From positions 310,001-374,000 of the forward strand of contig NC_011295.1 in assembly GCF_000020945.1 (NCBI RefSeq): a stretch of DNA of 64,000 nt, written 5' to 3'. Numbering within the stretch: the first letter of the stretch is position 1; each line of letters begins with the position of its first letter. Source of the DNA: Coprothermobacter proteolyticus DSM 5265 (lineage in GTDB: Bacteria > Coprothermobacterota > Coprothermobacteria > Coprothermobacterales > Coprothermobacteraceae). A program made the translations under genes and the position numbers. Under the pieces are notes generated by a model, which was not told the origin of the DNA, searched no databases, and saw only the letters and a list, made by a program, of their open reading frames with translations. Shown here in pieces: positions 1-64,000 of this stretch.

Positions 1-1
1 T

Positions 2-613
2 GACAAACTTTTAGGCGGACCTGGTAAACCGTTAAGAGAAGTTAGAGAGCTTACCTCTGTTGAAGCAACCTTAATGAATCGGGTTATGGACGTTTACTTA
101 AAGCATTGGTTGGAAGCATGGAAGCCCATTGTTCAGTGGAATTTGGGTAAGCCAACACTAGAATACTCTCCAGGGTTCGTGCAGATAATGCCTGGCAGCG
201 ATGTGGTCATAGTTATCACCTACGAAGAGAAGCTTGGTGAGAAAACTGCCATTGGTACCATATGTGTGCCATATATGGCTATGGAGGGTTTTGTTCAAAA
301 CCTTACTGCTCACCGTTGGTTTGGGGTAAGCAAGCCAACGCCTGATGATTGGAAAACTACGCTCATGGAGGTTATTGAGGACATAACAGTAGAAGTCTCT
401 GCAGTCTTAGGAGAAGCGTCCGTCGGTATTGGTGAGATCTTGAAGTGGAATGTGGGCGATGTTATTGAGCTTAGCAGGAGAAGTGATGAGGAAGTGGACC
501 TTTTAGTTGAGGGGAATCTATTTGCCAAGGGTATACCTGGGATTTACCAGCGAAGGAAGGCTTTGCTTGTTACTGGTCGAAGCGAAGAAGACAGGAAAGA
601 GGAGGTGGGCTAA
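2..613 (+). CDS. fliM: Flagellar motor switch protein FliM (C-terminal part, cut by window start)
   Basis: The reading frame is open from base 2, so the gene begins before the window; about 203 residues are visible. The part seen begins inside the CheC-like middle domain, with the LGGPG and T-S-V-E-x-T-L-M signature of FliM (about residues 4-25 of the visible part). It ends in a SPOA domain (about residues 135-195) that binds FliN/FliY in the C-ring. FliM sets motor direction by binding phospho-CheY. It lies 6 bases before fliY at the head of the visible flagellar operon, in the order fliM-fliY-cheY known from Bacillus. The ATG at 74 is an internal methionine, not the start. The family call is secure. 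Confidence 0.93.
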   Translation, partial: DKLLGGPGKPLREVRELTSVEATLMNRVMDVYLKHWLEAWKPIVQWNLGKPTLEYSPGFVQIMPGSDVVIVITYEEKLGEKTAIGTICVPYMAMEGFVQNLTAHRWFGVSKPTPDDWKTTLMEVIEDITVEVSAVLGEASVGIGEILKWNVGDVIELSRRSDEEVDLLVEGNLFAKGIPGIYQRRKALLVTGRSEEDRKEEVG

Positions 614-619
614 GACCAT

Positions 620-1483
620 ATGTCAGATTTCATTGGGAGTTTGAAACGTTTGCTAAGTGAGATTACGAATGGCGCTGTAAAGTTGGGTAATTTCTATAAG
701 ACAGAAAATTTGCCTTCTGAACAAGGAGAGTTTGTGATTGTTGACTTTGCACTTGGTGACTTTGGTGATGGCTTCATCGTGCTTAGTGAGGACTTAGCTA
801 AAACATTGGGTAATGAAATGCTTAGAATATTCCAGCTTACCGTAGATAATCTTAATGATGATTTAGTGCTTAGTACTATTGGAGAAGCAATAAATCAAAG
901 TGTCAATGGTGCTGTTCAGGAAAATGCAGAACAGTTTGGGATGATCCCTTCTGTTAGTGTGGGTGCAGCTCAAGTCGTGACAGCTGAAGCCCTAAAGGAA
1001 AAAGTGAGTGGTTTATCTTTTATTGAAGTGGAAGGTGGTTTATGGTTTTGTGTGCCCAATAAACTTTCCTCCATACTCTTGATGGGATACAGTGATGTGT
1101 CGGAAAGAGCTGACGCTGTGTCTAGCGAAGTCGAGAAAACATCAGCCTCAGTTATGCAAGAAAATGACGTTGAAGATGTTACCTTTCCACAGCTGCGACC
1201 TGAAGGTGACATTCAGCCCTTACCTAGGAACTTGGAGCTTCTTCTGGATGTAAAAGTTAATGTGTCCGTAGAACTGGGGCGTAGTCGAGTAAGCATCAAA
1301 GACCTTTTGTCATTAGGGTCGGGCTCCATAATCACACTGGACAAATTGGCAGGAGAGCCCGTTGACATTTTAGTCAATGGTAAGCCTATAGCCAAAGGGG
1401 AAGTGGTTGTAATTGACGAGTCTTTCGGTGTTAGAATTCTTGATATAATAGCTCCCAAGGAAAGGCTAAAGGCAGAACTTTAG
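620..1483 (+). CDS. fliY: FliN/FliY-type motor switch protein with CheC-like phosphatase domain
   Basis: A protein of 287 residues. An N-terminal CheC-like region contains one S-x3-E-x2-N phosphatase-type motif (STIGEAIN, about residues 93-100), followed by a Pro about 18 residues later. A linker and a C-terminal SPOA domain (about residues 208-280, starting [13 protein letters not shown]) follow. This is the FliY layout of Firmicutes and Thermotogae rather than the short FliN. The protein forms part of the C-ring and may dephosphorylate CheY-P. Only one CheC motif is obvious to me; B. subtilis FliY has two active sites, so its activity may be weaker. It stands between fliM and cheY, its partners in the switch. 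A GGAGGTG lies about 13 bases upstream of the ATG. Confidence 0.9.
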
Positions 1484-1499
1484 ACAGCAGGAGGTTAAG

Positions 1500-1868
1500 A
1501 TGAGTAAACGGGTTTTAATTGTGGACGATGCAGCTTTTATGCGAATGATGATAAAGAACGTTTTAACGCAGAACGGTTATGAGGTTGCAGGAGAGGCTTC
1601 CAATGGACAGGAAGCTTTAGTTTTGTATGAAAAAGTTAAGCCGGATCTGGTAACGTTAGATATAACGATGCCTGAGATGGATGGTATCCAAACACTTAAA
1701 GAACTCCTGAAAATGGATCCTTCTGCTAACGTGATCATGGTAACTGCTATGGGACAGCAGCAATTAGTAATCGAGGCTATCCAAGTGGGAGCAAAGGATT
1801 TTGTGGTAAAACCATTCCAACCTGACCGTCTTATAGAGGCGGTAAGGAAGGCTCTGGGGGATGAGTAG
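1500..1868 (+). CDS. cheY: Chemotaxis response regulator CheY
   Basis: A stand-alone receiver domain of 122 residues. Acidic pocket Asp9/Asp10, phosphoacceptor Asp54 (in TLDITMP), switch Thr82 and Lys104 (in VVKPF) are all present. Phospho-CheY binds FliM and FliY to bias flagellar rotation, and the position directly after fliY supports the motor role. AGGAGG lies 5 bases before the ATG. The last codons overlap the start of fliO by 8 bases, so translation is probably coupled. No CheA kinase gene lies in this window. Confidence 0.92.
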   Translation: MSKRVLIVDDAAFMRMMIKNVLTQNGYEVAGEASNGQEALVLYEKVKPDLVTLDITMPEMDGIQTLKELLKMDPSANVIMVTAMGQQQLVIEAIQVGAKDFVVKPFQPDRLIEAVRKALGDE

Positions 1869-2199
1869 TTTTTGGCAGTGGTTCTTCCTCCTGCTGTTTT
1901 TTGTTGTTCTTATTGGCGTTTTATGGTTTTTAAGTAGATACGGCAGGCGTTGGCTGGGCAATTTCCGCGTACCCGCTCAGGGGAAACAGCTGAAGGTATT
2001 GGATGCAGTCTCCTTGGATTTTCGAACGCGGGTATTCCTGGTTTTGGTGGCTGATAAGCAAAAGGTGCTGGTGGCTGATAACGGAAATCATATCAGGATT
2101 GTACTCTTGCCTAGTGACGAAAAGGACGCTGGTACAGACTGGCAAAGTTCAACGTTTGAGAAAATACTGAAAGATGCAGACGGCAACACCACTAATTAG
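1861..2199 (+). CDS. fliO: Flagellar biosynthesis protein FliO/FliZ
   Basis: A protein of 112 residues with one N-terminal membrane helix (about residues 5-25) and a basic segment after it. A small cytoplasmic domain follows, containing the weak FliO pattern L-x-V-L-D-A-V-S-L-D and LVLVADKQKVLVAD. FliO helps assemble the FliP ring of the flagellar type III export gate. FliO is poorly conserved; the call rests on topology, size and the fixed position between cheY and fliP. The gene overlaps cheY by 8 bases and fliP by 26 bases. Confidence 0.85.
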   Translation: MSSFWQWFFLLLFFVVLIGVLWFLSRYGRRWLGNFRVPAQGKQLKVLDAVSLDFRTRVFLVLVADKQKVLVADNGNHIRIVLLPSDEKDAGTDWQSSTFEKILKDADGNTTN

Positions 2200-2830
2200 T
2201 ATTAATCTAGGTTCTGGCGGACTATCTATGGTCCAGCTCATTGTTCTTCTTACTGTATTCACATTGGCTCCATCTTTTATAATGTTTTTCACAAGTTTTC
2301 TAAGGATTTTGGTGGTTTTTGCTTTTATGCGTAGTGCTCTTGGTCTGCAGCAGTTCCCTCCTGCTCAGGTTTTCACAGCTCTTGCTCTAATACTTACGTT
2401 TTTGATTATGGGTCCAGTTTTCTCTCAGGTTTACCAGCAGGCATGGGTGCCTTACAGTCAAGGCCAAATGGATTTTCAGCAATTTTTGTCAGCTGCAGAG
2501 AAGCCTGTGGGTGATTGGATGTTAAAACAGGTCAAACCAGAAGAATTGAACACCATGGCATCAATTTCTGGAACGGATCCTAAAAACCCTAACTTTACAA
2601 CCTTGGCCAGTGCTTTCATGGTTAGTGAACTAAAGACGGCTTTTACCATGGGGCTTCTGCTTTATTTGCCTTTCATTGCGCTAGATGTTATCATAGCATC
2701 GGTTCTCATGTCATTAGGTATGTTCATGATTCCTCCTGCCATGATCAGCTTACCTTTGAAAATACTACTTTTCGTTGCAGCTAATGGGTGGGATACAGTG
2801 ATAATGGGACTTGTGAGGAGTTTCAGATGA
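2174..2830 (+). CDS. fliP: Flagellar type III export gate protein FliP
   Basis: A membrane protein of 218 residues with the FliP hallmarks: an N-terminal helix ending in TLAPSFIMFFTSFLR, a periplasmic-type loop, then S-x-L-K-T-A-F near residue 155 and LMSLGMFMIPPAMISLP near residue 180. FliP forms the core of the FliP5-FliQ4-FliR1 export channel at the base of the basal body. The N-terminus is short compared with species that carry a cleaved signal peptide. The start lies inside fliO, and the stop overlaps the fliQ ATG (ATGA), so the operon is tightly coupled. Confidence 0.95.
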   Translation: MQTATPLISINLGSGGLSMVQLIVLLTVFTLAPSFIMFFTSFLRILVVFAFMRSALGLQQFPPAQVFTALALILTFLIMGPVFSQVYQQAWVPYSQGQMDFQQFLSAAEKPVGDWMLKQVKPEELNTMASISGTDPKNPNFTTLASAFMVSELKTAFTMGLLLYLPFIALDVIIASVLMSLGMFMIPPAMISLPLKILLFVAANGWDTVIMGLVRSFR

Positions 2831-3090
2831 CGGATTTCATATTCAGCTGGTTTCGGAGCTCAGTTCTCCAGATTCTGATCATTGTGGGCCCTGTTTTGCT
2901 TGTGGCCTTGGTTTTGGGCATTATCATAAGCATATTGCAGGTTCTTACACAGATACATGATCCTTCAGTGGCTTTCGTACCGAAGTTCTTGGTCATCATG
3001 CTTCTGGTTTTGTTTTTTGGTGGTACTGTCGTAAATGTCATGGTCAGGTTCTTTAACGGCGTTGTATCGGCATGGCAGACGCTACCTTAG
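2827..3090 (+). CDS. fliQ: Flagellar type III export gate protein FliQ
   Basis: A protein of 87 residues with two membrane helices separated by the conserved loop with QVLTQIHDPSVAFVPK. This is the standard size and motif of FliQ, which packs four copies around FliP/FliR in the export gate. I start it at the ATG that overlaps the fliP stop. A longer frame from 2788 exists, but its extra residues only translate the fliP end in another frame. The gene overlaps the fliR start by 19 bases. Confidence 0.94.
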   Translation: MTDFIFSWFRSSVLQILIIVGPVLLVALVLGIIISILQVLTQIHDPSVAFVPKFLVIMLLVLFFGGTVVNVMVRFFNGVVSAWQTLP

Positions 3091-3818
3091 GTTTCTGGCC
3101 CGTCTTTTTTAGACTTTTAGGTTTTGTTCTTGCCACTCCCATACTACCCACAAGGTTTTTTAATCTTAGGACAAAAGCAGTGCTTTCTTTTGCCATATCT
3201 CTCATATCTGTTCCCGATTTTGTGGCTGTTCTTTCTTTGCAGACCTCTGTTTCCTGGGTTCAGATTTACATTACTGAATTTGCTTTAGGTCTGCTTTTAG
3301 GAATTTTCAGTGGTATCGTATATTGGGCTCTGGTGTTCGCTGGGGATCTTTGGGACATCATGTCAGGCTTTCAAATGATGACAGCTATTGATCCTTTTAC
3401 CTCTGTACCGCAGCCAGTGATGACTCAGTTTTTTTCACTCATGGCTGCAGCTGTCTTCGTGGTAGGTGGAGGCTTAGATAGTTTCATAGCGCTTGTAATA
3501 ATGAGCTACAGATTGATTCCAGCTGGTAGTTTCATTCATTTGGCTCTTTCGGAGCCTGCTTTATTCTTAACGAGAGTCTTTTCACTGGGACTAGCTGTGG
3601 CCATTCCCATAGTAGTGCTTGTCATATTGCTTGAATTCATCATGGGTGTCGTTTCAAAGGGGGCATCGGGGTTCCCAGTTTTTGTGGTTTGGATTCCTTT
3701 GCAGACAGCAGTTGCTTTGCTTTTGCTGTTCGCCATGCTACCACTTATGAAGGTTTTTACCCAAAACTGGACTCGTTGGGCGGTACAGTATCTTACTTCA
3801 CTTCTTTCAGCGGGGTAA
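3072..3818 (+). CDS. fliR: Flagellar type III export gate protein FliR
   Basis: A hydrophobic protein of 248 residues with about six membrane helices. It has the family pattern FFRLLGFVLATPI at the N-terminus, ALGLLLGIF and GDLWDIMSGFQMM in the middle (usually GxxxxxQmGf), and GVVSKGASGFPVFVVWIPLQ near residue 195 (where FliR usually has N-V-F-x-x-G-x-P). It supplies the single FliR subunit that plugs the FliPQR channel. The order fliP-fliQ-fliR-flhB is the usual one. Six bases separate it from flhB. Confidence 0.93.
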   Translation: MADATLGFWPVFFRLLGFVLATPILPTRFFNLRTKAVLSFAISLISVPDFVAVLSLQTSVSWVQIYITEFALGLLLGIFSGIVYWALVFAGDLWDIMSGFQMMTAIDPFTSVPQPVMTQFFSLMAAAVFVVGGGLDSFIALVIMSYRLIPAGSFIHLALSEPALFLTRVFSLGLAVAIPIVVLVILLEFIMGVVSKGASGFPVFVVWIPLQTAVALLLLFAMLPLMKVFTQNWTRWAVQYLTSLLSAG

Positions 3819-3824
3819 CAGAGG

Positions 3825-4856
3825 ATGCCAGAGGGAGAACGTACAGAACCACCTAGTCCGCGACGCCTGGAACGAGCTATCCAGGAAGGGAATGTTCCTC
3901 AAAGCCCTGAGCTTACCGGGGCTATTGGACTTTTTGTTTTTGTGCTCATACTGCGTGTGTATTACCCACGATTTGTGTCTAGTTGGCAACGTATGTGGTT
4001 TGGTGTGTTTTACAGTGTATCTCCAGAAACTGCTGCGCATGATCTGGCAGTGGTACTGCTATCCACCTTGCCTGTGCTGTTAGTTCCTTTATTAGCTGTT
4101 GTACTTGCCACTCTTGTATTGTCTGGAGTAAGACTTTACCCAAAAAAAATGGTACCCAAACTAGACGGTCTTAACCCGGCACAGAACATTAAACGTATTT
4201 TTTCTTTGCAGTCACTTGAACAAATGGGTATAGGTCTCTTAAAGGTTATCCTGCTTTCGGTGGTAGCATACTTTCTTGCAAAAGACAGGCTAGTTGGAAT
4301 AATGAGTGGCACACAAGATCCCATTCAATTTATGAGTTTATCTGCATCTATTCTGACTGACATACTGCTGTATTTGGTGGCGGTTTACTTGCTTATAGGT
4401 CTTGCAGATTATGCATTTCAAAGACGTCGGTGGTGGAACTCGCTAAAAATGACAAAAGAGGAAGTAAAAGAAGAAATGAAGAGTATAGAAGGAGACCCCA
4501 CTGTTAAGGCACGGCTTCGCTCCCGTATGCGACAATATGCTATGAGGCGTTCCCTGGCTGATGTTAAAAAAGCTACCGTGGTCATCACGAACCCTACGGA
4601 ATATGCTGTGGCCCTACGTTATGAAAAAGGCATGGTTGCTCCCGAGTTGGTCGCTAAAGGTGCTGGATGGTTGGCTCAGCGGATCAAAGATGAGGCACGT
4701 AGGTATAATGTACCCGTGGTAGTCAGACCAGAACTGGCAAGGACCATTTTTCGAAAAGTGGAAGTGGGTGATTACATAACTCCTGACCTTTATCAAGCAG
4801 TAGCAGCTGTGCTTGTGGAAGTCATGAAGAAAAAGAGGCAGAGTAGCAAGTCATGA
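3825..4856 (+). CDS. flhB: Flagellar export switch protein FlhB, with NPTE in place of NPTH
   Basis: A protein of 343 residues. An N-terminal GERTEPPSPRRL segment is followed by four membrane helices (about residues 30-195), the basic linker with KMTKEEVKEEMKSIEGDP, and the cytoplasmic FlhB-C domain. FlhB switches the export apparatus from rod/hook to filament substrates after cleaving itself between Asn and Pro of NPTH. Here the site reads N256-P257-T258-E259, with GAA at 4599-4601 replacing the usual histidine codon. The rest of the domain (YAVALRYEKG) is intact. The gene ends in an ATGA overlap with flhA. Family identity is certain; the consequence of the substitution is not known to me. 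Confidence 0.95.
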   Translation: MPEGERTEPPSPRRLERAIQEGNVPQSPELTGAIGLFVFVLILRVYYPRFVSSWQRMWFGVFYSVSPETAAHDLAVVLLSTLPVLLVPLLAVVLATLVLSGVRLYPKKMVPKLDGLNPAQNIKRIFSLQSLEQMGIGLLKVILLSVVAYFLAKDRLVGIMSGTQDPIQFMSLSASILTDILLYLVAVYLLIGLADYAFQRRRWWNSLKMTKEEVKEEMKSIEGDPTVKARLRSRMRQYAMRRSLADVKKATVVITNPTEYAVALRYEKGMVAPELVAKGAGWLAQRIKDEARRYNVPVVVRPELARTIFRKVEVGDYITPDLYQAVAAVLVEVMKKKRQSSKS

Positions 4857-6868
4857 GCGGTTTGTACACAACCTTATTTGTCATTGTAGGCATCTTCATG
4901 CTAATGGTTCCAGTGCCCTCAATGGTGCTGGATGTGTTGTTTGCCTTTAACCTTGTTTTTTCGCTCCTTGTACTCATGATTTCCCTCTATACACGATCAG
5001 CTACTGAATTCTCCTCTTTTCCCAGCTTAATGTTGTTTGCAGTGTTCTTCCACTTAGTGCTCATAGTTAGCAGTGCCCGAGCCATATTGGTCACAGGTAA
5101 TCCGGGCGCATTGGCTACAGCTTTCGGAAAGCTTATCATGGGCCAAGGTAATTGGGTAGTTGGTTTGGTGATCTTTGTGGTGTTGCTCATTGTGCAGTAC
5201 ATGGTTATTACCAGTGGTCAACAGCGTATCTCAGAGGTAGCAGCTCGTTTTACGTTGGATGCCATGCCAGGACGCCAAATGGCAATTGACGCTGACCTTT
5301 CTGCTGGCTTCATTACGCCAGAAGAAGCTCGTCGACAAAGAGATTCACTTAGGAAGGAATCTGACTTTTTCGGTGCCATGGATGGTGCTTCCCGCTTCGT
5401 GCGTGGGGAGACCATGGCTTCGGCTTTAGCTGCTGTGGTTAACGCTCTAGGTGGAATGGTGGTTGGCCTGCTTAAAGGAGAGGCTGCTGTGGATGCTTTG
5501 CTTCACTATCTTGGCGTTGCCATTGGCGTTGCTCTGCAAATTGCTATTTCCTCACTGGCTTTGTCGCTTTCAGCCGCCCTTTTAGTGGCTCGGGTTTCTT
5601 CAGAACAGAGTTTGGGAGAAGAAATCACTTCCGAACTCATGGCTTTCCCTGGTTTGGTAAGAATACTTGGCATTGTCCTTCTGGTGACTTCACTGCTACC
5701 CGGCGTGCCGAAACTGCTCTTGATCCCGCTGGGCGTGCTACTTATTTGGTTTGGCCGGACACCAAAACCTGCCGCGGAAACCGCTTTACCCGAACAAGTG
5801 GAAGCAAAGAGATTGTATGAGCAGCTGTCTGAACCCGAAGCCATGTTAGGTTTTGTCGGTGTAGACGCAGTTGAACTGGAGTTTGGTTATGAGCTCCTTC
5901 CACTTTTCGACACTACTAGTGGACAAGACATTCTTGACAGTATTGCTCTGCTACGTAAGAACTTATCCGAGGAGTTTGGTTTCCCCATACCCGGAATTCG
6001 TATACATGACAATCTGGGGCTTAAGCCTAATCAGTACCGTATAAAACTTCGTGGTGTAACCGCTGGTGAAGGTATTTTGGAGATGGGGCTTCTTCTTGCC
6101 ATGGGAGAGGGGAGTGACCTTGAGAAAGTCTCTGGGGTTCCAACCAAAGAACCCGTCTTTAACCTGGACGCAAAGTGGATACCCCCAAGTGACAAATTAA
6201 AAGCTGAGGCAGCAGGCTTAACAGTTGTGGATTGCGGGACCATTGTTATTACACATCTGGGTGAAGTGTTGAAGAGCAGCCTTGCCGATTTGATCACTAG
6301 GCAAAATATCAAGGACATTGTAGACTATGTGGGACGCTCTCACCCTGCCGTAGTAGAAGAACTTCAACAGGTAGCCTCCCTGGGCGATGTGGAATTCGTA
6401 TTCAGGTATCTTTTGCAGGAACGTTTGCCCGTTCGAGATGTGGTGCGGGTTTTTGAACTTATTACTGATTCATTGCGCGCTAGTCGGGACCTGCGTGAAG
6501 CAGGAGAACTGGCTCGAAAGGCCTGCGTACCCTACTTATTGGAAACCTTAGCCGAAGAAGAGGGGACTATTAAGGTTATTACTTTGAAACCAGATATGGA
6601 ACGAGCGTTGATAGAAAGCTATCAACCTGGATCGGAGATTGGATTTGCACTTTCTGGTGAAAATTTGAGAAAAATCATTGACGAGATTAAGAAAGCATGG
6701 GAAATGTCTCATAGCTACGCAGAAAACGCCGTTCTGGTGGTGCACCCACGCATACGAAGAGCACTATGGGAGCTTCTTAGCAGGCAAGGTCTAAAGGAGT
6801 TAACAGTTTTGTCTTATAATGAGATCATGGATGCAAAGTACGTAGTTGTGGGAAGTGTGGGCGCTTAA
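4853..6868 (+). CDS. flhA: Flagellar export gate protein FlhA
   Basis: A protein of 671 residues. Eight N-terminal membrane helices (about residues 1-300) include the FHIPEP-type signature loop GRQMAIDADLSAGFI...EARRQR and FFGAMDGASRFVRG at about residues 145-185. A large cytoplasmic domain (about residues 320-671) follows. FlhA is the nonameric docking platform for export chaperones and cargo. Length and motifs are normal for the family. The start overlaps flhB by 4 bases and the stop shares a base with the flhF start (TAATG). Confidence 0.96.
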   Translation: MSGLYTTLFVIVGIFMLMVPVPSMVLDVLFAFNLVFSLLVLMISLYTRSATEFSSFPSLMLFAVFFHLVLIVSSARAILVTGNPGALATAFGKLIMGQGNWVVGLVIFVVLLIVQYMVITSGQQRISEVAARFTLDAMPGRQMAIDADLSAGFITPEEARRQRDSLRKESDFFGAMDGASRFVRGETMASALAAVVNALGGMVVGLLKGEAAVDALLHYLGVAIGVALQIAISSLALSLSAALLVARVSSEQSLGEEITSELMAFPGLVRILGIVLLVTSLLPGVPKLLLIPLGVLLIWFGRTPKPAAETALPEQVEAKRLYEQLSEPEAMLGFVGVDAVELEFGYELLPLFDTTSGQDILDSIALLRKNLSEEFGFPIPGIRIHDNLGLKPNQYRIKLRGVTAGEGILEMGLLLAMGEGSDLEKVSGVPTKEPVFNLDAKWIPPSDKLKAEAAGLTVVDCGTIVITHLGEVLKSSLADLITRQNIKDIVDYVGRSHPAVVEELQQVASLGDVEFVFRYLLQERLPVRDVVRVFELITDSLRASRDLREAGELARKACVPYLLETLAEEEGTIKVITLKPDMERALIESYQPGSEIGFALSGENLRKIIDEIKKAWEMSHSYAENAVLVVHPRIRRALWELLSRQGLKELTVLSYNEIMDAKYVVVGSVGA

Positions 6869-7863
6869 TGGAGGTCATTAAGGTAAAGGACACTGATATC
6901 CAAAGTGCTCTGGACATGGTTAAGCGTCAGTATGGCAGTGATGCCATGATCCTAGAAATTAGGAAGAAGCGCAAGTACGTTTTTGGGCCCACCTATTATG
7001 AGCTGCTTATCGGCATTGAGCAGAGTTCTGCAAAAGGAAACCTGGATAATCTTGAAGCTTTGGAAAAAGCAATCAAGAGATTGGATGCTGCAGTAAGCGC
7101 ACTAGCGGTGAAAGAAGACGAGCTTGATGCACTTTCCAGACAAACTGGGTTTTCCAAGGAGCTTTTGGTAAAAGCAAGGGCTGTTCCTACAGAAGATTGG
7201 AAAAATACTTTACGTCAGTACCTAAGTAACAAACTTGAGTTTGTCCGTTTGGAAAGTATAAAGTTCCAAACGTTTCCAAAAGTTGTTGTTCTGCTCGGGC
7301 CTACCGGGGTCGGAAAAACCACTACTGCTGCTAAATTGGCAGGTTACCTGTTGCTTGAAAGGAATGTATCTTCTGGGTTTGTTACCATCGATACCTTCAG
7401 AGCTGGTGCAGTAGAACAAACAAAACTTTTTGGTAAAGCTATGAACTTACCTGTGGAAGTTGTACGTCGACCACACCAGATGCAGAAAGTACTTGCGAAG
7501 TTGCCAGATGCCCACTATGTTTTTGTAGATACCATAGGCAGGAACCCTAAGGAAATTGGCAAACTTACCGAAATAAAGATGTATCTTGACGAACTTGAAG
7601 AATGGATTCCTGTGTTATGCCTAAATGCAGGCTTGAGAAAAGAAGAAATGCAAAAAGCTTTTGAGTACTTTAATAAGGTTTTTCACATTGAGTATTTCAT
7701 ACTCACAAAAGTGGATGAGGCAGAAAACATAAGCAGTGCTGTGGAGTTCATGGCTGAAAATGGACTAAAGACATTGGCCTTGACAAACGGGCAAAATGTA
7801 CCAGATGATCTTTTGTTCCCCGACATAGAGAATGTTTTAGGCATGGTTGGTTTGTCTTTATGA
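6868..7863 (+). CDS. flhF: SRP-type GTPase FlhF (flagellar placement)
   Basis: A protein of 331 residues. A short basic N-terminal region is followed by the NG domain of SRP-family GTPases. The P-loop is GPTGVGKTTTAAKLA (about residue 143), followed by DTFRAGAVEQ (about residue 172) and DTIGRNPKE in the DTxGR position. ILTKVDEAE (about residue 280) is the specificity TKxD element. FlhF sets the number and place of flagella and works with FlhG, its GTPase-activating partner encoded next. It overlaps flhG by 4 bases. The ordering flhA-flhF-flhG is typical of Gram-positive flagellar operons. Confidence 0.94.
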   Translation: MEVIKVKDTDIQSALDMVKRQYGSDAMILEIRKKRKYVFGPTYYELLIGIEQSSAKGNLDNLEALEKAIKRLDAAVSALAVKEDELDALSRQTGFSKELLVKARAVPTEDWKNTLRQYLSNKLEFVRLESIKFQTFPKVVVLLGPTGVGKTTTAAKLAGYLLLERNVSSGFVTIDTFRAGAVEQTKLFGKAMNLPVEVVRRPHQMQKVLAKLPDAHYVFVDTIGRNPKEIGKLTEIKMYLDELEEWIPVLCLNAGLRKEEMQKAFEYFNKVFHIEYFILTKVDEAENISSAVEFMAENGLKTLALTNGQNVPDDLLFPDIENVLGMVGLSL

Positions 7864-8714
7864 AGAGTGAGCAGGTAAATAGGGCCGAAAGGCGATTGCG
7901 GAAGACCAGGGTTATTGCAGTCTCCTCTGGTAAGGGCGGCGTCGGTAAAACCTTAGTTGCCTTGGGACTGAGTATGGTGTTAGCGAACATGAAGAAGGAT
8001 GTGCTACTAGTTGATGCTGATTTAGGAACTGCAAATGTGAATGTGGCCTTAGGTATACCCGTGGAATACAACCTGTGGGACGTGGTTAAGGGGAGAACGG
8101 ACGTTGACAATGCCATCATGAGTGTGGAAGAGCATTTGGACCTTCTTCCTGGTGTTAGTGGTGTCTATGAAGCTACTTTCTGGCGTATGCGCGATACTGA
8201 AAAACTGTGGCGTGAACTGGATGGTGTTCTAACCAGATATGACTATGCCATAATCGATACCGGCTCGGGCATTGGAAACACGGTTGTGCAGTTTTGTATA
8301 GCCGCAGATGAAGTAGTTGTGGTATTTACCCCAGAAGCCACATCCATAACGGATGCCTACGCACTCATCAAGACTCTCCACAAAGAGGGGTATGATGGCA
8401 ATATCTATGCTCTGGAGAACATGGTTAGAAAAGTGCAATCCGATTTGGTGCTTGCTGTGTCTTTAAAGTCCATGGCTCAGCGGTTTCTCAACCGCGAAAT
8501 AGAGATTCTGGGTACCATTCCTTTTGATCCACAAATTTCTAAACAGGTTAGATATCAAGAGCTTGGAAAGTATTTGCATCAGTCTGACGAATTCATGTTT
8601 TATATGGGAACCGTAGTTAAGAACCTCCTGAAAAGTGGAGAAGATCTTGGTTCATATAAACCTTCTTTTTGGAGCAAATTAAAGAACCGCCTTAGCAAAA
8701 TGATGGGTACTTAA
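7860..8714 (+). CDS. flhG: MinD-like ATPase FlhG (YlxH/FleN)
   Basis: A ParA/MinD-family ATPase of 284 residues. A deviant Walker A GKGGVGKT (about residues 23-30), LLVDADLGTANV (about residue 54) and IIDTGSGIG (about residue 128) are visible. The N-terminus SEQVNRAERRLR resembles the DQAxxLR helix by which FlhG stimulates FlhF, which fits its position after flhF. FlhG limits flagellar number. A basic C-terminal stretch (WSKLKNRLSK) could be a membrane-binding helix. An internal SD-like GGCGGCG is ignored; the start overlaps flhF by ATGA. Confidence 0.92.
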   Translation: MKSEQVNRAERRLRKTRVIAVSSGKGGVGKTLVALGLSMVLANMKKDVLLVDADLGTANVNVALGIPVEYNLWDVVKGRTDVDNAIMSVEEHLDLLPGVSGVYEATFWRMRDTEKLWRELDGVLTRYDYAIIDTGSGIGNTVVQFCIAADEVVVVFTPEATSITDAYALIKTLHKEGYDGNIYALENMVRKVQSDLVLAVSLKSMAQRFLNREIEILGTIPFDPQISKQVRYQELGKYLHQSDEFMFYMGTVVKNLLKSGEDLGSYKPSFWSKLKNRLSKMMGT

Positions 8715-8724
8715 GGAGTTTCTC

Positions 8725-9774
8725 ATGCGGAGCACTGGTCGCATTCTAGTTGTGGAAGATTCTACTTTTGTTAGCAAAGTTGTGTGCGATATTCTACAAA
8801 AAAACTTGAATGTGGTTTGTGATACCGCATCCAGTGTCAAAGAGGCGTTAGTCAAAATAAGGCTTTACCCTTACGATGTTATTCTCCTTGATTATGTTCT
8901 GCCTGACGGTACAGGCATTGATATTCTCAGAAAGGGCAGGGATAGTTTAAAAGGTTACGTGATTCTGTTTTCATCATTGGCCCAGGAAGGGGCTGATATA
9001 ACTGTTCAAGCTCTCTCAGAAGGTGCTGTTGATTTCATATTGAAGCCTGGTTGGGGTGGTATGCTCGCAGACGACTTTAGTCGCGAACTAGTTGCCAAAA
9101 TTGAAGTGCTGCTTTCGAAGAAACCTGTCGAATCTACTGAAAAGGTCTTAAAGCAAGTTAACACGGCAGAACTGAAAACAGGGATTAAGCTGGTTAACTG
9201 TCCGGGTAAGGCAGAAGGCATCGTTGTGGTAGCGTCGTCAACCGGAGGCCCTCAGGCCCTTCGGAAATTTCTTGGCAAGTTTGAGCGTGTTAATGTTCCC
9301 GTGGTTATAGCGCAGCATATGCCCCCATTTTTTACAAAAAGCTTAGCTGAGCAACTTTGCAAGACGACTAAGTTGGATGTAATGGAAGCCACTTCAACAG
9401 TAGAGCTTGAGCCTAACAGAGTTTACGTGATTACTGGAGGCAAGCACGGAGTTGTAAGTGGTGGTGTTCTTGAGATAATAGATGGTCCTGCTGTTAATGG
9501 GGTAAAGCCAGCTGCTGATCTGCTTTTTGCTTCTGCCGCTGAAGCCTATGGAACTCAAACGCTGGGTGTAGTGCTTACAGGCATGGGTAAGGATGGACTA
9601 GAGGGAAGCAAATTCATCAAACAATTAGGTGGCAAAGTTATAGCGGAATCTCAAGAAAGTGCTGTGGTTTGGGGAATGCCTGGAGAAGTGGTGAAGTGTG
9701 GATTAGCAGATGCTATTGATCATCTGGAAGTTTTACCCTATCGTGTTGAGGAGATCATCAAGTGGTGGAAGTGA
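8725..9774 (+). CDS. cheB: Protein-glutamate methylesterase CheB
   Basis: A protein of 349 residues with an N-terminal receiver domain (phosphoacceptor Asp56 in LLDYVLP, Lys107 in ILKPG) and a C-terminal methylesterase domain (about residues 163-345). The catalytic triad is visible: Ser172 in SSTGGP, His198 in AQHMPP and Asp290 in GMGKDG. CheB removes methyl groups from chemoreceptors during adaptation. In Bacillus the next gene is cheA; here the next gene is cheR, the opposing methyltransferase, which overlaps by 13 bases. AAGGAG lies 8 bases before the ATG. Confidence 0.95.
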   Translation: MRSTGRILVVEDSTFVSKVVCDILQKNLNVVCDTASSVKEALVKIRLYPYDVILLDYVLPDGTGIDILRKGRDSLKGYVILFSSLAQEGADITVQALSEGAVDFILKPGWGGMLADDFSRELVAKIEVLLSKKPVESTEKVLKQVNTAELKTGIKLVNCPGKAEGIVVVASSTGGPQALRKFLGKFERVNVPVVIAQHMPPFFTKSLAEQLCKTTKLDVMEATSTVELEPNRVYVITGGKHGVVSGGVLEIIDGPAVNGVKPAADLLFASAAEAYGTQTLGVVLTGMGKDGLEGSKFIKQLGGKVIAESQESAVVWGMPGEVVKCGLADAIDHLEVLPYRVEEIIKWWK

Positions 9775-10526
9775 ACCTTGAGCCGCTCATTGCGTTGTTA
9801 AGAAAACACCGCGACCTGGACCTCTCGGGTTACAGTAAGAGCACGCTCGGCAGAAGAATCACGTATTTTATGGGGCTGAACAAGATAAGTTCCATTGACG
9901 AACTGGGAAGGCGTTTAGCTGAGGATGATTTATTGTTCCAAGAGTTTCTGGACAAACTCACTATAAACGTCACGGAGTTTTTCAGAGACCCCCCCTTCTG
10001 GGAGAAGCTTACGGAACTACTAAAGTCTTTACCGTCAAACCGAATTAAGAGTTGGTCAGCTGGTTGCAGTATAGGATGTGAGCCTTATTCATTGGCTATG
10101 GTATTCTTAGAACACAAAGTTTTCCATGAACCGATTTGGGCTACGGATTTCGACAAAGGGGCTTTGGAGAGAGCCAAGGCAGGTGTTTACACACAAAACG
10201 AGATAAGAAATGTGCCTCAGCGTTATATGAAGTATTTCACCGAAGAGGATGGAAACTACCGTGTACATCCTCGCATAAAGGCTTTGGTTCGTTTTGAACA
10301 ACACAATCTTCTTCAAGACGATTTTCCAGTGTCCGAAATGGACTTAATTCTATGCCGCAATGTGGTTATCTACTTCGGTCATGACGTGCACGAGTATCTT
10401 TGGCAGAAATTTGCTAAGGCTTTAAAACCTGGTGGAATTCTGTTTGTGGGGGCATCAGAAATCATCTTTGATCCTGGTAAATACGGTTTATCTTTAATTA
10501 GCCACGGATTTTATCGTAGACGATAA
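9762..10526 (+). CDS. cheR: Chemotaxis methyltransferase CheR
   Basis: A protein of 254 residues that methylates glutamates of chemoreceptors with S-adenosylmethionine. The N-terminal helical CheR-N domain has TEFFRDP (about residue 70). The SAM site is WSAGCSIGCEPYSLAM (about residue 95), a variant of the usual GCSTGEEPY in which Cys replaces the first Glu. ATDFDKGALERAK and DLILCRNVVIYF follow. The GTG at 9762 is chosen because GAGGAG lies 8 bases before it; a GTG at 9771, overlapping the cheB stop, is possible. Its 3' end overlaps the opposite-strand gene by 29 bases. Confidence 0.93.
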   Translation: MVEVNLEPLIALLRKHRDLDLSGYSKSTLGRRITYFMGLNKISSIDELGRRLAEDDLLFQEFLDKLTINVTEFFRDPPFWEKLTELLKSLPSNRIKSWSAGCSIGCEPYSLAMVFLEHKVFHEPIWATDFDKGALERAKAGVYTQNEIRNVPQRYMKYFTEEDGNYRVHPRIKALVRFEQHNLLQDDFPVSEMDLILCRNVVIYFGHDVHEYLWQKFAKALKPGGILFVGASEIIFDPGKYGLSLISHGFYRRR

Positions 10527-12294
10527 TAATTTGCAAGAACTGAGCTATTGGTTCTGAATACCCTATTTCCCTATGCCCGTCCGTTATAAACAGGGCTTTG
10601 GATTGTATTAAACCTTTGTCTAGAAGAAAGGCCAATAAGTCTGCCACAGTCTCCTTTTCATCTACTGGTACCTGGAGGCTTGGTCCACCATTAATAGTTA
10701 CAGTTACAAAGGTGTAATCTATTTTCTTATACAAGCTACCTGGCTGTACTAAAGAGGGTCCTCTTAGGCGCACTAATCTGTGCTCTTTACGTGAAAGTAG
10801 ATCTTCCAACTCTTCCTTAGTGCTGGGGAACAGTCTATAAACCTTTTCTTTTTCGGGAGCAGTTACAATGTGTCCTTCTTCATCTACAAGCGACAGAGGA
10901 AGCTTTTGTCTAATTTCGCCTTCCACAATTACGTACAGATCTAATTTAAGCTTTCTACCGCCTAGTTGGAAGCGTACTACATCTCCATCGGTTAGGAATG
11001 TTCCCCAAGAGGCTGGTGTTCCATTAACATATGGCTCTATCTCGTTCTCCTCATACACAGCAAATTCTTGTAGTTCAGAACCTACCTTTATACTAATGGT
11101 GGAGACGTCGCGCTGCTGCATTCTGTTTACGTCCGTTCCAGCACGTAATAATGCACTGTTAACTGTTGGGTGTTCATTTGTAAGAAAGAAAGCCAATTTA
11201 TCTTCTACTACTGCGTGGATTACGTTGTGTCTTGGTTCTAGCATGGCTAGACCTAAGGCAACTGCCCATGCTGGTTTGCTTAGCTCGCCTTTTGCAGACA
11301 ATTTCGCCACGTGGACCATTTCATTTGGTATCTCCAATGCTTGCGCCAAAAACTCATCCAGCTTTGGCGTAAGTGCCGCACCTCCCACTAGGGCAACTGC
11401 GGAAGGTGCCTTACCGTTGTTTGCTTCAAGTATTTTCGCAGCCAAGGCAGAAGCAAGCACTGATGCTGCGTCCTGTATGCATGTAAGAATAAGGTTTTGA
11501 TCAACTTGTATTCTTTTTCCAACAATGTTTTCAACGGACCTTTTCAAACCCGGTTTTATTTTCATTTTCTCAGCAGTCTCCAATGGTACCATGAACCGCT
11601 GCGCTAGATGTTCAGTGATATATTGGCCTGCCATCGGTATGGAAGCGAAATTACAAACTTTGCCTTCCTTAAATATGGTGATGTCCGACGTTCCGGCGCC
11701 CGCGTCCACCAAAGCAATATTGAAGTAGCGCAGTTCTTTTCTAACTGCAGCTTCTTTGCTAGCTACTGCCTCACTAAAAATGCTGGTCACTTTTAAGCCT
11801 GCTTCCTGCAGAGTCTTGATTAAGGAAAGTACAGTGTCTTTTCTAAAAAACTGCATTACCAACGTTACTTCTAAACTATGACCATGGCGTCCTATGGGAT
11901 TTTCGACGATCATGTCATCTAATGTCCATTTAGCAACATCAAAGTCTGAAAGAAGGTATCCCTCCAGCGATGCCTTCTCTGTGATTTCTGCAAGCAAATC
12001 ATCCACATCTTCTTGTTGTACGAAATCGGAGGTAATCCTTCTACGGCCTTCGACAGTTTTGACTATCATACTTTTTCCAGCTACAGCTGTCACGACTGGT
12101 AAGGTCATGTCGAAATCGTTCTCGGCTAGAAATTCGCGAAGTTCTTTTGCAGCCATGGGAACGTTCTCAATCTGCCCATTCTTTAGCAGTGAAAATTTGT
12201 GCTTTTGCATAGCGTATTTAACGATATTGCCGGTATCATCTACCTCCATGGCAGCGAATTTATGTGTTCCCATGTCCAAACAAAGTCGTTTCAT
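10498..12294 (-). CDS. FtsA/PilM-like actin-fold ATPase with C-terminal ubiquitin-like regions
   Basis: A protein of 598 residues. The N-terminal two thirds (about residues 1-355) have the FtsA/PilM actin fold: phosphate-1-like CLDMGTHKFAAMEV, phosphate-2-like ALVDAGAGTSDITIFKEGK (about residue 195), a SHS2-like insert with VVTAVAGKSMI, and an adenosine-type motif AVALVGGAALTPKLDEFL (about residue 303). The C-terminal part contains VNGTPASWGTFLTDGDVVRF, a pattern like the beta-grasp domains of long clostridial FtsA-like proteins. It overlaps fapA by 4 bases, in one operon with fapA and mscS. True FtsA is shorter and sits beside ftsZ, so I infer an envelope or surface-structure role, not septation. 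Confidence 0.7.
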   Translation of the reverse strand: MKRLCLDMGTHKFAAMEVDDTGNIVKYAMQKHKFSLLKNGQIENVPMAAKELREFLAENDFDMTLPVVTAVAGKSMIVKTVEGRRRITSDFVQQEDVDDLLAEITEKASLEGYLLSDFDVAKWTLDDMIVENPIGRHGHSLEVTLVMQFFRKDTVLSLIKTLQEAGLKVTSIFSEAVASKEAAVRKELRYFNIALVDAGAGTSDITIFKEGKVCNFASIPMAGQYITEHLAQRFMVPLETAEKMKIKPGLKRSVENIVGKRIQVDQNLILTCIQDAASVLASALAAKILEANNGKAPSAVALVGGAALTPKLDEFLAQALEIPNEMVHVAKLSAKGELSKPAWAVALGLAMLEPRHNVIHAVVEDKLAFFLTNEHPTVNSALLRAGTDVNRMQQRDVSTISIKVGSELQEFAVYEENEIEPYVNGTPASWGTFLTDGDVVRFQLGGRKLKLDLYVIVEGEIRQKLPLSLVDEEGHIVTAPEKEKVYRLFPSTKEELEDLLSRKEHRLVRLRGPSLVQPGSLYKKIDYTFVTVTINGGPSLQVPVDEKETVADLLAFLLDKGLIQSKALFITDGHREIGYSEPIAQFLQIIIVYDKIRG

Positions 12295-13871
12295 CTTGAT
12301 ATGATCACCCTCGGTATGGGCGGTGGACTGCTAAATGGATAGAACTTGACTTGACCATCTTCGAAAACAAAGGTGACAAAAGACAGTTCATTTCTTACTA
12401 AGTAAACACTGGAACCAAACCTTATTTCCACATTCGGATATACTATTTCCCTGACGAATATGCGTGCTTTCTTTAGAGAATCCTGTATCCTTGTAAGAAG
12501 TTCTTTTATGCGCTCGTCCAAGGTCTCAATTTCTGTTGCTGTCATAGCCATCTTTTCCTCATACAACTTTAGCATGGTCGGGGATTTTTTTGCTAGTTCT
12601 TGTATCTCATTGTATTCTTTTCTTTTCTCAGACAAAACTCGAGCTACGTACTCGTACTCTTGATTTAGGCTTTTGGGAGCAGTGATCTGCAAGACTACGC
12701 GCTCTGCTAAGTCGTTTCCTACATTTGGGGCAACAATGAATCTTTCAGCTAGAACAGTGGAGCCTGCTATGCGTGCTTTCGAATGTGTAAGGTACAAATC
12801 GGTGCATTCAACATGGCTAAATAGTACACCACTTTCGGCAATTACAATGGGCGCTTGAACCCGTGCCTTTGTGATTTGGCGAGCCATTACTGCATTTCCA
12901 GCTACCAAAACAGCTTTATCATTTCCAGCTACCACACCGTCTATTTTAATATTTTGTCCCGCTTCTAGTTGCGCTCCTTCCACAACGCCATGCACTTGTA
13001 TACTGGTTTTCGCTTTCACCTTAAAGCCTTCTCTTACTGTTCCCATTATTTGTACAGCATCCACAAAATCTTCGATGTTGCCTGTGTGGTAATCCACGTC
13101 GCCAGATACTATCAGCTGAGAGATAATACTAACGCGCGTGCCTTCTTTTACCACAACACCATCTATTTTGGCTATGATCTTTAGTCCATCTTCCGTGACC
13201 AAGGTGTTCTTTCCTGCCATCTTTCTTAAATCAATATCTCTTCCATCTTTAGCAGCGATTATACGCCCCTTCACAGTTTTACCCGGCGTTCCTCTTTGAG
13301 GGGGGTTCTTTTCTACAAGAACTGTGCCGGCAGTAACATAATCCCACTTGGAGATGATTTCTTTAAAGTCAACATACTGTGCGTCCTCAGCTACAGGGTT
13401 AACAGGTTTTTGGTAAACCCATTCTAATGATGCGTCTTCCCCATCCACGGGTGGCACCCCTTTAGCTACAAGAATTCTTTCTAAAGGAGCATGCAGTAAC
13501 ATTTTTGCCACATCATCGCTTATAAGTTCTAAACTTTTATCTTTTAACAACTTAAGGATCTCTTCTTCACTCAGTTGAAATGAGCAAAAACCTGGTAGAT
13601 AAGTGGCATAGGCTTCCATTTCATCATCGGTTATTTCGATCATCACGTCAGGGATTGTGGGTTCCTTAGTTATCACCACCCATGAACCAGGATTCTTTAT
13701 GGCGTCAACAATCACCTCGGGTTTTTCTACATTAATACGCATTTCCATGAGCGTGCTTAGAACCTTTGTGGGGCTCATGCCGGATTCTTCCATGCACAGC
13801 TCAATTCCTTGCTCACCACACCTTACGGCGACACCATCTTTTTTGATCATATAAGGCTGCTCATCATTCAC
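12291..13871 (-). CDS. FapA/DUF342 family protein
   Basis: A protein of 526 residues of the DUF342 (FapA) family. It has an N-terminal variable region and then, from about residue 170, the family core: KNPPQRGTPGKTVKGR and DGRDIDLRKMAGKNT. A bactofilin-like beta-helix follows, with many V-x-G-x-V steps (about residues 230-370). A coiled coil (about residues 395-455) and a short beta end complete it. DUF342 proteins affect flagellar assembly or MinC-type localisation in some bacteria; the function here is inferred only. The start is a GTG with GGGAGG about 11 bases upstream. It overlaps the mscS stop by 8 bases and the downstream gene by 4, so the three are one operon. Confidence 0.8.
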   Translation of the reverse strand: MNDEQPYMIKKDGVAVRCGEQGIELCMEESGMSPTKVLSTLMEMRINVEKPEVIVDAIKNPGSWVVITKEPTIPDVMIEITDDEMEAYATYLPGFCSFQLSEEEILKLLKDKSLELISDDVAKMLLHAPLERILVAKGVPPVDGEDASLEWVYQKPVNPVAEDAQYVDFKEIISKWDYVTAGTVLVEKNPPQRGTPGKTVKGRIIAAKDGRDIDLRKMAGKNTLVTEDGLKIIAKIDGVVVKEGTRVSIISQLIVSGDVDYHTGNIEDFVDAVQIMGTVREGFKVKAKTSIQVHGVVEGAQLEAGQNIKIDGVVAGNDKAVLVAGNAVMARQITKARVQAPIVIAESGVLFSHVECTDLYLTHSKARIAGSTVLAERFIVAPNVGNDLAERVVLQITAPKSLNQEYEYVARVLSEKRKEYNEIQELAKKSPTMLKLYEEKMAMTATEIETLDERIKELLTRIQDSLKKARIFVREIVYPNVEIRFGSSVYLVRNELSFVTFVFEDGQVKFYPFSSPPPIPRVIISR

Positions 13872-14694
13872 TACGCGATTTACCTCCCTGAATGGTAATT
13901 TCCGTTACCCCCAAAGGCTTACAGCCCAATTCAGACAACAAGTCGATGATGTGGTCTTGAGTTTCGCGGCTCATAGTAAGTAACTGACTGGTTTCTGCGA
14001 CGGCACGAACAGTTATTCTTATGCCTTTTTCAGTGAGCTCACCAAAAACAATGGGGTCTTCCAGTACCCGTTTATCAGCTTTAAGTAAGTTTACTATGTG
14101 GGCCTTTATATCGGGGTATTTTTCCCAGCAATCTACGTAAAAGGAGAAATTCCACATTCTCGTAGGGCTTTTTGTATTGTTAACAATGGCACCATCTACC
14201 AGCATCTTATTGGGCATGGTTATCTCTAATCGCTCCAATGTTTCAATAGTGGTAGTTAACACATTGATGGCCTTTACAGTTCCAGTGTAGTTTCCCACTG
14301 TCACAGAGTCTCCTATATCAAAAGGCTTCTGAGCTAGAATCATCATTCCTGCAAACAAGTTCGAGAGAATGTTCTGAGTAGCTAACCCAACGATGAGTCC
14401 TGTTATACTGACACCTGCAAGTATGGAGGTGTAAGAAATACCTGCAATTCTCAGGGCTCCCAAGAATGCCACAATAACTATGACGTAATAAAGAAAGGAA
14501 AGCCAAAAACTGACGCTTATACCTGAGATTCCTGGGCGACCTTCAAGTTTTTGTTTTGAACTGTTTATTAGAGATGCAGTAATGCGCTGGATAACAATAA
14601 AGAAAGCAATAGCTACGAATATGTACGCACCTTTTACAGCTATTTGGTTTAGTAGTTTGAGCATTTCTTCAGAAAGATTTAATTCCCCAAACAT
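13864..14694 (-). CDS. MscS-family small-conductance mechanosensitive channel
   Basis: A protein of 276 residues with three membrane helices. The pore-lining third helix and beta domain carry the signature G-L-A-T-Q-N-I-L-S-N-L-F-A-G (about residue 105) followed by QKPFDIGDSV and ETLERLEITMPNK. It opens under membrane tension to release solutes. The gene is first in the minus-strand operon with fapA and the FtsA-like gene. No Shine-Dalgarno site is visible: the start follows an AT-rich stretch and the inverted repeat at 14703-14722, so a leaderless mRNA is possible. Confidence 0.9.
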   Translation of the reverse strand: MFGELNLSEEMLKLLNQIAVKGAYIFVAIAFFIVIQRITASLINSSKQKLEGRPGISGISVSFWLSFLYYVIVIVAFLGALRIAGISYTSILAGVSITGLIVGLATQNILSNLFAGMMILAQKPFDIGDSVTVGNYTGTVKAINVLTTTIETLERLEITMPNKMLVDGAIVNNTKSPTRMWNFSFYVDCWEKYPDIKAHIVNLLKADKRVLEDPIVFGELTEKGIRITVRAVAETSQLLTMSRETQDHIIDLLSELGCKPLGVTEITIQGGKSRSE

Positions 14695-14702
14695 GTTATT
14701 TT

Positions 14703-14722
14703 TAATGTTACCATTAACATTA
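14703..14722. promoter_or_regulatory. Perfect 8-4-8 inverted repeat between mscS and the metal ABC operon
   Basis: TAATGTTA, four bases, TAACATTA form a perfect inverted repeat in the 27-base gap between divergent genes. It touches the first base of the ATG at 14722 and lies 8 bases before mscS on the other strand. Its size and place suit a dimeric repressor, and a Zur/Fur/MntR-type regulator is the natural guess beside a metal importer; that identity is inference. Confidence 0.55.
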
Positions 14723-15543
14723 TGATCGTGAACAAATCACACCGAGAAAAGATGTTTCGTGTAGTAGCTTGTGTCGTCATCGGCTTACTCTTGGTGTCAT
14801 GTACAAGAAGAGAATCCGTTTCACAAGTTGCTGTTTTGGGGAGCCCTGCCTATGCTGTGACCAGTGAGATCGCTGCTGAAGGTGAAATCGTAAACGCTAC
14901 ACCGCTGGGAAGTGATCCGCACTATATGGAGTTTACCTCGTCGGTGGCTAGGGTGCTCGAGCAGTCAAAGGCTGTCATTGCGCTGGGTGCTTCAGCTGAT
15001 AGGAAAATGGTCAGCGAGCTGAGCAAGCCAAAGCTTTTCCTACTGCCAGAAGGACTTGAGGACCCCCATGTTTGGCTCTCACCGAAAAGGGTCTTGGCAT
15101 GGGTGCCACAAATACAATCCTTTCTGGATGAGCAGTTCCCTAATACAAAAAATGTACATGCACAAAACGCTGAAAAGTTCATGGCTGCCCTACAAGAGCT
15201 TGACGCCAACTTTGAAAAGCTCAGGGGGTATTGTTTTGTGACCCAGCATCCGGCTTTCACTTATGTGGAGCAGGATTATGGTTGGCGCGTTCTGGGGACT
15301 TTGGAAGTGGGGGAGGCAGAGATTTCTCCTAAGCAGCTTACCGCTCTTATGGAAGCGCTGAAGAGCGAACAAAATTGCCTGCTTTTACTCAATCCTTACG
15401 AACCATCAAAAACAGCTGAAATGTTAAGTGAGCAACTGGGTTTGCCTTCGGTTGATTTTGATATTCTGGAAGTGGCTACAAGAAGTTATTCTTCCATCAT
15501 GGCAGAGAATATTGACGGTGTCCTCCATGCTCTTAGGCAGTGA
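14722..15543 (+). CDS. Metal ABC transporter substrate-binding lipoprotein (ZnuA/TroA family)
   Basis: A protein of 273 residues from this ATG. The signal peptide ends in a lipobox LLVSC with the lipidated Cys27. Candidate metal ligands are His67 (SDPHYMEF), the His of DPHVWLSPKR (about residue 115), the His of TQHPAFTYV (about residue 176) and an acidic residue near DFDIL (about residue 252). This is the His-His-His-Asp/Glu pattern of zinc/manganese binding proteins. The protein is short for the family and lacks a His-rich loop. The ATG at 14752 (MFRVVAC) is an equally good start. It is followed at once by its ATPase and permease genes. Confidence 0.85.
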   Translation: MIVNKSHREKMFRVVACVVIGLLLVSCTRRESVSQVAVLGSPAYAVTSEIAAEGEIVNATPLGSDPHYMEFTSSVARVLEQSKAVIALGASADRKMVSELSKPKLFLLPEGLEDPHVWLSPKRVLAWVPQIQSFLDEQFPNTKNVHAQNAEKFMAALQELDANFEKLRGYCFVTQHPAFTYVEQDYGWRVLGTLEVGEAEISPKQLTALMEALKSEQNCLLLLNPYEPSKTAEMLSEQLGLPSVDFDILEVATRSYSSIMAENIDGVLHALRQ

Positions 15544-16229
15544 GTGTCATGTTTGATGACTCAATCATATTGTCCGTGGAAAACTTATCTGTGGGCTATG
15601 AGAAGCCGTTGGTTAGCAATTTGCGTTTCTTTGTAAGAGAAGGTGACTGCTTAGGTATTGTAGGACCGAACGGAGCAGGGAAAAGTACGCTGGTGCGTAC
15701 TCTTCTTGGTCTCATACCTCCGCTATCTGGTTCCGTGAGCTTTCTTGGCGAAAAGATGGAAGAAGTGAAACCCGAGAAAAGAATTAGACTGGGGTATGTA
15801 CCTCAACGCACAACGGTGGACCTTTCCTTTCCGGTGAACCTTAGAGACGTGATTTACGTGTCCCTTGTAAACAAACTCCGGCTAAATATGCTAAGCTCAA
15901 GTACCCTTGACGATGTAATCCGGTCTGTGCTTAATAGATTCGGGTTCGATGATCCCAACACCCCTTTGAGAAAACTATCGGGTGGTCAGCTCCAAAGACT
16001 ATTGATCGCACGTGCCTTTGTTAACGAGCCAATACTAACCATCATGGACGAACCCACTTCCAACTTAGACCCGGCCTTTACCGAAAGGTTCTATGAGATT
16101 CTTGCTCAAGAAAAAGAAAAAGGCAATGCTTTCATATTGGTTTCGCACGACGTGGAAGGGATCAGTCGGATTGTGAACAAGTGCCTTACCATAAGCTTTG
16201 AAGGATGGGAGCTGAAAGATCATGCTTAG
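15540..16229 (+). CDS. Metal ABC transporter ATP-binding protein (ZnuC-like)
   Basis: A protein of 229 residues with Walker A GPNGAGKST (about residue 42), Q-loop VPQRTTVDLSFPV, signature LSGGQLQRLLIARA (about residue 143), Walker B LTIMDEPTSNLDP and the switch His in VSHDVEG. It powers the importer whose binding protein precedes it and whose permease follows; spacing is overlapping on both sides. A GTG start overlapping the previous stop (GTGA) is used; an ATG at 15549 is an alternative. Confidence 0.9.
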   Translation: MSVMFDDSIILSVENLSVGYEKPLVSNLRFFVREGDCLGIVGPNGAGKSTLVRTLLGLIPPLSGSVSFLGEKMEEVKPEKRIRLGYVPQRTTVDLSFPVNLRDVIYVSLVNKLRLNMLSSSTLDDVIRSVLNRFGFDDPNTPLRKLSGGQLQRLLIARAFVNEPILTIMDEPTSNLDPAFTERFYEILAQEKEKGNAFILVSHDVEGISRIVNKCLTISFEGWELKDHA

Positions 16230-17007
16230 CTTTGATTTTGTTCAACGTGCCCTGCTAGAAATCATGCTTCTCTCAGTCGGTTTGGGGTTGCTCACCATAT
16301 TGGTGAACTTGCGCGATCTGGGAGTACTGGGTACAGGCATTGGGCATGCAGCTTTCACAGGCGGAGTTATAGGAATTCTACTTGGAGCTCCGTGGCTTTG
16401 GACCATTTTAACAGGCATGCTTGTAGCTTTGCTGTCTCAAAGAATTGAAGGAAAGAGAGTATCTAGCGCTAACTCAGTAATTGTGGCTTTTACCTTTATC
16501 TTGGCCTTCGGGCTCATACTTTCCTACTTTGTTCCGGGGCAGGTTTCTACGGTTATGGGTCTACTTTTCGGCTCCATGTTGGGCGTTGATTCTTTTGATA
16601 TTATGCTCACGTCGGTCGCTACGTTGCTGCTTGTAGTTTTTTTTGTAAGGCACTATTGGGAAATACTAAGTACCACTTTTGACGAAGAATATTCTTCCGT
16701 GGTGGGTATGCCTGTAAAGATGCTCAAGATTGTCATCTCAGTTCTCTTGGCCTTTTACATTACGGTCACCATAAGAGCAGTAGGCACGCTCATGATGGAA
16801 GCACTACTGGTGATCCCGGGTGCTGTGGCATTACAGTTGACAGATTCCTACCACACATCCTGGAAGATATCCATGGTTTTAATAGCCGTTTCTGGGGTAG
16901 CTAGTTTGATCCTGGCATTTTACTGGAACTTACCAGTTTCTCCTTTAATGGTAGTCATCTTGTCTCTCTCTTTCCTTGTTGCTCGTTTCGTATTTCCGCA
17001 AAAGTAG
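16222..17007 (+). CDS. Metal ABC transporter permease (ZnuB/ABC-3 family)
   Basis: A protein of 261 residues with about eight membrane helices. The ABC-3 family pattern is clear: RDLGVLGTGIGHAAFTGGVIGILLG near residue 30 and the cytoplasmic contact loop with V-G-T-L-M-M-E-A-L-L-V-I-P-G-A-V-A near residue 190. It completes a three-gene zinc or manganese importer with the two genes before it. It overlaps the ATPase gene by 8 bases. The metal cannot be fixed from sequence alone. Confidence 0.9.
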   Translation: MLSFDFVQRALLEIMLLSVGLGLLTILVNLRDLGVLGTGIGHAAFTGGVIGILLGAPWLWTILTGMLVALLSQRIEGKRVSSANSVIVAFTFILAFGLILSYFVPGQVSTVMGLLFGSMLGVDSFDIMLTSVATLLLVVFFVRHYWEILSTTFDEEYSSVVGMPVKMLKIVISVLLAFYITVTIRAVGTLMMEALLVIPGAVALQLTDSYHTSWKISMVLIAVSGVASLILAFYWNLPVSPLMVVILSLSFLVARFVFPQK

Positions 17008-17036
17008 TTCTGTGAATTAGTTTATGCCTTAGTATG

Positions 17037-17054
17037 TGTGATATAATTATCACA
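17037..17054. promoter_or_regulatory. Inverted repeat covering the -10 box of the NatAB-type operon
   Basis: TGTGATATAATTATCACA is a perfect 7-4-7 inverted repeat that contains TATAAT (17042-17047). It lies 58 bases before the GTG of the ABC ATPase, in a 104-base gap. A repressor bound here would cover the -10 element. The -35 region is weak. Confidence 0.5.
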
Positions 17055-17111
17055 AAGCACTAGTAGTACTTTATACATTGTCCAGGTTTTTTTTGTAAAG
17101 GAGGCGCCGAA

Positions 17112-17825
17112 GTGATTGAAGTTCGGGAGCTACGAAAGAGTTTCGGCCAGGTTCAAGCGCTCAAAGGTATTTCTTTCCACTGCGAACCCGGAAAAGTGAC
17201 AGGGCTTTTAGGCCCAAACGGAGCTGGGAAAACCACCACCATAAGAATCTTAAGCACCATTCTCAAGCCCCTAAGTGGTACTGCCACAGTAAATGGTTTC
17301 GATGTTGTAAGAGAGTCAGACAAAGTGAGAGCATCTTTGGGTGTGGTTCTTGAGAATACAGGTCTTTACCGTCGACTTAGCGGTGACGAGAACGTGCTTT
17401 ATTTTGCAGATCTTGCCGATGTGCCCAGGGGCGAAGCTCTAGAAAGGATGCAGTTTCTCTACAAACTGCTTGAAATTGATTACGGGAAGCGGCAGGCTGG
17501 AACTTACTCCAAGGGGATGGCACAGAAGATTAACTTGGTGCGGTCCGTTATTCATGATCCCCCTGTTCTGATCCTTGACGAGCCAACAGCTGGATTGGAT
17601 GTTCCCAGCACTGTAGCGGTTAGAACATTTGTGGAGCAGCAGAAAGAAGCTGGGAAGACTGTACTATTAAGCACACATCTGATGAATGAAGTAGAGCTAC
17701 TGTGTGACTATGTGTACATAATCAACCTGGGCCTCATAGTGGCTGAGGGAACGCCTGAAGAACTTAAAAAGCGAACTCAGAGTAGTAACTTGGAAGAAGC
17801 ATTTATGAAGGTGGTGAAGGAATGA
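17112..17825 (+). CDS. ABC-2 type exporter ATP-binding protein (NatA-like)
   Basis: A protein of 237 residues. Walker A is GPNGAGKTTT, the signature region is the degenerate YSKGMAQKINLVRS (about residue 135), Walker B is LILDEPTAGLD, and the switch His is in STHLMNEVE. These match the NatA/CcmA group of ABC-2 exporter ATPases. GTG start with AAAGGAGG 7 bases before it. It overlaps the next gene, its permease, by 4 bases. The exported substrate is unknown; NatAB exports sodium, and other members export drugs or peptides. Confidence 0.88.
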   Translation: MIEVRELRKSFGQVQALKGISFHCEPGKVTGLLGPNGAGKTTTIRILSTILKPLSGTATVNGFDVVRESDKVRASLGVVLENTGLYRRLSGDENVLYFADLADVPRGEALERMQFLYKLLEIDYGKRQAGTYSKGMAQKINLVRSVIHDPPVLILDEPTAGLDVPSTVAVRTFVEQQKEAGKTVLLSTHLMNEVELLCDYVYIINLGLIVAEGTPEELKKRTQSSNLEEAFMKVVKE

Positions 17826-19000
17826 AATCCATTTTTGCTGTCATGAAAAAGGAAATTAAGGAGGCCTTCAGGGATAGACGTACGCTCATAATGAGTGTAC
17901 TCCTTCCAGCAGTTCTCGTTCCTGCCATTGTGCTTGGCATCTTCTATTTTGAAGGGAGAACGGTGGAAAAGCAAAATGCAGATGGCTTTACGGTAGCTTT
18001 CCAAGGGAGCCAGGAACTTCGATCATTTCTAAGTCAAGCTAAATTAGAAGTCATAGAAGTCCAGGATGTGGAAAAAGCAGTTTTGGAAAAAGAGGCGGAC
18101 GTGGGACTCATTGAAGAATACACATCGTCTCAATCTAAGGTTGTTGTAGTTACGTCGTATGCCTCAGGTACCAGTGGAGATAGTGCAGCTAGTTACCTTA
18201 ACAGTATTCTTCCTCTTTATAGGGAGCAGCGCATCAAAGATTACTTGAGCCAAAAGGGCATAAATGAGGACGTTTTTTCTTTGGTAGTGGTGCAGAGTAA
18301 ACAAGTAGGGGAGCCTATGGCTTTTGCCAAGTTCTTCTTGGCCTATCTGGTTTCACTGGTCATGCTTACCAGTGGTTTTGTGGGAAACGTGTACCTCGGA
18401 ACAGATATTGGAGCAGGTGAAAAAGAGCGAGGCACACTGGAGAGCTTGCTGGCTACACCCGTATCCAGATTCTCTATTGCTATGGGCAAGTGGCTTGCTT
18501 TGTCCGCCCTAAACTGCATGGGTACACTCATTTCACTGCTTTCCTTCACGTTTTCCTACTCCTATGCTATGACCCATTTCGACATGGGCTTAGGCCTTGC
18601 CACTGGAGGTTCAGCACTTGCCATCTGGGGTGCTGGTATCTGGGCCATGATCATAGGCGCAGTTTTGCTTTCCCTAACAGGTGGTGCTCTTCAGTTTATT
18701 ATCTCCATGTACAGCCGCAACATGAGGGAAGCTCAGCTTTATTTGGGACAAATGGGCATGGTGATTCTGCCTTTTATCTTCATACTCATGCCGGCGTTTA
18801 CCAATGCTTCAACCATGCCTGCCTGGGTTTTCTTCGTACCCATTGTCAATGCTTCTGCAGTTACATATAATGTCATCATTGGCAGCGTTGTATGGCCCTT
18901 GGTAGGCGCTGCTCTTCTCATAGATGTGGCTGTAGCTGTACTTCTGGCGTTTGTCATAAGCAAATTTATGAATAGGGAAAGCGTAATATTGAGAATGTAA
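17822..19000 (+). CDS. ABC-2 type exporter permease (NatB-like)
   Basis: A protein of 392 residues. One N-terminal membrane helix follows the cytoplasmic KKEIKEAFRDRRTLIMS motif. A large outside domain (about residues 45-165) and a C-terminal group of about five or six helices follow, with the ABC-2 motif EKERGTLESLLATPVSR (about residue 200). This topology is that of NatB and related CPBP-less exporters. It pairs with the ATPase overlapping upstream. The promoter of the downstream RNA is embedded in its last codons. Confidence 0.85.
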   Translation: MKSIFAVMKKEIKEAFRDRRTLIMSVLLPAVLVPAIVLGIFYFEGRTVEKQNADGFTVAFQGSQELRSFLSQAKLEVIEVQDVEKAVLEKEADVGLIEEYTSSQSKVVVVTSYASGTSGDSAASYLNSILPLYREQRIKDYLSQKGINEDVFSLVVVQSKQVGEPMAFAKFFLAYLVSLVMLTSGFVGNVYLGTDIGAGEKERGTLESLLATPVSRFSIAMGKWLALSALNCMGTLISLLSFTFSYSYAMTHFDMGLGLATGGSALAIWGAGIWAMIIGAVLLSLTGGALQFIISMYSRNMREAQLYLGQMGMVILPFIFILMPAFTNASTMPAWVFFVPIVNASAVTYNVIIGSVVWPLVGAALLIDVAVAVLLAFVISKFMNRESVILRM

Positions 19001-19015
19001 TTTTGATGGTATAAT
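18989..19015 (+). promoter_or_regulatory. Promoter of the 6S-like RNA
   Basis: TTGAGA (18989-18994) and a perfect TATAAT (19010-19015) are separated by 15 bases. The predicted start falls at about 19022, the first base of the outer stem of the RNA. The -35 lies in the last codons of the permease gene. Confidence 0.6.
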
Positions 19016-19021
19016 GTTATT

Positions 19022-19168
19022 ACCTGCCGTGTGCGTAAGCAGGGGCAGAAGTGCATCCAACAAATGCGTCTTGGGAGCTCGAATCCTGCTACTGCTCAGG
19101 TAGCAGGAGGGAAGCACCCACCTGTGTGACAGGGACGCAGCTTTCTGGCCCTTTACGGCACGGCGGGT
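19022..19168 (+). ncRNA. ssrS: Rod-shaped non-coding RNA, candidate 6S RNA
   Basis: About 147 bases with nested long-range pairing. The outer stem is 19023-19031 (CCTGCCGTG) with 19159-19167 (CACGGCGGG), 9 pairs with one G-T. The second stem is 19041-19048 with 19145-19152, one mismatch. A lopsided bubble follows (19049-19064 against 19140-19144). Next comes TGCGTC at 19065-19070 with GACGCA at 19134-19139, and an apical hairpin CCTGCTAC/GTAGCAGG (19085-19092/19100-19107). The layout and the 5' segment TGCGTAAGCAGGGGCAG resemble the GTTCGCAAGCGGGCCAG part of E. coli 6S. It is short for 6S. SRP RNA is less likely because the GGAA apical loop is missing. Confidence 0.55.
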
Positions 19169-19190
19169 TTCTTTGAAGAGGGGAGGCATG

Positions 19191-19556
19191 ATGTTGACAA
19201 ATTGGCAAGTGTTTTTTATCGCTTTTCCGCTTTGGGTATTTGCCGTTACGCTAATTGTGTTTCTCTTTTTAATTCTTCAAGCTTTAAGGAAGTATGGTGA
19301 CGAAATAAAAAAGAGTTTAGAAGATTTGCAGGTGGACATAAAGCAGATTACCAGCAGCGCGGCTACAGAGGTTCCGGAAATCTTAAGAAATGCCAGTGAG
19401 ACTTCCGAAGAAGTCAAGCAAATTACGTCCAACTTAAAACAATTCAGCGCAGTCCTTCCATATGTGGTAAGACCAAATTGGACAACGATTGCTTTGAAGG
19501 TGCTCCCGTCCGTTCTATCGTTCTTGCACATCGGCAAAGGTAAGAAGGTAAAATAA
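19191..19556 (+). CDS. DUF948-like membrane-anchored coiled-coil protein
   Basis: A protein of about 121 residues. One membrane helix (about residues 5-28) is followed by a long helical region (about 30-90) with spaced hydrophobic residues, then a basic tail. This is the layout of DUF948/YoxC-type proteins; the match is by shape, not by a catalytic motif. GAGGGGAGG ends just before two ATGs (19188, 19191); the second gives better spacing. It heads a run of three small membrane proteins that ends in a YtxH protein, which suggests an envelope-stress set. Confidence 0.6.
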   Translation: MLTNWQVFFIAFPLWVFAVTLIVFLFLILQALRKYGDEIKKSLEDLQVDIKQITSSAATEVPEILRNASETSEEVKQITSNLKQFSAVLPYVVRPNWTTIALKVLPSVLSFLHIGKGKKVK

Positions 19557-19575
19557 TACAAAGGGGGTGTTTGGC

Positions 19576-19791
19576 ATGTTATTAGGCAGGCTTATGGCAA
19601 GAGGTGACCAGACGGTTGAAAAGAGAAGTTGTTCCTGTTGGGGTCCGTTTTTTGCTGGACTCTTGCTCGGCGCCATAATTCAAGGTGCTTTGACTCTGTT
19701 AGCTCGCTGCAAAATGGAGAATGAATGCCTATGGTGCGAAGAAGATGAAGAGTGTGAAGAGTGCCAGGAACATGAAGAAGAAAAAGAGTAG
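19576..19791 (+). CDS. Small membrane protein with acidic CxxC-x5-CxxC tail, unknown
   Basis: A protein of 71 residues from the ATG at 19576, with GGGGG 8 bases before it. Cys19 and Cys21 precede one membrane helix (about residues 24-43). After the helix come Cys45, Cys51-x-x-Cys54, Cys60-x-x-Cys63 and a run of glutamates to the end. I do not recognise the family. The paired CxxC groups look able to bind a metal or form disulfides. It stands between the DUF948-like and YtxH genes, probably in one transcript. Confidence 0.65.
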   Translation: MLLGRLMARGDQTVEKRSCSCWGPFFAGLLLGAIIQGALTLLARCKMENECLWCEEDEECEECQEHEEEKE

Positions 19792-19840
19792 TAAAAGTCT
19801 GGCTTCATCAAATATGAAGCGAAACAAAGGAGGGGAAAAT

Positions 19841-20119
19841 ATGGATGATATCCGTGATACTCTTCGGGTAGCGGGCTTGTTTGCCGCTGGTGTTTTGATC
19901 GGTACTGTTTGTGGGCTTCTCTTAGCTCCCATGTCGGGAGCTGAAATGAGGGGAGTAGTTAAAGAGAAAGCTCTTAGTCTTAAGGAAAAAACTCTCGAGA
20001 AAGCTGAACAGCTAAAAGAAAAGGCTCAAGAGCTAACAAAGAAAGCAGAAGATATGATCAGTGAACAGGTAGTAGAAATCGAAGAAGAACTGGCAGAAGA
20101 AGAGGGAAAAGAAGACTAA
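19841..20119 (+). CDS. YtxH-domain protein
   Basis: A protein of 92 residues. A glycine-rich membrane helix (GLFAAGVLIGTVCGLLLAPMSGAEMR, described here as about residues 9-34) shows the YtxH pattern G-x-x-x-G-x-x-x-G-L-L-x-A-P-x-S-G. A charged coiled coil of Lys/Glu repeats follows. YtxH proteins are linked to general stress in Bacillus; their biochemical role is unknown. The ATG at 19841 is chosen because AAAGGAGGGG lies 7 bases upstream; earlier in-frame ATGs only give a Lys/Ser-rich extension inside the previous gene. Confidence 0.8.
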   Translation: MDDIRDTLRVAGLFAAGVLIGTVCGLLLAPMSGAEMRGVVKEKALSLKEKTLEKAEQLKEKAQELTKKAEDMISEQVVEIEEELAEEEGKED

Positions 20120-20168
20120 ATCGAAAAACTTCGATTTGATGAGTTGTTGACTGCTAATACTTGAACAT

Positions 20169-20202
20169 GGGGAACGCCCCAGTTAAGGGCGCTCCCGTTT
20201 TT
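20169..20202 (+). terminator. Intrinsic terminator after the YtxH gene
   Basis: GGGGAACGCCCC (20169-20180) pairs with GGGCGCTCCC (20187-20196) around a six-base loop with a small internal mismatch, followed by G and TTTTT. It separates the plus-strand small-protein run from convergent dnaJ. Confidence 0.75.
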
Positions 20203-21301
20203 AGTTGAATAAGCCAAACCTCTTCTTGTTGTCACCTTCGTGGAGTTTTCGTATCTCTTCAAGGAACTTACGCTCCTGAGGACTTAGTTTTGACGGCAAA
20301 TCCACCTTAATGGTTACATGCAAATCTCCTCTGTAACGACCGCTTTTGTCAGGAACGCCTTCGTTAGCCAGAATGTACTCTTGGTCTGGTTGTGTTCCTG
20401 GTTCAAGGAGTAGCTCCTTTTCTTCCCCTGTGGCAGTGGTCACTTTAATCTTTCCACCCAATATGGCATGGTAATAAGGCACGTGCACTTCCGTGTAAAG
20501 ATCCTTTCCTTTTCTGCGCCATGGTGGAGGGATAATTATCTTCACTGTGACGTTAATGTCTCCGCTTGCGCCATCTTTTACGGCGTTGCCTTGTCCCTTT
20601 AATGTAATCACATCGTTATTTTCTATGCCAGGTGGAATCTGCAAATCCAAGGTTCTCTGCCTTTTAACCACACCAGTACCATGGCACACTGGACAGACTT
20701 GTTCAGGCACTGAACCTGCACCATGGCACGTGGGACACGTGGTTTGGGTGATGAATACACCAAAAGGTGTACTCTGTCTGTTTTCCACTACACCAGTGCC
20801 GTGGCATCTTTCACAGGTTTTTGTCTTGCCATCTTTGGCACCTGTGCCATGGCATTCTTCGCAGAGTTCATCACGGAAGAAACGTAGCGACTTTGTGCAG
20901 CCTGTTACAACGTCTTTGAGTGATAGCGTTACTTCCAAGTTTATGTCAGTGCCCCTCGGCTTTGTTTTAGTGGCAGTTCTATTGAAGAAAGAAGATCCGA
21001 AAGGAAAGTCAGTAAAGAAATCACGGAATATGGAGTCAAAGAAATCAAAACCCTGTCCTGGCCTGTAGTACTCAGAACTAAAGCCAACGCCACCTTTGCG
21101 CATGGCGTCGTACTCAGCCCTCTTCTTTGGATCGGTGAGAACCTGGTACGCTTCGTTTATTTCCGCCATGCGCTTAGCGGCTTCCTCGTCACCCTTGTTT
21201 AAGTCAGGGTGGTATTGTTTTACCAGTTCTCGGTACTTTTTCTTGATTTCATCTACTGATGCGTCTTCCGGTACACCAAGAATTTCATAGTAATCCTTCA
21301 T
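20201..21301 (-). CDS. dnaJ: Chaperone protein DnaJ
   Basis: A type I J-protein of 366 residues. The J domain (about 1-68) has the HPD motif in QYHPDLNKG. A Gly/Phe-rich stretch includes a DFFDSIFRDFF segment. The zinc domain (about 135-205) has four CxxCxGxG repeats: CEECHGTG, CERCHGTG, CPTCHGAG and CPVCHGTG. A C-terminal substrate-binding region follows. It stimulates the DnaK ATPase. The ATG shares a base with the dnaK stop, so the two genes are one operon. grpE and hrcA, often neighbours, are absent here. Confidence 0.96.
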   Translation of the reverse strand: MKDYYEILGVPEDASVDEIKKKYRELVKQYHPDLNKGDEEAAKRMAEINEAYQVLTDPKKRAEYDAMRKGGVGFSSEYYRPGQGFDFFDSIFRDFFTDFPFGSSFFNRTATKTKPRGTDINLEVTLSLKDVVTGCTKSLRFFRDELCEECHGTGAKDGKTKTCERCHGTGVVENRQSTPFGVFITQTTCPTCHGAGSVPEQVCPVCHGTGVVKRQRTLDLQIPPGIENNDVITLKGQGNAVKDGASGDINVTVKIIIPPPWRRKGKDLYTEVHVPYYHAILGGKIKVTTATGEEKELLLEPGTQPDQEYILANEGVPDKSGRYRGDLHVTIKVDLPSKLSPQERKFLEEIRKLHEGDNKKRFGLFN

Positions 21302-23121
21302 TAGTGGACTTCTCCTTGTGGCCCTTGATCGGTGGTGTTATCACTGCCATCTCCTCCGGGCTGCTGTCCACCACCGCTCTGGTACAAATAAGCACCTGCC
21401 TTTCCCATGGCGGTAATTACATCTTCCATGAGCTGTTTTAGCTGTTCTGCCGGCTGATTGTCTCTTAGGGCTTTCTCTAAGTTATCGACCTTTTCTGTTA
21501 TCTCTTTGACGATGTCATCGGGGAGCTTCCCTTCATTTTCCTTTAAGAGTTTCCTGGCTTGATAAACATATGTGTCAGCTTGGTTTCTTGTTTCAATTTC
21601 TTCCTTACGTCTGCGGTCTTCGTCAGCGTACATCTCTGCCTCTTTCCGCATTCGCTCGATTTCTTCTTCAGTCAAGCGTGTGCTGTTGGTGATGGTGATT
21701 TGCTGACTCTTTCCTGTGGCTTTGTCTTTTGCCGTTACGCTTAAGATACCGTTAGCATCAATGCTAAAGGTGACTTCTATTTGTGGCACACCACGTGGTG
21801 CAGGTGGTATACCATCTAGGATGAATTGCCCCAAAGATAAGTTGTCCTTTGCCAGTGGCCTTTCTCCTTGGAGCACATGTATTTGCACACTGGTTTGGAA
21901 ATCTGTTGCTGTGGTGAAGATTTCTGATTTTGTTACTGGGATAGGTGTATTCCTAGGGATCAGCGTAGTCATGATGCCACCAACCGTTTCTACACCCAGT
22001 GATAGTGGGGTAACATCCACCAGTACAATATCGTTAACGGTTCCCTCGATTATACCAGCCTGTATTGCAGCGCCCATTGCTACAGCTTCCATGGGGTCGA
22101 TGCCTCTTTCCACTGGTTTTCCCATGAACTGTTCAACAAAATCTCTCACGATGGGCATACGTGTAGGTCCACCTATGAGAATAATCTTGTCTATGTCATT
22201 GGGTGTTAATTGAGCATCTTTTAGTGCCTGTTCAATGGGCCCAGCAGTTTTTTCTACGATGGGTCTCACCAATTGCTCTAGTTTTGCTCGGGTTACTTTC
22301 ATTTGAAGATGAACTGGTTGTCCGTCCTTCATTGCTATGAATGGTAGGGATATGTCAGTTTCTAAAACTGAGGATAGTTCAATCTTTGCCTTCTCCACAG
22401 CTTCATTGACCCTGATCATTGCCATTCTGTCATTACGCAAATCGATTCCCGATTCTCTCTGAAACTCTTCAAGAACGTAATCCATGAGCACTTTGTCCAT
22501 GTCACGTCCGCCTAGCTGTGTATCGCCACTGGTGGAAACTACCTGAAACACTCCGTGACCAAAGTCCATAATGGTCACGTCCAGCGTACCACCACCAAAA
22601 TCAAAAACCATGATCTTCAGTTCTTGGTTCGCTTTGTCCAAGCCGTATGCAAAAGCAGCTGCCGTGGGCTCGTTAATAAGTCTGACAACTTCCAAGCCCG
22701 CAATGGCACCTGCATCCTTTGTGGCCTGTCTTTGGGCATCGTTAAAATAAGCAGGTACGGTTATGACAGCTTTGCTAACAGGCTCTCCTAAGAAAGCCTC
22801 CGCGTCCTTCTTTATCTTTTGTAGAATAAAAGCTGAAATTTGTTCAGGCGTGTATGTTTTACCGAAAACCTGGATAGTTTCCCGTGTGCCCATTTTTCTC
22901 TTTATGCCCGTTATAGTTCCTTCGGGGTTCATGGCTGCCTGCCTTCTGGCTGGTTCACCCACGAGTATTTGACCATCTTTAGTGAATGCAACAACCGATG
23001 GCACTGTCTTGCCGTACATGGTAGTTCCTTCGGCAGATGGAATGATTGTAGGTTTGCCACCCAGCATAACTGCGGCACAAGAGTTTGATGTTCCCAGATC
23101 TATTCCTATGATCTTGGCCAT
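21301..23121 (-). CDS. dnaK: Chaperone protein DnaK (Hsp70)
   Basis: A protein of 606 residues. The nucleotide-binding domain starts [16 protein letters not shown] and has [14 protein letters not shown] and [11 protein letters not shown]. The substrate-binding domain has the linker [14 protein letters not shown] and [19 protein letters not shown]. The C-terminal lid ends in a Gly-rich tail. The N-terminal region lacks the long insert of Gram-negative DnaK ([20 protein letters not shown] suggests a family variant). The start is MAKII at 23121, with AGGAGGTG 6 bases upstream; the frame is open for 34 codons before it. It is followed directly by dnaJ. Confidence 0.97.
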
Positions 23122-23223
23122 AATTGCACCTCCTGCATTTACTAGTTCCTTTACGCTTCTACTTATGATATTTACCAGCCTGAGACCTCTTTTATGCACC
23201 CAAGGCCTGCTGATTGAGCGCAT

Positions 23224-23249
23224 TTCTTAACAATGATTTAAGAATTATA
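23224..23249 (-). promoter_or_regulatory. dnaK promoter -10 box and inverted repeat operator
   Basis: On the minus strand TATAAT (23249-23244) is followed at once by TTCTTAA-N7-TTAAGAA (23244-23224), a perfect 7-7-7 inverted repeat placed at the expected transcription start, about 105-120 bases before the dnaK start. The -35 region is weak (CTATCA with 17-base spacing). No CIRCE element is seen here, so this repeat is the best candidate for heat-shock control. Confidence 0.5.
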
Positions 23250-23272
23250 CGCAGCCCTTTGCGGTATGATAG

Positions 23273-23335
23273 TTATCGAAGAACGGAAGTATATCTTCCG
23301 AGTAAGCCTCCCTGTGAGATGCATACCCCTGGCAT
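23273..23335 (-). CDS. Possible 20-residue peptide with a strong ribosome binding site
   Basis: An ATG at 23335 opens 20 codons (beginning M-P-G-V-C-I-S-Q-G-G) and ends in TAA at 23273. AAAGGAGGTG precedes it with GGAGG 8 bases before the ATG, as good a site as any in the window. Two perfect hairpins lie within it (GAGATGC/GCATCTC and CGGAAG/CTTCCG). It sits between the amidohydrolase and the dnaK promoter. It may be a leader peptide. It may instead be an accident of a structured plus-strand RNA that carries the complement of the SD site. Confidence 0.35.
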   Translation of the reverse strand: MPGVCISQGGLLGRYTSVLR

Positions 23336-23369
23336 CTCACCCACCTCCTTTCCTCACCACACCTACAAA

Positions 23370-23402
23370 GGGACGGTTACCCCCACCGTCCCTTTTCTTT
23401 TT
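23370..23402 (+). terminator. Plus-strand intrinsic terminator with no plus-strand gene before it
   Basis: GGGACGGT and ACCGTCCC (23370-23377, 23385-23392) form a perfect 8-pair stem with a 7-base loop, followed by TTTTCTTTTTT. Read on the minus strand it has only TTT after the stem. It may still serve the minus-strand amidohydrolase, but its strong direction points to an unseen plus-strand transcript starting after about 23270. Confidence 0.65.
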
Positions 23403-23413
23403 TATCTATTTGT

Positions 23414-24580
23414 CTATTGGAGTTTGTTCACAGCAATCTGTCCGTTTACCATAACGAACATTGGCTTTCCGTCAACAGATAGTGGATCTCCTTCCCAAAG
23501 TACTAGATCTGCATCCTTACCAGATTCAATGGAGCCCAAGCGCTCGTCCAATCCTAGGATCTTTGCAGCATTGATGGTTATGGCTTTTATGCCTTCATCA
23601 TATGGCAGGCCGTACTTTACAGCCAAGCCCACAGTTAGAGGAAGGAACTGTATGGGGATAACAGGGTGATCTGTCATTATAGCGAAGAGAACGCCGTGTT
23701 TATGGAGTACTGCGGGTGTTTCGAAACTTTTGTTCATGAGTTCCACTTTGCTTCTATTGGTTAAGTTTGGTCCAACAATACATGGGAACTTGGATTCAGC
23801 AATTTCCTCAGGTACTAAGTGTCCTTCAGTGCAGTGGTCAATGGTTATGTTTATGTCGAACTCTCTAGCTATTCTGATAGCGGTTAGGATGTCATCAGCC
23901 CTGTGAGCATGGATCTTCATGGGGATTTCCTTACGAAGTACCATGCAAAGATGTTCCATACCCAAGTCAAAATCAGGTTGCTTTTCGGGCTCATTGGCGT
24001 ATTTTTCTTTCTTTTCCATATAAGATTTTGCTTTGAGTAGCGCCTGCCTCATCAGTGATGCTGTGGCCATTCTGGTTACTGGAGACTTCTTCATGTCCCT
24101 GTAGACCCTCTTGGGGTTTTCGCCAGTAGCAGCTTTCAATGCAACGGGATCTTTAATAACCATCTTGTCAATGGCTTTTCCAAAGGGCTTGAAGACGCAA
24201 GCTGTGCCTCCTATGACATTTGCAGAACCAGGAGCAGCACAAATGGTGGTTATGCCGCCTTCTAAAGCATCTTTGACGCCCTGTTCCATGGGATTGATTC
24301 CGTCAATAGCTCTAAGGTAGGGCGTTACAGGGTCTACCCATTCGTTGTAGTCTGCACCTTCCCATCCGAAACCTTCTTCAGAAATGCCTACGTGTGTGTG
24401 AGCATCAATGAACCCAGGCATCAGCGTCAAACCTTTTCCATCTACAACATTTGCTCCTTCTACTTGAATGTCTCCTGCAGAAACCTGGCTGATTTTACCA
24501 TCTTCTACTAGAACGCTGCCTTTGTCAATAACACCATGGGAAACTGTGTAAACCTGGACGTTAGTGATGAGTACTTTCAC
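23414..24580 (-). CDS. Amidohydrolase (imidazolonepropionase-like family)
   Basis: A metal-dependent hydrolase of 388 residues. The beta-sandwich start (VLITNVQVYTVSHGVIDKGSVLVEDGKI) is followed by the metal motif GFIDAHTHVG (about residue 62). KIHAHRADD, IDHCTEGH and MTDHPV supply the later His/Asp ligands, and the end has the typical SIESGKDADLVLWEGDPL. The substrate is not evident; relatives hydrolyse cyclic amides or dipeptide analogues. The GTG start has GGGAGG 7 bases upstream. Three direct repeats of a CIRCE-like half-site lie 35-69 bases before it. Confidence 0.85.
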   Translation of the reverse strand: MKVLITNVQVYTVSHGVIDKGSVLVEDGKISQVSAGDIQVEGANVVDGKGLTLMPGFIDAHTHVGISEEGFGWEGADYNEWVDPVTPYLRAIDGINPMEQGVKDALEGGITTICAAPGSANVIGGTACVFKPFGKAIDKMVIKDPVALKAATGENPKRVYRDMKKSPVTRMATASLMRQALLKAKSYMEKKEKYANEPEKQPDFDLGMEHLCMVLRKEIPMKIHAHRADDILTAIRIAREFDINITIDHCTEGHLVPEEIAESKFPCIVGPNLTNRSKVELMNKSFETPAVLHKHGVLFAIMTDHPVIPIQFLPLTVGLAVKYGLPYDEGIKAITINAAKILGLDERLGSIESGKDADLVLWEGDPLSVDGKPMFVMVNGQIAVNKLQ

Positions 24581-24614
24581 ACTTACACCTCCCAAATGCG
24601 GTAAGTAATATTAG

Positions 24615-24649
24615 TTAGCACACTTAAATATTAGCACTCATTAGCACTC
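24615..24649. repeat. Three direct repeats of TTAGCAC(A/T)C upstream of the amidohydrolase
   Basis: TTAGCACAC at 24615 and TTAGCACTC at 24631 and 24641 lie in the same orientation. TTAGCACTC is exactly one arm of the CIRCE element bound by HrcA, whose normal form is an inverted pair with a 9-base spacer. Here no inverted partner is present. The last copy runs over the stop codon of the DUF401 gene. Confidence 0.6.
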
Positions 24650-25838
24650 AGAATAATGCAAGGACAACAGGGAACAAACCAACTACGAACACAGCCATGA
24701 ACAGTTTGTTATAAAGGGCTCCCGCTCTTGCTTCAAAGTAATCCCGTGACAGTATCAAACACAAATGTGTGGGGCTTGCCATTACACCTATGAAGGCAAA
24801 AATGAATGCCAAGTTAAGCATGGCGACACGGTTTGCAGGTGTTGTCAGGCCGATTAGCAAAGGCAGTGAGGTGCCAACACCAGCTTGGGTTAAACCAGTT
24901 ATCATTGAAACGACAAAAGGAAGGGCTATAAAAAATACAATTGTAGGTAAATGTAAAGCACTCAAACTCGAAGCTACAGCTTCATTGGCACCTGTGGACT
25001 CCAAAATGTTAGCAAAGTAGTACACCGCAGGTATTATAGCTAGCATTTTCCACTTCAGGGCTTCACTAAGCAATGTTCCCATCTTGGGTAACGCCTTGGC
25101 GTGCAAAATGTATATAAAAGCGCAAGCCAAAAGTATGGCTATGGGCACTGTAAAGTCATTCTTTATAGTAACGCCTGCCACAATGACTGCTAAGAGAGGT
25201 CCCAAATCCAAGATAACCTCTTTCCACGAAGGGTTCTGAAATCTCACAGAAGGTAAGGAGAAACCGAACACCAAAACCCAACCAACTACTATCATCAAAA
25301 GTGGTATGTACCAGTTCATTTGGGCTAAGTGGCCTGGTGTAATGCCCATGAGCATGGCTGCCATCAAAGTACCTGGGTACACAGGCAAGATAGGTTCCCA
25401 TATGTGGCGAAACCAGAAATTTATGAAAGCTTTTTCTTGGTTAGATACTACTGAATTTTCCAATGTCTCTGCTACTAATGGAGCAGAGAATCTAGCCCCT
25501 CCAGGTGAGGGGAGCAGCCCCATAATTGCAGGCATTACAACACTTGTTAGCCTGTAATCTCCGAGCATTTTGATAAAATTGTGAGTCAGCCTTGCCAAAG
25601 CACCGCTACGGCGTAAAAACACTTCGTACAAAGACATTAAATATAGCGTTAGCAGCACAGCCACTGTGCGCTGGGCAAATAAGCTTTCCAAAAAGCCTTT
25701 ACTTAAATCTGCAAAAGACAATCCCCCTATAAAGCCAAGGAATACGGTGGCACCTAAAAACAGTAGGTAAAGGTCTATCTTGTCAAGTAGCAGTACAATA
25801 ACTACAAAGATTACTAAGAGCCACAATGCCAAATTCAT
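24648..25838 (-). CDS. DUF401 family membrane protein
   Basis: A protein of 396 residues with about ten membrane helices. The DUF401 hallmark is GLLPSPGGARFSAPLV near residue 110, with a second related loop near residue 310 (TGLTQAGVGTSLPLLIG). The family resembles ion transporters with two inverted halves, but no substrate is established. The start shows TATAAT six bases before the ATG and no SD site, so the mRNA is likely leaderless. It lies upstream of the amidohydrolase on the same strand and may supply its substrate; that link is inference. Confidence 0.82.
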   Translation of the reverse strand: MNLALWLLVIFVVIVLLLDKIDLYLLFLGATVFLGFIGGLSFADLSKGFLESLFAQRTVAVLLTLYLMSLYEVFLRRSGALARLTHNFIKMLGDYRLTSVVMPAIMGLLPSPGGARFSAPLVAETLENSVVSNQEKAFINFWFRHIWEPILPVYPGTLMAAMLMGITPGHLAQMNWYIPLLMIVVGWVLVFGFSLPSVRFQNPSWKEVILDLGPLLAVIVAGVTIKNDFTVPIAILLACAFIYILHAKALPKMGTLLSEALKWKMLAIIPAVYYFANILESTGANEAVASSLSALHLPTIVFFIALPFVVSMITGLTQAGVGTSLPLLIGLTTPANRVAMLNLAFIFAFIGVMASPTHLCLILSRDYFEARAGALYNKLFMAVFVVGLFPVVLALF

Positions 25839-25844
25839 TATTGA

Positions 25845-25873
25845 ATTATATGATACCTTGCATTTGCTTGTAA
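25845..25873 (-). promoter_or_regulatory. Promoter for a leaderless DUF401 mRNA
   Basis: On the minus strand TTACAA (25873-25868), 17 bases, then TATAAT (25850-25845). The ATG begins six bases after the -10 box, where transcription should start. Confidence 0.55.
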
Positions 25874-25892
25874 AGATGCCCTTACTTTTTGT

Positions 25893-25918
25893 ATCAACAG
25901 TTTCTTTATGCTGTTGAT
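25893..25918. repeat. Perfect 8-10-8 inverted repeat
   Basis: ATCAACAG at 25893-25900 and CTGTTGAT at 25911-25918 with a 10-base loop, in the gap between the unknown gene and DUF401. No T-run follows on the minus strand (ACAAAAAG), so it is not a classical terminator; it could be an operator upstream of the DUF401 promoter. Confidence 0.5.
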
Positions 25919-25942
25919 TAAGAATTTATACTTGTTACCCGA

Positions 25943-26311
25943 TTACGGATTGGGTGTTCCAGGTGGACGTTTAGATGTCTTTGTCTTGTCCACTTCGTCT
26001 AAGTGGGCTTTTCTGTTGTAGCAGGACGTTGCGAACCGTTCAAGTATGGCAGGAAAGTCGCTGCCCTCGATTAACTCTTTTATGCGTTCGTCTTTTTTCA
26101 TTTCCTCTGGAATAATGTAATATGGGGGTTTTGTGGAGTCAAACTTTATCTGAAACCCTGCTTTGGGACTGTAATCAGGCAGTATTTTACTTAGAAGCTT
26201 TTGCGCTGTTTGGCTGAAAAGATCGCTAACTTCAATGGTAGTCTCCGTTTTTGCTAACTTATCCCTGAATTCTGCTGCTAGTTCCTTTTCGAATTGAACA
26301 AAGGATCTCAT
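25943..26311 (-). CDS. Hypothetical protein, 122 residues
   Basis: I do not recognise this protein. It is soluble and charged, with a predicted helical N-terminal half (MRSFVQFEKELAAEF...), a hydrophilic centre with KPPYYIIPEEMKKDERIKEL, and a Pro/Lys-rich tail (KTSKRPPGTPNP). There are no catalytic motifs and no signal peptide. GAGGGGTG lies 5 bases before the ATG, which supports expression. It is transcribed away from the PAP2 gene and stands alone. Confidence 0.6.
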   Translation of the reverse strand: MRSFVQFEKELAAEFRDKLAKTETTIEVSDLFSQTAQKLLSKILPDYSPKAGFQIKFDSTKPPYYIIPEEMKKDERIKELIEGSDFPAILERFATSCYNRKAHLDEVDKTKTSKRPPGTPNP

Positions 26312-26399
26312 GGCATCACCCCTCTTGACTAGTTACTTATATCATACCCCGAATAAGGCAGGATTACTAGAAAACATAATCGGGTAAAATAAGTAAAAG

Positions 26400-27020
26400 A
26401 TGGAAAGAGCTCATCACACTTCGACGTTATGGCAAGTTATTTCTGATTTCGGGAACCCCATGGTGTGGGGAACCTTTTTGTTCGTTTTGCTTATGTGGAT
26501 AAAAGGGCTTTCGTTGAGCCACATATTGCTCTCTTTGGCTATATTCTTACTGACTGTGGGAGTGGTTTCCGCCATAACCTTCAACGTGGCTCGAAGCAGA
26601 CAGTTTTCGGATACCAGAGACTTAATAGAACGTGAAATAAGATCTTTACCTTATTTTTGTACGTTTTTGGCTTACATGGTTGTTGCCGCCATTTTTAACC
26701 GTCAGGACTGGTCCCCAAAATGGTTGGTATTCCTGACTTCTACCATGGGCATTGGCTTGGGCATATGCGGCTTTATAAACCTTTTCTGGAAAGTCTCTTT
26801 TCACACATTTGCTTCCTCAGCCATGGCAACCATGTTCTTCATGGTCACCAGCAGTTGGTGGAGTTTGGTGCTGCTGCTATTAGTTAGTTTGGTTATTGGC
26901 TGGTCAAGAATCCGGCTGGGTGTACATACGCCCATGCAGGTGCTCATAGGTTTTCTATTGGGTATCTTTTTGCCCATATTATGTGCAATGAGTTATTTAG
27001 GAGGTTTTCTGTGGACATAA
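26400..27020 (+). CDS. PAP2-superfamily membrane phosphatase-like protein
   Basis: A protein of 206 residues with six membrane helices. Two of three acid phosphatase motifs are seen: SFHTFASSA (motif 2, usually PSGH) at about residue 140 and SRIRLGVHTPMQVLIG (motif 3, S-R-x5-H-x3) at about residue 168. Motif 1 (K-x6-R-P) is only weakly present as NVARSRQFSDTRD, so activity is likely but not certain. Members recycle undecaprenyl or other lipid phosphates. TAAAAT ends nine bases before the ATG and there is no SD site, which suggests a leaderless mRNA. It overlaps def by 10 bases. Confidence 0.78.
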   Translation: MERAHHTSTLWQVISDFGNPMVWGTFLFVLLMWIKGLSLSHILLSLAIFLLTVGVVSAITFNVARSRQFSDTRDLIEREIRSLPYFCTFLAYMVVAAIFNRQDWSPKWLVFLTSTMGIGLGICGFINLFWKVSFHTFASSAMATMFFMVTSSWWSLVLLLLVSLVIGWSRIRLGVHTPMQVLIGFLLGIFLPILCAMSYLGGFLWT

Positions 27021-27526
27021 GAGTCATACCGGATAAAATGTTAAGAGCAAAAGCACAAAAAGTAAAGTCTTTTACTGAAGAAGATCGAAGGATTGTGGAG
27101 GACATGTTCCGCCTCATGAAAGAAAACGAGGTGGAAGGCGTAGGCTTGGCTGCACCTCAGGTGGGTATATCTAAACGCTTCGTAGTTATAGACCTGGATG
27201 AGTTCCATGAGGTGCTGATCAACCCAAGGTGGGAACCCTTGGGGAAGGAGAAAGAAGAAGACATTGAAGGCTGCTTATCCGTGCCGGGAGTTTACGGTCC
27301 CGTGGAAAGGTTTAAGAAAATAAAAGTGAGTTTTACCAATCTTTATGGCGAGAAAATCACCTTAAAGCTTGACGGTATGCTCAGTCGTGTGGTGCAGCAT
27401 GAAGTAGACCATTTGGATGGTGTGTTGTTTATCGACAAGATCACAGATTGGGATCGCATCGAAGTTATGCCACTGGCATTGCATTATCCAGGAGTCGTGG
27501 AGCTCCTAAAGGAACACGATCGATGA
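27011..27526 (+). CDS. def: Peptide deformylase
   Basis: An enzyme of 171 residues that removes formyl groups from new proteins. All three motifs are present: GVGLAAPQVG (about residue 44), EGCLSVPG (about residue 88, metal-binding Cys) and QHEVDHLDGVLF (about residue 130, two His ligands and catalytic Glu). The GTG at 27011 is chosen because TTAGGAGG lies 6 bases upstream inside the PAP2 gene. It overlaps fmt by ATGA; def-fmt is the common order. Confidence 0.96.
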   Translation: MDIRVIPDKMLRAKAQKVKSFTEEDRRIVEDMFRLMKENEVEGVGLAAPQVGISKRFVVIDLDEFHEVLINPRWEPLGKEKEEDIEGCLSVPGVYGPVERFKKIKVSFTNLYGEKITLKLDGMLSRVVQHEVDHLDGVLFIDKITDWDRIEVMPLALHYPGVVELLKEHDR

Positions 27527-28437
27527 AAATAGCTTTCTTTTCCTCAGGGACTTTCGGTCTTCCAGTTTTAGAGGAGCTAAAGAAAGAGAACCATGAAATT
27601 GTGTTGATTACGAAAGTTGATGCCCCTTCAGGGAGAGGCTTAAAGTTACAGCCTTCGCCTCCTGCTGTTGTAGCTGAGGCACTTCAGATTCCCATTGTGA
27701 AGGTGAATTCGCTAAAGAACGATTTTATAGAATGGTATTTTAGTCAGGGATTCGATGTGGCCATTGTAGTGGACTTCGGTTTTTACATTCCCAAACAATT
27801 ATTCCAAGCTGATAAGCCTGTCATGGTAAACATCCACCCCTCACTGCTACCAAAATACAGGGGACCTAATCCCATACGAAGAGCTATTTGCAGCGGCGAA
27901 CTTGAGACAGGCGTAACCTTGATAAAGATCTCGGAAAAAATGGATGAAGGTGATATTTATCTTCAGGAACGAGTACTTATTGACCCAGACGATGACTATG
28001 TGTCCCTTACTCCGAAGTTGCAGCATGTTTCTATGGAATTGCTAAAGAAGTTCTTCTTGGAGCTAAAGCAGGGAAATTTACGTGCTTTTCCACAGTTGGG
28101 AGATCCTTCTTATGCTCCAAAGTTCACTCCTGATGAGCTATGGATTGACTGGCAAAAACCAGCTCATGACATACAAAATCAGGTACGTGCTTTAGCTGAT
28201 GTAGGGGCGAAAACAACTTTGGGGTCAAAGCTGGTGAAGATTTTCAAAGTTCGCATAAGCGGCATGGAGGACTCACTGCCACCAGGCCACTATGTAGCTG
28301 AAAAAGAAAGTCTTTACGTTGGTACTGGACAAGGTTCGCTGGAAATACTGAGTTTACAACAGGAAGGAAGAAAGAAGCAGGACGCCGCCTCGTTCGTAAA
28401 GGGTCTTAGGGAAAAAGAGGGTGTGTTTGGTGGTTAA
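27523..28437 (+). CDS. fmt: Methionyl-tRNA formyltransferase
   Basis: A protein of 304 residues. The N-terminal formyltransferase domain holds the signature NIHPSLLPKYRGPNPIRRAI (catalytic Asn and His at about residues 103-105) and the catalytic Asp of MDEGDIY near residue 142. The C-terminal OB-like tRNA-binding domain is short. The ATG overlaps the def stop. The two enzymes add and later remove the formyl group of initiator methionine. It overlaps the next gene by 17 bases. Confidence 0.95.
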   Translation: MKIAFFSSGTFGLPVLEELKKENHEIVLITKVDAPSGRGLKLQPSPPAVVAEALQIPIVKVNSLKNDFIEWYFSQGFDVAIVVDFGFYIPKQLFQADKPVMVNIHPSLLPKYRGPNPIRRAICSGELETGVTLIKISEKMDEGDIYLQERVLIDPDDDYVSLTPKLQHVSMELLKKFFLELKQGNLRAFPQLGDPSYAPKFTPDELWIDWQKPAHDIQNQVRALADVGAKTTLGSKLVKIFKVRISGMEDSLPPGHYVAEKESLYVGTGQGSLEILSLQQEGRKKQDAASFVKGLREKEGVFGG

Positions 28438-29062
28438 CCTACTGGCCATATTACCTGGTATTGTACTTTTTGTCTACTATGCAGCAGTGCTTCTCATAAA
28501 TAGTGGCGTTTATAACAGTTGGTCCAGAGAAGTAGTACCACTCGCGGAGCGTCTTAGTGACGTGTTTCCGCGACTTCTTCCGTGGAACTCACTTGTGCGT
28601 TTTAAGGTTAGACCTGACATTGTTTTTCCTTATATGGATCCGCAAAACGATTTTGTCTATTTTCCTGAACGCATGCTCATGTACAACAATGTGTGGAATC
28701 TCAATTTGATTTCCAGAGCCGTGGGTGAGGCTTTGCAAATGCGTAGTAGCTTCTGGCATGTTTACTACAAGGCTAAGCCGGTGCTACGTTGGATTTTTTT
28801 GGTGGGTTTCTTTTGTTCGCTCTTTTTTGGTGCCACTAAGATTTTGTATTTTTTCGCGGTGCTAGGTGTCCTTCTTGATTACACAAGTTATATACTCTCA
28901 GCAGATGCTCTAAACAGATCCAAGTTGGTTCTGGCACAATACTCCCCTGAAGTGGCCGATCGCATAAGGCTTATACCACCCAGTTTCATATTTGAGTCTT
29001 TGGGCGAACCGTACCGCATTTTGCGGTACGTGGTGTTCCACTTGAGGTGGCGGAACCTATGA
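28421..29062 (+). CDS. YugP-like (Zn_peptidase_2) membrane protein lacking its zinc site
   Basis: A protein of 213 residues with an N-terminal membrane helix and two more near residues 128-165. It aligns by eye with YugP-type neutral zinc peptidases: YMDPQNDFVYFP at the place of HYDPxxxxVRLS, RAVGEALQ at the place of HEVGHALQ, and ADALNRSKLVL at the place of FDASNRALKLL. The HExxH helix therefore reads RAVGE, so both His ligands and the catalytic Glu are gone. YugP genes commonly follow fmt in clostridia, which supports the relationship. It is probably a non-catalytic relative. GTG start; ends in ATGA overlap with the next gene. Confidence 0.6.
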   Translation: MCLVVNLLAILPGIVLFVYYAAVLLINSGVYNSWSREVVPLAERLSDVFPRLLPWNSLVRFKVRPDIVFPYMDPQNDFVYFPERMLMYNNVWNLNLISRAVGEALQMRSSFWHVYYKAKPVLRWIFLVGFFCSLFFGATKILYFFAVLGVLLDYTSYILSADALNRSKLVLAQYSPEVADRIRLIPPSFIFESLGEPYRILRYVVFHLRWRNL

Positions 29063-29685
29063 TATTTTTCCTTTATACTATTTTGGCGTTGTTTACCTTT
29101 ATGTTTTTCTTGATGCTGTTCCTTCCGTTAAGTTTCTTAGGTGTGGCCATAATGACACTCATAAACGCACCTGTTCAATTGTTTTACTTGTTGACTCACC
29201 CAGAGGTTAGAAAGAACCACGCTTTGGAACACGCAACCATTCACGTATTGGAAGAGCTTGTGCCCGTGAAGCTTTCAGGTGTGAGTAACCCCAATGGGTT
29301 CATCATACAGGGTGTCAGTGATCCGTATTTGGTGCTACAGGCCGCACACGAGGCAAAGAGGCGCTTGCTCAGTGGTGAGAAAGATTTGGCTGTGCATCCT
29401 CGATGCGGTACCACGACGGTGGTTACGGGATTAGTATTTGCAATATTGTTCATCGTGTTTTCCATAGTCTTTGGCTTGTTCTCATTTGTCAATCTTTTAC
29501 TTTCACTAGTGCTTGGTGCAATATTGGGTAGCGTTTTGAGTCCTTGGGTACAACGTCACGTTACCACTGACTGGCGTGTCCATGATGTGGAAATAGAAAA
29601 TGCAGAATTAATAATTAGAGGGTGGTCCGTTCATGGAGTTTTTGTGCACACAAGGAAGGGTGATATTAAATGGTCCATAAGGTGA
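29059..29685 (+). CDS. DUF6391-like membrane protein
   Basis: A protein of 208 residues. Membrane helices lie near residues 3-35 and 120-160. The soluble part between them carries RKNHALEHATIHVLEE (about residue 54) and HPRCGTTTVVTG (about residue 115), which I recall as the conserved N-H-x-L-E-H-A-T and H-x-x-C-G-T features of DUF6391. The ordered His, Glu and Cys suggest a metal site; no activity is known to me. The ATG overlaps the previous stop, and the gene overlaps the PASTA gene by 16 bases. Confidence 0.6.
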   Translation: MIFFLYTILALFTFMFFLMLFLPLSFLGVAIMTLINAPVQLFYLLTHPEVRKNHALEHATIHVLEELVPVKLSGVSNPNGFIIQGVSDPYLVLQAAHEAKRRLLSGEKDLAVHPRCGTTTVVTGLVFAILFIVFSIVFGLFSFVNLLLSLVLGAILGSVLSPWVQRHVTTDWRVHDVEIENAELIIRGWSVHGVFVHTRKGDIKWSIR

Positions 29686-30338
29686 GCGTACTCCTCATGT
29701 TATTTTGCTTGCTTGTAACACTGCCTGCAGGGGCACAGAATGTGGGACGAGTTCCTACAGTTACAGGTTTAACAGTAAATCAAGCTTTGGAGGAGATTGC
29801 CAAAGCAAAATATGCTGCTTCAGTAGAGTACGAATATGCGACTGTGGCTCCCGGTGTTGTGATTGCCCAAAGCCCTGACGGCGGCATCTTGGCACCAGCT
29901 GGGCAACAGGTCAAACTCATTGTCTCAAAGGGGTTAAAACTGGTAGAAGTTCCGAACGTGGTAGGTGTTGTTGCTGCTGACGCCATCGACAAGATCAAGG
30001 ACTTGAACCTACGCATAGGAACCATTACAGAGGTGCAGACCGGAGATCGCTTTGTTGTTAAAAGCCAAGATCCAACATCGGGTAAGCTAACCGTGGTTGG
30101 TGACGTGGTGAATATAACGGTCGGTATACCAAAACTGGTACGTGTTCCTCCTCTAATCGGGTTAACGCTGGAAAAAGCTCGCTCCAGCGTAGAAGCTGCC
30201 GGGCTCAAAGTAGGCGATATAAAACGCACAGCGACTACAAGCACCGATTTAGAAATTGTAAAAACACAGAACCCACGCAGCGGTGTGTACCGTTATGAGG
30301 GAACACCCGTGGATATCGAGGTCTGGTCACCAAAATGA
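29670..30338 (+). CDS. Secreted or membrane-anchored protein made of three PASTA domains
   Basis: A protein of 222 residues: a signal peptide or anchor (about 1-22, ending LPAGAQ) then three PASTA repeats at about residues 26-90, 91-154 and 155-220. Each opens with a V-P-x-V/L-x-G pattern and contains a Q-x-P or Q-N-P turn (IAQSPDGG, VKSQDPTSG, VKTQNPRSG). PASTA domains bind muropeptides and normally form the outside part of PrkC/PknB kinases or PBPs. No kinase domain is attached here. Placement directly before rsgA and rpe is where prkC sits in Firmicutes, so I infer a kinase-less remnant or replacement. The start overlaps the previous gene. Confidence 0.88.
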   Translation: MVHKVSVLLMLFCLLVTLPAGAQNVGRVPTVTGLTVNQALEEIAKAKYAASVEYEYATVAPGVVIAQSPDGGILAPAGQQVKLIVSKGLKLVEVPNVVGVVAADAIDKIKDLNLRIGTITEVQTGDRFVVKSQDPTSGKLTVVGDVVNITVGIPKLVRVPPLIGLTLEKARSSVEAAGLKVGDIKRTATTSTDLEIVKTQNPRSGVYRYEGTPVDIEVWSPK

Positions 30339-31204
30339 GGGCCTTACTCTTAGGCAGGGTGCTACGCAGAGAACGGTATAACGTGTTAGTTTCCTACGAA
30401 AACAGCGTTTATTTGGGTTTAGTAAAAAAGAAGGTTTGGGAACAAGATAAGGTTTTGGTCAACGATCGTGTCTGGTTTGAGCCAATTACCGATACAGAAG
30501 TATCTGTTGAACGTACAACTGGCAGGAAGAATTATTTCCTCAGGCCCCCTGTGGCAAACTTGGATTTGCTTGTTTATGTGCATTCTTTCAAGAATCCTCA
30601 GTGTGATGTAAGATATCTCGATCTTACGCTGGGATTAGCGACTCTACAGAACATACCCGTTTTGGTCTTGTTTCACAAAGCCGACCTCCTTCGCGATGAA
30701 GATATTCAGCCTTGGACAAGTTTATACACCAGTCTGGGATATGACGTAATGGTAACGTCAGTGTACTATGATTTGTCTGCGTTAAAGGAGCGGTTACGTG
30801 GAAAAACAGTGCTTTTCAGCGGTCCCACAGGTGTTGGGAAAAGCAGTCTGGTAAAGGCTCTTTGGAAAGATGCGTCAGTGCGTGTGGGCGACATCTCTAA
30901 AGTTGGTCGCGGTAAGCACACTACCAGTTGGGTAGAGCTGTTGCCCCTAGATGATACTTACGTTGTAGACGCGCCTGGTTTTTCTCTTTTGGAAATGCCT
31001 GCAATGAATCCTTGGGATATCCAGCGCATGTTTCCAGAGATCGAGACTACGGCAAAAGGCTGCTTTTTCTCAGATTGTTTGCATTTGAAGGAACCCAGTT
31101 GTGCAGTGAAAGAAGCTGTTAAAAAGGGACTCATAGCAGAATCGCGCTATAACTCTTACCTTTATTTTCTTGACAAACAACAGGAGGAGGCAAAGAAAAG
31201 ATGA
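30335..31204 (+). CDS. rsgA: Ribosome small-subunit GTPase RsgA (YjeQ)
   Basis: A circularly permuted GTPase of 289 residues. An N-terminal OB fold is followed by the permuted G motifs: FHKADLL (G4, about residue 109), GPTGVGKSSLVKAL (P-loop, about residue 165) and DAPGFS (G3, about residue 212). The C-terminal zinc motif is CFFSDCLHLKEPSCAV. It assists late 30S maturation. ATG overlaps the PASTA stop by 4 bases and the stop overlaps rpe by 4 bases, the normal rsgA-rpe pair. Confidence 0.95.
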   Translation: MRALLLGRVLRRERYNVLVSYENSVYLGLVKKKVWEQDKVLVNDRVWFEPITDTEVSVERTTGRKNYFLRPPVANLDLLVYVHSFKNPQCDVRYLDLTLGLATLQNIPVLVLFHKADLLRDEDIQPWTSLYTSLGYDVMVTSVYYDLSALKERLRGKTVLFSGPTGVGKSSLVKALWKDASVRVGDISKVGRGKHTTSWVELLPLDDTYVVDAPGFSLLEMPAMNPWDIQRMFPEIETTAKGCFFSDCLHLKEPSCAVKEAVKKGLIAESRYNSYLYFLDKQQEEAKKR

Positions 31205-31863
31205 GAAAACTTGTTCCTTCCCTCTTATCTGCCGATTTATGGTGTTTAAAGGATCAGCTGGATGTATTAAAGCAATATCAAGTAGATACCTTGCATGTAG
31301 ATGTCATGGACGGCAATTTTGTGCCCAATATTTCCATGGGAGTACCGTTGGTGGAAAGTTTGCGCAAACACAGTGATTTTTCCCTTGATGTTCATCTCAT
31401 GATTGCAAATCCAGAGCGTTTCATTGAAACCTTTAGGGAAGCTGGAGCAGATCTTTTAACAGTACACATAGAGGCTACTTATCACATTCATCGGCTCATT
31501 CAGCAAATAAGAAACGTTGGATGTAAGGCTGGGGTTTCTCTTAATCCGGGGACTCCTCTGGAACTTATAAAACCCATACTGCACATGGTGGATTTAGTGC
31601 TTGTAATGAGTGTTAATCCAGGTTTTGGTGGTCAAGACTTCCTACCAGAAACACTGAGCAAAGTAAAAATGCTTCATCAGTGGAAGCAAGAACGTGAAGA
31701 CTATAAATACATCGTTGAAGTAGACGGCGGTATTAATCGCTCAAATGTGGAACAGGTTTTGAATGCAGGCGCAGAATGGATTGTAAGTGGAAGTGGTGTC
31801 TTCAAAGGCGATTTGAAGACAAACCTCGACCAGCTAAATGAAATTCTGCTAAAATACAACTGA
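31201..31863 (+). CDS. rpe: Ribulose-phosphate 3-epimerase
   Basis: A TIM-barrel enzyme of 220 residues that interconverts ribulose- and xylulose-5-phosphate. Visible motifs: PSLLSADLW, LHVDVMDGNFVPNISMG (metal His and Asp), DVHLMI, VMSVNPGFGGQ and VDGGINRSNV. It ends the def-to-rpe cluster and may work with the transketolase-like enzyme encoded at 46914. GGAGGAGG lies upstream inside rsgA. Confidence 0.96.
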   Translation: MRKLVPSLLSADLWCLKDQLDVLKQYQVDTLHVDVMDGNFVPNISMGVPLVESLRKHSDFSLDVHLMIANPERFIETFREAGADLLTVHIEATYHIHRLIQQIRNVGCKAGVSLNPGTPLELIKPILHMVDLVLVMSVNPGFGGQDFLPETLSKVKMLHQWKQEREDYKYIVEVDGGINRSNVEQVLNAGAEWIVSGSGVFKGDLKTNLDQLNEILLKYN

Positions 31864-31914
31864 GGACTGCTAATAATGCAACAGTCCTTCTGGCACCCAC
31901 ATATGAGTGCCAGA
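31864..31914 (+). repeat. Two hairpins between rpe and the slipin gene
   Basis: GGACTG/CAGTCC (31864-31869, 31882-31887) and a perfect TCTGGCAC/GTGCCAGA stem (31889-31896, 31907-31914). Neither is followed by a T-run. They may slow polymerase after rpe or shape the leader of the next gene, whose SD site starts just after the second stem. Confidence 0.45.
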
Positions 31915-31931
31915 GAGGAGGTAAGGGTATA

Positions 31932-32879
31932 ATGCCCGGAACCGTTATGGGAAGAACTGGAAGCTTGTTCTTGTTAGGTGTTGGGATAGTTTGGCTCCTT
32001 ATATGGCTTATCCTGGCTTATTCTTCAAAACAGAAAAGCACACTGGCCGTGTTGGCAGTTTTCTCATTGATTTGGGCTGGTCTTGGATTTTGGCGAGCCA
32101 TGGCTGGCGATGTTGTAAGCATGGTCATACTTTTTGTCATACTTGTTATTACCCTTCCAGGTATGCTGAAAGTGGTGAACCAGTATCAGCGTGCAGTGCT
32201 GCTACGGTTTGGGAAGTTCCAGTCAGTGCTGGAACCCGGGTTAAATGTCATACTGCCTTGGGGAATTGATAGGGCGTTGTATGTGGAAATGCGTACTACC
32301 ACCATTGACGTTCCAAAACAGGACATAATTACACGGGATAACGTTCCAGTATCAGTGGATGCCGTGGTCTATTTCAATGTGTTTGATCCTAAGTTGGCTG
32401 TACTAGAGGTTCAAGACTACAGACAAGCTACTACCCTTTTGGCTCAGACCATATTGCGCTCTGTCTTAGGGTCCCATGAATTAGATGACATGCTCAGCCA
32501 ACGAGAAAAGCTGAACGAAGTGCTCAAACTGGATCTTGACAAAGCCACTGATCCTTGGGGAGTTAGAGTCACTGGTGTGGAGATAAAAGCAGTGGATTTA
32601 CCCGAGGACATGAAGCGCGCCATGGCCAAGCAAGCCGAGGCAGAGCGTGAACGTCGCGCGAAGGTCATATCCGCTGAAGGTGAATACCAAGCTTCTGAAA
32701 AACTGGCTCAGGCTGCTGAGGTGATCGGCTCCACCAGAGTCGGTGTCATGCTTCGTATGCTGCAAACACTATCAGAGATAGCTGTTGAGAAGAACAGCAC
32801 CATAGTATTTCCACTCCCCATGGAAATCTTAAGGTATTTCGATGTTAAGGGAGAGAGGGAAGATGAAACAGGTTCTTAA
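31932..32879 (+). CDS. SPFH-domain slipin (stomatin/prohibitin family)
   Basis: A protein of 315 residues. Two or three N-terminal membrane helices (about residues 10-80) precede a stomatin-type SPFH domain: QYQRAVLLRFGKFQ, EPGLNVILPW, DVPKQDIITRDNVPVSVDAVVYF and the ELDDMLSQREKLN helix. An Ala/Glu-rich coiled coil (about residues 225-270) follows. Slipins organise membrane microdomains. A NfeD protease-like partner, usual beside slipins, is not present; a 66-residue membrane protein follows instead. GAGGAGG lies 10 bases before the ATG; a TATAAT overlaps the ATG itself. Confidence 0.88.
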   Translation: MPGTVMGRTGSLFLLGVGIVWLLIWLILAYSSKQKSTLAVLAVFSLIWAGLGFWRAMAGDVVSMVILFVILVITLPGMLKVVNQYQRAVLLRFGKFQSVLEPGLNVILPWGIDRALYVEMRTTTIDVPKQDIITRDNVPVSVDAVVYFNVFDPKLAVLEVQDYRQATTLLAQTILRSVLGSHELDDMLSQREKLNEVLKLDLDKATDPWGVRVTGVEIKAVDLPEDMKRAMAKQAEAERERRAKVISAEGEYQASEKLAQAAEVIGSTRVGVMLRMLQTLSEIAVEKNSTIVFPLPMEILRYFDVKGEREDETGS

Positions 32880-33063
32880 GGGTTTGCTCGTAGTCGGTTT
32901 ACTGGTGGCTCTCATATTTGGTGCCCTGTACATGGTGGGCTATTCCCATTCTTCAGGTAACGTGACTACGCCAAGTCAACTGGATTGGGAACATTACTTC
33001 CAGGAGATCATGAAACAAGTTACTGGACCTGGAAAGGCAACCCCCTACAGGCCAACACAGTAG
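32863..33063 (+). CDS. Small single-helix membrane protein, unknown
   Basis: A protein of 66 residues: a Lys-containing start (MKQVLKG), one membrane helix (about residues 8-27), then a polar outside tail rich in Thr, Ser and Pro. GAGAGGGAAG lies just before the ATG. It overlaps the slipin gene by 17 bases, so it may be a partner of the slipin. No family recognised. Confidence 0.6.
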   Translation: MKQVLKGLLVVGLLVALIFGALYMVGYSHSSGNVTTPSQLDWEHYFQEIMKQVTGPGKATPYRPTQ

Positions 33064-33083
33064 AAAAGAGGAGGTAATACAAA

Positions 33084-34271
33084 TTGGCTCGGGTATATCT
33101 TGAGCATGTGTGGAAAAAGTTCGGCACTGTTGTAGCCGTGAAGGATTTAACACTGGAAGTCAAAGATGGTGAGTTTTTTGTCCTTTTAGGTCCCAGCGGT
33201 TGCGGAAAAACTACCACGCTCAGAATGATAGCTGGGTTAGAAGATGTAACTGAGGGAACCATCTACATCGGGGATCGTGTTGTTAACGATGTTCATCCTA
33301 AGGATCGCGATATTGCCATGGTGTTTCAAAACTATGCACTTTACCCGCACATGTCGGTATTTGATAACATAAGTTTTGGGCTGAAGCTCAGGGGTTTACC
33401 CAAGGAAGAAATTAAAGCCAGAGTCGATGAGGTAGCAGGATGGTTAGGCTTAAAGGAACTGCTTAACCGCAGGCCACGGGAACTTTCCGGTGGTCAAAGA
33501 CAAAGGGTGGCACTGGCAAGGGCTTTAGTGAGAAGGCCACAAGTTTTCCTCATGGACGAGCCGTTATCCAACCTTGATGCAAAACTAAGAACCCAAGCCA
33601 GAGGTGAACTACTCAGGTTGCACAAGGATTTTCCAACTACGACCATCTACGTTACTCACGACCAAGTGGAAGCAATGACTTTGGGTGATCGTGTGGCTGT
33701 GATGATGGAAGGTACTTTGCAGCAGGTGGATAGCCCACAAATGCTGTACCTTTATCCGGCGAACCAGTTTGTAGCTGGTTTTGTTGGCACGCCTCCTATG
33801 AACTTTCTTACCATGGACATTGTTACTGAAGAAGGTCAAATGTACTTGAAGCACAACGGGTTGAAAGTGCCTGTTACAGCAGACATGGCAGTTGGGCTCA
33901 AGGATTATCCCAAAAACAAAGTTTTGATGGGCATAAGACCTCAAGATGTTCATTTGGCTGACGAAGCCAGAATGATTGAGAATTCTGGCTGGGTTTTGCA
34001 CTGCATTAGTGATGTAGCAGAAAGACTAGGTACAGAAACATATGTACACTTCACCCTGGACGACTTTGAGCTGGTGGGACGCGTTTCTGCTGTGCGCACA
34101 GTTTCCATGGGCATGGAGTATGACATTTACATGGATATGACTGGTGCTCATCTGTTTGATCTGGATACCGGAGTACGAGTGTGCAGTGGCACTGCTCCAG
34201 AAAAAATGGAAACCAGGTTAGGACTGAAGGCAGAGCCACAGCTGAGAACGGCTGAGCAGTCTGAAGAGTAA
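33084..34271 (+). CDS. Sugar ABC transporter ATP-binding protein (UgpC/MsmK family)
   Basis: A protein of 395 residues. The ATPase domain has GPSGCGKTTTLRMIAGLE, the Q-loop VFQNYALYPHMSVFDNI, LSGGQRQRVALARALVR and LMDEPLSNLDAKLR, with the switch His in VTHDQ. A C-terminal TOBE/MOP regulatory region (about residues 235-370) with GIRPQDVHLAD follows. Such ATPases energise carbohydrate importers and one copy often serves several. No permease or binding protein is nearby, so it probably acts as a shared subunit. The start is TTG, fixed by AGAGGAGGT 8 bases upstream. Confidence 0.9.
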   Translation: MARVYLEHVWKKFGTVVAVKDLTLEVKDGEFFVLLGPSGCGKTTTLRMIAGLEDVTEGTIYIGDRVVNDVHPKDRDIAMVFQNYALYPHMSVFDNISFGLKLRGLPKEEIKARVDEVAGWLGLKELLNRRPRELSGGQRQRVALARALVRRPQVFLMDEPLSNLDAKLRTQARGELLRLHKDFPTTTIYVTHDQVEAMTLGDRVAVMMEGTLQQVDSPQMLYLYPANQFVAGFVGTPPMNFLTMDIVTEEGQMYLKHNGLKVPVTADMAVGLKDYPKNKVLMGIRPQDVHLADEARMIENSGWVLHCISDVAERLGTETYVHFTLDDFELVGRVSAVRTVSMGMEYDIYMDMTGAHLFDLDTGVRVCSGTAPEKMETRLGLKAEPQLRTAEQSEE

Positions 34272-34335
34272 GAAAAGGAACAGAGCATTCTTTTATTGAG
34301 CAGTAGGGAAATAACATTTTTACATCTGTATAGTC

Positions 34336-35715
34336 ATGGAGAAAAAAGAAGAGAGAGTGTCAAAGCGTAGTAAAAAAACTAATGAAAAGCCAGTAGTCTT
34401 GGTGGCTGACGATGAGCCTTCCATAAGGGAACTGGTTCAAACTGTTCTTTCTCAGCAGTCTTTGGAAGTGGTTACCGCATCGGATGGTGAAGAAGCACTT
34501 AAGGTCTCAGAAGCTCAGGTTGTTGACTGCGCATTAGTGGATATTCGCATGCCTAAAGTGGATGGCTTGGCTGTTCTTGAACAACTGGTATTGAAAAATA
34601 TTCCTGTAATTGTTATAACTGCTTACGGAACTTCCGACGTCACCATTGAAGCTATGCGCAGAGGTGCCTACGATTTTATAACCAAACCCTTCGACATCGA
34701 CGACTTGGCGGAAAAGGTACGCAAAGCACTGGACTACTCCAAAACCACTGAAGTGTTACCCATAAAGGGCAGTAAAGAGACATCATCATTAATGGTGGGC
34801 ATGTCAGCTGCCATGCAGGAAGTGTATAAACTCATTGGACGTGTAGCTTCTACCGATGTAACGGTGCTCATAACTGGTGAATCGGGTACCGGAAAGGAAT
34901 TGGTCAGTAGGGCAATCCACTACAACTCACCCAGAAACAAGGGTCCCTTTGTGGTTGTGAACTGTGCTGCCATTCCCGAAGATCTGTTGGAAAGTGAACT
35001 GTTTGGTTACGAAAAGGGTGCCTTTACTGGTGCTGATGAACGCAAGATAGGTAAGTTCGAGCTGGCAAACCACGGTACCATTCTTCTCGATGAAATCGGT
35101 GATATGAGCCCCATGCTTCAAGCAAAGATCCTTCGTGTGCTTCAGGAGCACGTCATTGAGCGTATCGGTGGAACCAGGTCCATACCAGTAGATGTCAGAG
35201 TTTTGGCAGCTACTAACAAAGATCTGCAGAGTTTAGTAAAAAGTGGGAGTTTCAGAGAAGATCTTTATTTCCGGCTGAATGTGGTTCAAATACAGCTGCC
35301 TCCACTACGAGAGCGAAAAGAAGACATACCGCTGCTGGCTGATCATTTCATTAAGAAATACGCAGCGGAAACGAGCAAGGAGGTTACTGGAGTTACCCCG
35401 GAAGTCATGGCGGCATTAATGGCCTATGACTACCCCGGAAATGTAAGGGAGCTAGAGAACATCATAGCTCGTGCCGTTGCTTTGTGTTCAGGTAAAGTGC
35501 TCACCCTTGACGTGCTTCCACCTCAGGTTGTTGAACCAAAGCCCGCCTTGAGGCCTTTAAAAGAGGTTCTGTTGGAAGCCGAGCGTAGAGCTTTCAGGCA
35601 GGCGGTTGCCGTGGCAGGCTTAGACCCACAGGCAGTAGCAGATTTGCTGCAGGTGGACCTGGATTATGCAAAGAAGCGGTTGAAGGAGTGGTTTTCCAGT
35701 GTGGGCAGTAATTGA
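34336..35715 (+). CDS. NtrC-family sigma-54 activator with receiver domain
   Basis: A protein of 459 residues. The receiver domain (about 20-135) has the Asp pair DDE, phosphoacceptor Asp in LVDIRMP (about residue 72) and Lys in ITKPF. The AAA+ domain (about 150-390) has GESGTGKELVSRAIH, the sigma-54 contact loop GAFTGA, and the second-site LLDEIGDMS. A short Fis-like helix-turn-helix follows at the end. It should activate sigma-54 promoters after phosphorylation. No histidine kinase or rpoN is in the window. It overlaps the glycosylphosphotransferase gene by 17 bases, so it may control surface polysaccharide. TATAGT lies directly before the ATG, and no SD is clear. Confidence 0.93.
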   Translation: MEKKEERVSKRSKKTNEKPVVLVADDEPSIRELVQTVLSQQSLEVVTASDGEEALKVSEAQVVDCALVDIRMPKVDGLAVLEQLVLKNIPVIVITAYGTSDVTIEAMRRGAYDFITKPFDIDDLAEKVRKALDYSKTTEVLPIKGSKETSSLMVGMSAAMQEVYKLIGRVASTDVTVLITGESGTGKELVSRAIHYNSPRNKGPFVVVNCAAIPEDLLESELFGYEKGAFTGADERKIGKFELANHGTILLDEIGDMSPMLQAKILRVLQEHVIERIGGTRSIPVDVRVLAATNKDLQSLVKSGSFREDLYFRLNVVQIQLPPLRERKEDIPLLADHFIKKYAAETSKEVTGVTPEVMAALMAYDYPGNVRELENIIARAVALCSGKVLTLDVLPPQVVEPKPALRPLKEVLLEAERRAFRQAVAVAGLDPQAVADLLQVDLDYAKKRLKEWFSSVGSN

Positions 35716-36904
35716 CCTCTTGGTTTTTCTTTCGTCCTATGCTTTAGCTTCTTTGACGAAATTTGGCTTTCCCATACCTCCCGAAAACCTTGAGTCCATG
35801 TTGATTGTTCTCCCTTGGTCTGCCTTAATATTTCTGTTTCTCATGTATTACCTAGATGCCTATGCCACCTATACCAGATCATTTGAAGACATAGCTTGGG
35901 CTACTGTTATTTCCATTGCGGGTGCCAGCCTTGCTTCCTTGGTGCTGTCTTTCTGGCTAAGGGCTTTTGCGTTTCCAAGAAGTGTTATCCTTTACGCACT
36001 CCTGTATCAGCTACTGCTCTTTTTCCTTATTACTTGGCTTAAGGTTCGGTTCATATCTAAGGAGCCTTTTCCCAGTGTGTTCGTAAAAGGGGTTGATGAA
36101 AGTATTGCTTCACTGCTTTCTAGCAATAGAGCTCAGTCCATTGATGAAGCCCAAGCCATTGTCATAGCTGGTTTAGATTTGGTGGAGGAGCTGAAGAAAG
36201 GTATTGAGCATGGTAAACCAGTTATTATTGATCCTACGGTGGAGCAAATGGCTCTTCTCAACGGTCTTATGGTATCCTTCGATGACCATCCTTTTATCCT
36301 TATCCATTCGTGGGTTTTTGATCGAGTACAGGTTTTCTTAAAAAGAGTAGTGGATATTATTATCGGGCTTTTAGGGAGTGCCATAACAGTGATTCTTTTG
36401 CCTTTTATTGCCTTAGCCATTTTCATCGACAGCCCTGGCCCCATTTTTTACACCCAGCAGCGCCTGGGTCAAGGCGGAAGGTCCTTCAAAGTAATAAAGT
36501 TTAGAACCATGATACCTGATGCGGAAAAGTACACAGGTCCGGTGTTGGCTAGTGAAGATGATCCAAGGATTACAAGGGTTGGAAGATTCCTAAGAAAGAC
36601 GCGTCTAGATGAGCTTCCTCAATTCTTCAATGTGCTTGTGGGTGATATGTCTGTGGTAGGTCCGAGGCCTGAAAGGCCTGAGTTCTATGAAAAGGCTTTA
36701 GATGAGGTTGAGGACTTTAGGTTACGCTTAATTGTGAAGCCAGGGCTTACAGGCTACGCTCAGGTATATGCCAGCTACAGCGTCGATTTCAAGCACAAGT
36801 TTTTCTTTGACCTGTTTTACATAACCAGTCCCAATGTGCTTTCCACTGACATTAAAATACTGCTTCTTACTGTCAAATCGGTACTCAAACGAGAAGGCAC
36901 TTAA
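35699..36904 (+). CDS. Polyprenyl glycosylphosphotransferase (WbaP/EPS sugar transferase family)
   Basis: A protein of 401 residues. Four N-terminal membrane helices (about residues 1-115), a soluble linker and a fifth membrane segment (about 210-235) come first. The catalytic PHPT domain follows: DSPGPIFYTQQRLGQGG, FKVIKFRTM, RVGRFLRKTRLDELPQFFNVL, DMSVVGPRPERPEF and KPGLTGYAQV. It transfers a sugar-1-phosphate onto undecaprenyl phosphate to start exopolysaccharide or glycan synthesis. No other glycan genes follow. The GTG start lies within the end of the regulator gene. Confidence 0.92.
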   Translation: MWAVIDLLVFLSSYALASLTKFGFPIPPENLESMLIVLPWSALIFLFLMYYLDAYATYTRSFEDIAWATVISIAGASLASLVLSFWLRAFAFPRSVILYALLYQLLLFFLITWLKVRFISKEPFPSVFVKGVDESIASLLSSNRAQSIDEAQAIVIAGLDLVEELKKGIEHGKPVIIDPTVEQMALLNGLMVSFDDHPFILIHSWVFDRVQVFLKRVVDIIIGLLGSAITVILLPFIALAIFIDSPGPIFYTQQRLGQGGRSFKVIKFRTMIPDAEKYTGPVLASEDDPRITRVGRFLRKTRLDELPQFFNVLVGDMSVVGPRPERPEFYEKALDEVEDFRLRLIVKPGLTGYAQVYASYSVDFKHKFFFDLFYITSPNVLSTDIKILLLTVKSVLKREGT

Positions 36905-36916
36905 GGGGATGCATAT

Positions 36917-36950
36917 AAAAAAGAGGGGGCCCTTGTATATGTGGGTCCCC
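36917..36950 (-). terminator. Terminator after the HU gene
   Basis: GGGGACCC (36950-36943) and GGGCCCCC (36932-36925) pair on the minus strand around a 10-base loop, with one G-T, followed by TCTTTTTT. Only weak T content follows on the plus strand, so its main direction serves HU. Confidence 0.7.
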
Positions 36951-36980
36951 TGTTAATTCTCTTCCTCTTGTTAGCTTTCT

Positions 36981-37244
36981 TTAGTCACGAAGCTCTTTAC
37001 CGGGTTTGAATACCACGGTCTTCTTGGCTGGAATGTCGATGGGTTCACGGGTCTTTGGGTTGACGCCTTTTCTGGCTTTTCTTTCGCGCAGCATAAACTT
37101 ACCAAAGCCCACCAAAACTACTGGTTCACCGCTCTTCACGGTTTCCGTGACCACATCCATGAAAGCGTTCAAAAACAGTTCTGCATCTTTCTTCTTCATT
37201 CCGGTCCTCTCTGCTAAAGCATCTACCAATTCTGGTTTTGTCAT
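36981..37244 (-). CDS. hup: DNA-binding protein HU
   Basis: A protein of 87 residues with the full HU/IHF fold: TKPELVDALAERTGMKKKDAE, VGFGKF (VxLxGFGxF motif) and the DNA-binding arm RKARKGVNPKTREPIDIPA. It bends and packages DNA. The start is the ATG with AGGAGGTG 8 bases upstream; the frame is open for 12 codons before it. It has its own promoter and terminator and is therefore monocistronic. Confidence 0.96.
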   Translation of the reverse strand: MTKPELVDALAERTGMKKKDAELFLNAFMDVVTETVKSGEPVVLVGFGKFMLRERKARKGVNPKTREPIDIPAKKTVVFKPGKELRD

Positions 37245-37264
37245 TTTTGTCCACCTCCTGGTTT

Positions 37265-37326
37265 TTAGAGGGTTATGCACTACACCCTCTAAGCGTATTA
37301 TATACCACAGTTTCCCCCATAGTCAA
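37265..37326 (-). promoter_or_regulatory. HU promoter and 5'-terminal mRNA hairpin
   Basis: On the minus strand TTGACT (37326-37321), 18 bases, then TATAAT (37302-37297). The predicted start near 37290 falls in a perfect 9-10-9 inverted repeat (TTAGAGGGT/ACCCTCTAA, 37292-37265), so the mRNA would begin with a hairpin and then carry the SD site about 14 bases further on. Confidence 0.65.
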
Positions 37327-37356
37327 TAGATGTGGTTATAACAGCGATATGAGGGG

Positions 37357-37374
37357 GCTGTGGATAACCACAGC
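37357..37374. repeat. Inverted repeat GCTGTGG-ATAA-CCACAGC with a consensus DnaA box
   Basis: A perfect 7-4-7 inverted repeat. Bases 37359-37367 read as TTATCCACA on the minus strand, a perfect DnaA box. ATAACCACA, a weaker match, overlaps it on the plus strand, and its complement occurs again at 37331-37339. The site lies between the HU promoter and yhaM. Confidence 0.45.
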
Positions 37375-37396
37375 GTTTACAGGCTTTGTAGTGATA

Positions 37397-38365
37397 TCAG
37401 TTAGAATCCTCGTCCAAAACAAATATGGCTGCATCTAAGGGTTCGCTGTAGTGCGACCATTTTAGCCCTTTAGCCTTGGTTTCACGGTAAATCTTCTGAG
37501 CATGGTCTAAATATGCATCTGTGCGATCCGCCATGGCTACCAGCAAAGCTTCCAATGTTTTTGGCTTAACTGGTGAACCCCATTCTTTCTCTCCGTGGTG
37601 GCTTAGCACAATGTGAAGCAGTGCTTGTTTCAAGGATTCATCTAAGCCTAAGTCATCCATGAATTTTGCCAACATAAGCGAGCCGTGAACCACATGCCCC
37701 AGCAGTTTGCCGTTGTCGGTGTAATCGCCCCCTGGTATACTCATTTCTTCCACTTTGCCAATATCGTGCAAAAGTGCTCCTGTGAGAGCCAGGTCTCTGT
37801 TTACGTCAGGATAAAACCTTGAAAGATCACTAACCATTTCAGCTACGTGAACAGAGTGCTCCAAAAGTCCACCAATGCGCGCGTGGTGAATACTCTTGGC
37901 TGCTGGTTTCTTTATAAATTGGTCCCAAAGTTTCTCAAACAGTACGTACTCCAACAGTAGTTTCATTTCAGTGTTTTCTACGCTTTCAACTAAGCTTCTT
38001 AGTTCTGCTTTTAATTGTTCTAGGTTTTCCACGCTGGGATAGAGTAGTGCCAAAGTCTTCTCGTCGATAACAGATAGATCCACTTGTTCTATGTGAGAGA
38101 CATACATGGTGACTTCAGAGTTGAATTCGCCAATATTACCTGTGCAGCAGACTAGTTGGCCGTTCTCAATGTTTATCATGCCGTTGTCATTGAGCTCCAT
38201 GAAGCCCCTAATGCTTCCTTTAGCATCAGAAAGCACCAAGTTTGCGTAGTGGCTGCCGTCTTTCTTTTTTGAGCCGTAAGTTTTTTGTTGCAGGACAAAG
38301 AGTTCTTTGACGTTGGTCATTCCCGGTTTCAACTCAATTGAAAAGATCCTCTTTACGTATTCCAT
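37397..38365 (-). CDS. 3'-5' exoribonuclease YhaM family (OB fold plus HD domain)
   Basis: A protein of 322 residues. An N-terminal OB-fold region (about 10-95, with GSHYANLVLSDAKGSIRGF) is followed by an HD phosphohydrolase domain: HHARIGGLLEHSVHVAEM, LTGALLHDIGKVEE (HD pair), HGSLML and VLSHHGEKEWGSPVKPKTLEALLV. This order and size match YhaM, which trims RNA and DNA 3' ends with a divalent metal. It is the last gene of a minus-strand set with the aldolase-like gene (4-base gap) and udk. Confidence 0.88.
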   Translation of the reverse strand: MEYVKRIFSIELKPGMTNVKELFVLQQKTYGSKKKDGSHYANLVLSDAKGSIRGFMELNDNGMINIENGQLVCCTGNIGEFNSEVTMYVSHIEQVDLSVIDEKTLALLYPSVENLEQLKAELRSLVESVENTEMKLLLEYVLFEKLWDQFIKKPAAKSIHHARIGGLLEHSVHVAEMVSDLSRFYPDVNRDLALTGALLHDIGKVEEMSIPGGDYTDNGKLLGHVVHGSLMLAKFMDDLGLDESLKQALLHIVLSHHGEKEWGSPVKPKTLEALLVAMADRTDAYLDHAQKIYRETKAKGLKWSHYSEPLDAAIFVLDEDSN

Positions 38366-38369
38366 ATCT

Positions 38370-38924
38370 CTAATGTCCTACGATGCTCTTAAATGTGATT
38401 CGTTCAGCCAATTCTTCCAGCTGTTGCAACCGGAAGAACACTTCCCACAAACTCTCTCCAGCCAATAGGAGGCCAAAATCAGTGGTTACTAAAGCCACCC
38501 CCACGTCAAAGATGTCCTTTATTTGCTCAATGAGCTGTTTCCTATCCAAAGGTGGTGCGGCGATGATCTGAAGATCTTGAAATAACATGCCTGGTTCAAC
38601 GTTTTCTGCCATGGGTACTCGTCCCAAAGCTAGATTCACGAGGCTAATAGGATAGGAGTGAATTAGTGCTTTCACGTTGTCCCAATGTCTGTAAATGTCT
38701 AGGTGAACCAAAATTTCTTCCTCAGGATTACCTCTTAGCACTTCACCACTGGGTTCTATCTCCAGTAAATCCTCTTCGGTAACAAATGGGTCTTTCTTAC
38801 CCACTACTGCCAGTATGTTGCCGTTTTCCAACTTTATCGATATGGTGGTATGGCCGTCACTAGCCAGCATGCTCGTGTTAATGGCGCGGACAGCCGCCAA
38901 AAGTTCTTCTTCCACTTTGTTCAT
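38370..38924 (-). CDS. Class II aldolase/adducin-like protein lacking metal ligands
   Basis: A protein of 184 residues with the order of the class II aldolase fold: DGHTTISIKLENGNILAVV, an EPSGEVLRGNPEEEILVHLDIYRHWDNVKALIH core and a C-terminal VTTDFGLLLAGESLWEVFFRLQQLEELAE helix. Active members bind zinc through an H-x-H motif and a third His before Gly. Here these read HSY and DFG, so two of three ligands are missing while the Glu region remains. It is probably not a zinc aldolase; function unknown. It overlaps udk by 4 bases. Confidence 0.6.
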   Translation of the reverse strand: MNKVEEELLAAVRAINTSMLASDGHTTISIKLENGNILAVVGKKDPFVTEEDLLEIEPSGEVLRGNPEEEILVHLDIYRHWDNVKALIHSYPISLVNLALGRVPMAENVEPGMLFQDLQIIAAPPLDRKQLIEQIKDIFDVGVALVTTDFGLLLAGESLWEVFFRLQQLEELAERITFKSIVGH

Positions 38925-39610
38925 ATGTCTCCTTCCTCCCCTAATACAGAGGAATCATTGTCACTCTTGTAGCTTTTATCATCATAAAGTTCTTGCAGAA
39001 GCACTTGTATTTTAGCTTTAATTATGTCCATGGCAACCATGTTCTTTCCACCTTCTGGGACGATGATATCAGCAAATCTCTTCGTTGGTTCCACAAACTG
39101 GATGTGCATGGGACGTACTGTTTCCAAGTACTGCTTAATAACAGAGTCCAGTGTGCGACCTCGTTTTTCCACATCGCGTTTTAGTCTTCTCAGTATTCTC
39201 ACGTCAGCATCGGTATCCACGTAGATTTTTATATCGAACAAATTCCTAATGCGTTCATCGTAAAACAACAGAATGCCTTCTACTATGATCACAGGCCTGG
39301 GCACTACAATCTCGTAATTACCCGTTCTTCCGTAAAGTTCAAAGGAATATTCTGGTACTTTTATGGACTCTCCTTGGATTAGCATCTGCAAGTGTTTATA
39401 AAGTAAATCAAAGTCGAAAGCATTGGGGTGGTCATAATTTAACTTCCGACGTTCTTCCAAGCTCAGATCCGGGAAATCTCTGTAATAAGAGTCCATGCTG
39501 AGCATGGTCACCTGGTCTTTCGGGACAATGTCATGTAAGGTTTTTGCAACTGTGGTCTTACCTGAACCTGTTCCGCCAGCTATACCAAGAAGAAGGTACT
39601 TTTTCTGCAC
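38921..39610 (-). CDS. udk: Uridine kinase
   Basis: A protein of 229 residues. Walker A is GGTGSGKTTVAK, with MDSYYRDFPDLSLEERRKLNYDHPNAFDFDLL (described here as the substrate region, residues about 40-72), VIIVEGILLF and D-x-D-A-D-V-R-I-L-R-R-L-x-R-D. It phosphorylates uridine and cytidine for salvage. The GTG start lies 6 bases after a perfect TATAAT (39622-39617) and has no SD site, so the mRNA is probably leaderless. It heads the minus-strand operon with the aldolase-like gene and yhaM. Confidence 0.94.
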   Translation of the reverse strand: MQKKYLLLGIAGGTGSGKTTVAKTLHDIVPKDQVTMLSMDSYYRDFPDLSLEERRKLNYDHPNAFDFDLLYKHLQMLIQGESIKVPEYSFELYGRTGNYEIVVPRPVIIVEGILLFYDERIRNLFDIKIYVDTDADVRILRRLKRDVEKRGRTLDSVIKQYLETVRPMHIQFVEPTKRFADIIVPEGGKNMVAMDIIKAKIQVLLQELYDDKSYKSDNDSSVLGEEGDI

Positions 39611-39696
39611 AAGAGAATTATAGCAAACTCCACGTGAGTGGTTTACTTCAATAGAATGTTAAACTATATTTGTTTGTAAATGAAGGAGGCGCATGT

Positions 39697-41103
39697 GTGG
39701 TGAATTTTGAAGAGCTCATGATTAACTGGAAGAACGGACACTTGAAAGTTGATGAAACCACGCTCTCAGAGATCGAATCCTTTGCCAAGGATTACATGCA
39801 GTTTATGGCTGTGGCAAAAACAGAACGTGAAACTGTTACACAGTCCATAAAGGAAGCCCGAGAAAAGGGTTTCCGCAATTTAGATGAACTGGAAGGCTCT
39901 TGGAGACCAGGAGAGAAGGTATATTTTGAAAACCGTAAAAAGAGTGTGGTTTTTGCTGTACTAGGTCAGAAGCCTGCTACTGAGGGCGTGAACATTGTAG
40001 TGGCACACGTAGACGCACCTAGGCTGGATCTTAAGCCCAGGCCACTAAAAGAAGATGAGCAGATCGCCATTCTAGAAACACATTACTACGGCGGCATAAA
40101 GAACTTCCATTGGGTTTCTACGCCTTTGGCTTTACACGGTGTGGTAGTTAAAACAGATGGTACTGTGGTGGAAATTGCTGTGGGAGACAAGGATGAAGAC
40201 CCCGTCTTGGTAATTCCGGACATATTGCCTCACTTAGGTAGAAAGATTCAAATGTCTAAGACCATGGATGAAGCCATACCAGGCGAATCCTTAGATGTTG
40301 TGATTGGTTCTGTTCCTCTTAAGGATGAGGAAAAGGAACCCGTTAAGAAATTCATCCTAAAGCTACTTAACGACACTTACGGTATTACTGAAGCCGATTT
40401 TCTGTCAGCTGAGTTAGAGGTAGTACCTGCATTGAAACCTCGAGAAGTAGGTTTGGACAGAGCACTCATTGGTGCTTATGCTCAAGACGATCGCGTGTGT
40501 GGTTACACGGCGTTTCGTGCTTTATTGGATCTAGCAGAAGTACCTGAGAAGACAGCCGTGGTGATCTTGGCTGACAAAGAAGAAGTGGGATCCATGGGAA
40601 ACACGGGTATGAGATCTGCTTTCATCGATAAGTTCCTTTCCAAACTCATTGCACTGACCAAACCCTCGTTTAGTCCATTGGATCTTTACGAAGCTTGGAA
40701 CCGCACAAAGGTGCTATCAGCTGACGTAACCGCTGCTGTAGATCCCATTTGGAAAAGTGTTCATGAGATGCAGAATGCTGCAAGGATGCACTATGGACCA
40801 GTTCTGACCAAGTACACGGGTAGCAGGGGTAAAGGCGGAGCCAACGATGCTCATGCTGAGTTCCTTGCTCAAGTTCGGGAAGCCTTTGACAAAGAGGGCG
40901 TTATTTGGCAAATGGCGGAACTTGGGAAAGTTGATGAAGGCGGTGGCGGAACGGTGGCTCTATTCATGGCTGATAGGGGAGCTGACGTAGTGGACATCGG
41001 TGTGGCTCTGTGGGGCATGCACTCTCTGTTTGAGGTTTCCAGTAAACTAGATGTCTATTACGCTTACAAGGCAAACCAAGCATTCTTCAAACATTTGAAG
41101 TAA
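39697..41103 (+). CDS. M18 family aminopeptidase
   Basis: A metallo-aminopeptidase of 468 residues of the aspartyl aminopeptidase/LAP4 family. Metal-site motifs are VVAHVDAPRLDLKPRPL (about residue 104), HYYGGIKNFHW, LADKEEVGSMGNTGMRS (catalytic Glu pair, about residue 290) and ALWGMHSLFEVSSKLD (His near the end). It trims acidic or neutral N-terminal residues from peptides and fits a peptide-fermenting life. The GTG start follows GGAGG by 7 bases. The gene has its own terminator and is likely monocistronic. Confidence 0.92.
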   Translation: MVNFEELMINWKNGHLKVDETTLSEIESFAKDYMQFMAVAKTERETVTQSIKEAREKGFRNLDELEGSWRPGEKVYFENRKKSVVFAVLGQKPATEGVNIVVAHVDAPRLDLKPRPLKEDEQIAILETHYYGGIKNFHWVSTPLALHGVVVKTDGTVVEIAVGDKDEDPVLVIPDILPHLGRKIQMSKTMDEAIPGESLDVVIGSVPLKDEEKEPVKKFILKLLNDTYGITEADFLSAELEVVPALKPREVGLDRALIGAYAQDDRVCGYTAFRALLDLAEVPEKTAVVILADKEEVGSMGNTGMRSAFIDKFLSKLIALTKPSFSPLDLYEAWNRTKVLSADVTAAVDPIWKSVHEMQNAARMHYGPVLTKYTGSRGKGGANDAHAEFLAQVREAFDKEGVIWQMAELGKVDEGGGGTVALFMADRGADVVDIGVALWGMHSLFEVSSKLDVYYAYKANQAFFKHLK

Positions 41104-41154
41104 AACCACTAGCAATAGTGCTTTCCCGGCAGTGAGAGCATGTGAAAGAAGAGA

Positions 41155-41184
41155 GGAGGGGACCTGTGGTCCCCTCCTTTGTTA
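41155..41184. terminator. Bidirectional terminator between the M18 gene and marR
   Basis: GGAGGGGACC and GGTCCCCTCC form a perfect 10-pair stem with a 3-base loop (41155-41164, 41168-41177), followed by TTTGTTATTC on the plus strand and by TCTCTTCTTT on the minus strand. Both convergent genes can use it. Confidence 0.75.
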
Positions 41185-41226
41185 TTCATGTGTGCGTTTG
41201 CTATTCTTTACTTGTCTTTATACAAC

Positions 41227-41673
41227 CTAAAACTCGAAGGTTCTTCTAAGCGTTTCTACTGCCTTTGCGATGTCGGCCTTTTCTTCATTCGTGAATTTTT
41301 CCAAGTGATGCTCTAGCGTTCTTAAGAATTGTTCTTTGGTCTCTTTTAATAAGCGCTGTCCTTGATCGGTTATCTCAACCAAAACCAGTCGCCTGTCCCT
41401 TTCTTCGTCTCTGAATCTTCTTACTAAACCTTTTTCAACGAGTTTGTCCACATGAGGGGTTAAACCGCCCATGGTTACTACCAGAGCATCAGACAAGTCT
41501 GACATTTTACAGGGTCCGATTTTGTCCAGTTCATTGAGTATTTTTAGCTCGCTTAACCCAAGTTGTAGTTCTTGATCCTGCATGGAAGCATAGAATAGCC
41601 TTTTAAACCTTCTTGGCAATTGGATATAAAGGTCGAACAAATACTCAGATAGTTTATCCATATCCATACACAT
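41227..41673 (-). CDS. MarR-family transcriptional regulator
   Basis: A winged-helix regulator of 148 residues. The recognition region LSELKILNELDKIGPCKMSDLSDALVVTMGGLTPHVDKLVEKGLVRR (residues about 39-85) and the wing RDEERDRRLVLVEITDQG are typical. TATAAT on the minus strand (41681-41676) stands only two bases before the first ATG, so translation may really start at the ATG at 41667 or 41661 on a leaderless mRNA. TTAGCACACTAA (41698-41687), just before the -10, has short inverted arms and could be its own operator. The nitroreductase gene upstream is on the same strand. Confidence 0.88.
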   Translation of the reverse strand: MCMDMDKLSEYLFDLYIQLPRRFKRLFYASMQDQELQLGLSELKILNELDKIGPCKMSDLSDALVVTMGGLTPHVDKLVEKGLVRRFRDEERDRRLVLVEITDQGQRLLKETKEQFLRTLEHHLEKFTNEEKADIAKAVETLRRTFEF

Positions 41674-41711
41674 TAATTATATGGTCTTAGTGTGCTAAAA
41701 ATGTTTTTTTT

Positions 41712-42242
41712 CTAGAGTATAACTACGCTTTCATCAAAGGACTTACGAGCGGGAGAGGGCGGTATTTCTGCGGGGTATCCCAGTGGTACCACAGCTACCG
41801 GGAGAAATCGTTTAGGTATCTTCAAAGCCTTCTGAAGTTCTTGTTCGCTGAAATTTCCCACCCAGCAGCTACCCAACCCCTCAGACCATGCTGCCAGCAA
41901 GAGGTTCTCCACGGCAGCGCTCACATCACATATGCCGTAAAGGGTGGTTCCACGTTTCCCATAAAGAGCTCGCATGGCTTCAACATCCGTGCAAGCTACA
42001 ACTATTACTGGCGCTAACTCCACGTGATCTTGATCAAAGCAAGCAGAAGCGACAGCCTTCTTAAGCTCTGGGTTTTTAACCAAATAAAACATTCTTGCCT
42101 GCGTATTACCAGCGGAAGGTGCCCACAGTGCTGCTTCCAATATACGTTTTAGTACTGCATCATCCACCGAATCTGGTTTAAAGTTCCTTACGCTCCTACG
42201 CTGTTTGATTAAGTCATAAATGTTTTCCATATAGTTTTCCAT
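41712..42242 (-). CDS. Nitroreductase-family flavoprotein
   Basis: A protein of about 176 residues with the FMN/NAD(P)H nitroreductase fold: IKQRRSVRNFKPDSV, EAALWAPSAGNTQARMF, DVSAAVENLLLAAWSEGLGSCWVGNF and VAVVPLGYPAEIPPSPARKSFDE. It forms a dimer with two FMN sites in this family. TAGAAT (42256-42251) ends 8 bases before the chosen ATG and no SD is seen; other in-frame ATGs are at 42260 and 42230. It faces the DsrE-like/nitroreductase pair across a short divergent gap and sits beside marR, a likely regulator. Confidence 0.9.
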   Translation of the reverse strand: MENYMENIYDLIKQRRSVRNFKPDSVDDAVLKRILEAALWAPSAGNTQARMFYLVKNPELKKAVASACFDQDHVELAPVIVVACTDVEAMRALYGKRGTTLYGICDVSAAVENLLLAAWSEGLGSCWVGNFSEQELQKALKIPKRFLPVAVVPLGYPAEIPPSPARKSFDESVVIL

Positions 42243-42319
42243 ATAAATGAATTCTATCACGATCCGCCGTATAGTAGTGCTTTGCTTTGGTTATCTATAA
42301 GTATAGGGAGGTGAATTCG

Positions 42320-42673
42320 TTGATAAACGAAAATAGCAGTAAGAAGAAAGTAGTTATTGTGATCTCTTCTGGTGATAAGCAGGTGATCATGCCTGCCTTG
42401 AACATGGCACTAAAATCCAAGAGAGACAACCTTTACGAAGACGTGAAAGTGCAGTTTTTTGGCATTAGTCAAAAGATTGCAGCTGAAGATCCTGATGTGC
42501 AAGAGCTTATCAGTGAATTGGTTAAGGCGGGCATTAGTCCCATGGCATGTCGCCACATCAGTGACAAATTTGAGGTTACAGTAAAACTTGATAATTTGGG
42601 TTTCGACAACGTGCAAATCCCCATAGAAATTGCAAAGCTGGTTAACGAAGGCTACATTCCTATGGTGTTTTAA
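42320..42673 (+). CDS. DsrE-like small protein
   Basis: A protein of 117 residues with an alternating beta-alpha pattern: VVIVISSGDKQVIMPALNMAL, DVKVQFFGISQKI, ISELVKAGISPMACRHIS and VQIPIEIAKLVNEGYIPMVF. This resembles the DsrE/YchN fold of sulfur-relay proteins; one Cys (in MACRHIS) lies where many DsrE-type proteins have their active Cys. The match is by eye. The TTG start is fixed by GGGAGG 8 bases upstream. It is cotranscribed with the nitroreductase that follows after 18 bases. Confidence 0.6.
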   Translation: MINENSSKKKVVIVISSGDKQVIMPALNMALKSKRDNLYEDVKVQFFGISQKIAAEDPDVQELISELVKAGISPMACRHISDKFEVTVKLDNLGFDNVQIPIEIAKLVNEGYIPMVF

Positions 42674-42691
42674 GGGCAGGGTGATACGAAC

Positions 42692-43345
42692 ATGAATTTT
42701 GAAGAACTTTCACAGCTTATCAAGAGTAGGCGATCTGTAAGGAATTGGCAGGATAAGGATGTGCCTGACGAAGTGTTGAAACAAGCGCTGGAATTGGCAA
42801 CCTATGCTCCCAGTGGTATGAACTACCAAGGCTGGAAATTCGTAGTAGTAAAGAACAAGGACATGATAAACGCCATCGCCGATGCTGTAAGAAGCAGGGC
42901 TCAGAAGGTAGCAAGCTGGGAGGAAACTGCTCGCCACATGGAGAATCCACAAGCCATGGTAGAGCGTGCTGGCTTCTTTAGAAAAGCTCCCGTGCTCATC
43001 GCAGTCTATTCCCAGATTTATCCCTCTAGCAGGGACCAAATCTACCTAGAACGTATGGCGCATGATGAAGAAGCCGCCTTGATGAAATCTTGGCTTGATT
43101 TGGCAAATCCAAGCATACAATCTGTTGCTTCAGGCATTGCATACCTCTTGTTGGCTCTCCTTGCACAGGGGCTGGGCAGTGTGTGGATGACAGGTCCCAT
43201 GCAAGCTAAAGGTGACATCGAACAGCTATTGGGAAAGCCTGAAGGATTCGATTTGGTGGCACTTATCGCTACTGGTTATCATGATGAAACACCTCGCCCA
43301 AAAACCATGAAATCATTTGATGAAGTGGTGCAATTTGTTGAATAA
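42692..43345 (+). CDS. Nitroreductase-family flavoprotein
   Basis: A protein of 217 residues of the same fold as the gene at 41712 but longer in the middle. Motifs: IKSRRSVRNWQDKDVP, LATYAPSGMNYQGWKFVVV, SVASGIAYLLLALLAQGLGSVWMTG and TGYHDETPRPKTMKSFDEVV. The insertion with RMAHDEEAALMKSWLDLANP is at about residues 122-145. It likely reduces an organic substrate with FMN and NAD(P)H; the substrate is unknown. It shares a transcript with the DsrE-like gene. Confidence 0.9.
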   Translation: MNFEELSQLIKSRRSVRNWQDKDVPDEVLKQALELATYAPSGMNYQGWKFVVVKNKDMINAIADAVRSRAQKVASWEETARHMENPQAMVERAGFFRKAPVLIAVYSQIYPSSRDQIYLERMAHDEEAALMKSWLDLANPSIQSVASGIAYLLLALLAQGLGSVWMTGPMQAKGDIEQLLGKPEGFDLVALIATGYHDETPRPKTMKSFDEVVQFVE

Positions 43346-43401
43346 AATTCATTACGTGTACGATTCCATAATTCAATCGAAAACGTATTAAACTTTAACT
43401 T

Positions 43402-43629
43402 ATGCGAGTGAAAATTGTAGGCCACATGGCTGAAGTTCTGTCAGTGCCGCCTGAAGGTCTTGAGGTTCTGTTGGATGCGCCCATAACATTAGGTGAGCTG
43501 GTCAAACGTCTTTGGAATGTGCCTTTTAGTTTGTTCATGGGGGCAAAGGTGGGTGATCTAAAGGTTTCAGAAGAATATGTAGTTACTGGCCACGAGGAAG
43601 AGATTGTTTTGCTATCAAATGGTGGGTGA
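43402..43629 (+). CDS. MoaD/ThiS-like sulfur carrier protein ending in Gly-Gly
   Basis: A protein of 75 residues with the beta-grasp pattern of MoaD: MRVKIVGHMAEVL at the start, a P-I-T-L-G-E-L-V-K-R-L helix, and HEEEIVLLSNGG at the end. The C-terminal Gly-Gly is the site that is adenylated and thiocarboxylated in sulfur carriers. No E1-like activating enzyme is in the window. The stop overlaps the frame of the LipM-like gene, six bases before its ATG, so the two are linked. No SD is visible; a TATTAA lies 10 bases before the ATG. Confidence 0.68.
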   Translation: MRVKIVGHMAEVLSVPPEGLEVLLDAPITLGELVKRLWNVPFSLFMGAKVGDLKVSEEYVVTGHEEEIVLLSNGG

Positions 43630-43634
43630 TAACC

Positions 43635-44375
43635 ATGAAAGCTACAGTCATATTTGATACTTGTAGAGAAGGCAGTTTGAACATGGCGCTGGACAGCCTG
43701 CTTCTGCAACAGCTGCGAGAAGAGGAGCAGGTGTTCCTAAGATTCTACACTTGGTGTCCAGCCACTGTGTCCATTGGTTTATTCCAAAAGTGGCAGCAGC
43801 AACAACAACATTCTCCTTACCCCGTGGTTCGGCGTCCTACCGGTGGAAAAGCTGTTCTTCATTTGCTCGATGTGAGTTACTCATTTGTTGGACCTCTTAG
43901 CGGTTTTGGAAACAGTGTTTTGGAAACCTATTTTCTTGTGTCTCAGGGGCTTATCAAGGGTCTTGAGCTTTTAGGAATACCTGCCGAGTTTCTGCCAGCA
44001 CCTTTGCCTACCAAGGAGGATCCATCAAGCTGTTTTGTTCATCTGTCAGGCCATGAAGTTGGCGTAGCAGGGAAGAAGCTTATCGGGTCAGCTCAAGCAA
44101 GAAAACCATGGGGCTTTTTACAGCATGGATCCATCATGGTTGAACCCATATACCATGAGATGGCTGAGCTGTTTTCCATTGAGGAATCTGAGATAAGAGC
44201 CCACGCTATTGCCCTTCGGGAGCTACTTCCCGATATAACCATAGGCGTACTTGAAAATGCTCTGCGTGAAGGTTTTGAGGATGCTCTGGATTTGCACTTT
44301 ACCCAGGCTGAGTTTTCCTCGAAGGAACTTTCGCAGGCTGCCTCATTTAGCGGGAAATACGCTGTATGCAGTTAG
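43635..44375 (+). CDS. Octanoyl/lipoate transferase family protein (LipM/LplA-like)
   Basis: A protein of 246 residues of the biotin/lipoate A/B ligase fold. Motifs: SLNMALDSLLLQQ, LRFYTWCPATVSIGLFQ, VVRRPTGGKAVLH (RRxxGGGxVxH type), a Cys in PSSCFVH, and GKKLIGSAQARKPWGFLQHGSIMV. The Cys and the GSAQxR-x-LQHGSI block fit LipM octanoyltransferase better than LplA. It would attach octanoyl or lipoyl groups to E2 or GcvH domains. The MoaD-like protein directly upstream is an unusual neighbour. Confidence 0.85.
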   Translation: MKATVIFDTCREGSLNMALDSLLLQQLREEEQVFLRFYTWCPATVSIGLFQKWQQQQQHSPYPVVRRPTGGKAVLHLLDVSYSFVGPLSGFGNSVLETYFLVSQGLIKGLELLGIPAEFLPAPLPTKEDPSSCFVHLSGHEVGVAGKKLIGSAQARKPWGFLQHGSIMVEPIYHEMAELFSIEESEIRAHAIALRELLPDITIGVLENALREGFEDALDLHFTQAEFSSKELSQAASFSGKYAVCS

Positions 44376-44980
44376 AAGCTAAAAGCATAATCGATCTAAC
44401 GCAAACCATTTCCGAAAATCTACAGGTATATCCGGGCGATCCACCAGTTGAGGTGCATACTGTGTCCACGCTTGAAGACGGTTTTGTTTTGGAGCGAGTC
44501 TGCATGTCCTCCCATGGAGGTACTCACTTGGATGCTCCTTGGCACGTTCTTAAGGGGGGTGCTGACGTAAGCTCTATTGCCTTAGAACGGCTCATATTGC
44601 CCTGTGTGTATGTGGACATGTCCGCCTTGTCAAAGAAGGAAGACCGCCTAGCCAAGCTAACGGGACGTTTTACGGACTTAAAAGATAAAGCATTACTTCT
44701 GAGCACTAATGAGAAGCTATCTGCGAATATTACACCCGAAGAAGTGGAAGTGCTCATAACTGGCGGTGTAAAACTGCTGGGTGTAGATGCAATGAGCGTG
44801 GAGCACAGTGATGATTTGGTGGTTCACAGACAACTTCTTTCTTCTGGGGTGCTCATTGTGGAGGGGTTGGCTAACCTTCACATGCTAAATGAAAAACAGG
44901 AGTATTTTTTGGTAGTTGCCCCACTGAAGCTGGAAGGCTGTAGTGGGGCTCCGGTCAGGGCTTTTGCGATTACACTATGA
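44366..44980 (+). CDS. Cyclase-family metal hydrolase (kynurenine formamidase-like)
   Basis: A protein of 204 residues with the family motif HGGTHLDAPWH (H-x-G-T-H-x-D-x-P-x-H) at about residue 50, preceded by the N-terminal IIDLTQTISENLQVYPGDP. The metal-binding His and Asp are intact. Relatives hydrolyse formylkynurenine or cyclic amides; no tryptophan-degradation genes are nearby, so the substrate is open. It overlaps the LipM-like gene by 10 bases and sfsA by 4 bases. Confidence 0.88.
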   Translation: MQLEAKSIIDLTQTISENLQVYPGDPPVEVHTVSTLEDGFVLERVCMSSHGGTHLDAPWHVLKGGADVSSIALERLILPCVYVDMSALSKKEDRLAKLTGRFTDLKDKALLLSTNEKLSANITPEEVEVLITGGVKLLGVDAMSVEHSDDLVVHRQLLSSGVLIVEGLANLHMLNEKQEYFLVVAPLKLEGCSGAPVRAFAITL

Positions 44981-45636
44981 AGTTTCCACCCCTGCTTTTT
45001 GGAACAGTTGTGGAACGTCAAAAGCGTTTCAAACTGCTTGTTGATTTTGACGACCATTTGGACTGGGCTTATCTGCCTAATCCGGGGCGGCTACGTGAAC
45101 TCATTTACCCGGGAGCTCCTGTGTGGTTAAAGCCTGTGCACTCTGCAAAACGCAAACTGGCCTATGAGGCTGTTCTTGGCTATGATTCTGTCCTGGTTTG
45201 TTTGTATGCCGCTTTGGCAAACAAATTGTTTCTGGAAAGTCTTGATCTGCTCGGTTTAGGCGGCAATGTTCAGGTGCTCAAAGAGGTTAGTTTAGGGCAT
45301 TCACGTTTAGATTTTTCTGTTGACGGACGTTTGGTGGAGGTAAAGTCTGTAACGTTAGTCCAAGATGGATTGGGCTTGTTCCCTGACGCTCCCACAAAAC
45401 GTGGAACTAAACATCTTTACGAGCTTGCTGATAAAGGTGAAGGCTTGGTGGTCTTTGTGGTGCAGCGGTGTGATGCAGAAGCTGTCACATTTCACAGTGC
45501 CATGGACGAGGATTTTGCAAGTGCCATGAAATGGGCAAAGAAGAAAGGTGTAAGTTTTAAAGCTGTGAACTGCATAGTAACAAAGGAGGAGATAAGGCCG
45601 TGGCGCGAAATTCCAGTGCTCTTCCCGCAAGATTAG
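44977..45636 (+). CDS. sfsA: Sugar fermentation stimulation protein SfsA
   Basis: A protein of 219 residues of the SfsA family: an OB-like N-terminus (PPLLFGTVVERQKRFKLLVDF, here residues about 4-24), LPNPGRLRELIYPGAPVWL and RLDFSVDGRLVEVKSVTLVQDGLGLFPDAPTKRGTKHLYEL (residues about 113-152). The D-x(n)-E-V-K region looks like a PD-(D/E)XK nuclease core, and SfsA binds DNA, but its exact role is unsettled. It overlaps the cyclase gene by 4 bases and the glycosylase gene by 37 bases. Confidence 0.93.
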   Translation: MKFPPLLFGTVVERQKRFKLLVDFDDHLDWAYLPNPGRLRELIYPGAPVWLKPVHSAKRKLAYEAVLGYDSVLVCLYAALANKLFLESLDLLGLGGNVQVLKEVSLGHSRLDFSVDGRLVEVKSVTLVQDGLGLFPDAPTKRGTKHLYELADKGEGLVVFVVQRCDAEAVTFHSAMDEDFASAMKWAKKKGVSFKAVNCIVTKEEIRPWREIPVLFPQD

Positions 45637-46268
45637 AAATAGCTAACTCATTAGAAGAGCTTGTAAGTCTTGTCAAGGACGAAGCTAAAGACCTTGTTTC
45701 TCAGCGAATTGCACAGTTCAAAAACTTCCCACGCCATGATGTGAGTAATTTGTTTTCCGAGCTCAGCTTTTGTGTGCTCACTGCGAACTGGAGCGCTCAA
45801 GGTGGAATGCGTGCTCAGGAGCTCATAGGTGAGGGTTTTCTAACCATGCCTCCTGAGGATCTTGAGGATGCTTTACGTAGTGTGGGTCACCGCTTCGCTT
45901 ACCAACGTGCTCGTTTCATTCTGGAAAACCGTCAGCGAGCTCATTTACTTCCTTTAATCGTAAACGGCAATCTGCCTTCACCAGAGGCTCGCAGCATGTT
46001 GGTCAAAAACTTTAAAGGCATCGGCTGGAAAGAAGCTAGTCACTTCTTAAGAAACGTGGGGTTACTGGACGTGGCAATCCTCGACAAGCACATCCTCAGG
46101 CTCATGCACCACTACAAGCTTATCGAGGATATGCCCAAAGGCTGGACCAGGGCTCGCTATGAAGCGCATGAACAATTACTTATTCCCATTGTGCAGAAGC
46201 TTCACATGGATTTAGGCGAAATGGATCTTTACCTGTGGTACGCTGTCAAGAACACTGTAGATAAGTGA
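45600..46268 (+). CDS. 8-oxoguanine DNA glycosylase/AP lyase, Ogg2-type
   Basis: A protein of 222 residues of the helix-hairpin-helix glycosylase superfamily. The HhH with catalytic Lys reads FKGIGWKEASHFLRNVG (about residue 140) and the catalytic Asp lies in VAILDKHILRL (about residue 158). This is the archaeal/Thermotoga Ogg2 layout rather than the longer Ogg1. It removes 8-oxoguanine. The GTG start has AAAGGAGGAG 8 bases upstream inside sfsA. A second HhH repair enzyme, Nth, is encoded at 50513. Confidence 0.85.
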   Translation: MARNSSALPARLEIANSLEELVSLVKDEAKDLVSQRIAQFKNFPRHDVSNLFSELSFCVLTANWSAQGGMRAQELIGEGFLTMPPEDLEDALRSVGHRFAYQRARFILENRQRAHLLPLIVNGNLPSPEARSMLVKNFKGIGWKEASHFLRNVGLLDVAILDKHILRLMHHYKLIEDMPKGWTRARYEAHEQLLIPIVQKLHMDLGEMDLYLWYAVKNTVDK

Positions 46269-46272
46269 TCTT

Positions 46273-46317
46273 TCACAAAAGTCACAAAGGTCACAAAGGT
46301 TACGTGCTGTTTTTTTT
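46273..46317 (+). repeat. Three tandem 9-base repeats followed by a T8 run
   Basis: TCACAAAAG, TCACAAAGG and TCACAAAGG follow one another without gap at 46273-46299, then TTACGTGCTG and eight T (46310-46317). No stem precedes the T-run, so it is a poor intrinsic terminator. It fills the gap between convergent ogg2 and flavin reductase genes. Confidence 0.55.
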
Positions 46318-46321
46318 GTGT

Positions 46322-46828
46322 TCATTCAACTAAGAACTGCTGATACTGGTCACCTGCTATCTGGAACAGCGGGCAAAAGGGACGCTTTAGCACGGATTTT
46401 GTAATTTCCAGCACAAAGAGGGTGTGATCACCTGTTTCAAAATAACCTTTTCTAGTTGCTTCCAAGTAAGCTGGTATGCCTTCAATGTAGGCGCTACCAT
46501 TCTCCGCAAGTACCTTATTGACGTGGAACTGTTCAAACTTATCCACGTTCTTTCCTGAGCATTTTCCCGTATTTTCAACCAGCTCCTCGAAGGACTTATC
46601 TACTAAGTTTATGGTGGCAAAAGGGAAATCCATGAGCATGCTGTGACTAAAACGCTTAGGCGAAATAGCCAGTCCAACCAAAAACGGGTTCCTTGAGAGG
46701 ATGGTATGCCACCCTAAGGGCATCATGTTTGCTCTTTCAAAACTACCAACCACCAGTATGATTACTTGGCGCGGATGCAGCAGATGATAATCCTCACGTG
46801 TGGTTAAGAACTCTTTCATGTACACCAA
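46322..46828 (-). CDS. Flavin reductase-like domain protein
   Basis: A protein of 168 residues of the FMN-binding split-barrel flavin reductase family: HPRQVIILVVGSFERANMMPLGWHTILSRNPFLVGLAISPKRFSHSML at about residues 18-65, INLVDKSFEELVENTGKCSGKNVDKF, and a dimer strand with HTLFVLEI. Its role could be supplying reduced flavin or acting as an NAD(P)H oxidoreductase. GGAGG lies 5 bases before the GTG at 46828; the ATG at 46819 is possible. It is divergent from the transketolase-like gene and shares a symmetric -10 region with it. Confidence 0.85.
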   Translation of the reverse strand: MVYMKEFLTTREDYHLLHPRQVIILVVGSFERANMMPLGWHTILSRNPFLVGLAISPKRFSHSMLMDFPFATINLVDKSFEELVENTGKCSGKNVDKFEQFHVNKVLAENGSAYIEGIPAYLEATRKGYFETGDHTLFVLEITKSVLKRPFCPLFQIAGDQYQQFLVE

Positions 46829-46839
46829 AACCTCCTTTT

Positions 46840-46870
46840 TTGGACAATGGGGCGCTGTTTAAATTATAAT
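46840..46870. promoter_or_regulatory. Divergent promoter with a -10 box readable on both strands
   Basis: AATTATAATT contains TATAAT on the plus strand (46865-46870) and on the minus strand (46868-46863). On the plus strand TTGGAC (46840-46845) stands 19 bases upstream and the transketolase-like gene starts 44 bases downstream with its own SD. On the minus strand the flavin reductase starts about 35 bases downstream; its -35 is weak. Confidence 0.5.
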
Positions 46871-46913
46871 TAACTTATGCAGCTTCTTACCATCAATTAA
46901 AGGAGGTTTTTTC

Positions 46914-49199
46914 ATGCAAAATGACTTCAAATACTGGGAGAAGATGAAGGACATCTCTTTCGAACTCATGGATATCATGCTGAATTACAGGCAGAGTGGT
47001 CATCCAGGCGGAAGTCACTCCAAGACTCAAATGCTTTTAGCTCTCATGTTCGGTGGCAAGATGCGGTACGACATACGTCGTCCGGAGTACCGTTTTAGCG
47101 ACCGTTTCATTTTGGCAGCGGGGCATACCATCCCAATGGTGGATGCTGTGCTTGCCATGATCGGAGATGCTTTCCGCTTGCGTTTCACAGATACGGGTGA
47201 TCAACGGTTTTTCATCGCTCCCGAAAAGATTGTATTGCCAGAAGATTTGCTACATTTTAGGCACCGCGGTGGCTTGCCAGGTCACGCTGAATTTGGTGGC
47301 AAGACCATGTTCCTCAAGTTCAACACGGGCCCATCGGCTCACGGTTTACCAGCCTCCGTGGGAGAAGCACTAGCTTTGAAAAAAGCTGGTTTATCGGAGT
47401 TCAAAGTTTTTGCCATTGAAGGTGAAGGAGCCTTAACAGCAGGCGGATCACATGAAGCTAAGAATGGTGCATGGGGCTATGGTCTTGGCAACCTTTACTG
47501 GCTGGTGGACTGGAACGATTTTGGCATTGATGATAGAAGAACATCTTCAGTGGTCTTTGGTGGGCCTGATGAATGGTTTGCTTCTCATGGTTGGAGAGTA
47601 TTCGGTACCTTAGAAGGCCACGACTGGAACAACATATGGAAGGTCTTTGTGGACGCCTTGGATCATCCTGATGAATTACTTCCCACAGCCATGTACTTCA
47701 AGACCAGAAAAGGCTATGGTTACGGTGTCTATGACAATAAATCCCATGGCACGCCCATAAAGAAGAATGCTCCTTTGTTCTGGGAAATACGTAAAGGATT
47801 CATGGAAAAATATGGTGTGGAGTACGACGGTTTTGGCAAACCCGCTCCCGAAGATAGGGAAGAAGAGCTGAAGCAATTCAAGAATAATATCGACATTGCC
47901 TTAAGTGTGCTGCGTAACGACCGTGAACTGGTGGAATACATCACCGATAGGCTTACTGAAATTGGTGAAAGCCTACCTAAGGCTGTTCCCACGTTCAAGC
48001 TGGATGTGAACCCATACAAAGATCCTGACATTTATGACTACACCAAGTACCCTGAGGAAATGTTTGCGAAGCCTGGTGAAAAGGTGCCTAACCGTGCAGC
48101 TTTGATAAAGTGGGGCAGCTATGTGAACGCTGCCATCGGTCGTAAGTACAACAGGCCCTTGATCATAGCTACCTCGGCTGACCTAACTGAATCCACTAAC
48201 TTGCACGGCTTCGGTCAAGGTTGGGGCGACAACCCAGGTTGGGGTTGGTATGACCGTTCCACCAACATTGATGGTGCCATACTTCCTTCTGAAATAACGG
48301 AGTTCATGAACTCAGGCTTAGCTGCCGGTATGGTAACTGTGAACATGGCTGAGAACCCCTACGAAGAATTCAACGGCTACTGGGTTATCATGTCCACCTA
48401 CGGCTCTTTTGCTTACCTTAAATACGGTCCCATGAGACTTCTCAGCCAACTGGCTCAGGATTGCCCACTTAAGGTGGGAAAGGTCATTTGGGTCCTTGGT
48501 CACTCTGGTCCTGAGACTGCTGAAGACTCGCGTACGCACTTTGGTGTGTTCGCTCCAGGTGTTTCTCAGCTGTTCCCCAAGGGAAAGATAATCAACCTTT
48601 ATCCTTGGGAGCACAACGAAGTGCCAGTAGTTCTGGGCGAAGCGCTTAGTAAGGATGTTCCCATCGTTGCTTTGCACCTAACTAGGCCGCCCATAACCAT
48701 ACCTGACAGAAAGGCACTGGGCATTGCTCACTATTTTGAGGCTGCGAAGGGAGCTTATCTCATTAACGATTTTGATCCAGCTCGTCCTAAGCAGGGCACA
48801 GTTATTGTCAGGGGAACAAGTACCACTGCTAACCTCGTAAGCATACTGCCTGAAATAAGAAAAGCTTTCAATGTGAAAATCATTGCGGCCATAAGCAGAG
48901 AACTCTTTGACATGCAACCTGAACATTACCGCATGCAGATTTTGCCGCCCACTGATTGGGCTGATTCCATGGTCATTACCAACGAGGCTCTCTCATTAAT
49001 GCAGCCGTGGTTGTTCTCCAAGCTGAATGAGGAGTATTCTCTATCCAGTGACTGGGACAACAATTGGAGAACTGGTGGCACCGTGGAAGAAGTCATCGAG
49101 GAAGCGCACCTTGATCCTCAGTCCATATTCCATGGCATCGAGCGCTTTGTTAATGACCGTGAAAAGAGGTTGGCTCGCCTAAAAGAGCTGGGATGGTGA
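46914..49199 (+). CDS. Transketolase-like thiamine diphosphate enzyme, unusually long
   Basis: A protein of 761 residues; ordinary transketolases have about 620-670. The N-terminal domain has QSGHPGGSHSK, GLPGHAEFG, NTGPSAHGLPASVGEALALK (in place of TGPLGQG) and the ThDP motif GEGALTAGGSHEA...DWNDFGIDD. The pyrimidine domain has IATSADLTESTNLHGFGQG, matching the catalytic-Glu region SADLT of transketolase. The C-terminal domain has TAEDSRTHFGVFAPGVSQL, where transketolase has TxEDGPTHQP. I infer a separate clade; ketol transfer is likely, but phosphoketolase- or dihydroxyacetone-type activity cannot be excluded. AAAGGAGG lies 8 bases before the ATG. Confidence 0.75.
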   Translation: MQNDFKYWEKMKDISFELMDIMLNYRQSGHPGGSHSKTQMLLALMFGGKMRYDIRRPEYRFSDRFILAAGHTIPMVDAVLAMIGDAFRLRFTDTGDQRFFIAPEKIVLPEDLLHFRHRGGLPGHAEFGGKTMFLKFNTGPSAHGLPASVGEALALKKAGLSEFKVFAIEGEGALTAGGSHEAKNGAWGYGLGNLYWLVDWNDFGIDDRRTSSVVFGGPDEWFASHGWRVFGTLEGHDWNNIWKVFVDALDHPDELLPTAMYFKTRKGYGYGVYDNKSHGTPIKKNAPLFWEIRKGFMEKYGVEYDGFGKPAPEDREEELKQFKNNIDIALSVLRNDRELVEYITDRLTEIGESLPKAVPTFKLDVNPYKDPDIYDYTKYPEEMFAKPGEKVPNRAALIKWGSYVNAAIGRKYNRPLIIATSADLTESTNLHGFGQGWGDNPGWGWYDRSTNIDGAILPSEITEFMNSGLAAGMVTVNMAENPYEEFNGYWVIMSTYGSFAYLKYGPMRLLSQLAQDCPLKVGKVIWVLGHSGPETAEDSRTHFGVFAPGVSQLFPKGKIINLYPWEHNEVPVVLGEALSKDVPIVALHLTRPPITIPDRKALGIAHYFEAAKGAYLINDFDPARPKQGTVIVRGTSTTANLVSILPEIRKAFNVKIIAAISRELFDMQPEHYRMQILPPTDWADSMVITNEALSLMQPWLFSKLNEEYSLSSDWDNNWRTGGTVEEVIEEAHLDPQSIFHGIERFVNDREKRLARLKELGW

Positions 49200-49207
49200 A
49201 GCATTAA

Positions 49208-49789
49208 ATGATAGATTTTCAGCCCACCGACGGGCTCATTGTAGTTGATATTCAAAGGGATTTTTGTCCTGGGGGCACCTTGGCGGTGCCCCAGGGAGAT
49301 GAAATAATAGATGTGGTAAACAGGATCATTAAGAAAGCAGAAGAAGCTGGTTCAGTAATCGTTTACACCAGAGATTGGCATCCAGAAAATCATCTTTCAT
49401 TCAAAGCATATGGTGGTATTTGGCCACCTCACTGTGTGCAGTGGACACCAGGTGCTGAATTTCACCCCCAACTTTATCTTTCTGAAAAGGGCATCATTTT
49501 AGACAAAGGCACGCATCCGGAGTTTGAAGCATATAGTGGTTTTCAAGGTACGGGTCTGCATCAAATTTTTAAAGATCGTGGCGTAAACAGGGTTTTCGTT
49601 GTGGGTCTTGCTACTGACTACTGTGTAAAAGAAACGGCTGTTGACGCGCTTCGCTACAGGTATGAAACCTTTGTTGTGGCTGACGCAGTAAAAGGTGTAA
49701 ATGTTAATCCTGATGATTCCCAGAAAGCGCTGCAGCACATCGAGGACATGGGCGGTAAGGTCATACTTTCTCAGGAGTTGCTTCCGTGA
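49208..49789 (+). CDS. pncA: Nicotinamidase (isochorismatase-like hydrolase)
   Basis: A protein of 193 residues. The catalytic triad is visible: Asp in VDIQRDFCPGGTLAVP (about residue 11), Lys in LDKGTHPEFEAYSGF (about residue 102) and Cys in GLATDYCVKETA (about residue 141). The metal-binding segment is DWHPENHLSF. It hydrolyses nicotinamide to nicotinate in NAD salvage. It starts 8 bases after the transketolase-like gene and overlaps the methyltransferase gene by 4 bases. Confidence 0.93.
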   Translation: MIDFQPTDGLIVVDIQRDFCPGGTLAVPQGDEIIDVVNRIIKKAEEAGSVIVYTRDWHPENHLSFKAYGGIWPPHCVQWTPGAEFHPQLYLSEKGIILDKGTHPEFEAYSGFQGTGLHQIFKDRGVNRVFVVGLATDYCVKETAVDALRYRYETFVVADAVKGVNVNPDDSQKALQHIEDMGGKVILSQELLP

Positions 49790-50547
49790 GATTCATAGAG
49801 AGTCCAAAGAATCCAAAAATAAAGGAAATCAAAAAACTGCTAAGTAGTAAGAAAGCACGTGATGAAAAGGGTCAGTTTGTTCTGGAGGGTCCGAAAGCCA
49901 TTGAAGCTTACGTTCAGTCAGGTGGAAAGGTGTTAGAACTCCTTTACAGTAAAGATGCCAAAGACTTACCTAAAGTGAACGCCGTAGTTACTCAGTGCGC
50001 TCCAGGGGTTATGGAAGCTGTAAGCGATGTAGCAGGAGATCAGGGTGTCATAGCCATTGCTCAGAAAAGGGATTGGACACCCCAGCAGGTCCTAAAGCGT
50101 AAGCGTATTGTGGTTTTGGAACAGCTTCAAGATCCAGGTAACTTGGGCACCATACTTCGAACGGCAGCGGCCTTTGATTACGGGGTAATACTAACTACTG
50201 GGAGCGCTGACGTTTACAATCCCAAGGTTGTGCGTGCTTTGGCAGGCAATTTCCTAGCTCCTTTTGTCTATGTCACTGGCGGTGAAGCCCTGGAACTTTG
50301 CAAAAACCTGTTTGTTGTCACTACTTACAAATCTTCAGAAAAGCCGGATTTCAAGTGGCGGCAACCCTTTGCCATTGTTTTGGGCAATGAGGGGCAAGGG
50401 CTTACTGAATCCTGGAGACGTATTGCAAAAGCCAACGCCTGGATACCTTCAAAAGTAGAGTCTCTCAATGTATCAGTTACTAGTGCCATACTGATGTGGG
50501 AGGGGACGAAAATTGGAACTGCAAAAAGCAGTGGAGATCTTATCTGA
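49786..50547 (+). CDS. SPOUT RNA methyltransferase (TrmH/RlmB family)
   Basis: A protein of 253 residues. The N-terminal L30-like substrate domain (SPKNPKIKEIKKLLSSKKARDEKGQFVLEG, here residues about 5-34) precedes the SpoU knot domain: VLEQLQDPGNLGTILRTAAAF (motif 1, about residue 109), IVLGNEGQGL (motif 2, about residue 195) and SLNVSVTSAILMWE (motif 3). It 2'-O-methylates rRNA or tRNA ribose; the target is unknown. GTG start in a 4-base overlap with pncA. It overlaps nth by 35 bases. Confidence 0.9.
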   Translation: MRFIESPKNPKIKEIKKLLSSKKARDEKGQFVLEGPKAIEAYVQSGGKVLELLYSKDAKDLPKVNAVVTQCAPGVMEAVSDVAGDQGVIAIAQKRDWTPQQVLKRKRIVVLEQLQDPGNLGTILRTAAAFDYGVILTTGSADVYNPKVVRALAGNFLAPFVYVTGGEALELCKNLFVVTTYKSSEKPDFKWRQPFAIVLGNEGQGLTESWRRIAKANAWIPSKVESLNVSVTSAILMWEGTKIGTAKSSGDLI

Positions 50548-51160
50548 GACCCACAAGAACGATTTGCATTTTGACCTGGAATTTGATAGCCCTTATGAGC
50601 TTCTCATAGCTGCTCTGCTGGCTGCTCAGGCTAGCGATGAATCGGTTAACGAAATCACCAAAGGGTTCTTCCCCAAGTTTCCATCTGCGCAAGCTGTAGC
50701 CGAAGCTGACGTGGAAACGCTGGAAAAGGCCATTTATCCGGTGAATTTTTACAAGACCAAAGCCAAGCGACTCAAAGAGTGTTGTCAAGCGTTGGTTGAG
50801 AAGTTTCATGGTGAGGTACCAAACAACGTTGAGGATTTGACAGAACTTCCGGGTGTGGGTAAAAAGACTGCGTCCATGGTTGTACTAGGCGCTTTTGGGC
50901 AGCCTGCGGTGGTTGTGGACCGTCATGTGCTCAGAGTACTAAATCGACTTGGTTTTAGTTTCAAAGACGCCGATGTGGCTGAAGAAGAAATCAGAAAAAT
51001 GCTCGCACCAGAGTACTGGGGTAAGCTTTCCTATTCTTTCATGAGGCATGGTAAAACTATTTGTCTGGCAAGAAAGCCGCTGTGTGACAAATGCCCCTTA
51101 AAGGATTGTTGTCCCAGCAGTAATGCAGGCAGCAATGGTAACCAAAAGGATAGCTTTTGA
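50513..51160 (+). CDS. nth: Endonuclease III
   Basis: A protein of 215 residues with DNA glycosylase and AP-lyase activity on oxidised pyrimidines. The HhH has the catalytic Lys in LPGVGKKTASMV (about residue 118) and the catalytic Asp in VVVDRHVLRV (about residue 137; Arg replaces the usual Thr after Asp). The [4Fe-4S] cluster motif C-x6-C-x2-C-x5-C is complete at about residues 183-200. A TTG start inside the methyltransferase gene is used. The last codon overlaps the next frame. Confidence 0.93.
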   Translation: MELQKAVEILSETHKNDLHFDLEFDSPYELLIAALLAAQASDESVNEITKGFFPKFPSAQAVAEADVETLEKAIYPVNFYKTKAKRLKECCQALVEKFHGEVPNNVEDLTELPGVGKKTASMVVLGAFGQPAVVVDRHVLRVLNRLGFSFKDADVAEEEIRKMLAPEYWGKLSYSFMRHGKTICLARKPLCDKCPLKDCCPSSNAGSNGNQKDSF

Positions 51161-51162
51161 CA

Positions 51163-51633
51163 ATGGCTCCACTTGATTGGATCACTGCCGCAATAATAGT
51201 TTACTTTGCTGTCTCTGGCCTTCTCAGTGGCGCAGGTGCACTGGCAACTACGTTAAGTGTGTTTCTCACTGTGGCATCGCGTAGCTTTATAACTACACAG
51301 CTTACGCACTGGGTTTTTCAGCTCATCTCCAGTCTGGGCGCAGATCCTTCTTATGGTCAGCCTCTATCATTAGTTCTTTCATTTCTCCTGTTTTTTACCC
51401 TGGCTCGTCTAGTTTTAAGAGCCTTACTTGGCGTTATCTTGCCTCGGGCAGGCATTGGCAGAGTTATTTACGCTGTGGGTAGTGTGATTGTTAACGGCTA
51501 TGCTTACCTTTACTTGCTTAATGCTCTTCTGAGAAGCTCATGGCAGAGTTACATCTGGCTCATGCCATATTTCCAAGGAACTCACACTTTTAGGCTACTT
51601 GAGACAATTTTCGGCACTGTGACAGCTGTGTGA
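51163..51633 (+). CDS. CvpA-like membrane protein
   Basis: A protein of 156 residues with four predicted membrane helices, starting PLDWITAAIIVYFAVSGLLSG, which is like the D-x-I/V-I-x-x-x-x-x-x-x-G-x-x-x-G start of CvpA proteins. The loop SLGADPSYGQPLSLVLSFLLFF is also in the CvpA place. The family is tied to colicin V export and envelope homeostasis, with no defined biochemistry. The match is by pattern. ATG at 51163 is preferred to a TTG two codons earlier. Confidence 0.6.
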   Translation: MAPLDWITAAIIVYFAVSGLLSGAGALATTLSVFLTVASRSFITTQLTHWVFQLISSLGADPSYGQPLSLVLSFLLFFTLARLVLRALLGVILPRAGIGRVIYAVGSVIVNGYAYLYLLNALLRSSWQSYIWLMPYFQGTHTFRLLETIFGTVTAV

Positions 51634-51642
51634 AACTTTTTG

Positions 51643-51669
51643 CCTCCGTGTGCGTCTACTTGACGGAGG
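51643..51669 (+). promoter_or_regulatory. Hairpin that hides the ribosome binding site of the SIMPL gene
   Basis: CCTCCGT (51643-51649) pairs perfectly with ACGGAGG (51663-51669) across a 13-base loop. The second arm is the Shine-Dalgarno sequence, 9 bases before the ATG at 51679. When folded it would block ribosome entry. Confidence 0.6.
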
Positions 51670-51678
51670 TGATACAAA

Positions 51679-52410
51679 ATGAAAAAGTTCTACAGCAGTC
51701 CACTGCTGGCATTGGCAGTGGTAGCGGCAGTTTTACTAGGTGCTTGGCTATTACCTGTAGGAGCGGCCAGCACGGATTCACAGGAAACACCCACCATTTC
51801 AGTAAATGGTATTGCAAAAGTGGAAGTTGTTCCTGACATGGCTGTGGTGAATTTTGTAGTAGAAGCAACGCAGCAGACAGCTTCACTGGCCATGGCTGAG
51901 GTAACCAAAGGAGCCAACGCCGTAGTGGAGGCAGTAAAAGATATCGTGAAGGACGAAAAGAACATAAAAACTAGTAATGTGAGCGTTTACCCTTGGTACG
52001 ACTACACCGAAAAAGGTACCGAGCTTTTGGGATACAGGGCAGTTGTGCAGATTTCTGTTAAGTCCTCCGTAGAAGACCTACCTTCAATCATTGATGAAGC
52101 ATTTACTGCAGGCGCTACTGGAATGAGTGGCATTGCATACGAGTACTCGAAGACCGCCTCTGTTATGGACCAGCTTATTAAGGATGCCATGGCTGATGCT
52201 CGTCACAAAGCTGAAGTGGCTTTGTCTGCTGAGCATGCCACACCGGGTAAATTGGCCAGCGTACAGGTTTTGGAAAGCTCTACACCAATTTGGCGAAGCG
52301 AGGCTTCATACTCCAAGGATGCACAAACAATGGCACAGGACATCAACATCATGCCTGGTGTTCAAGAAGTAAGCGTCAGTGTATCTGTTTCTTACGTCAT
52401 TAATCAATAA
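51679..52410 (+). CDS. Exported SIMPL-domain protein (DUF541)
   Basis: A protein of 243 residues. A signal peptide (about 1-29, ending VGAAS) precedes a SIMPL domain: ISVNGIAKVEVVPDMAVVNFVVEA (residues about 39-62), IKTSNVSVYPWYDY, GYRAVVQISVKS, LIKDAMADARHKAEVAL and PGVQEVSVSVSVSYVI. The A-D-A-R-x-K-A helix is a family hallmark. The proteins are periplasmic or outside the membrane and of unknown activity, tied to oxidative stress in some species. It is followed by a strong terminator. Confidence 0.88.
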   Translation: MKKFYSSPLLALAVVAAVLLGAWLLPVGAASTDSQETPTISVNGIAKVEVVPDMAVVNFVVEATQQTASLAMAEVTKGANAVVEAVKDIVKDEKNIKTSNVSVYPWYDYTEKGTELLGYRAVVQISVKSSVEDLPSIIDEAFTAGATGMSGIAYEYSKTASVMDQLIKDAMADARHKAEVALSAEHATPGKLASVQVLESSTPIWRSEASYSKDAQTMAQDINIMPGVQEVSVSVSVSYVINQ

Positions 52411-52465
52411 TAGGGCACTAAAAGTACTGTGCTGTAAGGACGTTTAGGAAGTCACTTGCGGGGGA

Positions 52466-52504
52466 AGAGGGCGCATGAAAATCTACATGTGCCCTCTTTT
52501 GTTT
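52466..52504 (+). terminator. Intrinsic terminator after the SIMPL gene
   Basis: AGAGGGCGCATG (52466-52477) and CATGTGCCCTCT (52486-52497) form a 12-pair stem with one G-T and an 8-base loop, followed by TTTGTTTT. It also shows that the next gene must start downstream of it. Confidence 0.85.
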
Positions 52505-52518
52505 TACAATGCTTTTAT

Positions 52519-53250
52519 ATGGAGAATGGTATTATTGACTACTTTGGTGAGCTTTACTACAAATGCTTTGCAACTAAACTGGAGCAGCGCTCCGAGCAGG
52601 AGGCACGTCTTGCGCTGAAGCTACTTGATTCGCCTCGCAGCATTTTGGACGTGGGTTGCGGCTGGGGACGTCACTTGCAGTACTTTCTTCGCTGGGGATT
52701 GGATGCCTGGGGGGTGGAACCGAACCCGTTTTTTGTGCAGATTTTCAAAGAACGTAATCCTTTGTGGTCAAATCGTATCATACATAACAAACTGCAAAAT
52801 CTCAATGTGTTCAAGCAGTTTTCAGCTGTGGTGAGCTTGTGGACCAGTATTGGCTGGGATCAAAGTGATCAGGAAGAACAAGAGCTGTTCAGAAAACTAT
52901 CAGAATTCCTTTCGCCTGGAGGTTTACTCTTGCTGGATGTAGATAACCTTAAAGGCTGGCAAGCACGCTTTTGCAGAAAGTGGTGGGAAAGAGTTGATGG
53001 TGGTTATGTTCTTGACCAGCATGCACTTAAAGGTAGCAAACTTACCACAACACGGCAATTTCTTCTAGATGCAGGGAGCACCTACAAGGTAACCAGGCAG
53101 CTAAAACTTTATACTTTAGAAGATTTGCAGGCTTTGGCAGAACCTTATCAGCTTTTCCTCAGAGCCACTTACCGCGACTTAAGTGGTAACCCTTTTTACC
53201 CTGAAGCCCCGAGGATTGTCGCTGTGTTTGAGAAAATTACCGCAGCGTAA
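52519..53250 (+). CDS. SAM-dependent class I methyltransferase
   Basis: A protein of 243 residues. The SAM-binding motif ILDVGCGWGRHLQYFLRWG lies at about residue 41, an acidic end of strand 2 at GVEPNP (about residue 64), and a motif-4 like VVSLWTSIGW, followed by LSPGGLLLLDVDN. The substrate is unknown; the fold suits small molecules. The ATG at 52519 follows the terminator and stands 8 bases after TACAAT (52505-52510), with no SD, so the mRNA seems leaderless. Its end overlaps the opposite-strand birA by 14 bases. Confidence 0.85.
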   Translation: MENGIIDYFGELYYKCFATKLEQRSEQEARLALKLLDSPRSILDVGCGWGRHLQYFLRWGLDAWGVEPNPFFVQIFKERNPLWSNRIIHNKLQNLNVFKQFSAVVSLWTSIGWDQSDQEEQELFRKLSEFLSPGGLLLLDVDNLKGWQARFCRKWWERVDGGYVLDQHALKGSKLTTTRQFLLDAGSTYKVTRQLKLYTLEDLQALAEPYQLFLRATYRDLSGNPFYPEAPRIVAVFEKITAA

Positions 53251-53938
53251 CCTCACCCCAACCTAACGTTACCAGTTTGCCTTCCATGTTCAGGATCAAA
53301 CTTCCATCTTCTTCAATGTCCACAGCGGTTCCTTCCCAAACTTGATCGTTGCTTCGTACCCGCAATTTCTTTCCCATGGATTTGAATTTGTCTTTGAACG
53401 TGGCAAGGATTTCCGAAAAATCAACGATTTGCTCGTACACCTGCTCCATGCGGTAGATAAGGTACATGAGTGGTTGCTCTACTGGTAAAGCCTGTCCGAA
53501 CGCGTGTTTTATAGAAGTTGCCTCAGTATCGTCGGGAAACTCATCTTGATTAACATTGAGACCAACACCCACCACCACTCCTACAAGTCCATCCTGCCAA
53601 ATGCCTTCAGGCAGAATGCCTGCCACCTTCTTACCTTCAATTAGTACGTCATTGGGCCACTTGGTTTCCCATGGCACAGGGAGTAAATCCAAATACTCTC
53701 CCACAAAAACGGCAGTAGCAAGCCCAAGCAAAGGTGGATTACTGTAGGTACTACCCGGCAAAGCGAAGCTTACCAACAGACTTTTCCCTGGCTCGTCCTC
53801 CCACACTCGACCCAAACGACCTTTGCCCCTAGTTTGATGCTCTGCCACGAAAGCAGCAGGTTCTTTGTTGCCTTCCAAAATGTACTTGCGAGCAAGGTCG
53901 TTTGTGGATTCCACCACTTCGAACTTCTGTATTCTCAT
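53237..53938 (-). CDS. birA: Biotin--protein ligase (BirA without DNA-binding domain)
   Basis: A protein of 233 residues. The catalytic core has VVESTNDLARKYI, the biotinyl-AMP loop GKGRLGRVW (GRGRxGR type, with Lys at position 2), WETKWPNDVLIEGKKVAGILPEG and VGVGLNVN, and a C-terminal SH3-like domain. There is no N-terminal helix-turn-helix, so it is a monofunctional ligase and cannot repress biotin genes. GGGGGTG lies 6 bases before the ATG. Confidence 0.92.
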   Translation of the reverse strand: MRIQKFEVVESTNDLARKYILEGNKEPAAFVAEHQTRGKGRLGRVWEDEPGKSLLVSFALPGSTYSNPPLLGLATAVFVGEYLDLLPVPWETKWPNDVLIEGKKVAGILPEGIWQDGLVGVVVGVGLNVNQDEFPDDTEATSIKHAFGQALPVEQPLMYLIYRMEQVYEQIVDFSEILATFKDKFKSMGKKLRVRSNDQVWEGTAVDIEEDGSLILNMEGKLVTLGWGEVTLR

Positions 53939-54000
53939 GGTGAGCACCCCCTTTGACACATTATAACAGTGTTAAACTGAAAGTGGAGGTGAAGGTAACC

Positions 54001-55773
54001 ATGATGGAATGGTCCTTAAGTGAACTTTATCCCTCTTTTGATTCTCCTGAGTTTCAAGGGGATTTGAAGGAGCTGGAAAATCGTGTTAAAGAGTTTAACG
54101 ACTGGTCCCAAGGAGCCTTAAAGGATTACACTGCTCCCGTTTCTAAAGCAGAAGCAGGCATTAAACATACCATGGCTATTGCTGAGCTTTATGAGAAACT
54201 GGGCGCTTTTGCGCAGCTGACCATTAGTGTGGAGGCCTATAACGAGCAGGCAGCGAAGGCAGCCGATCGTGTGCACACCGTAGTAGCCGATATGGCTCTG
54301 GGTGACACAAGGTTTAAGAAGTGGCTGGCGGGTTTGGGAAACCTTGATGAGGTTATTGGAAAATCCGAATTACTTAAAGAGCATGAGTATTTCATAAAGG
54401 ATTCCGTGCGTTATGCTCGTAGGTTGCTAAGCGAGCAAGAGGAAGAGCTCATAAACAAACTGCAAAGCACGGGCAGTCTGGCTTGGTCAAGGTTGCAGGG
54501 TAACCTCACAGCTAAGCTGCTTGTGGACATGAAGAAGGATGGCAAAGAAGAGAAACTTCCGCTCACGGTTGTGCGCAACATGGCCTACCACGAAGACAGG
54601 AACGTGCGCATGGCAGCTTACGAAGCTGAGCTAAAGGCCTATGAAAAAATCGATGAGGCGGTTGCATCCAGCCTAAACGGTATCAAGGGGGAGTTTTTGA
54701 CCATATCCAAGAAGCGTGGTTACAAGGATCCGCTAGAAGCCACACTGGAAACGGCAAAGATGGATAGGGCGATTTTTGATACTCTCATGGATGTCATGAA
54801 TGAGAGTTTGCCTGTATTCCGTAGGTACCTAAAAATCAAGGCAGAAATTCTCGGACATGGTGATCGTCTGCCTTGGTATGATCTTTTTGCGCCTGTAGGC
54901 AGAAGCAGCCGTAAGTTCAGCATAAATGATGCACGGGACTATATTGTGACCAATTTCGGAAAATTCGCACCCGAACTCTCGGACCTTGCAAGGACGGCTT
55001 TTGATAACAAGTGGATCGACGCTACACCCAGAGAAGGGAAGCGTGGCGGAGCATTCTGCTATGGTTTGCATCCCATCAAACAATCTCGTATCATGGCCAA
55101 TTTTGATGGAACCTTTGATGGAGTTACCACCCTCAGCCACGAGCTTGGTCATGCCTTCCACAATTGGTGCCAGCGTGACGAGAGCATTCTGAATGCTGAT
55201 TCACCCATGCCCCTAGCAGAAACAGCATCCACCTTCAATGAAACCATGATCACTGAAATAGCTCTTTCCGAGGCAGATCCACAGGAGCAGCTATTCATTC
55301 TGGAGAAGAGTTTAAGCGGTGATACTCAAGTGGTCGTGGACATTCTTAGTAGGTTCCTGTTTGAATCCGAGGTGTTTAGGAGGAGAACGCAAGGACCACT
55401 CTCAGTGAGTGAACTTAAAGAAATTATGGCCGATGCACAGAAACAAGCTTATGGCGAGGCTTTAAACTGGGACTACCTGCATCCTTACATGTGGGTTAAC
55501 AAGCCTCACTACTACTATGCTAATCTGCACTTCTACAATTTCCCTTACGCTTTCGGTCAATTGTTTAGTAAAGCTCTTTACGCCATGTACAAGGAGCAGG
55601 GGAAGGACTTTATTCCCGCGTATGAAAATCTTTTAAGAAATACTGGCAAACACGACATAGGAGAACTGGGACAGCTTATCGGCGTGGATCTGACTCAGAA
55701 GTCTTTCTGGGAGAAATCCATCGAGCTTATCGAGCAGCAAGTAGAGCAGTTTGAACGGTTGGCAAAGGCATAG
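54001..55773 (+). CDS. Oligoendopeptidase F (M3 family)
   Basis: A protein of 590 residues. The zinc site is HELGHAFHNW (HExxH) at about residue 379, with the third ligand in the ETASTFNE segment (about residue 408). The motif TRFKKWL-type helical N-terminus and YANLHFYNFPYAFG near the end are typical of M3B peptidases. It cleaves peptides of roughly 7-17 residues in the cytoplasm. GGAGGTGAAGG precedes two ATGs (54001, 54004). It has a strong terminator and is monocistronic. Confidence 0.94.
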   Translation: MMEWSLSELYPSFDSPEFQGDLKELENRVKEFNDWSQGALKDYTAPVSKAEAGIKHTMAIAELYEKLGAFAQLTISVEAYNEQAAKAADRVHTVVADMALGDTRFKKWLAGLGNLDEVIGKSELLKEHEYFIKDSVRYARRLLSEQEEELINKLQSTGSLAWSRLQGNLTAKLLVDMKKDGKEEKLPLTVVRNMAYHEDRNVRMAAYEAELKAYEKIDEAVASSLNGIKGEFLTISKKRGYKDPLEATLETAKMDRAIFDTLMDVMNESLPVFRRYLKIKAEILGHGDRLPWYDLFAPVGRSSRKFSINDARDYIVTNFGKFAPELSDLARTAFDNKWIDATPREGKRGGAFCYGLHPIKQSRIMANFDGTFDGVTTLSHELGHAFHNWCQRDESILNADSPMPLAETASTFNETMITEIALSEADPQEQLFILEKSLSGDTQVVVDILSRFLFESEVFRRRTQGPLSVSELKEIMADAQKQAYGEALNWDYLHPYMWVNKPHYYYANLHFYNFPYAFGQLFSKALYAMYKEQGKDFIPAYENLLRNTGKHDIGELGQLIGVDLTQKSFWEKSIELIEQQVEQFERLAKA

Positions 55774-55812
55774 AAAAAGGTAAAAAACAAAAGGATTTTG
55801 TGGAGTTTAATA

Positions 55813-55852
55813 AAGAAGGGGAGTCGCTTTAAAAGGGCTCCCCTTCTTTATT
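55813..55852. terminator. Bidirectional terminator between pepF and the holin-like gene
   Basis: AAGAAGGGGAG (55813-55823) and CTCCCCTTCTT (55838-55848) form a perfect 11-pair stem with T-rich flanks on both sides (TATTAT after the plus-strand arm; TATTAAAC after the minus-strand arm). It serves two convergent genes. Confidence 0.8.
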
Positions 55853-55881
55853 ATGTGCTATTCGCGTTTTTAGGCGCTTTG

Positions 55882-56217
55882 TCAGAGAATCAGTGGCCTG
55901 ACGAACAGTCCCACTATACTAACGAGGATCCAGGCTATGATGGCTGCTCCAAAGGATTTCAAATAAATACCTGGGACTATTGATGCCATTAGCCAAATAA
56001 TCAGACCGTTTATGACTAAACTGAATAGCCCCAAGGTCAGTATGTTTATGGGCAACGTAAGCAAGGTCAATATGGGTTTTATGGTAAGCTGAGCCAACGT
56101 GAGTACCAAAGCACCCAGAATCATTGCTGTTAAATTGGCATAAGTCAAACCCTTGTAAATCAAGCTCACGATAGCAAGTACCACAAAATTCGCAAGCCAT
56201 TTTCCCAAAAAGAACAT
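55882..56217 (-). CDS. Phage-holin-family (DUF-type) four-helix membrane protein
   Basis: A protein of 111 residues with four membrane helices. It shows the Phage_holin_4_2/YvlD pattern: LANFVVLAIVSLIY, AMILGALVLTLAQLTIKPILTLLTLPINILTLGLFSLVINGLIIWLMASIVPG (residues about 33-85; N-x-x-x-x-P-I-L-x-x-x-x-x-P shape). Such proteins are common housekeeping membrane proteins despite the name; no phage genes are near. GGAGGTG lies 6 bases before the ATG at 56217. Confidence 0.8.
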   Translation of the reverse strand: MFFLGKWLANFVVLAIVSLIYKGLTYANLTAMILGALVLTLAQLTIKPILTLLTLPINILTLGLFSLVINGLIIWLMASIVPGIYLKSFGAAIIAWILVSIVGLFVRPLIL

Positions 56218-56236
56218 AACATCACCTCCGCTGGCA

Positions 56237-56248
56237 TATGTTAACATA
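56237..56248. promoter_or_regulatory. Perfect 12-base palindrome in the divergent gap
   Basis: TATGTTAACATA lies 20 bases before the holin-like gene and about 100 bases before the pyrophosphatase gene. Its arms match those of the repeat at 14703-14722 (ATGTTA...TAACAT) with no spacer. It may be an operator. Confidence 0.4.
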
Positions 56249-56345
56249 CGAAAGCGGTTTTCTTTTGGTTGTCCCAATATTCTCTTTTTTAATTAAAATA
56301 TGTCACATGTCACACAGCTATAGTCATGAGAATAGGGGCATGAGC

Positions 56346-57950
56346 ATGGATATGGAAATGGTATATGTGGTTGGTCATAAGAATCCTGATACTGATTCTG
56401 TGGTTTCAGCAGTGGGTTATGCAGCATTAAAACCGGAGGAATATGTTGCTTTCAGAGCTGGTGAGCCTAACGACGAGACTCTTGAAGTTTTCCAACTTGC
56501 CGGTACAGACGTGCCGCCACTTCTTAGTTCTTTGAGATTAACAGCATTGGATATGTCAAAACAACTTACTTCTTTGGATGAAAAAGCGACTTTTTTGGAA
56601 GCCTCCAAATTGCTGGAAAAACAAAAAGTGATTCCCGTACTTAAGTCAGACAAACTTTTGGGTATTGTCACTGAGAAGGATCTGTTTCGGGTCATACAAA
56701 AAGAGCTTTTTGAAGAGGAAGTGACAGTCCGCCTGGAGCCAGAAGTACTCATAAAAACCATACCGGGGCGCTTCCTTACTCCTCCGCGAGTCATTGAAGG
56801 GGTTCCACTAGTGCTAGCTTCTTCTACTGAAACAGCAGGCAACCGTGTACGCAGCAACAATGTAGTTATCATGGGCGATCGCTGGGACTTACTGCCCGTA
56901 CTGCTGAAGCGTCGTGTGCGTGCTGTCATTTTCACCATGGGTCTTTCCCCCTCGGAAAATGATTTGGAGCAACTGACGGATGCCGGCATCGTGGTTTTTT
57001 CTTCTTCTCTTCACACCTATAACACTATTCGTCTCATGTTCATGGCATTCACTGTCAAAGAAGCCATGAACGTAAACCCTGTAACGGTTTCGCCTCAGGA
57101 CGGTCTGGATTTCCTGCGTCGACTTTCAAACCTGCATAGGCACAGATACTTCCCCGTGGTGGAAGAAGATGGTTCTTTCCGGGGCTTGTTGGAACTGGCT
57201 GATTTGGCCAGTCCGCCGCGCAAAAAAGTGTTCCTAGTGGATCACAACGAACCTGGACAAGCTGTAGATGGTTTGCAGGAAGCGCAGGTAATGGGCATCA
57301 TCGATCACCACCGCCTTGGAGCATTCACCACTGATGAACCTGTGAAGATAATCATTGAGCCAGTGGGATCCACCTCCACCTTGGTGGCTCGAGAGTACTT
57401 GCGCCAGAATGCACACATGACTCGGCAGGTGGCAACGCTTCTTTTAGGCGGTCTGGTTAGTGACACACTTAACTTGCAGTCAGTAACCACAACACCTTTG
57501 GACGTGGATATTGCTCAGTTCTTGGAAGAAAGAAGTTTTCTTCCCCGTGATGAATTGGCTTCACGGCTTTTTCACGCTCGCGTTCAAGCAGTTTTGCGGG
57601 ATCCTTCAGCTCTGACTAAAGATTTTAAGCTTTTCACATTCGGTAAAGTGAGGGTGGGGATTGCTCAAATAGAAATTCCTGGAGGTTCCTCCTTGGCCCC
57701 TGTTATGAGAGATGCCATAGAAAAAGTCATGACTGAGAAGTTAGAAAAAGAGCGTTTGGATTTAGCATTATTCATGCTGACCGACATTACTCAGAAAGGC
57801 ACTCTGCTTTTCGCTTTCGGCCAGCGTCACATTGCGCAAATGGTTTGGGCAAAACCATTCAAAGACGGTACAGAATACTTGCCCTCTGTGGTCAGCCGTA
57901 AGAAGCAAATAGTACCACTTTTGGAACAAATACTGGGCGGTAACGGCTAG
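56346..57950 (+). CDS. ppaC: CBS-domain regulated manganese inorganic pyrophosphatase (family II)
   Basis: A protein of 534 residues. The DHH domain starts VYVVGHKNPDTDSVVSAVGYA (residues about 6-26) and continues, after an insert, with FLVDHNEPGQ, IIDHHRLG and a DHHA2 end with FLVSR-like PSVVSRKKQIVP. The insert (about residues 65-300) holds a CBS domain, a DRTGG-type domain (NNVVIMGDRWDLLPVLLKR...LSPSENDLEQL) and a second CBS domain, as in clostridial pyrophosphatases controlled by AMP and diadenosine polyphosphates. It hydrolyses pyrophosphate. Several in-frame ATGs (56340, 56346, 56352, 56358) precede the first strand; 56346 has the best SD spacing (AGGGG). Confidence 0.9.
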   Translation: MDMEMVYVVGHKNPDTDSVVSAVGYAALKPEEYVAFRAGEPNDETLEVFQLAGTDVPPLLSSLRLTALDMSKQLTSLDEKATFLEASKLLEKQKVIPVLKSDKLLGIVTEKDLFRVIQKELFEEEVTVRLEPEVLIKTIPGRFLTPPRVIEGVPLVLASSTETAGNRVRSNNVVIMGDRWDLLPVLLKRRVRAVIFTMGLSPSENDLEQLTDAGIVVFSSSLHTYNTIRLMFMAFTVKEAMNVNPVTVSPQDGLDFLRRLSNLHRHRYFPVVEEDGSFRGLLELADLASPPRKKVFLVDHNEPGQAVDGLQEAQVMGIIDHHRLGAFTTDEPVKIIIEPVGSTSTLVAREYLRQNAHMTRQVATLLLGGLVSDTLNLQSVTTTPLDVDIAQFLEERSFLPRDELASRLFHARVQAVLRDPSALTKDFKLFTFGKVRVGIAQIEIPGGSSLAPVMRDAIEKVMTEKLEKERLDLALFMLTDITQKGTLLFAFGQRHIAQMVWAKPFKDGTEYLPSVVSRKKQIVPLLEQILGGNG

Positions 57951-57985
57951 AAAAACATATAAAAAAACTTAAGCCGTTTTACCGC
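57936..57985. repeat. Long imperfect inverted repeat over the pyrophosphatase stop codon
   Basis: GGCGGTAACGGC (57936-57947) pairs with GCCGTTTTACCGCC (57972-57985) with a two-base bulge; the loop is A-rich. The first arm is coding sequence. It lies between convergent ppaC and htpX and probably ends or stabilises one or both mRNAs. Confidence 0.5.
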
Positions 57986-58021
57986 CCTCACCTCCCTTTG
58001 TGGGTATAGCTAACAGCTGTA

Positions 58022-58942
58022 TTAGTAAGCTGTCATACTGCGCAGTCTTCTTATGCGTTCCTGCGTAGGTGGGTGCGTAGAAAACAGATTGGTCATCCAA
58101 TCACCCTTTATATGATTAACTATGAACAGCTCAGCGAAGGCTGGATTCGTCTTAGCCAGAGCGCTCTTAGGCATTTGCTTACCATAAAGTTCTAGTTTTT
58201 CCAGAGCACTAGCAAGCGCTTCTGGATTCCTTGTAATTTGAGCACTCCCGGCATCTGCCATGAACTCACGTTCTCGGCTCACAGCTAAACGTATTAGTGT
58301 TGCAGCCAGCGGAGCCAAGAATATCAGAAGCAAACCAATGAGGGCAATGATGGGATTGCGGCCCCTATCGTCGCTGTCGCCGAAGCTACCCCAGAACATC
58401 ATTCGCCAAGACAGATTTGCCAAGTAAGAAATCATGAGCGCCATGGTGGCAGCCATGCTTGTGAGCAATATGTCCCTGTGTTTTATGTGGCTGAGCTCAT
58501 GAGCTATTACACCAGCCAATTCATCTCTGTTTAGTATTTTCAAAATGCCACGTGTGGCAACGACCACCGCATGATCTGGATCTCTTCCTGTGGCAAAGGC
58601 GTTGGGCTCCATGGTCTCCATGATGCCCACCTTCGGCATAGGCAAACCAGCCGCTATGCTAAGTTCCTCTACGATGTTGTAAAGCATTTGTGCTTCTACC
58701 GACTCGTTTGGATCAACCAGCCTCGTACCAGTCATGGTTAGCACTATCTTATCGGAGTACCAATAACTTGCCCAAATTTGCACCAGTGCCATGACCAGCG
58801 CTATGGTCATCCACAAGCTAACGTTTCCAAATAGATAACCTATTACCCATCCCAATGCAAGTACCAGTGCGCCAAACCATATCATCAGTAAAAAGGTTTT
58901 TAGCCTGACGTTGCGCATGGTGTCGGTTACACTAACAGCCAA
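58022..58942 (-). CDS. htpX: Membrane metalloprotease HtpX
   Basis: A protein of 306 residues of M48B. Two N-terminal membrane helices (about 13-55), the zinc site VIAHELSHIKHRD (about residue 142), two further membrane helices, and the third ligand in EREFMADAGSA (about residue 225). The family sequence TGRDPDHAVVVATRGIL precedes the active site. It degrades damaged membrane proteins. The TTG start has GAGGTG 8 bases upstream, and TATAAT (58967-58962) lies about 20 bases before it. Confidence 0.94.
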   Translation of the reverse strand: MAVSVTDTMRNVRLKTFLLMIWFGALVLALGWVIGYLFGNVSLWMTIALVMALVQIWASYWYSDKIVLTMTGTRLVDPNESVEAQMLYNIVEELSIAAGLPMPKVGIMETMEPNAFATGRDPDHAVVVATRGILKILNRDELAGVIAHELSHIKHRDILLTSMAATMALMISYLANLSWRMMFWGSFGDSDDRGRNPIIALIGLLLIFLAPLAATLIRLAVSREREFMADAGSAQITRNPEALASALEKLELYGKQMPKSALAKTNPAFAELFIVNHIKGDWMTNLFSTHPPTQERIRRLRSMTAY

Positions 58943-59037
58943 TACTTATCACCTCGGTTAGATTATACCCAGCTATTTCAGGAATTAAACCTATTTTTAA
59001 GTGGTTAGACGTTTTTCAGCTTATAATACTTTCGGAA

Positions 59038-59424
59038 ATGGTAAATCGAGAAAAACTTCTTACACTCATACAATCAGCTTTTCATGAAGGTGGTCTGCTT
59101 TTGGAGAACGGTGCCCTTAGGGCTGCTGCAAACCGTTTCTACACTGGTGCCATGTATGGAGTCATGCTGTTCTTGGACGAGCCAGTGCAAGCTGATGAGA
59201 CTATTTGGCGGCTTGGCTCAAGGTACCTTAGAAAGAGCGCTAAAATTTATAAGACGTCGTTGGAAATAAGAAAACTTCGAGGCTCAATCGAATTCAGCAT
59301 CGAACATGAGCCCTCTTTGTCTGATGTTAAAAGGCTCAGTAAGTTGTGCCACGTGCTTAGTACGTGGTGTATGGAACAAACAAAGGAACCCTTATGGAAC
59401 GAGAAATCATACTCCGTGGAGTAA
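59038..59424 (+). CDS. HEPN-like small helical protein
   Basis: A protein of 128 residues, all helical. The segment RAAANRFYTGAMYGVMLFLDEPV resembles the A-x-x-R-x-Y-Y-A-x-x helix of HEPN domains, but the R-x4-6-H RNase motif is not seen. TATAAT (59022-59027) ends 10 bases before the ATG and no SD is clear. The gene overlaps uvrA by 31 bases, so uvrA translation may be coupled to it. No nucleotidyltransferase partner is present, which argues against a toxin pair. Confidence 0.5.
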   Translation: MVNREKLLTLIQSAFHEGGLLLENGALRAAANRFYTGAMYGVMLFLDEPVQADETIWRLGSRYLRKSAKIYKTSLEIRKLRGSIEFSIEHEPSLSDVKRLSKLCHVLSTWCMEQTKEPLWNEKSYSVE

Positions 59425-62219
59425 GACATCACAATCTCAAGAATCTTTCTCTGAACATACCCAGGGAAAAATTCATCGTAGTTACTGGTATTTCTGGTAG
59501 CGGTAAGTCCACTTTGGCTTTTGATGTACTGTATGCGGAAGCTCACCGACGCTTTATTGAATCACTGAGCGGCTATGCCAGGATGTTTCTGGGTATCATG
59601 CAAAAACCTGATGTGGACTACATCGAGGGCATACCACCAGCCATATCAGTAGAGCAGAAGACGGCTTCACATAACCCACGTTCCATTGTTGGCACGGTAA
59701 CCGAAATTTATGACTACTTACGTCTGCTGTTTGCTCATGTGGGTGTGCCTTACTGCCCTGAGCACCGAATTCCCATGCTACCCGTTACCGTGGATGAAAT
59801 TGTGGACAGGGTACTTACAAATTACGCAGGTGAGCGCATTTACGTGCTCGCACCGGTAGTACGTGGAAAAAAAGGTGAGCAAAAGAAACTCATAGAACAA
59901 ATAGCCAAGATGGGTTACACCAAAGTGTTCCTTGATGACATTCTCTACGATGTGGACGAACCTGTGGAAATCGATAAGAACCAACGTCACACGTTGGAAG
60001 TGGTAACGGACCGGCTCACAGTGAAGGCTGAGAACCGTTCCAGAATTGCCGATGCTGTGGAACAAGCTTTTAAGCTTGCAGAAGGGGTCGTGGCAATCAC
60101 GACCGAGGAGGGTAAGGAGTATTTTAGCCAGCAGATGGCTTGCCCCATATGTGGTAGGACTTTACCTGAGCTCTCACCTAGGTTGTTTTCTTTCAACTCA
60201 CCCTATGGTGCTTGCGAAGTATGTAACGGTCTGGGATTCCAAACCAAAGCATCAGAGGATTTGGTAGTGGACCATGAAAGCCCACTGCTGGAAGCCATTA
60301 TTCCTTATCGCGATAATGAGTTTTATCAGCAAATGCTTCATGCATTGGCGCGTGAGTTTCACATTGACCTGAAGAAGCCCTTCAAAGACCTTCCTGAAGA
60401 TGTAAAAGAAGGCATCCTTAGGAAAGGTTTTGGACGTGTTAAACTGCCCATCTATTTGGAAAATGGCCGGGAAATACATGTGCAGTTCAGACCCGTGCTA
60501 CCAGAAATCGAGCGGCGCATAAAAGAAACGGCAAGCGAAGATGTTTTTAACTGGTATTACCGGTATGTGGAAGAGGTACCTTGCGATGCATGTGGTGGCG
60601 CTCGGCTTAGGCCCGAGGCTTTGTGGGTGGAAATCGATGGGCTGAACATTTATCAAGTGAGCAGTATGGATTTCAAGCACTTCTTAGGTTGGCTTGAGAG
60701 TCTCCACATCACTGGTGCCAGAAGCCAAGTGGCTCAGCCAATCATGCAGGAGCTCATCAAAAGGGTAAATTTTGTGGTGAACATTGGTTTGGATTACATT
60801 CAAGTAAACCGTCGTATGGATACTCTTAGCGGTGGTGAAGCTCAGCGTGTACGTTTGGCATCTCAACTGGGTAGCGGACTAACAGGTGTGCTCTACGTTT
60901 TGGATGAACCATCCATAGGACTGCACAGCCGTGATACAGAGAGATTGGTTTCCATACTACGCTCTTTGCGTGATGAGGGTAACACTGTGGTTGTGGTGGA
61001 ACACGACAACGACATCATTGAATCATCGGATCACGTAATCGATTTAGGACCCTACGCAGGTAAAAGGGGCGGAGAAGTGGTTTTTCAAGGTAGCCCTGAA
61101 GAGCTTAAGAAAGCTGATACTCTCACTGGCCAATACGTATCTGGTCGGAGGCAAATACAGGTTACCCAGAAGAGGCGTGCACCCCAAGGTTGGGTGCGAG
61201 TTCAAGATGCATCTTTGAATAACTTGAAGCACATCGATGTGGGTTTCCCGCTGGGCTGTTTCACCGTGGTCACAGGTGTTTCTGGTTCTGGAAAGTCCTC
61301 TTTGGTCATTGATACTCTTTACAAAGCACTGGAGAACTACCAAAGCAGAAGAAAAGTGACCAGTGTGCGCCTAAGGAATTTGGAAATTCAGGGGGACATA
61401 AAACATACGGTTTTGGTTGATCAAAGCCCCATCGGACGTACTCCGCGTAGTAACCCCGCCACCTATACGGGTGTGTGGACACCCATACGTGAACTTTTTG
61501 CTACCTTGCGGGAAAGCAAGGAACGAGGTTACAAAGCTAGCCGCTTTTCTTTTAACGTGCCCAGTAGCAGGGGCGGTGGAAGGTGCGAAGCCTGTAAAGG
61601 TGAAGGACAGACCAAAGTAGAAATGGCTCTTCTGCCTGATGTTTACGTGACTTGTGAAGTTTGCGGCGGTAAGCGGTTCAACAAAGAAACCCTGGAAGTT
61701 AAGTACAAAGGACTCAGCATTGCTGATGTGCTGGAACTCACTGTTGATGAAGCACTGGAAGTTTTCGAGAACATCCCCGCCATAAGAAGAGGTCTCGAGG
61801 TTTTGCAGGCTGTGGGTTTGGGTTATATTGAGCTTGGGCAACCTGCTCCCACACTTAGCGGTGGCGAGGCGCAGCGTGTCAAACTTGCTACTTACCTAAA
61901 ATCCAGAGCTAAAGATTACGTGTTCATTTTGGACGAGCCCACCACGGGTTTGCACAGTTACGACGTCGAGATGCTCCTCCAAGTACTCCACAAGCTTGTG
62001 GATCAGGGAAACACAGTCATTGTTGTGGAGCACAACCTTGATGTGGTAGGAAACGCTGATTACATTGTGGACTTAGGGCCCGAAGGTGGCGACGAAGGTG
62101 GTTACGTCATCTTTGCTGGCACCCCAGAAGAGCTGGTGAAGCAGGAGCATTCCTACACCGGTCAGTACTTGCGTCTGTACTGGGAACGCTTCAAACCACA
62201 GCTTATTTTGTCGCATTAA
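59394..62219 (+). CDS. uvrA: Excinuclease ABC subunit A
   Basis: A protein of 941 residues with two ABC ATPase halves. Walker A sites are GISGSGKSTLAFD (about residue 32) and GVSGSGKSSLVID (about residue 632). Zinc modules include CPICG...CEVCNGLG (about residues 248-285) and CEACKGEG...CEVCGGKRF (about residues 730-765). Two LSGGEAQRVRLA/LSGGEAQRVKLA signatures and two LDEPSIGLH/LDEPTTGLH Walker B sites are present. It finds DNA damage for nucleotide excision repair. uvrB and uvrC are not in the window. AGGAACCC lies just before the ATG. Confidence 0.97.
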   Translation: MEREIILRGVRHHNLKNLSLNIPREKFIVVTGISGSGKSTLAFDVLYAEAHRRFIESLSGYARMFLGIMQKPDVDYIEGIPPAISVEQKTASHNPRSIVGTVTEIYDYLRLLFAHVGVPYCPEHRIPMLPVTVDEIVDRVLTNYAGERIYVLAPVVRGKKGEQKKLIEQIAKMGYTKVFLDDILYDVDEPVEIDKNQRHTLEVVTDRLTVKAENRSRIADAVEQAFKLAEGVVAITTEEGKEYFSQQMACPICGRTLPELSPRLFSFNSPYGACEVCNGLGFQTKASEDLVVDHESPLLEAIIPYRDNEFYQQMLHALAREFHIDLKKPFKDLPEDVKEGILRKGFGRVKLPIYLENGREIHVQFRPVLPEIERRIKETASEDVFNWYYRYVEEVPCDACGGARLRPEALWVEIDGLNIYQVSSMDFKHFLGWLESLHITGARSQVAQPIMQELIKRVNFVVNIGLDYIQVNRRMDTLSGGEAQRVRLASQLGSGLTGVLYVLDEPSIGLHSRDTERLVSILRSLRDEGNTVVVVEHDNDIIESSDHVIDLGPYAGKRGGEVVFQGSPEELKKADTLTGQYVSGRRQIQVTQKRRAPQGWVRVQDASLNNLKHIDVGFPLGCFTVVTGVSGSGKSSLVIDTLYKALENYQSRRKVTSVRLRNLEIQGDIKHTVLVDQSPIGRTPRSNPATYTGVWTPIRELFATLRESKERGYKASRFSFNVPSSRGGGRCEACKGEGQTKVEMALLPDVYVTCEVCGGKRFNKETLEVKYKGLSIADVLELTVDEALEVFENIPAIRRGLEVLQAVGLGYIELGQPAPTLSGGEAQRVKLATYLKSRAKDYVFILDEPTTGLHSYDVEMLLQVLHKLVDQGNTVIVVEHNLDVVGNADYIVDLGPEGGDEGGYVIFAGTPEELVKQEHSYTGQYLRLYWERFKPQLILSH

Positions 62220-62226
62220 CAAAGTC

Positions 62227-62973
62227 ATGAGGTATACAGGCAAAGCAGCATTAGTAACGGGTGGTTCTCGTGGCATTGGCGCTGCCGTGGTTAAGCGTTT
62301 AGCGCAGGAAGGACTCAAGGTGGCTTTCTTTTACAGGCAGCGAATGGACAAAGTAGAAGAGCTGCTTGAGTGGGCACGAGATGCTCAGCTTACCGTGGTG
62401 CCCATCAAGGTGGACATAACTGATCCTAGAAGTTTGCTTAGCGCTATTACCGATGCAAAAGCCAACGTAGGTCCCATCGATTACCTGGTGAATAATGCTG
62501 GCGTGTCACATTACAAATTGCTTACTGAAGAAGAAGAACGAGAACTTGAGGAAGTCTTACGCACCAATTTAGAATCAGTCATATTGCTTACCAGAGAAAT
62601 AGCAAAAGGCATGGTCATACGCAGTTTTGGTTCCATTGTGAACATTTCCTCTATTTGGGGCCTCTATGGAGGTTCATGTGAAGCAGTCTACGCTGCCACA
62701 AAAGGCGGCATTATCAGCTTTACCAGATCACTTGCCAAAGAGCTGGGTCCCAGTAATGTACGTGTGAACTGTGTAGCTCCTGGTGTGGTGCGTACCGACA
62801 TGATGCTAAACCACTTCACTGAAGAAGAAATCGCTCAGCTGTGCCAGCGAATTCCCTTAGGCAGGTTAGCTCATCCTGAAGAAGTTGCGTCTGCAGTGGC
62901 CTTTTTGCTTTCCGATGAAGCTAGTTACATAAGCGGCAGTGTTTTGGAAGTCTCCGGCGGTTTTATTTCTTAG
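62227..62973 (+). CDS. Short-chain dehydrogenase/reductase (FabG-like)
   Basis: A Rossmann-fold oxidoreductase of 248 residues: TGGSRGIGAAV (cofactor loop, Arg suggests NADP), LVNNAGVSHY, the catalytic Ser in VNISSIWG and Y-A-A-T-K, then VAPGVVRTDM and SGSVLEVSGGF. It could be a 3-oxoacyl-ACP reductase or an alcohol dehydrogenase; no fab genes are nearby, so the substrate is open. It starts 7 bases after uvrA. Its stop overlaps that of the convergent gene (TTAG). Confidence 0.9.
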   Translation: MRYTGKAALVTGGSRGIGAAVVKRLAQEGLKVAFFYRQRMDKVEELLEWARDAQLTVVPIKVDITDPRSLLSAITDAKANVGPIDYLVNNAGVSHYKLLTEEEERELEEVLRTNLESVILLTREIAKGMVIRSFGSIVNISSIWGLYGGSCEAVYAATKGGIISFTRSLAKELGPSNVRVNCVAPGVVRTDMMLNHFTEEEIAQLCQRIPLGRLAHPEEVASAVAFLLSDEASYISGSVLEVSGGFIS

Positions 62974-63530
62974 TAGGCTATTTCATCATCAAAATCAGGT
63001 GTTGGCTCTTTTTTTGTGCCAACTGCCACAGCTAAGGATTCTTCACCCACGCTTTTGAGGATCACATACGGGTTCACAAACCCCAGTTTAAGTAGGAGCG
63101 GTAAGCTATCACGAGAAGATTGCTCCATCAAGGTTTTTCTGTAGCGTTCCACAAGCTGCTGTTCAAAGGGCAGTAGGACCTCCACTCTGCCATTCTCTGG
63201 CAGAAGGTAGTATGCTTCTACCAAGTAACTTTCCAAATGCTTTGGCGTGGGTATAACAAACACTCTGTCCAGGGTAGTGCTTCTCACACTGCGCAGACGC
63301 GACATTCTTGTGATTATGGTTCTGTGCATGATGTCTTTGTCTTTAAGCTGTTCATGCCACAATTGTGGTTTACTGGTAACCAAAAGCAGCCAGCCATATG
63401 TTCCTACTTCATTCAGAAAACTAACCACCAGATTGTACGCATCGCGCTCCTCTAGTGCGTCCACAGATATTAAAGCAACGTTCTGGTTCGGTTTTAGATT
63501 TAGCGCTTTCGGGATTAGTCTGTATTCCAT
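62970..63530 (-). CDS. Hypothetical protein, 186 residues
   Basis: Not recognised. Alternating strands and helices (NVALISVDALEERDAYNLVVSFL, GWLLLVTSKPQLW, RVFVIPTPKHLESYLVEAYYLL, GRVEVLLPFEQQLVERYRKTL) suggest a RecA-like alpha/beta fold, but there is no Walker A motif. The end is acidic. It overlaps the DUF72 gene by 16 bases and is likely translated after it, so the two may act together. Confidence 0.6.
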   Translation of the reverse strand: MEYRLIPKALNLKPNQNVALISVDALEERDAYNLVVSFLNEVGTYGWLLLVTSKPQLWHEQLKDKDIMHRTIITRMSRLRSVRSTTLDRVFVIPTPKHLESYLVEAYYLLPENGRVEVLLPFEQQLVERYRKTLMEQSSRDSLPLLLKLGFVNPYVILKSVGEESLAVAVGTKKEPTPDFDDEIAY

Positions 63531-64000
63531 AGTTCAAGTAGCATTTGGGCGTTCTTAAATGCCTTTCCCTGATAATGGTTGTTGAAGTAAAGTAGGTACC
63601 TATCACTTCTAGTTTCTTTTATCTCTTTTACAAGCTCCGTCAGTTCTTGCTCACTGTAAAGGTAATCATATCGCTCATATGCTTCCTCATGCTGCCACCA
63701 TTTTTCAGTATTCCTACCGTGGAAACGCATGTACAGGGTCTGCGTAGGTATGATTTTCTTTAAGTAGGGCGAATCTAACGATACGGGGACAAAGCCGAAG
63801 TCTTGTGATATTCTAACTAAATCTTCATCAAACCAAGCTGGATGCCTCATCTCTACAGCTTTTTCAAAAGGTATGGCTTCCAACACTTTCTGCAAGTAGC
63901 TAATGTTTTCCGGTGTCTTGTGAAAAGAATAGGGAAACTGCAAGAGCAGTATAAGGCCGTGTCCATTTTCTGGTATGGTGCTCACAGCATCCAGCATCTG
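63515..64000 (-). CDS. DUF72 family protein (cut by window end)
   Basis: The frame stays open to the last base, so the N-terminal part is outside the window; about 161 residues are seen. Family features: LLLQFPYSFHKTPENISYLQKVLEAI, VEMRHPAWFDEDLVRI, YMRFHGRNTEKWWQHEEAYERYDYLYSEQEL and YLLYFNNHYQGKAFKNAQMLLEL (each described here by its start). These are the Q-F-P-x-S-F, E-x-R-H-x-x-W and F-N-N-H-x-x-x-x-A-x-x-N-A motifs of DUF72, a TIM-barrel-like family of unknown activity. The ATG at 63997 is probably internal. Confidence 0.88.
   Translation of the reverse strand, partial: QMLDAVSTIPENGHGLILLLQFPYSFHKTPENISYLQKVLEAIPFEKAVEMRHPAWFDEDLVRISQDFGFVPVSLDSPYLKKIIPTQTLYMRFHGRNTEKWWQHEEAYERYDYLYSEQELTELVKEIKETRSDRYLLYFNNHYQGKAFKNAQMLLELWNTD

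Follow-up and report, generated by a model that had tools for sequence, protein, structure and literature searches.

A MoaD-like beta-grasp protein encoded directly before a lipM-like gene in Coprothermobacter proteolyticus, with a C-terminal tail that varies within the genus

Introduction

Why should a gene for a MoaD-like protein with a free Gly-Gly end stand directly in front of a gene for an octanoyl/lipoyl transferase? The locus lies in a stretch of 64,000 nucleotides (hereafter, the window), positions 310001–374000 of the single 1,424,912-base contig of Coprothermobacter proteolyticus DSM 5265. A reading made earlier from the letters of the window (the sequence-only reading) described genes for a DsrE-like protein, a nitroreductase, a beta-grasp protein ending in Gly-Gly and a LipM-like enzyme in succession, and offered two ideas: that the carrier supplies sulfur for lipoyl or another thio-cofactor, or that it tags proteins. 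MoaDs linked to aldehyde:ferredoxin oxidoreductase (AOR) genes are a described class, for which the available text of the source suggests a service to the tungsten cofactor of AOR (Iyer et al. 2006, PMC1779556); aorD/aorE are likewise given as MoaD-like in the available part of PMC6365974.

Results

Organization of the gene run

All four genes were found in succession on one strand as described, and the MoaD-like gene does run almost into the LipM-like gene, with 5 nt from the MoaD stop codon to the LipM ATG. The features of the run are as follows.

42320..42673, + strand: DsrE/F-like small protein, 117 aa (phmmer, AlphaFold model); present in L046, L047 and L048
42692..43345, + strand: nitroreductase-family flavoprotein, 217 aa (PF00881, E = 3.8e-33)
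43385..43394, + strand: GTAYTAAACT motif, 7 nt 5' of the MoaD ATG; in 4 of 4 family loci
43402..43629, + strand: MoaD-like beta-grasp protein, 75 aa, C-terminus LLSNGG (homologues, predicted fold)
43621..43630, + strand: GGTGGGTGAT, the MoaD Gly-Gly codons, stop and next base; putative LipM Shine-Dalgarno position
43635..44375, + strand: LipM-like octanoyl/lipoyl transferase, single catalytic domain, 246 aa (PF21948, 2ars, motifs)
44366..44980, + strand: cyclase/arylformamidase-like protein, downstream gene overlapping LipM, same run (family search, family loci)
44977..45636, + strand: SfsA nuclease, downstream, same run (family search, family loci)
45600..46268, + strand: Ogg N-glycosylase/DNA lyase, final gene of the run (family search, family loci)

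Across the whole window, the sole Rfam match at gathering scores was a 6S RNA at 19018–19173 (49.5 bits, just above the gathering score of 46.4).

The DsrE-like protein had no Pfam or NCBIfam family above the cut-off. It matched PDB entry 2fb6 by phmmer (E = 1.3e-7), and its AlphaFold model, whose confidence is moderate (mean pLDDT 75.8, with residues 87–99 below 50), matched 2fb6 (E = 6.4e-6), 2pd2 and 1l1s, with weaker matches to entries named DsrE/DsrF-like; the predicted fold is of the DsrE/F type. Gene order and strand were as in the window in the three family loci that cover the whole region, L046, L047 and L048 (the last in Ch108, G004); a fourth, L045, starts inside LipM and does not. 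Twelve genes stand in constant order across the three, the end genes being ones that we take to encode an aminopeptidase-like and a phosphoketolase-like protein. In L048 (2227–3640), the aminopeptidase-like gene matches as two pieces in different frames, for which a misassembly or a frameshift may be responsible. In our searches, the DsrE/nitroreductase part was confined to family loci and was not found in the sister-family loci L073 and L074. Both genes are family-level neighbors, and the DsrE-like gene is probably not part of the MoaD–LipM unit.

The LipM-like enzyme and the lipoyl pathway

The 43635–44375 product matched PF21948 (LplA/LipB family; E = 6.8e-25, residues 15–214 of 246) and the overlapping PF03099, with no further Pfam family at E = 1, and matched 2ars at E = 8.8e-9. 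It contains RRPTGGKAV, the cysteine of SCF, which we take to be the catalytic cysteine of LipM, and the lysine of GKK. The predicted enzyme is an LplA/LipB catalytic domain with no accessory domain that has both the catalytic cysteine and the lysine positions of a LipM. The window type was the only LplA/LipB-family match in four genomes of the order (G001, G004, G005 and G006), so it should do all of this family's transfer there. The window genome also encodes a second LplA-family protein, which lacks the cysteine (L122, 1459–2145); its gene is convergent with dehydrogenase-like and lipoyl-domain-like genes, presumably those of a dehydrogenase complex.

LipA provides the lipoyl sulfur from its own Fe-S cluster. 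It was detected at E = 1e-5 in 7 of the 9 genomes of the phylum, five times above the curated cut-off and twice (G001 and G004) just below it. The window genome has both LipA and GcvH, the latter as a single PF01597 match at 753080, and this gene complement is that of the ordinary LipM–LipA–GcvH route as predicted from sequence. Since LipA supplies the sulfur, none would flow from the MoaD-like protein to lipoyl. The suggestion that the carrier feeds lipoyl synthesis has adjacency with LipM as its sole point in favor; set against the distribution of LipA, the origin of the sulfur in LipA's cluster and a homologue in the genus (L047) that lacks the Gly-Gly end, it is improbable in the extreme, and this part of the sequence-only reading was not supported. 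A lipoate cluster of the sHdr type was also considered and was dropped on account of the single GcvH-like match.

Fold and relatives of the 75-aa protein

The 75-aa protein had no Pfam or NCBIfam match at E = 1, and the MoaD/ThiS family PF02597 in particular did not match at that threshold. Its model (pLDDT 93.1) was a beta-grasp, the fold of MoaD/ThiS carriers, and the top PDB rows were MoaD and TtuB (2q5w_D, 5gha_H and 1fm0_D; Z 8.4 to 8.2). The best Foldseek E-value was 6.6e-3, and because no row fell below 0.001, the model speaks for the predicted fold and not for the family. Single-sequence phmmer against PDB gave chance-like matches only.

The window protein was used as a lone query against 60 genomes. 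Besides its own genome, the sole strong matches were in the family (G001, G003 and G004; E = 6.2e-29 or better). Elsewhere in the phylum, it matched G008 at E = 5.4e-4 and G007 at 8.2e-4; in the order's other family, the values were 0.15 for G006 and 0.27 for G005, and the matched ORFs lie directly 5' of a LipM-like gene. With the search restricted to their own loci, the G005 and G006 homologues gave E-values of about 4e-4 and 8e-4; taken from sequence alone, the case for the homology of these two is weak. All eight homologues have GH or GY close to the N-terminus and, except for the genus's tail variants, a strand after which come S and a tail rich in Gly. The G008 homologue passed the PF02597 cut-off, at 26.4 bits.

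A profile (A1) was built from these eight homologues, G005 and G006 included, and its re-finding of them is by construction. It had matches in 10 of 281 genomes outside the phylum, and among the matches listed, an AOR lay within 1.5 kb in 4 of the 10 loci (L104, L105, L106 and L111). No LplA-family match appeared in these ten loci: three queries run on L104–L114 gave none under E = 0.06; the same queries found 15 of 15 control loci (L030–L044) but 11 of 30 in L115–L144, so that distant members could be missed. Against PDB, the profile ranked designed TIM barrels first, which we interpret as artefacts due to repeats; TtuB appeared at E = 0.11 and 0.21. Our preferred reading of the 75-aa protein is a divergent branch of the AOR-linked MoaDs. 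The assignment rests on the homologues, because no AOR adjoins the gene itself: an AOR gene stood beside the homologue in G005–G008 and in none of the family loci, the window's included. Nor was MoaE or an E1 present among the ten scanned proteins neighboring the window MoaD. The other half of the sulfur-supply idea, a carrier for a thio-cofactor other than lipoyl, fits these relatives, since homologues adjoin tungsten AORs.

Conservation of the MoaD–LipM pair

The two genes were adjacent in every one of the six order genomes that have both intact (G000, the window genome, and G001, G003, G004, G005 and G006); in G002, a contig end truncates lipM, and MoaD was not found. Both sister-family genomes, G005 and G006, have the order AOR–MoaD–LipM, with none of the other window genes found in these loci. 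The LipM proteins of the two families are about 30% identical and stand apart in the best tree, and their common descent was not rejected (p-AU 0.451). Because order and strand are kept in three family loci and the pair recurs in 2 of 2 sister-family genomes, the pairing is above chance. In G007 and G008, which belong to the phylum, MoaD lies 3' of an AOR with no LipM adjoining. G008, which is outside the order, carries its MoaD of the window type and its LplA-family gene on separate contigs, and this counts against the explanation that we prefer below.

Outside the phylum, none of 77 LplA/LipB rows had a ThiS-family (PF02597) row within 5 kb (60 genomes, start positions; nearest 5,343), in a test of 88 LplA/LipB and 139 ThiS rows whose sensitivity is limited, as PF02597 misses the window type. 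For AOR rows, a ThiS row lay within 3 kb in 31 of 86 (30/74 and 1/12). A survey of Gly-Gly-ending ORFs at 50 LplA/LipB loci (20 of 33 and 30 of 88 matches), to which carriers without Gly-Gly are invisible, showed carriers adjoining the gene in just two loci, L025 and L029, which belong to the family. The Gly-Gly-ending ORFs of L030, L037, L041, L120, L121 and L140 and the second of L029 were dismissed by eye from strand, place or composition; that of L037 is on LipM's strand, about 170 nt upstream, and encodes 50 aa that are not carrier-like. The conserved neighborhood on which the sequence-only reading depended was therefore present within the order; outside it, our tests, whose sensitivity is limited, did not reveal one. 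The accessible portions of the LipM/LplA literature name no MoaD-like neighbor of LipM, and our search on MoaD with lipoate-protein ligase gave nothing that names LipM–MoaD adjacency (the available text of PMC1779556 does not contain "lipoate", nor that of PMC6067878 "MoaD").

These counts bear on the possibility that operon growth brought the two genes together by accident, so that they share transcription or translational coupling and nothing else. AOR and MoaD are a known pair, after which LipM may have landed by chance, and the 77 rows without a nearby ThiS match agree with this; recurrence of the pair in every intact order genome, across two families, speaks against it. We regard such an accident as a serious contender, at somewhat less than even odds.

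Other carriers, the E1 and the AORs

Four carriers of the window genome were above the PF02597 cut-off, three directly 3' of AORs and one before a gene that we take to be MoaE-like. One MoeB/ThiF-like E1 was found at E = 1e-5, so that both this enzyme and LipA, which had been named as genes to locate, are in the genome. The objection foreseen earlier, that standard MoaD and MoeB might be absent elsewhere, does not apply, given the MoaD before the MoaE-like gene and the E1. Two ORFs in tandem, presumably malonyl-CoA:ACP transacylase-like, are divergent from the single E1 gene (L147, 2–1411).

PF01314 identified four AORs in the window genome, one of them without an adjacent carrier (L062; C1, 1256022–1257227) and of one type with lone AORs in G001, G002 and G003. 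An AOR tree was computed from 26 of the 86 rows; of the 25 from the phylum, five are absent from it (G002 C123, C54 and C75, G006 C209 and G007 C196). The AORs G004_C2, G005_C5, G006_C84 and G008_C15 (the matching AORs) formed one clade with 100/100 support, for which, as elsewhere in the tree, the program warns that long branches meet. The clade holds none of the four AORs of C. proteolyticus and none of the three of C. platensis (G001). A tree with the lone AORs of the genus placed next to the matching clade, as its sister, was not rejected (p-AU 0.109); joining them to the Ch108 member was (p-AU 7.9e-5). The matching AOR is unlinked in Ch108 and was not found in C. proteolyticus or C. platensis; G002 and G003 are not complete enough to be scored as AOR losses, 3 of the 4 G002 AOR rows being outside the tree. 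Literature searches on Coprothermobacter with aldehyde ferredoxin oxidoreductase, an AOR operon or a lost diglycine gave no result.

The C-terminal tail and selection on the body

The tails differ within the genus. The window protein ends in LLSNGG (SNGG from the S on), L047 in LLSTTG (STTG) and L046 in LISPVHGGGTSA (SPVHGGGTSA). Within the family, Ch108 (L048) ends in LLSPVGGG (SPVGGG); outside it, the ends are ISPVGGG in G005 and G006 and LSPLSGG in G007 and G008. A C-terminal Gly-Gly is thus present in the window protein, L048 and G005–G008, is absent from L047 and is followed by three further residues in L046. The L047 tail comes from a single MAG contig; because the MoaD–LipM junctions of the window and L047 are equal in length, it is no obvious frameshift. 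Evidence for the tail change as a whole comes from three genomes of a single genus, of which one is a 68%-complete MAG. An intact tail occurs with the matching AOR and an altered tail where no such AOR was found, a correlation that may reflect a single event.

Over the first 72 codons, pS between the window and L047 MoaD genes was 0.724 and pN 0.067; the LipM values were 0.67 (synonymous) and 0.09 (non-synonymous), so that the MoaD body resembles neighboring genes. The body is under strong purifying selection in the genus, as the low pN relative to pS indicates; the tail is free to differ in form.

The window protein, still ending in Gly-Gly, may be a working carrier; a Gly-Gly end in one genome is no proof of this. 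We consider it a tentative, less favored possibility that it still serves the tungsten cofactor, either redundantly or for the AOR at 1256022. Consistent with this are the Gly-Gly end itself, the one AOR of four that has no adjacent MoaD and the redundancy of carriers described for Thermococcus in the available text of PMC11323500. Counted from the S/P column by eye, however, its tail has 4 residues, where each of the genome's four other carriers has 6; L047 has no Gly-Gly, and the three residues after Gly-Gly in L046 occur in a phylum in which a JAB peptidase was above the cut-off in 0 of 9 genomes (partial matches below it in 5 of 9). The same JAB result, the unconserved tail and the STTG end, which speaks against a Gly-Gly-dependent role in the L047 genome, make it very unlikely that the protein is conjugated to others as a tag, although carriers of this fold can do both according to the accessible part of PMC11323500.

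Transcription and translation of the putative unit

GTAYTAAACT was found in 4 of 4 family loci, 6–7 nt 5' of the MoaD ATG and with no Shine-Dalgarno sequence, and was conserved while the surrounding spacer was not. It is a possible −10 element of a leaderless promoter. A sigma-70 consensus scan called no promoter there, and with one mismatch allowed, the motif was not enriched across the window (11 found, 8.0 expected). In L048, the nitroreductase stop codon seems by eye to lie inside the motif. The G005 MoaD has a strong Shine-Dalgarno sequence (−10.8); between AOR and MoaD, both G005 and G006 show, as judged by eye, a GC-rich hairpin that has a T run.

The 20 nt upstream of LipM paired with what we take to be the anti-Shine-Dalgarno sequence at −3.3 to −7.1 kcal/mol across five junctions, the weakest being L047. 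The window value was −5.9 kcal/mol over the 20 nt before the ATG, with the pairing placed by eye on the MoaD tail codons; six other window genes ranged from 0.6 to −12.4. Gly codons may therefore be held in the MoaD tail by ribosome binding for LipM and not by sulfur chemistry.

The junction and the selected body also suit a different reading: co-translated with LipM, the protein would be its non-catalytic partner, binding or tuning the transferase independently of Gly-Gly, as LplB does for LplA. The pair has stayed adjacent through rearrangement of both flanks, the ribosome-binding site of LipM would fall in the MoaD tail codons of a tight junction, selection on the body is about as strong as on LipM, and LplB is a known, separately encoded small partner of LplA in the available texts of PMC6067878 and PMC10332631. 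Against it, the single-domain B. subtilis LipM was assayed with no such partner named in the accessible part of PMC6067878, and the same type of protein stands beside AOR with no LipM in G007 and G008. A partnership of this kind is unlikely on present evidence.

Discussion

We propose that the 75-aa protein descends from MoaD-type carriers encoded beside tungsten AORs and that, in Coprothermobacterales, its gene became the first of a putative transcription unit with lipM. LipM would octanoylate GcvH, and LipA would then add sulfur from its own cluster. Where the matching AOR was kept (Ch108 and the sister family), the SPVGGG end is intact, and the protein probably works for the tungsten pterin by way of the single MoeB/ThiF-like E1. 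Within the genus Coprothermobacter, the carrier role was probably lost or loosened, and the protein would have been kept for a protein contact independent of Gly-Gly, perhaps with LipM. We give this reading as a whole a probability of roughly 0.55. A bolder form, in which a carrier that lost its chemical end in one genus is now a Gly-Gly-independent subunit or regulator of LipM, a beta-grasp stand-in for LplB, seems to us quite improbable. The alternatives weighed above are not all mutually exclusive, and their odds need not sum to one.

What the locus appears to offer is a reactive tail and a folded body under different pressures within one genus, beside an enzyme that belongs to a different cofactor. 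Should the body have a role with LipM, carrier-type beta-grasp proteins would be linked to lipoylation without sulfur chemistry.

Among known systems, the enzyme resembles the LipM octanoyltransferase in being a single-domain member of the LplA family with the SCF cysteine and the GKK lysine, in a genome with LipA and GcvH; its activity is a prediction from sequence. The sHdr lipoate cluster (LbpA, sLpl and DsrE) likewise has DsrE-like and LplA-family genes near each other; the window differs from it in having nothing Hdr-like among the ten scanned neighbors and no LbpA near the ligase. With the MoaD of molybdopterin synthase and with TtuB, the protein shares the predicted fold and the Gly-Gly end, whereas it has no PF02597 match and a tail of 4 residues, not 6, as counted by eye. 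The closest likeness is to the AOR-linked MoaDs, as set out in the available text of PMC1779556: it is a small beta-grasp protein whose homologues in G005–G008 are encoded directly beside AOR genes, and it departs from them in having no adjacent AOR, in standing 5' of lipM and in the shortened and variable tail of its genus.
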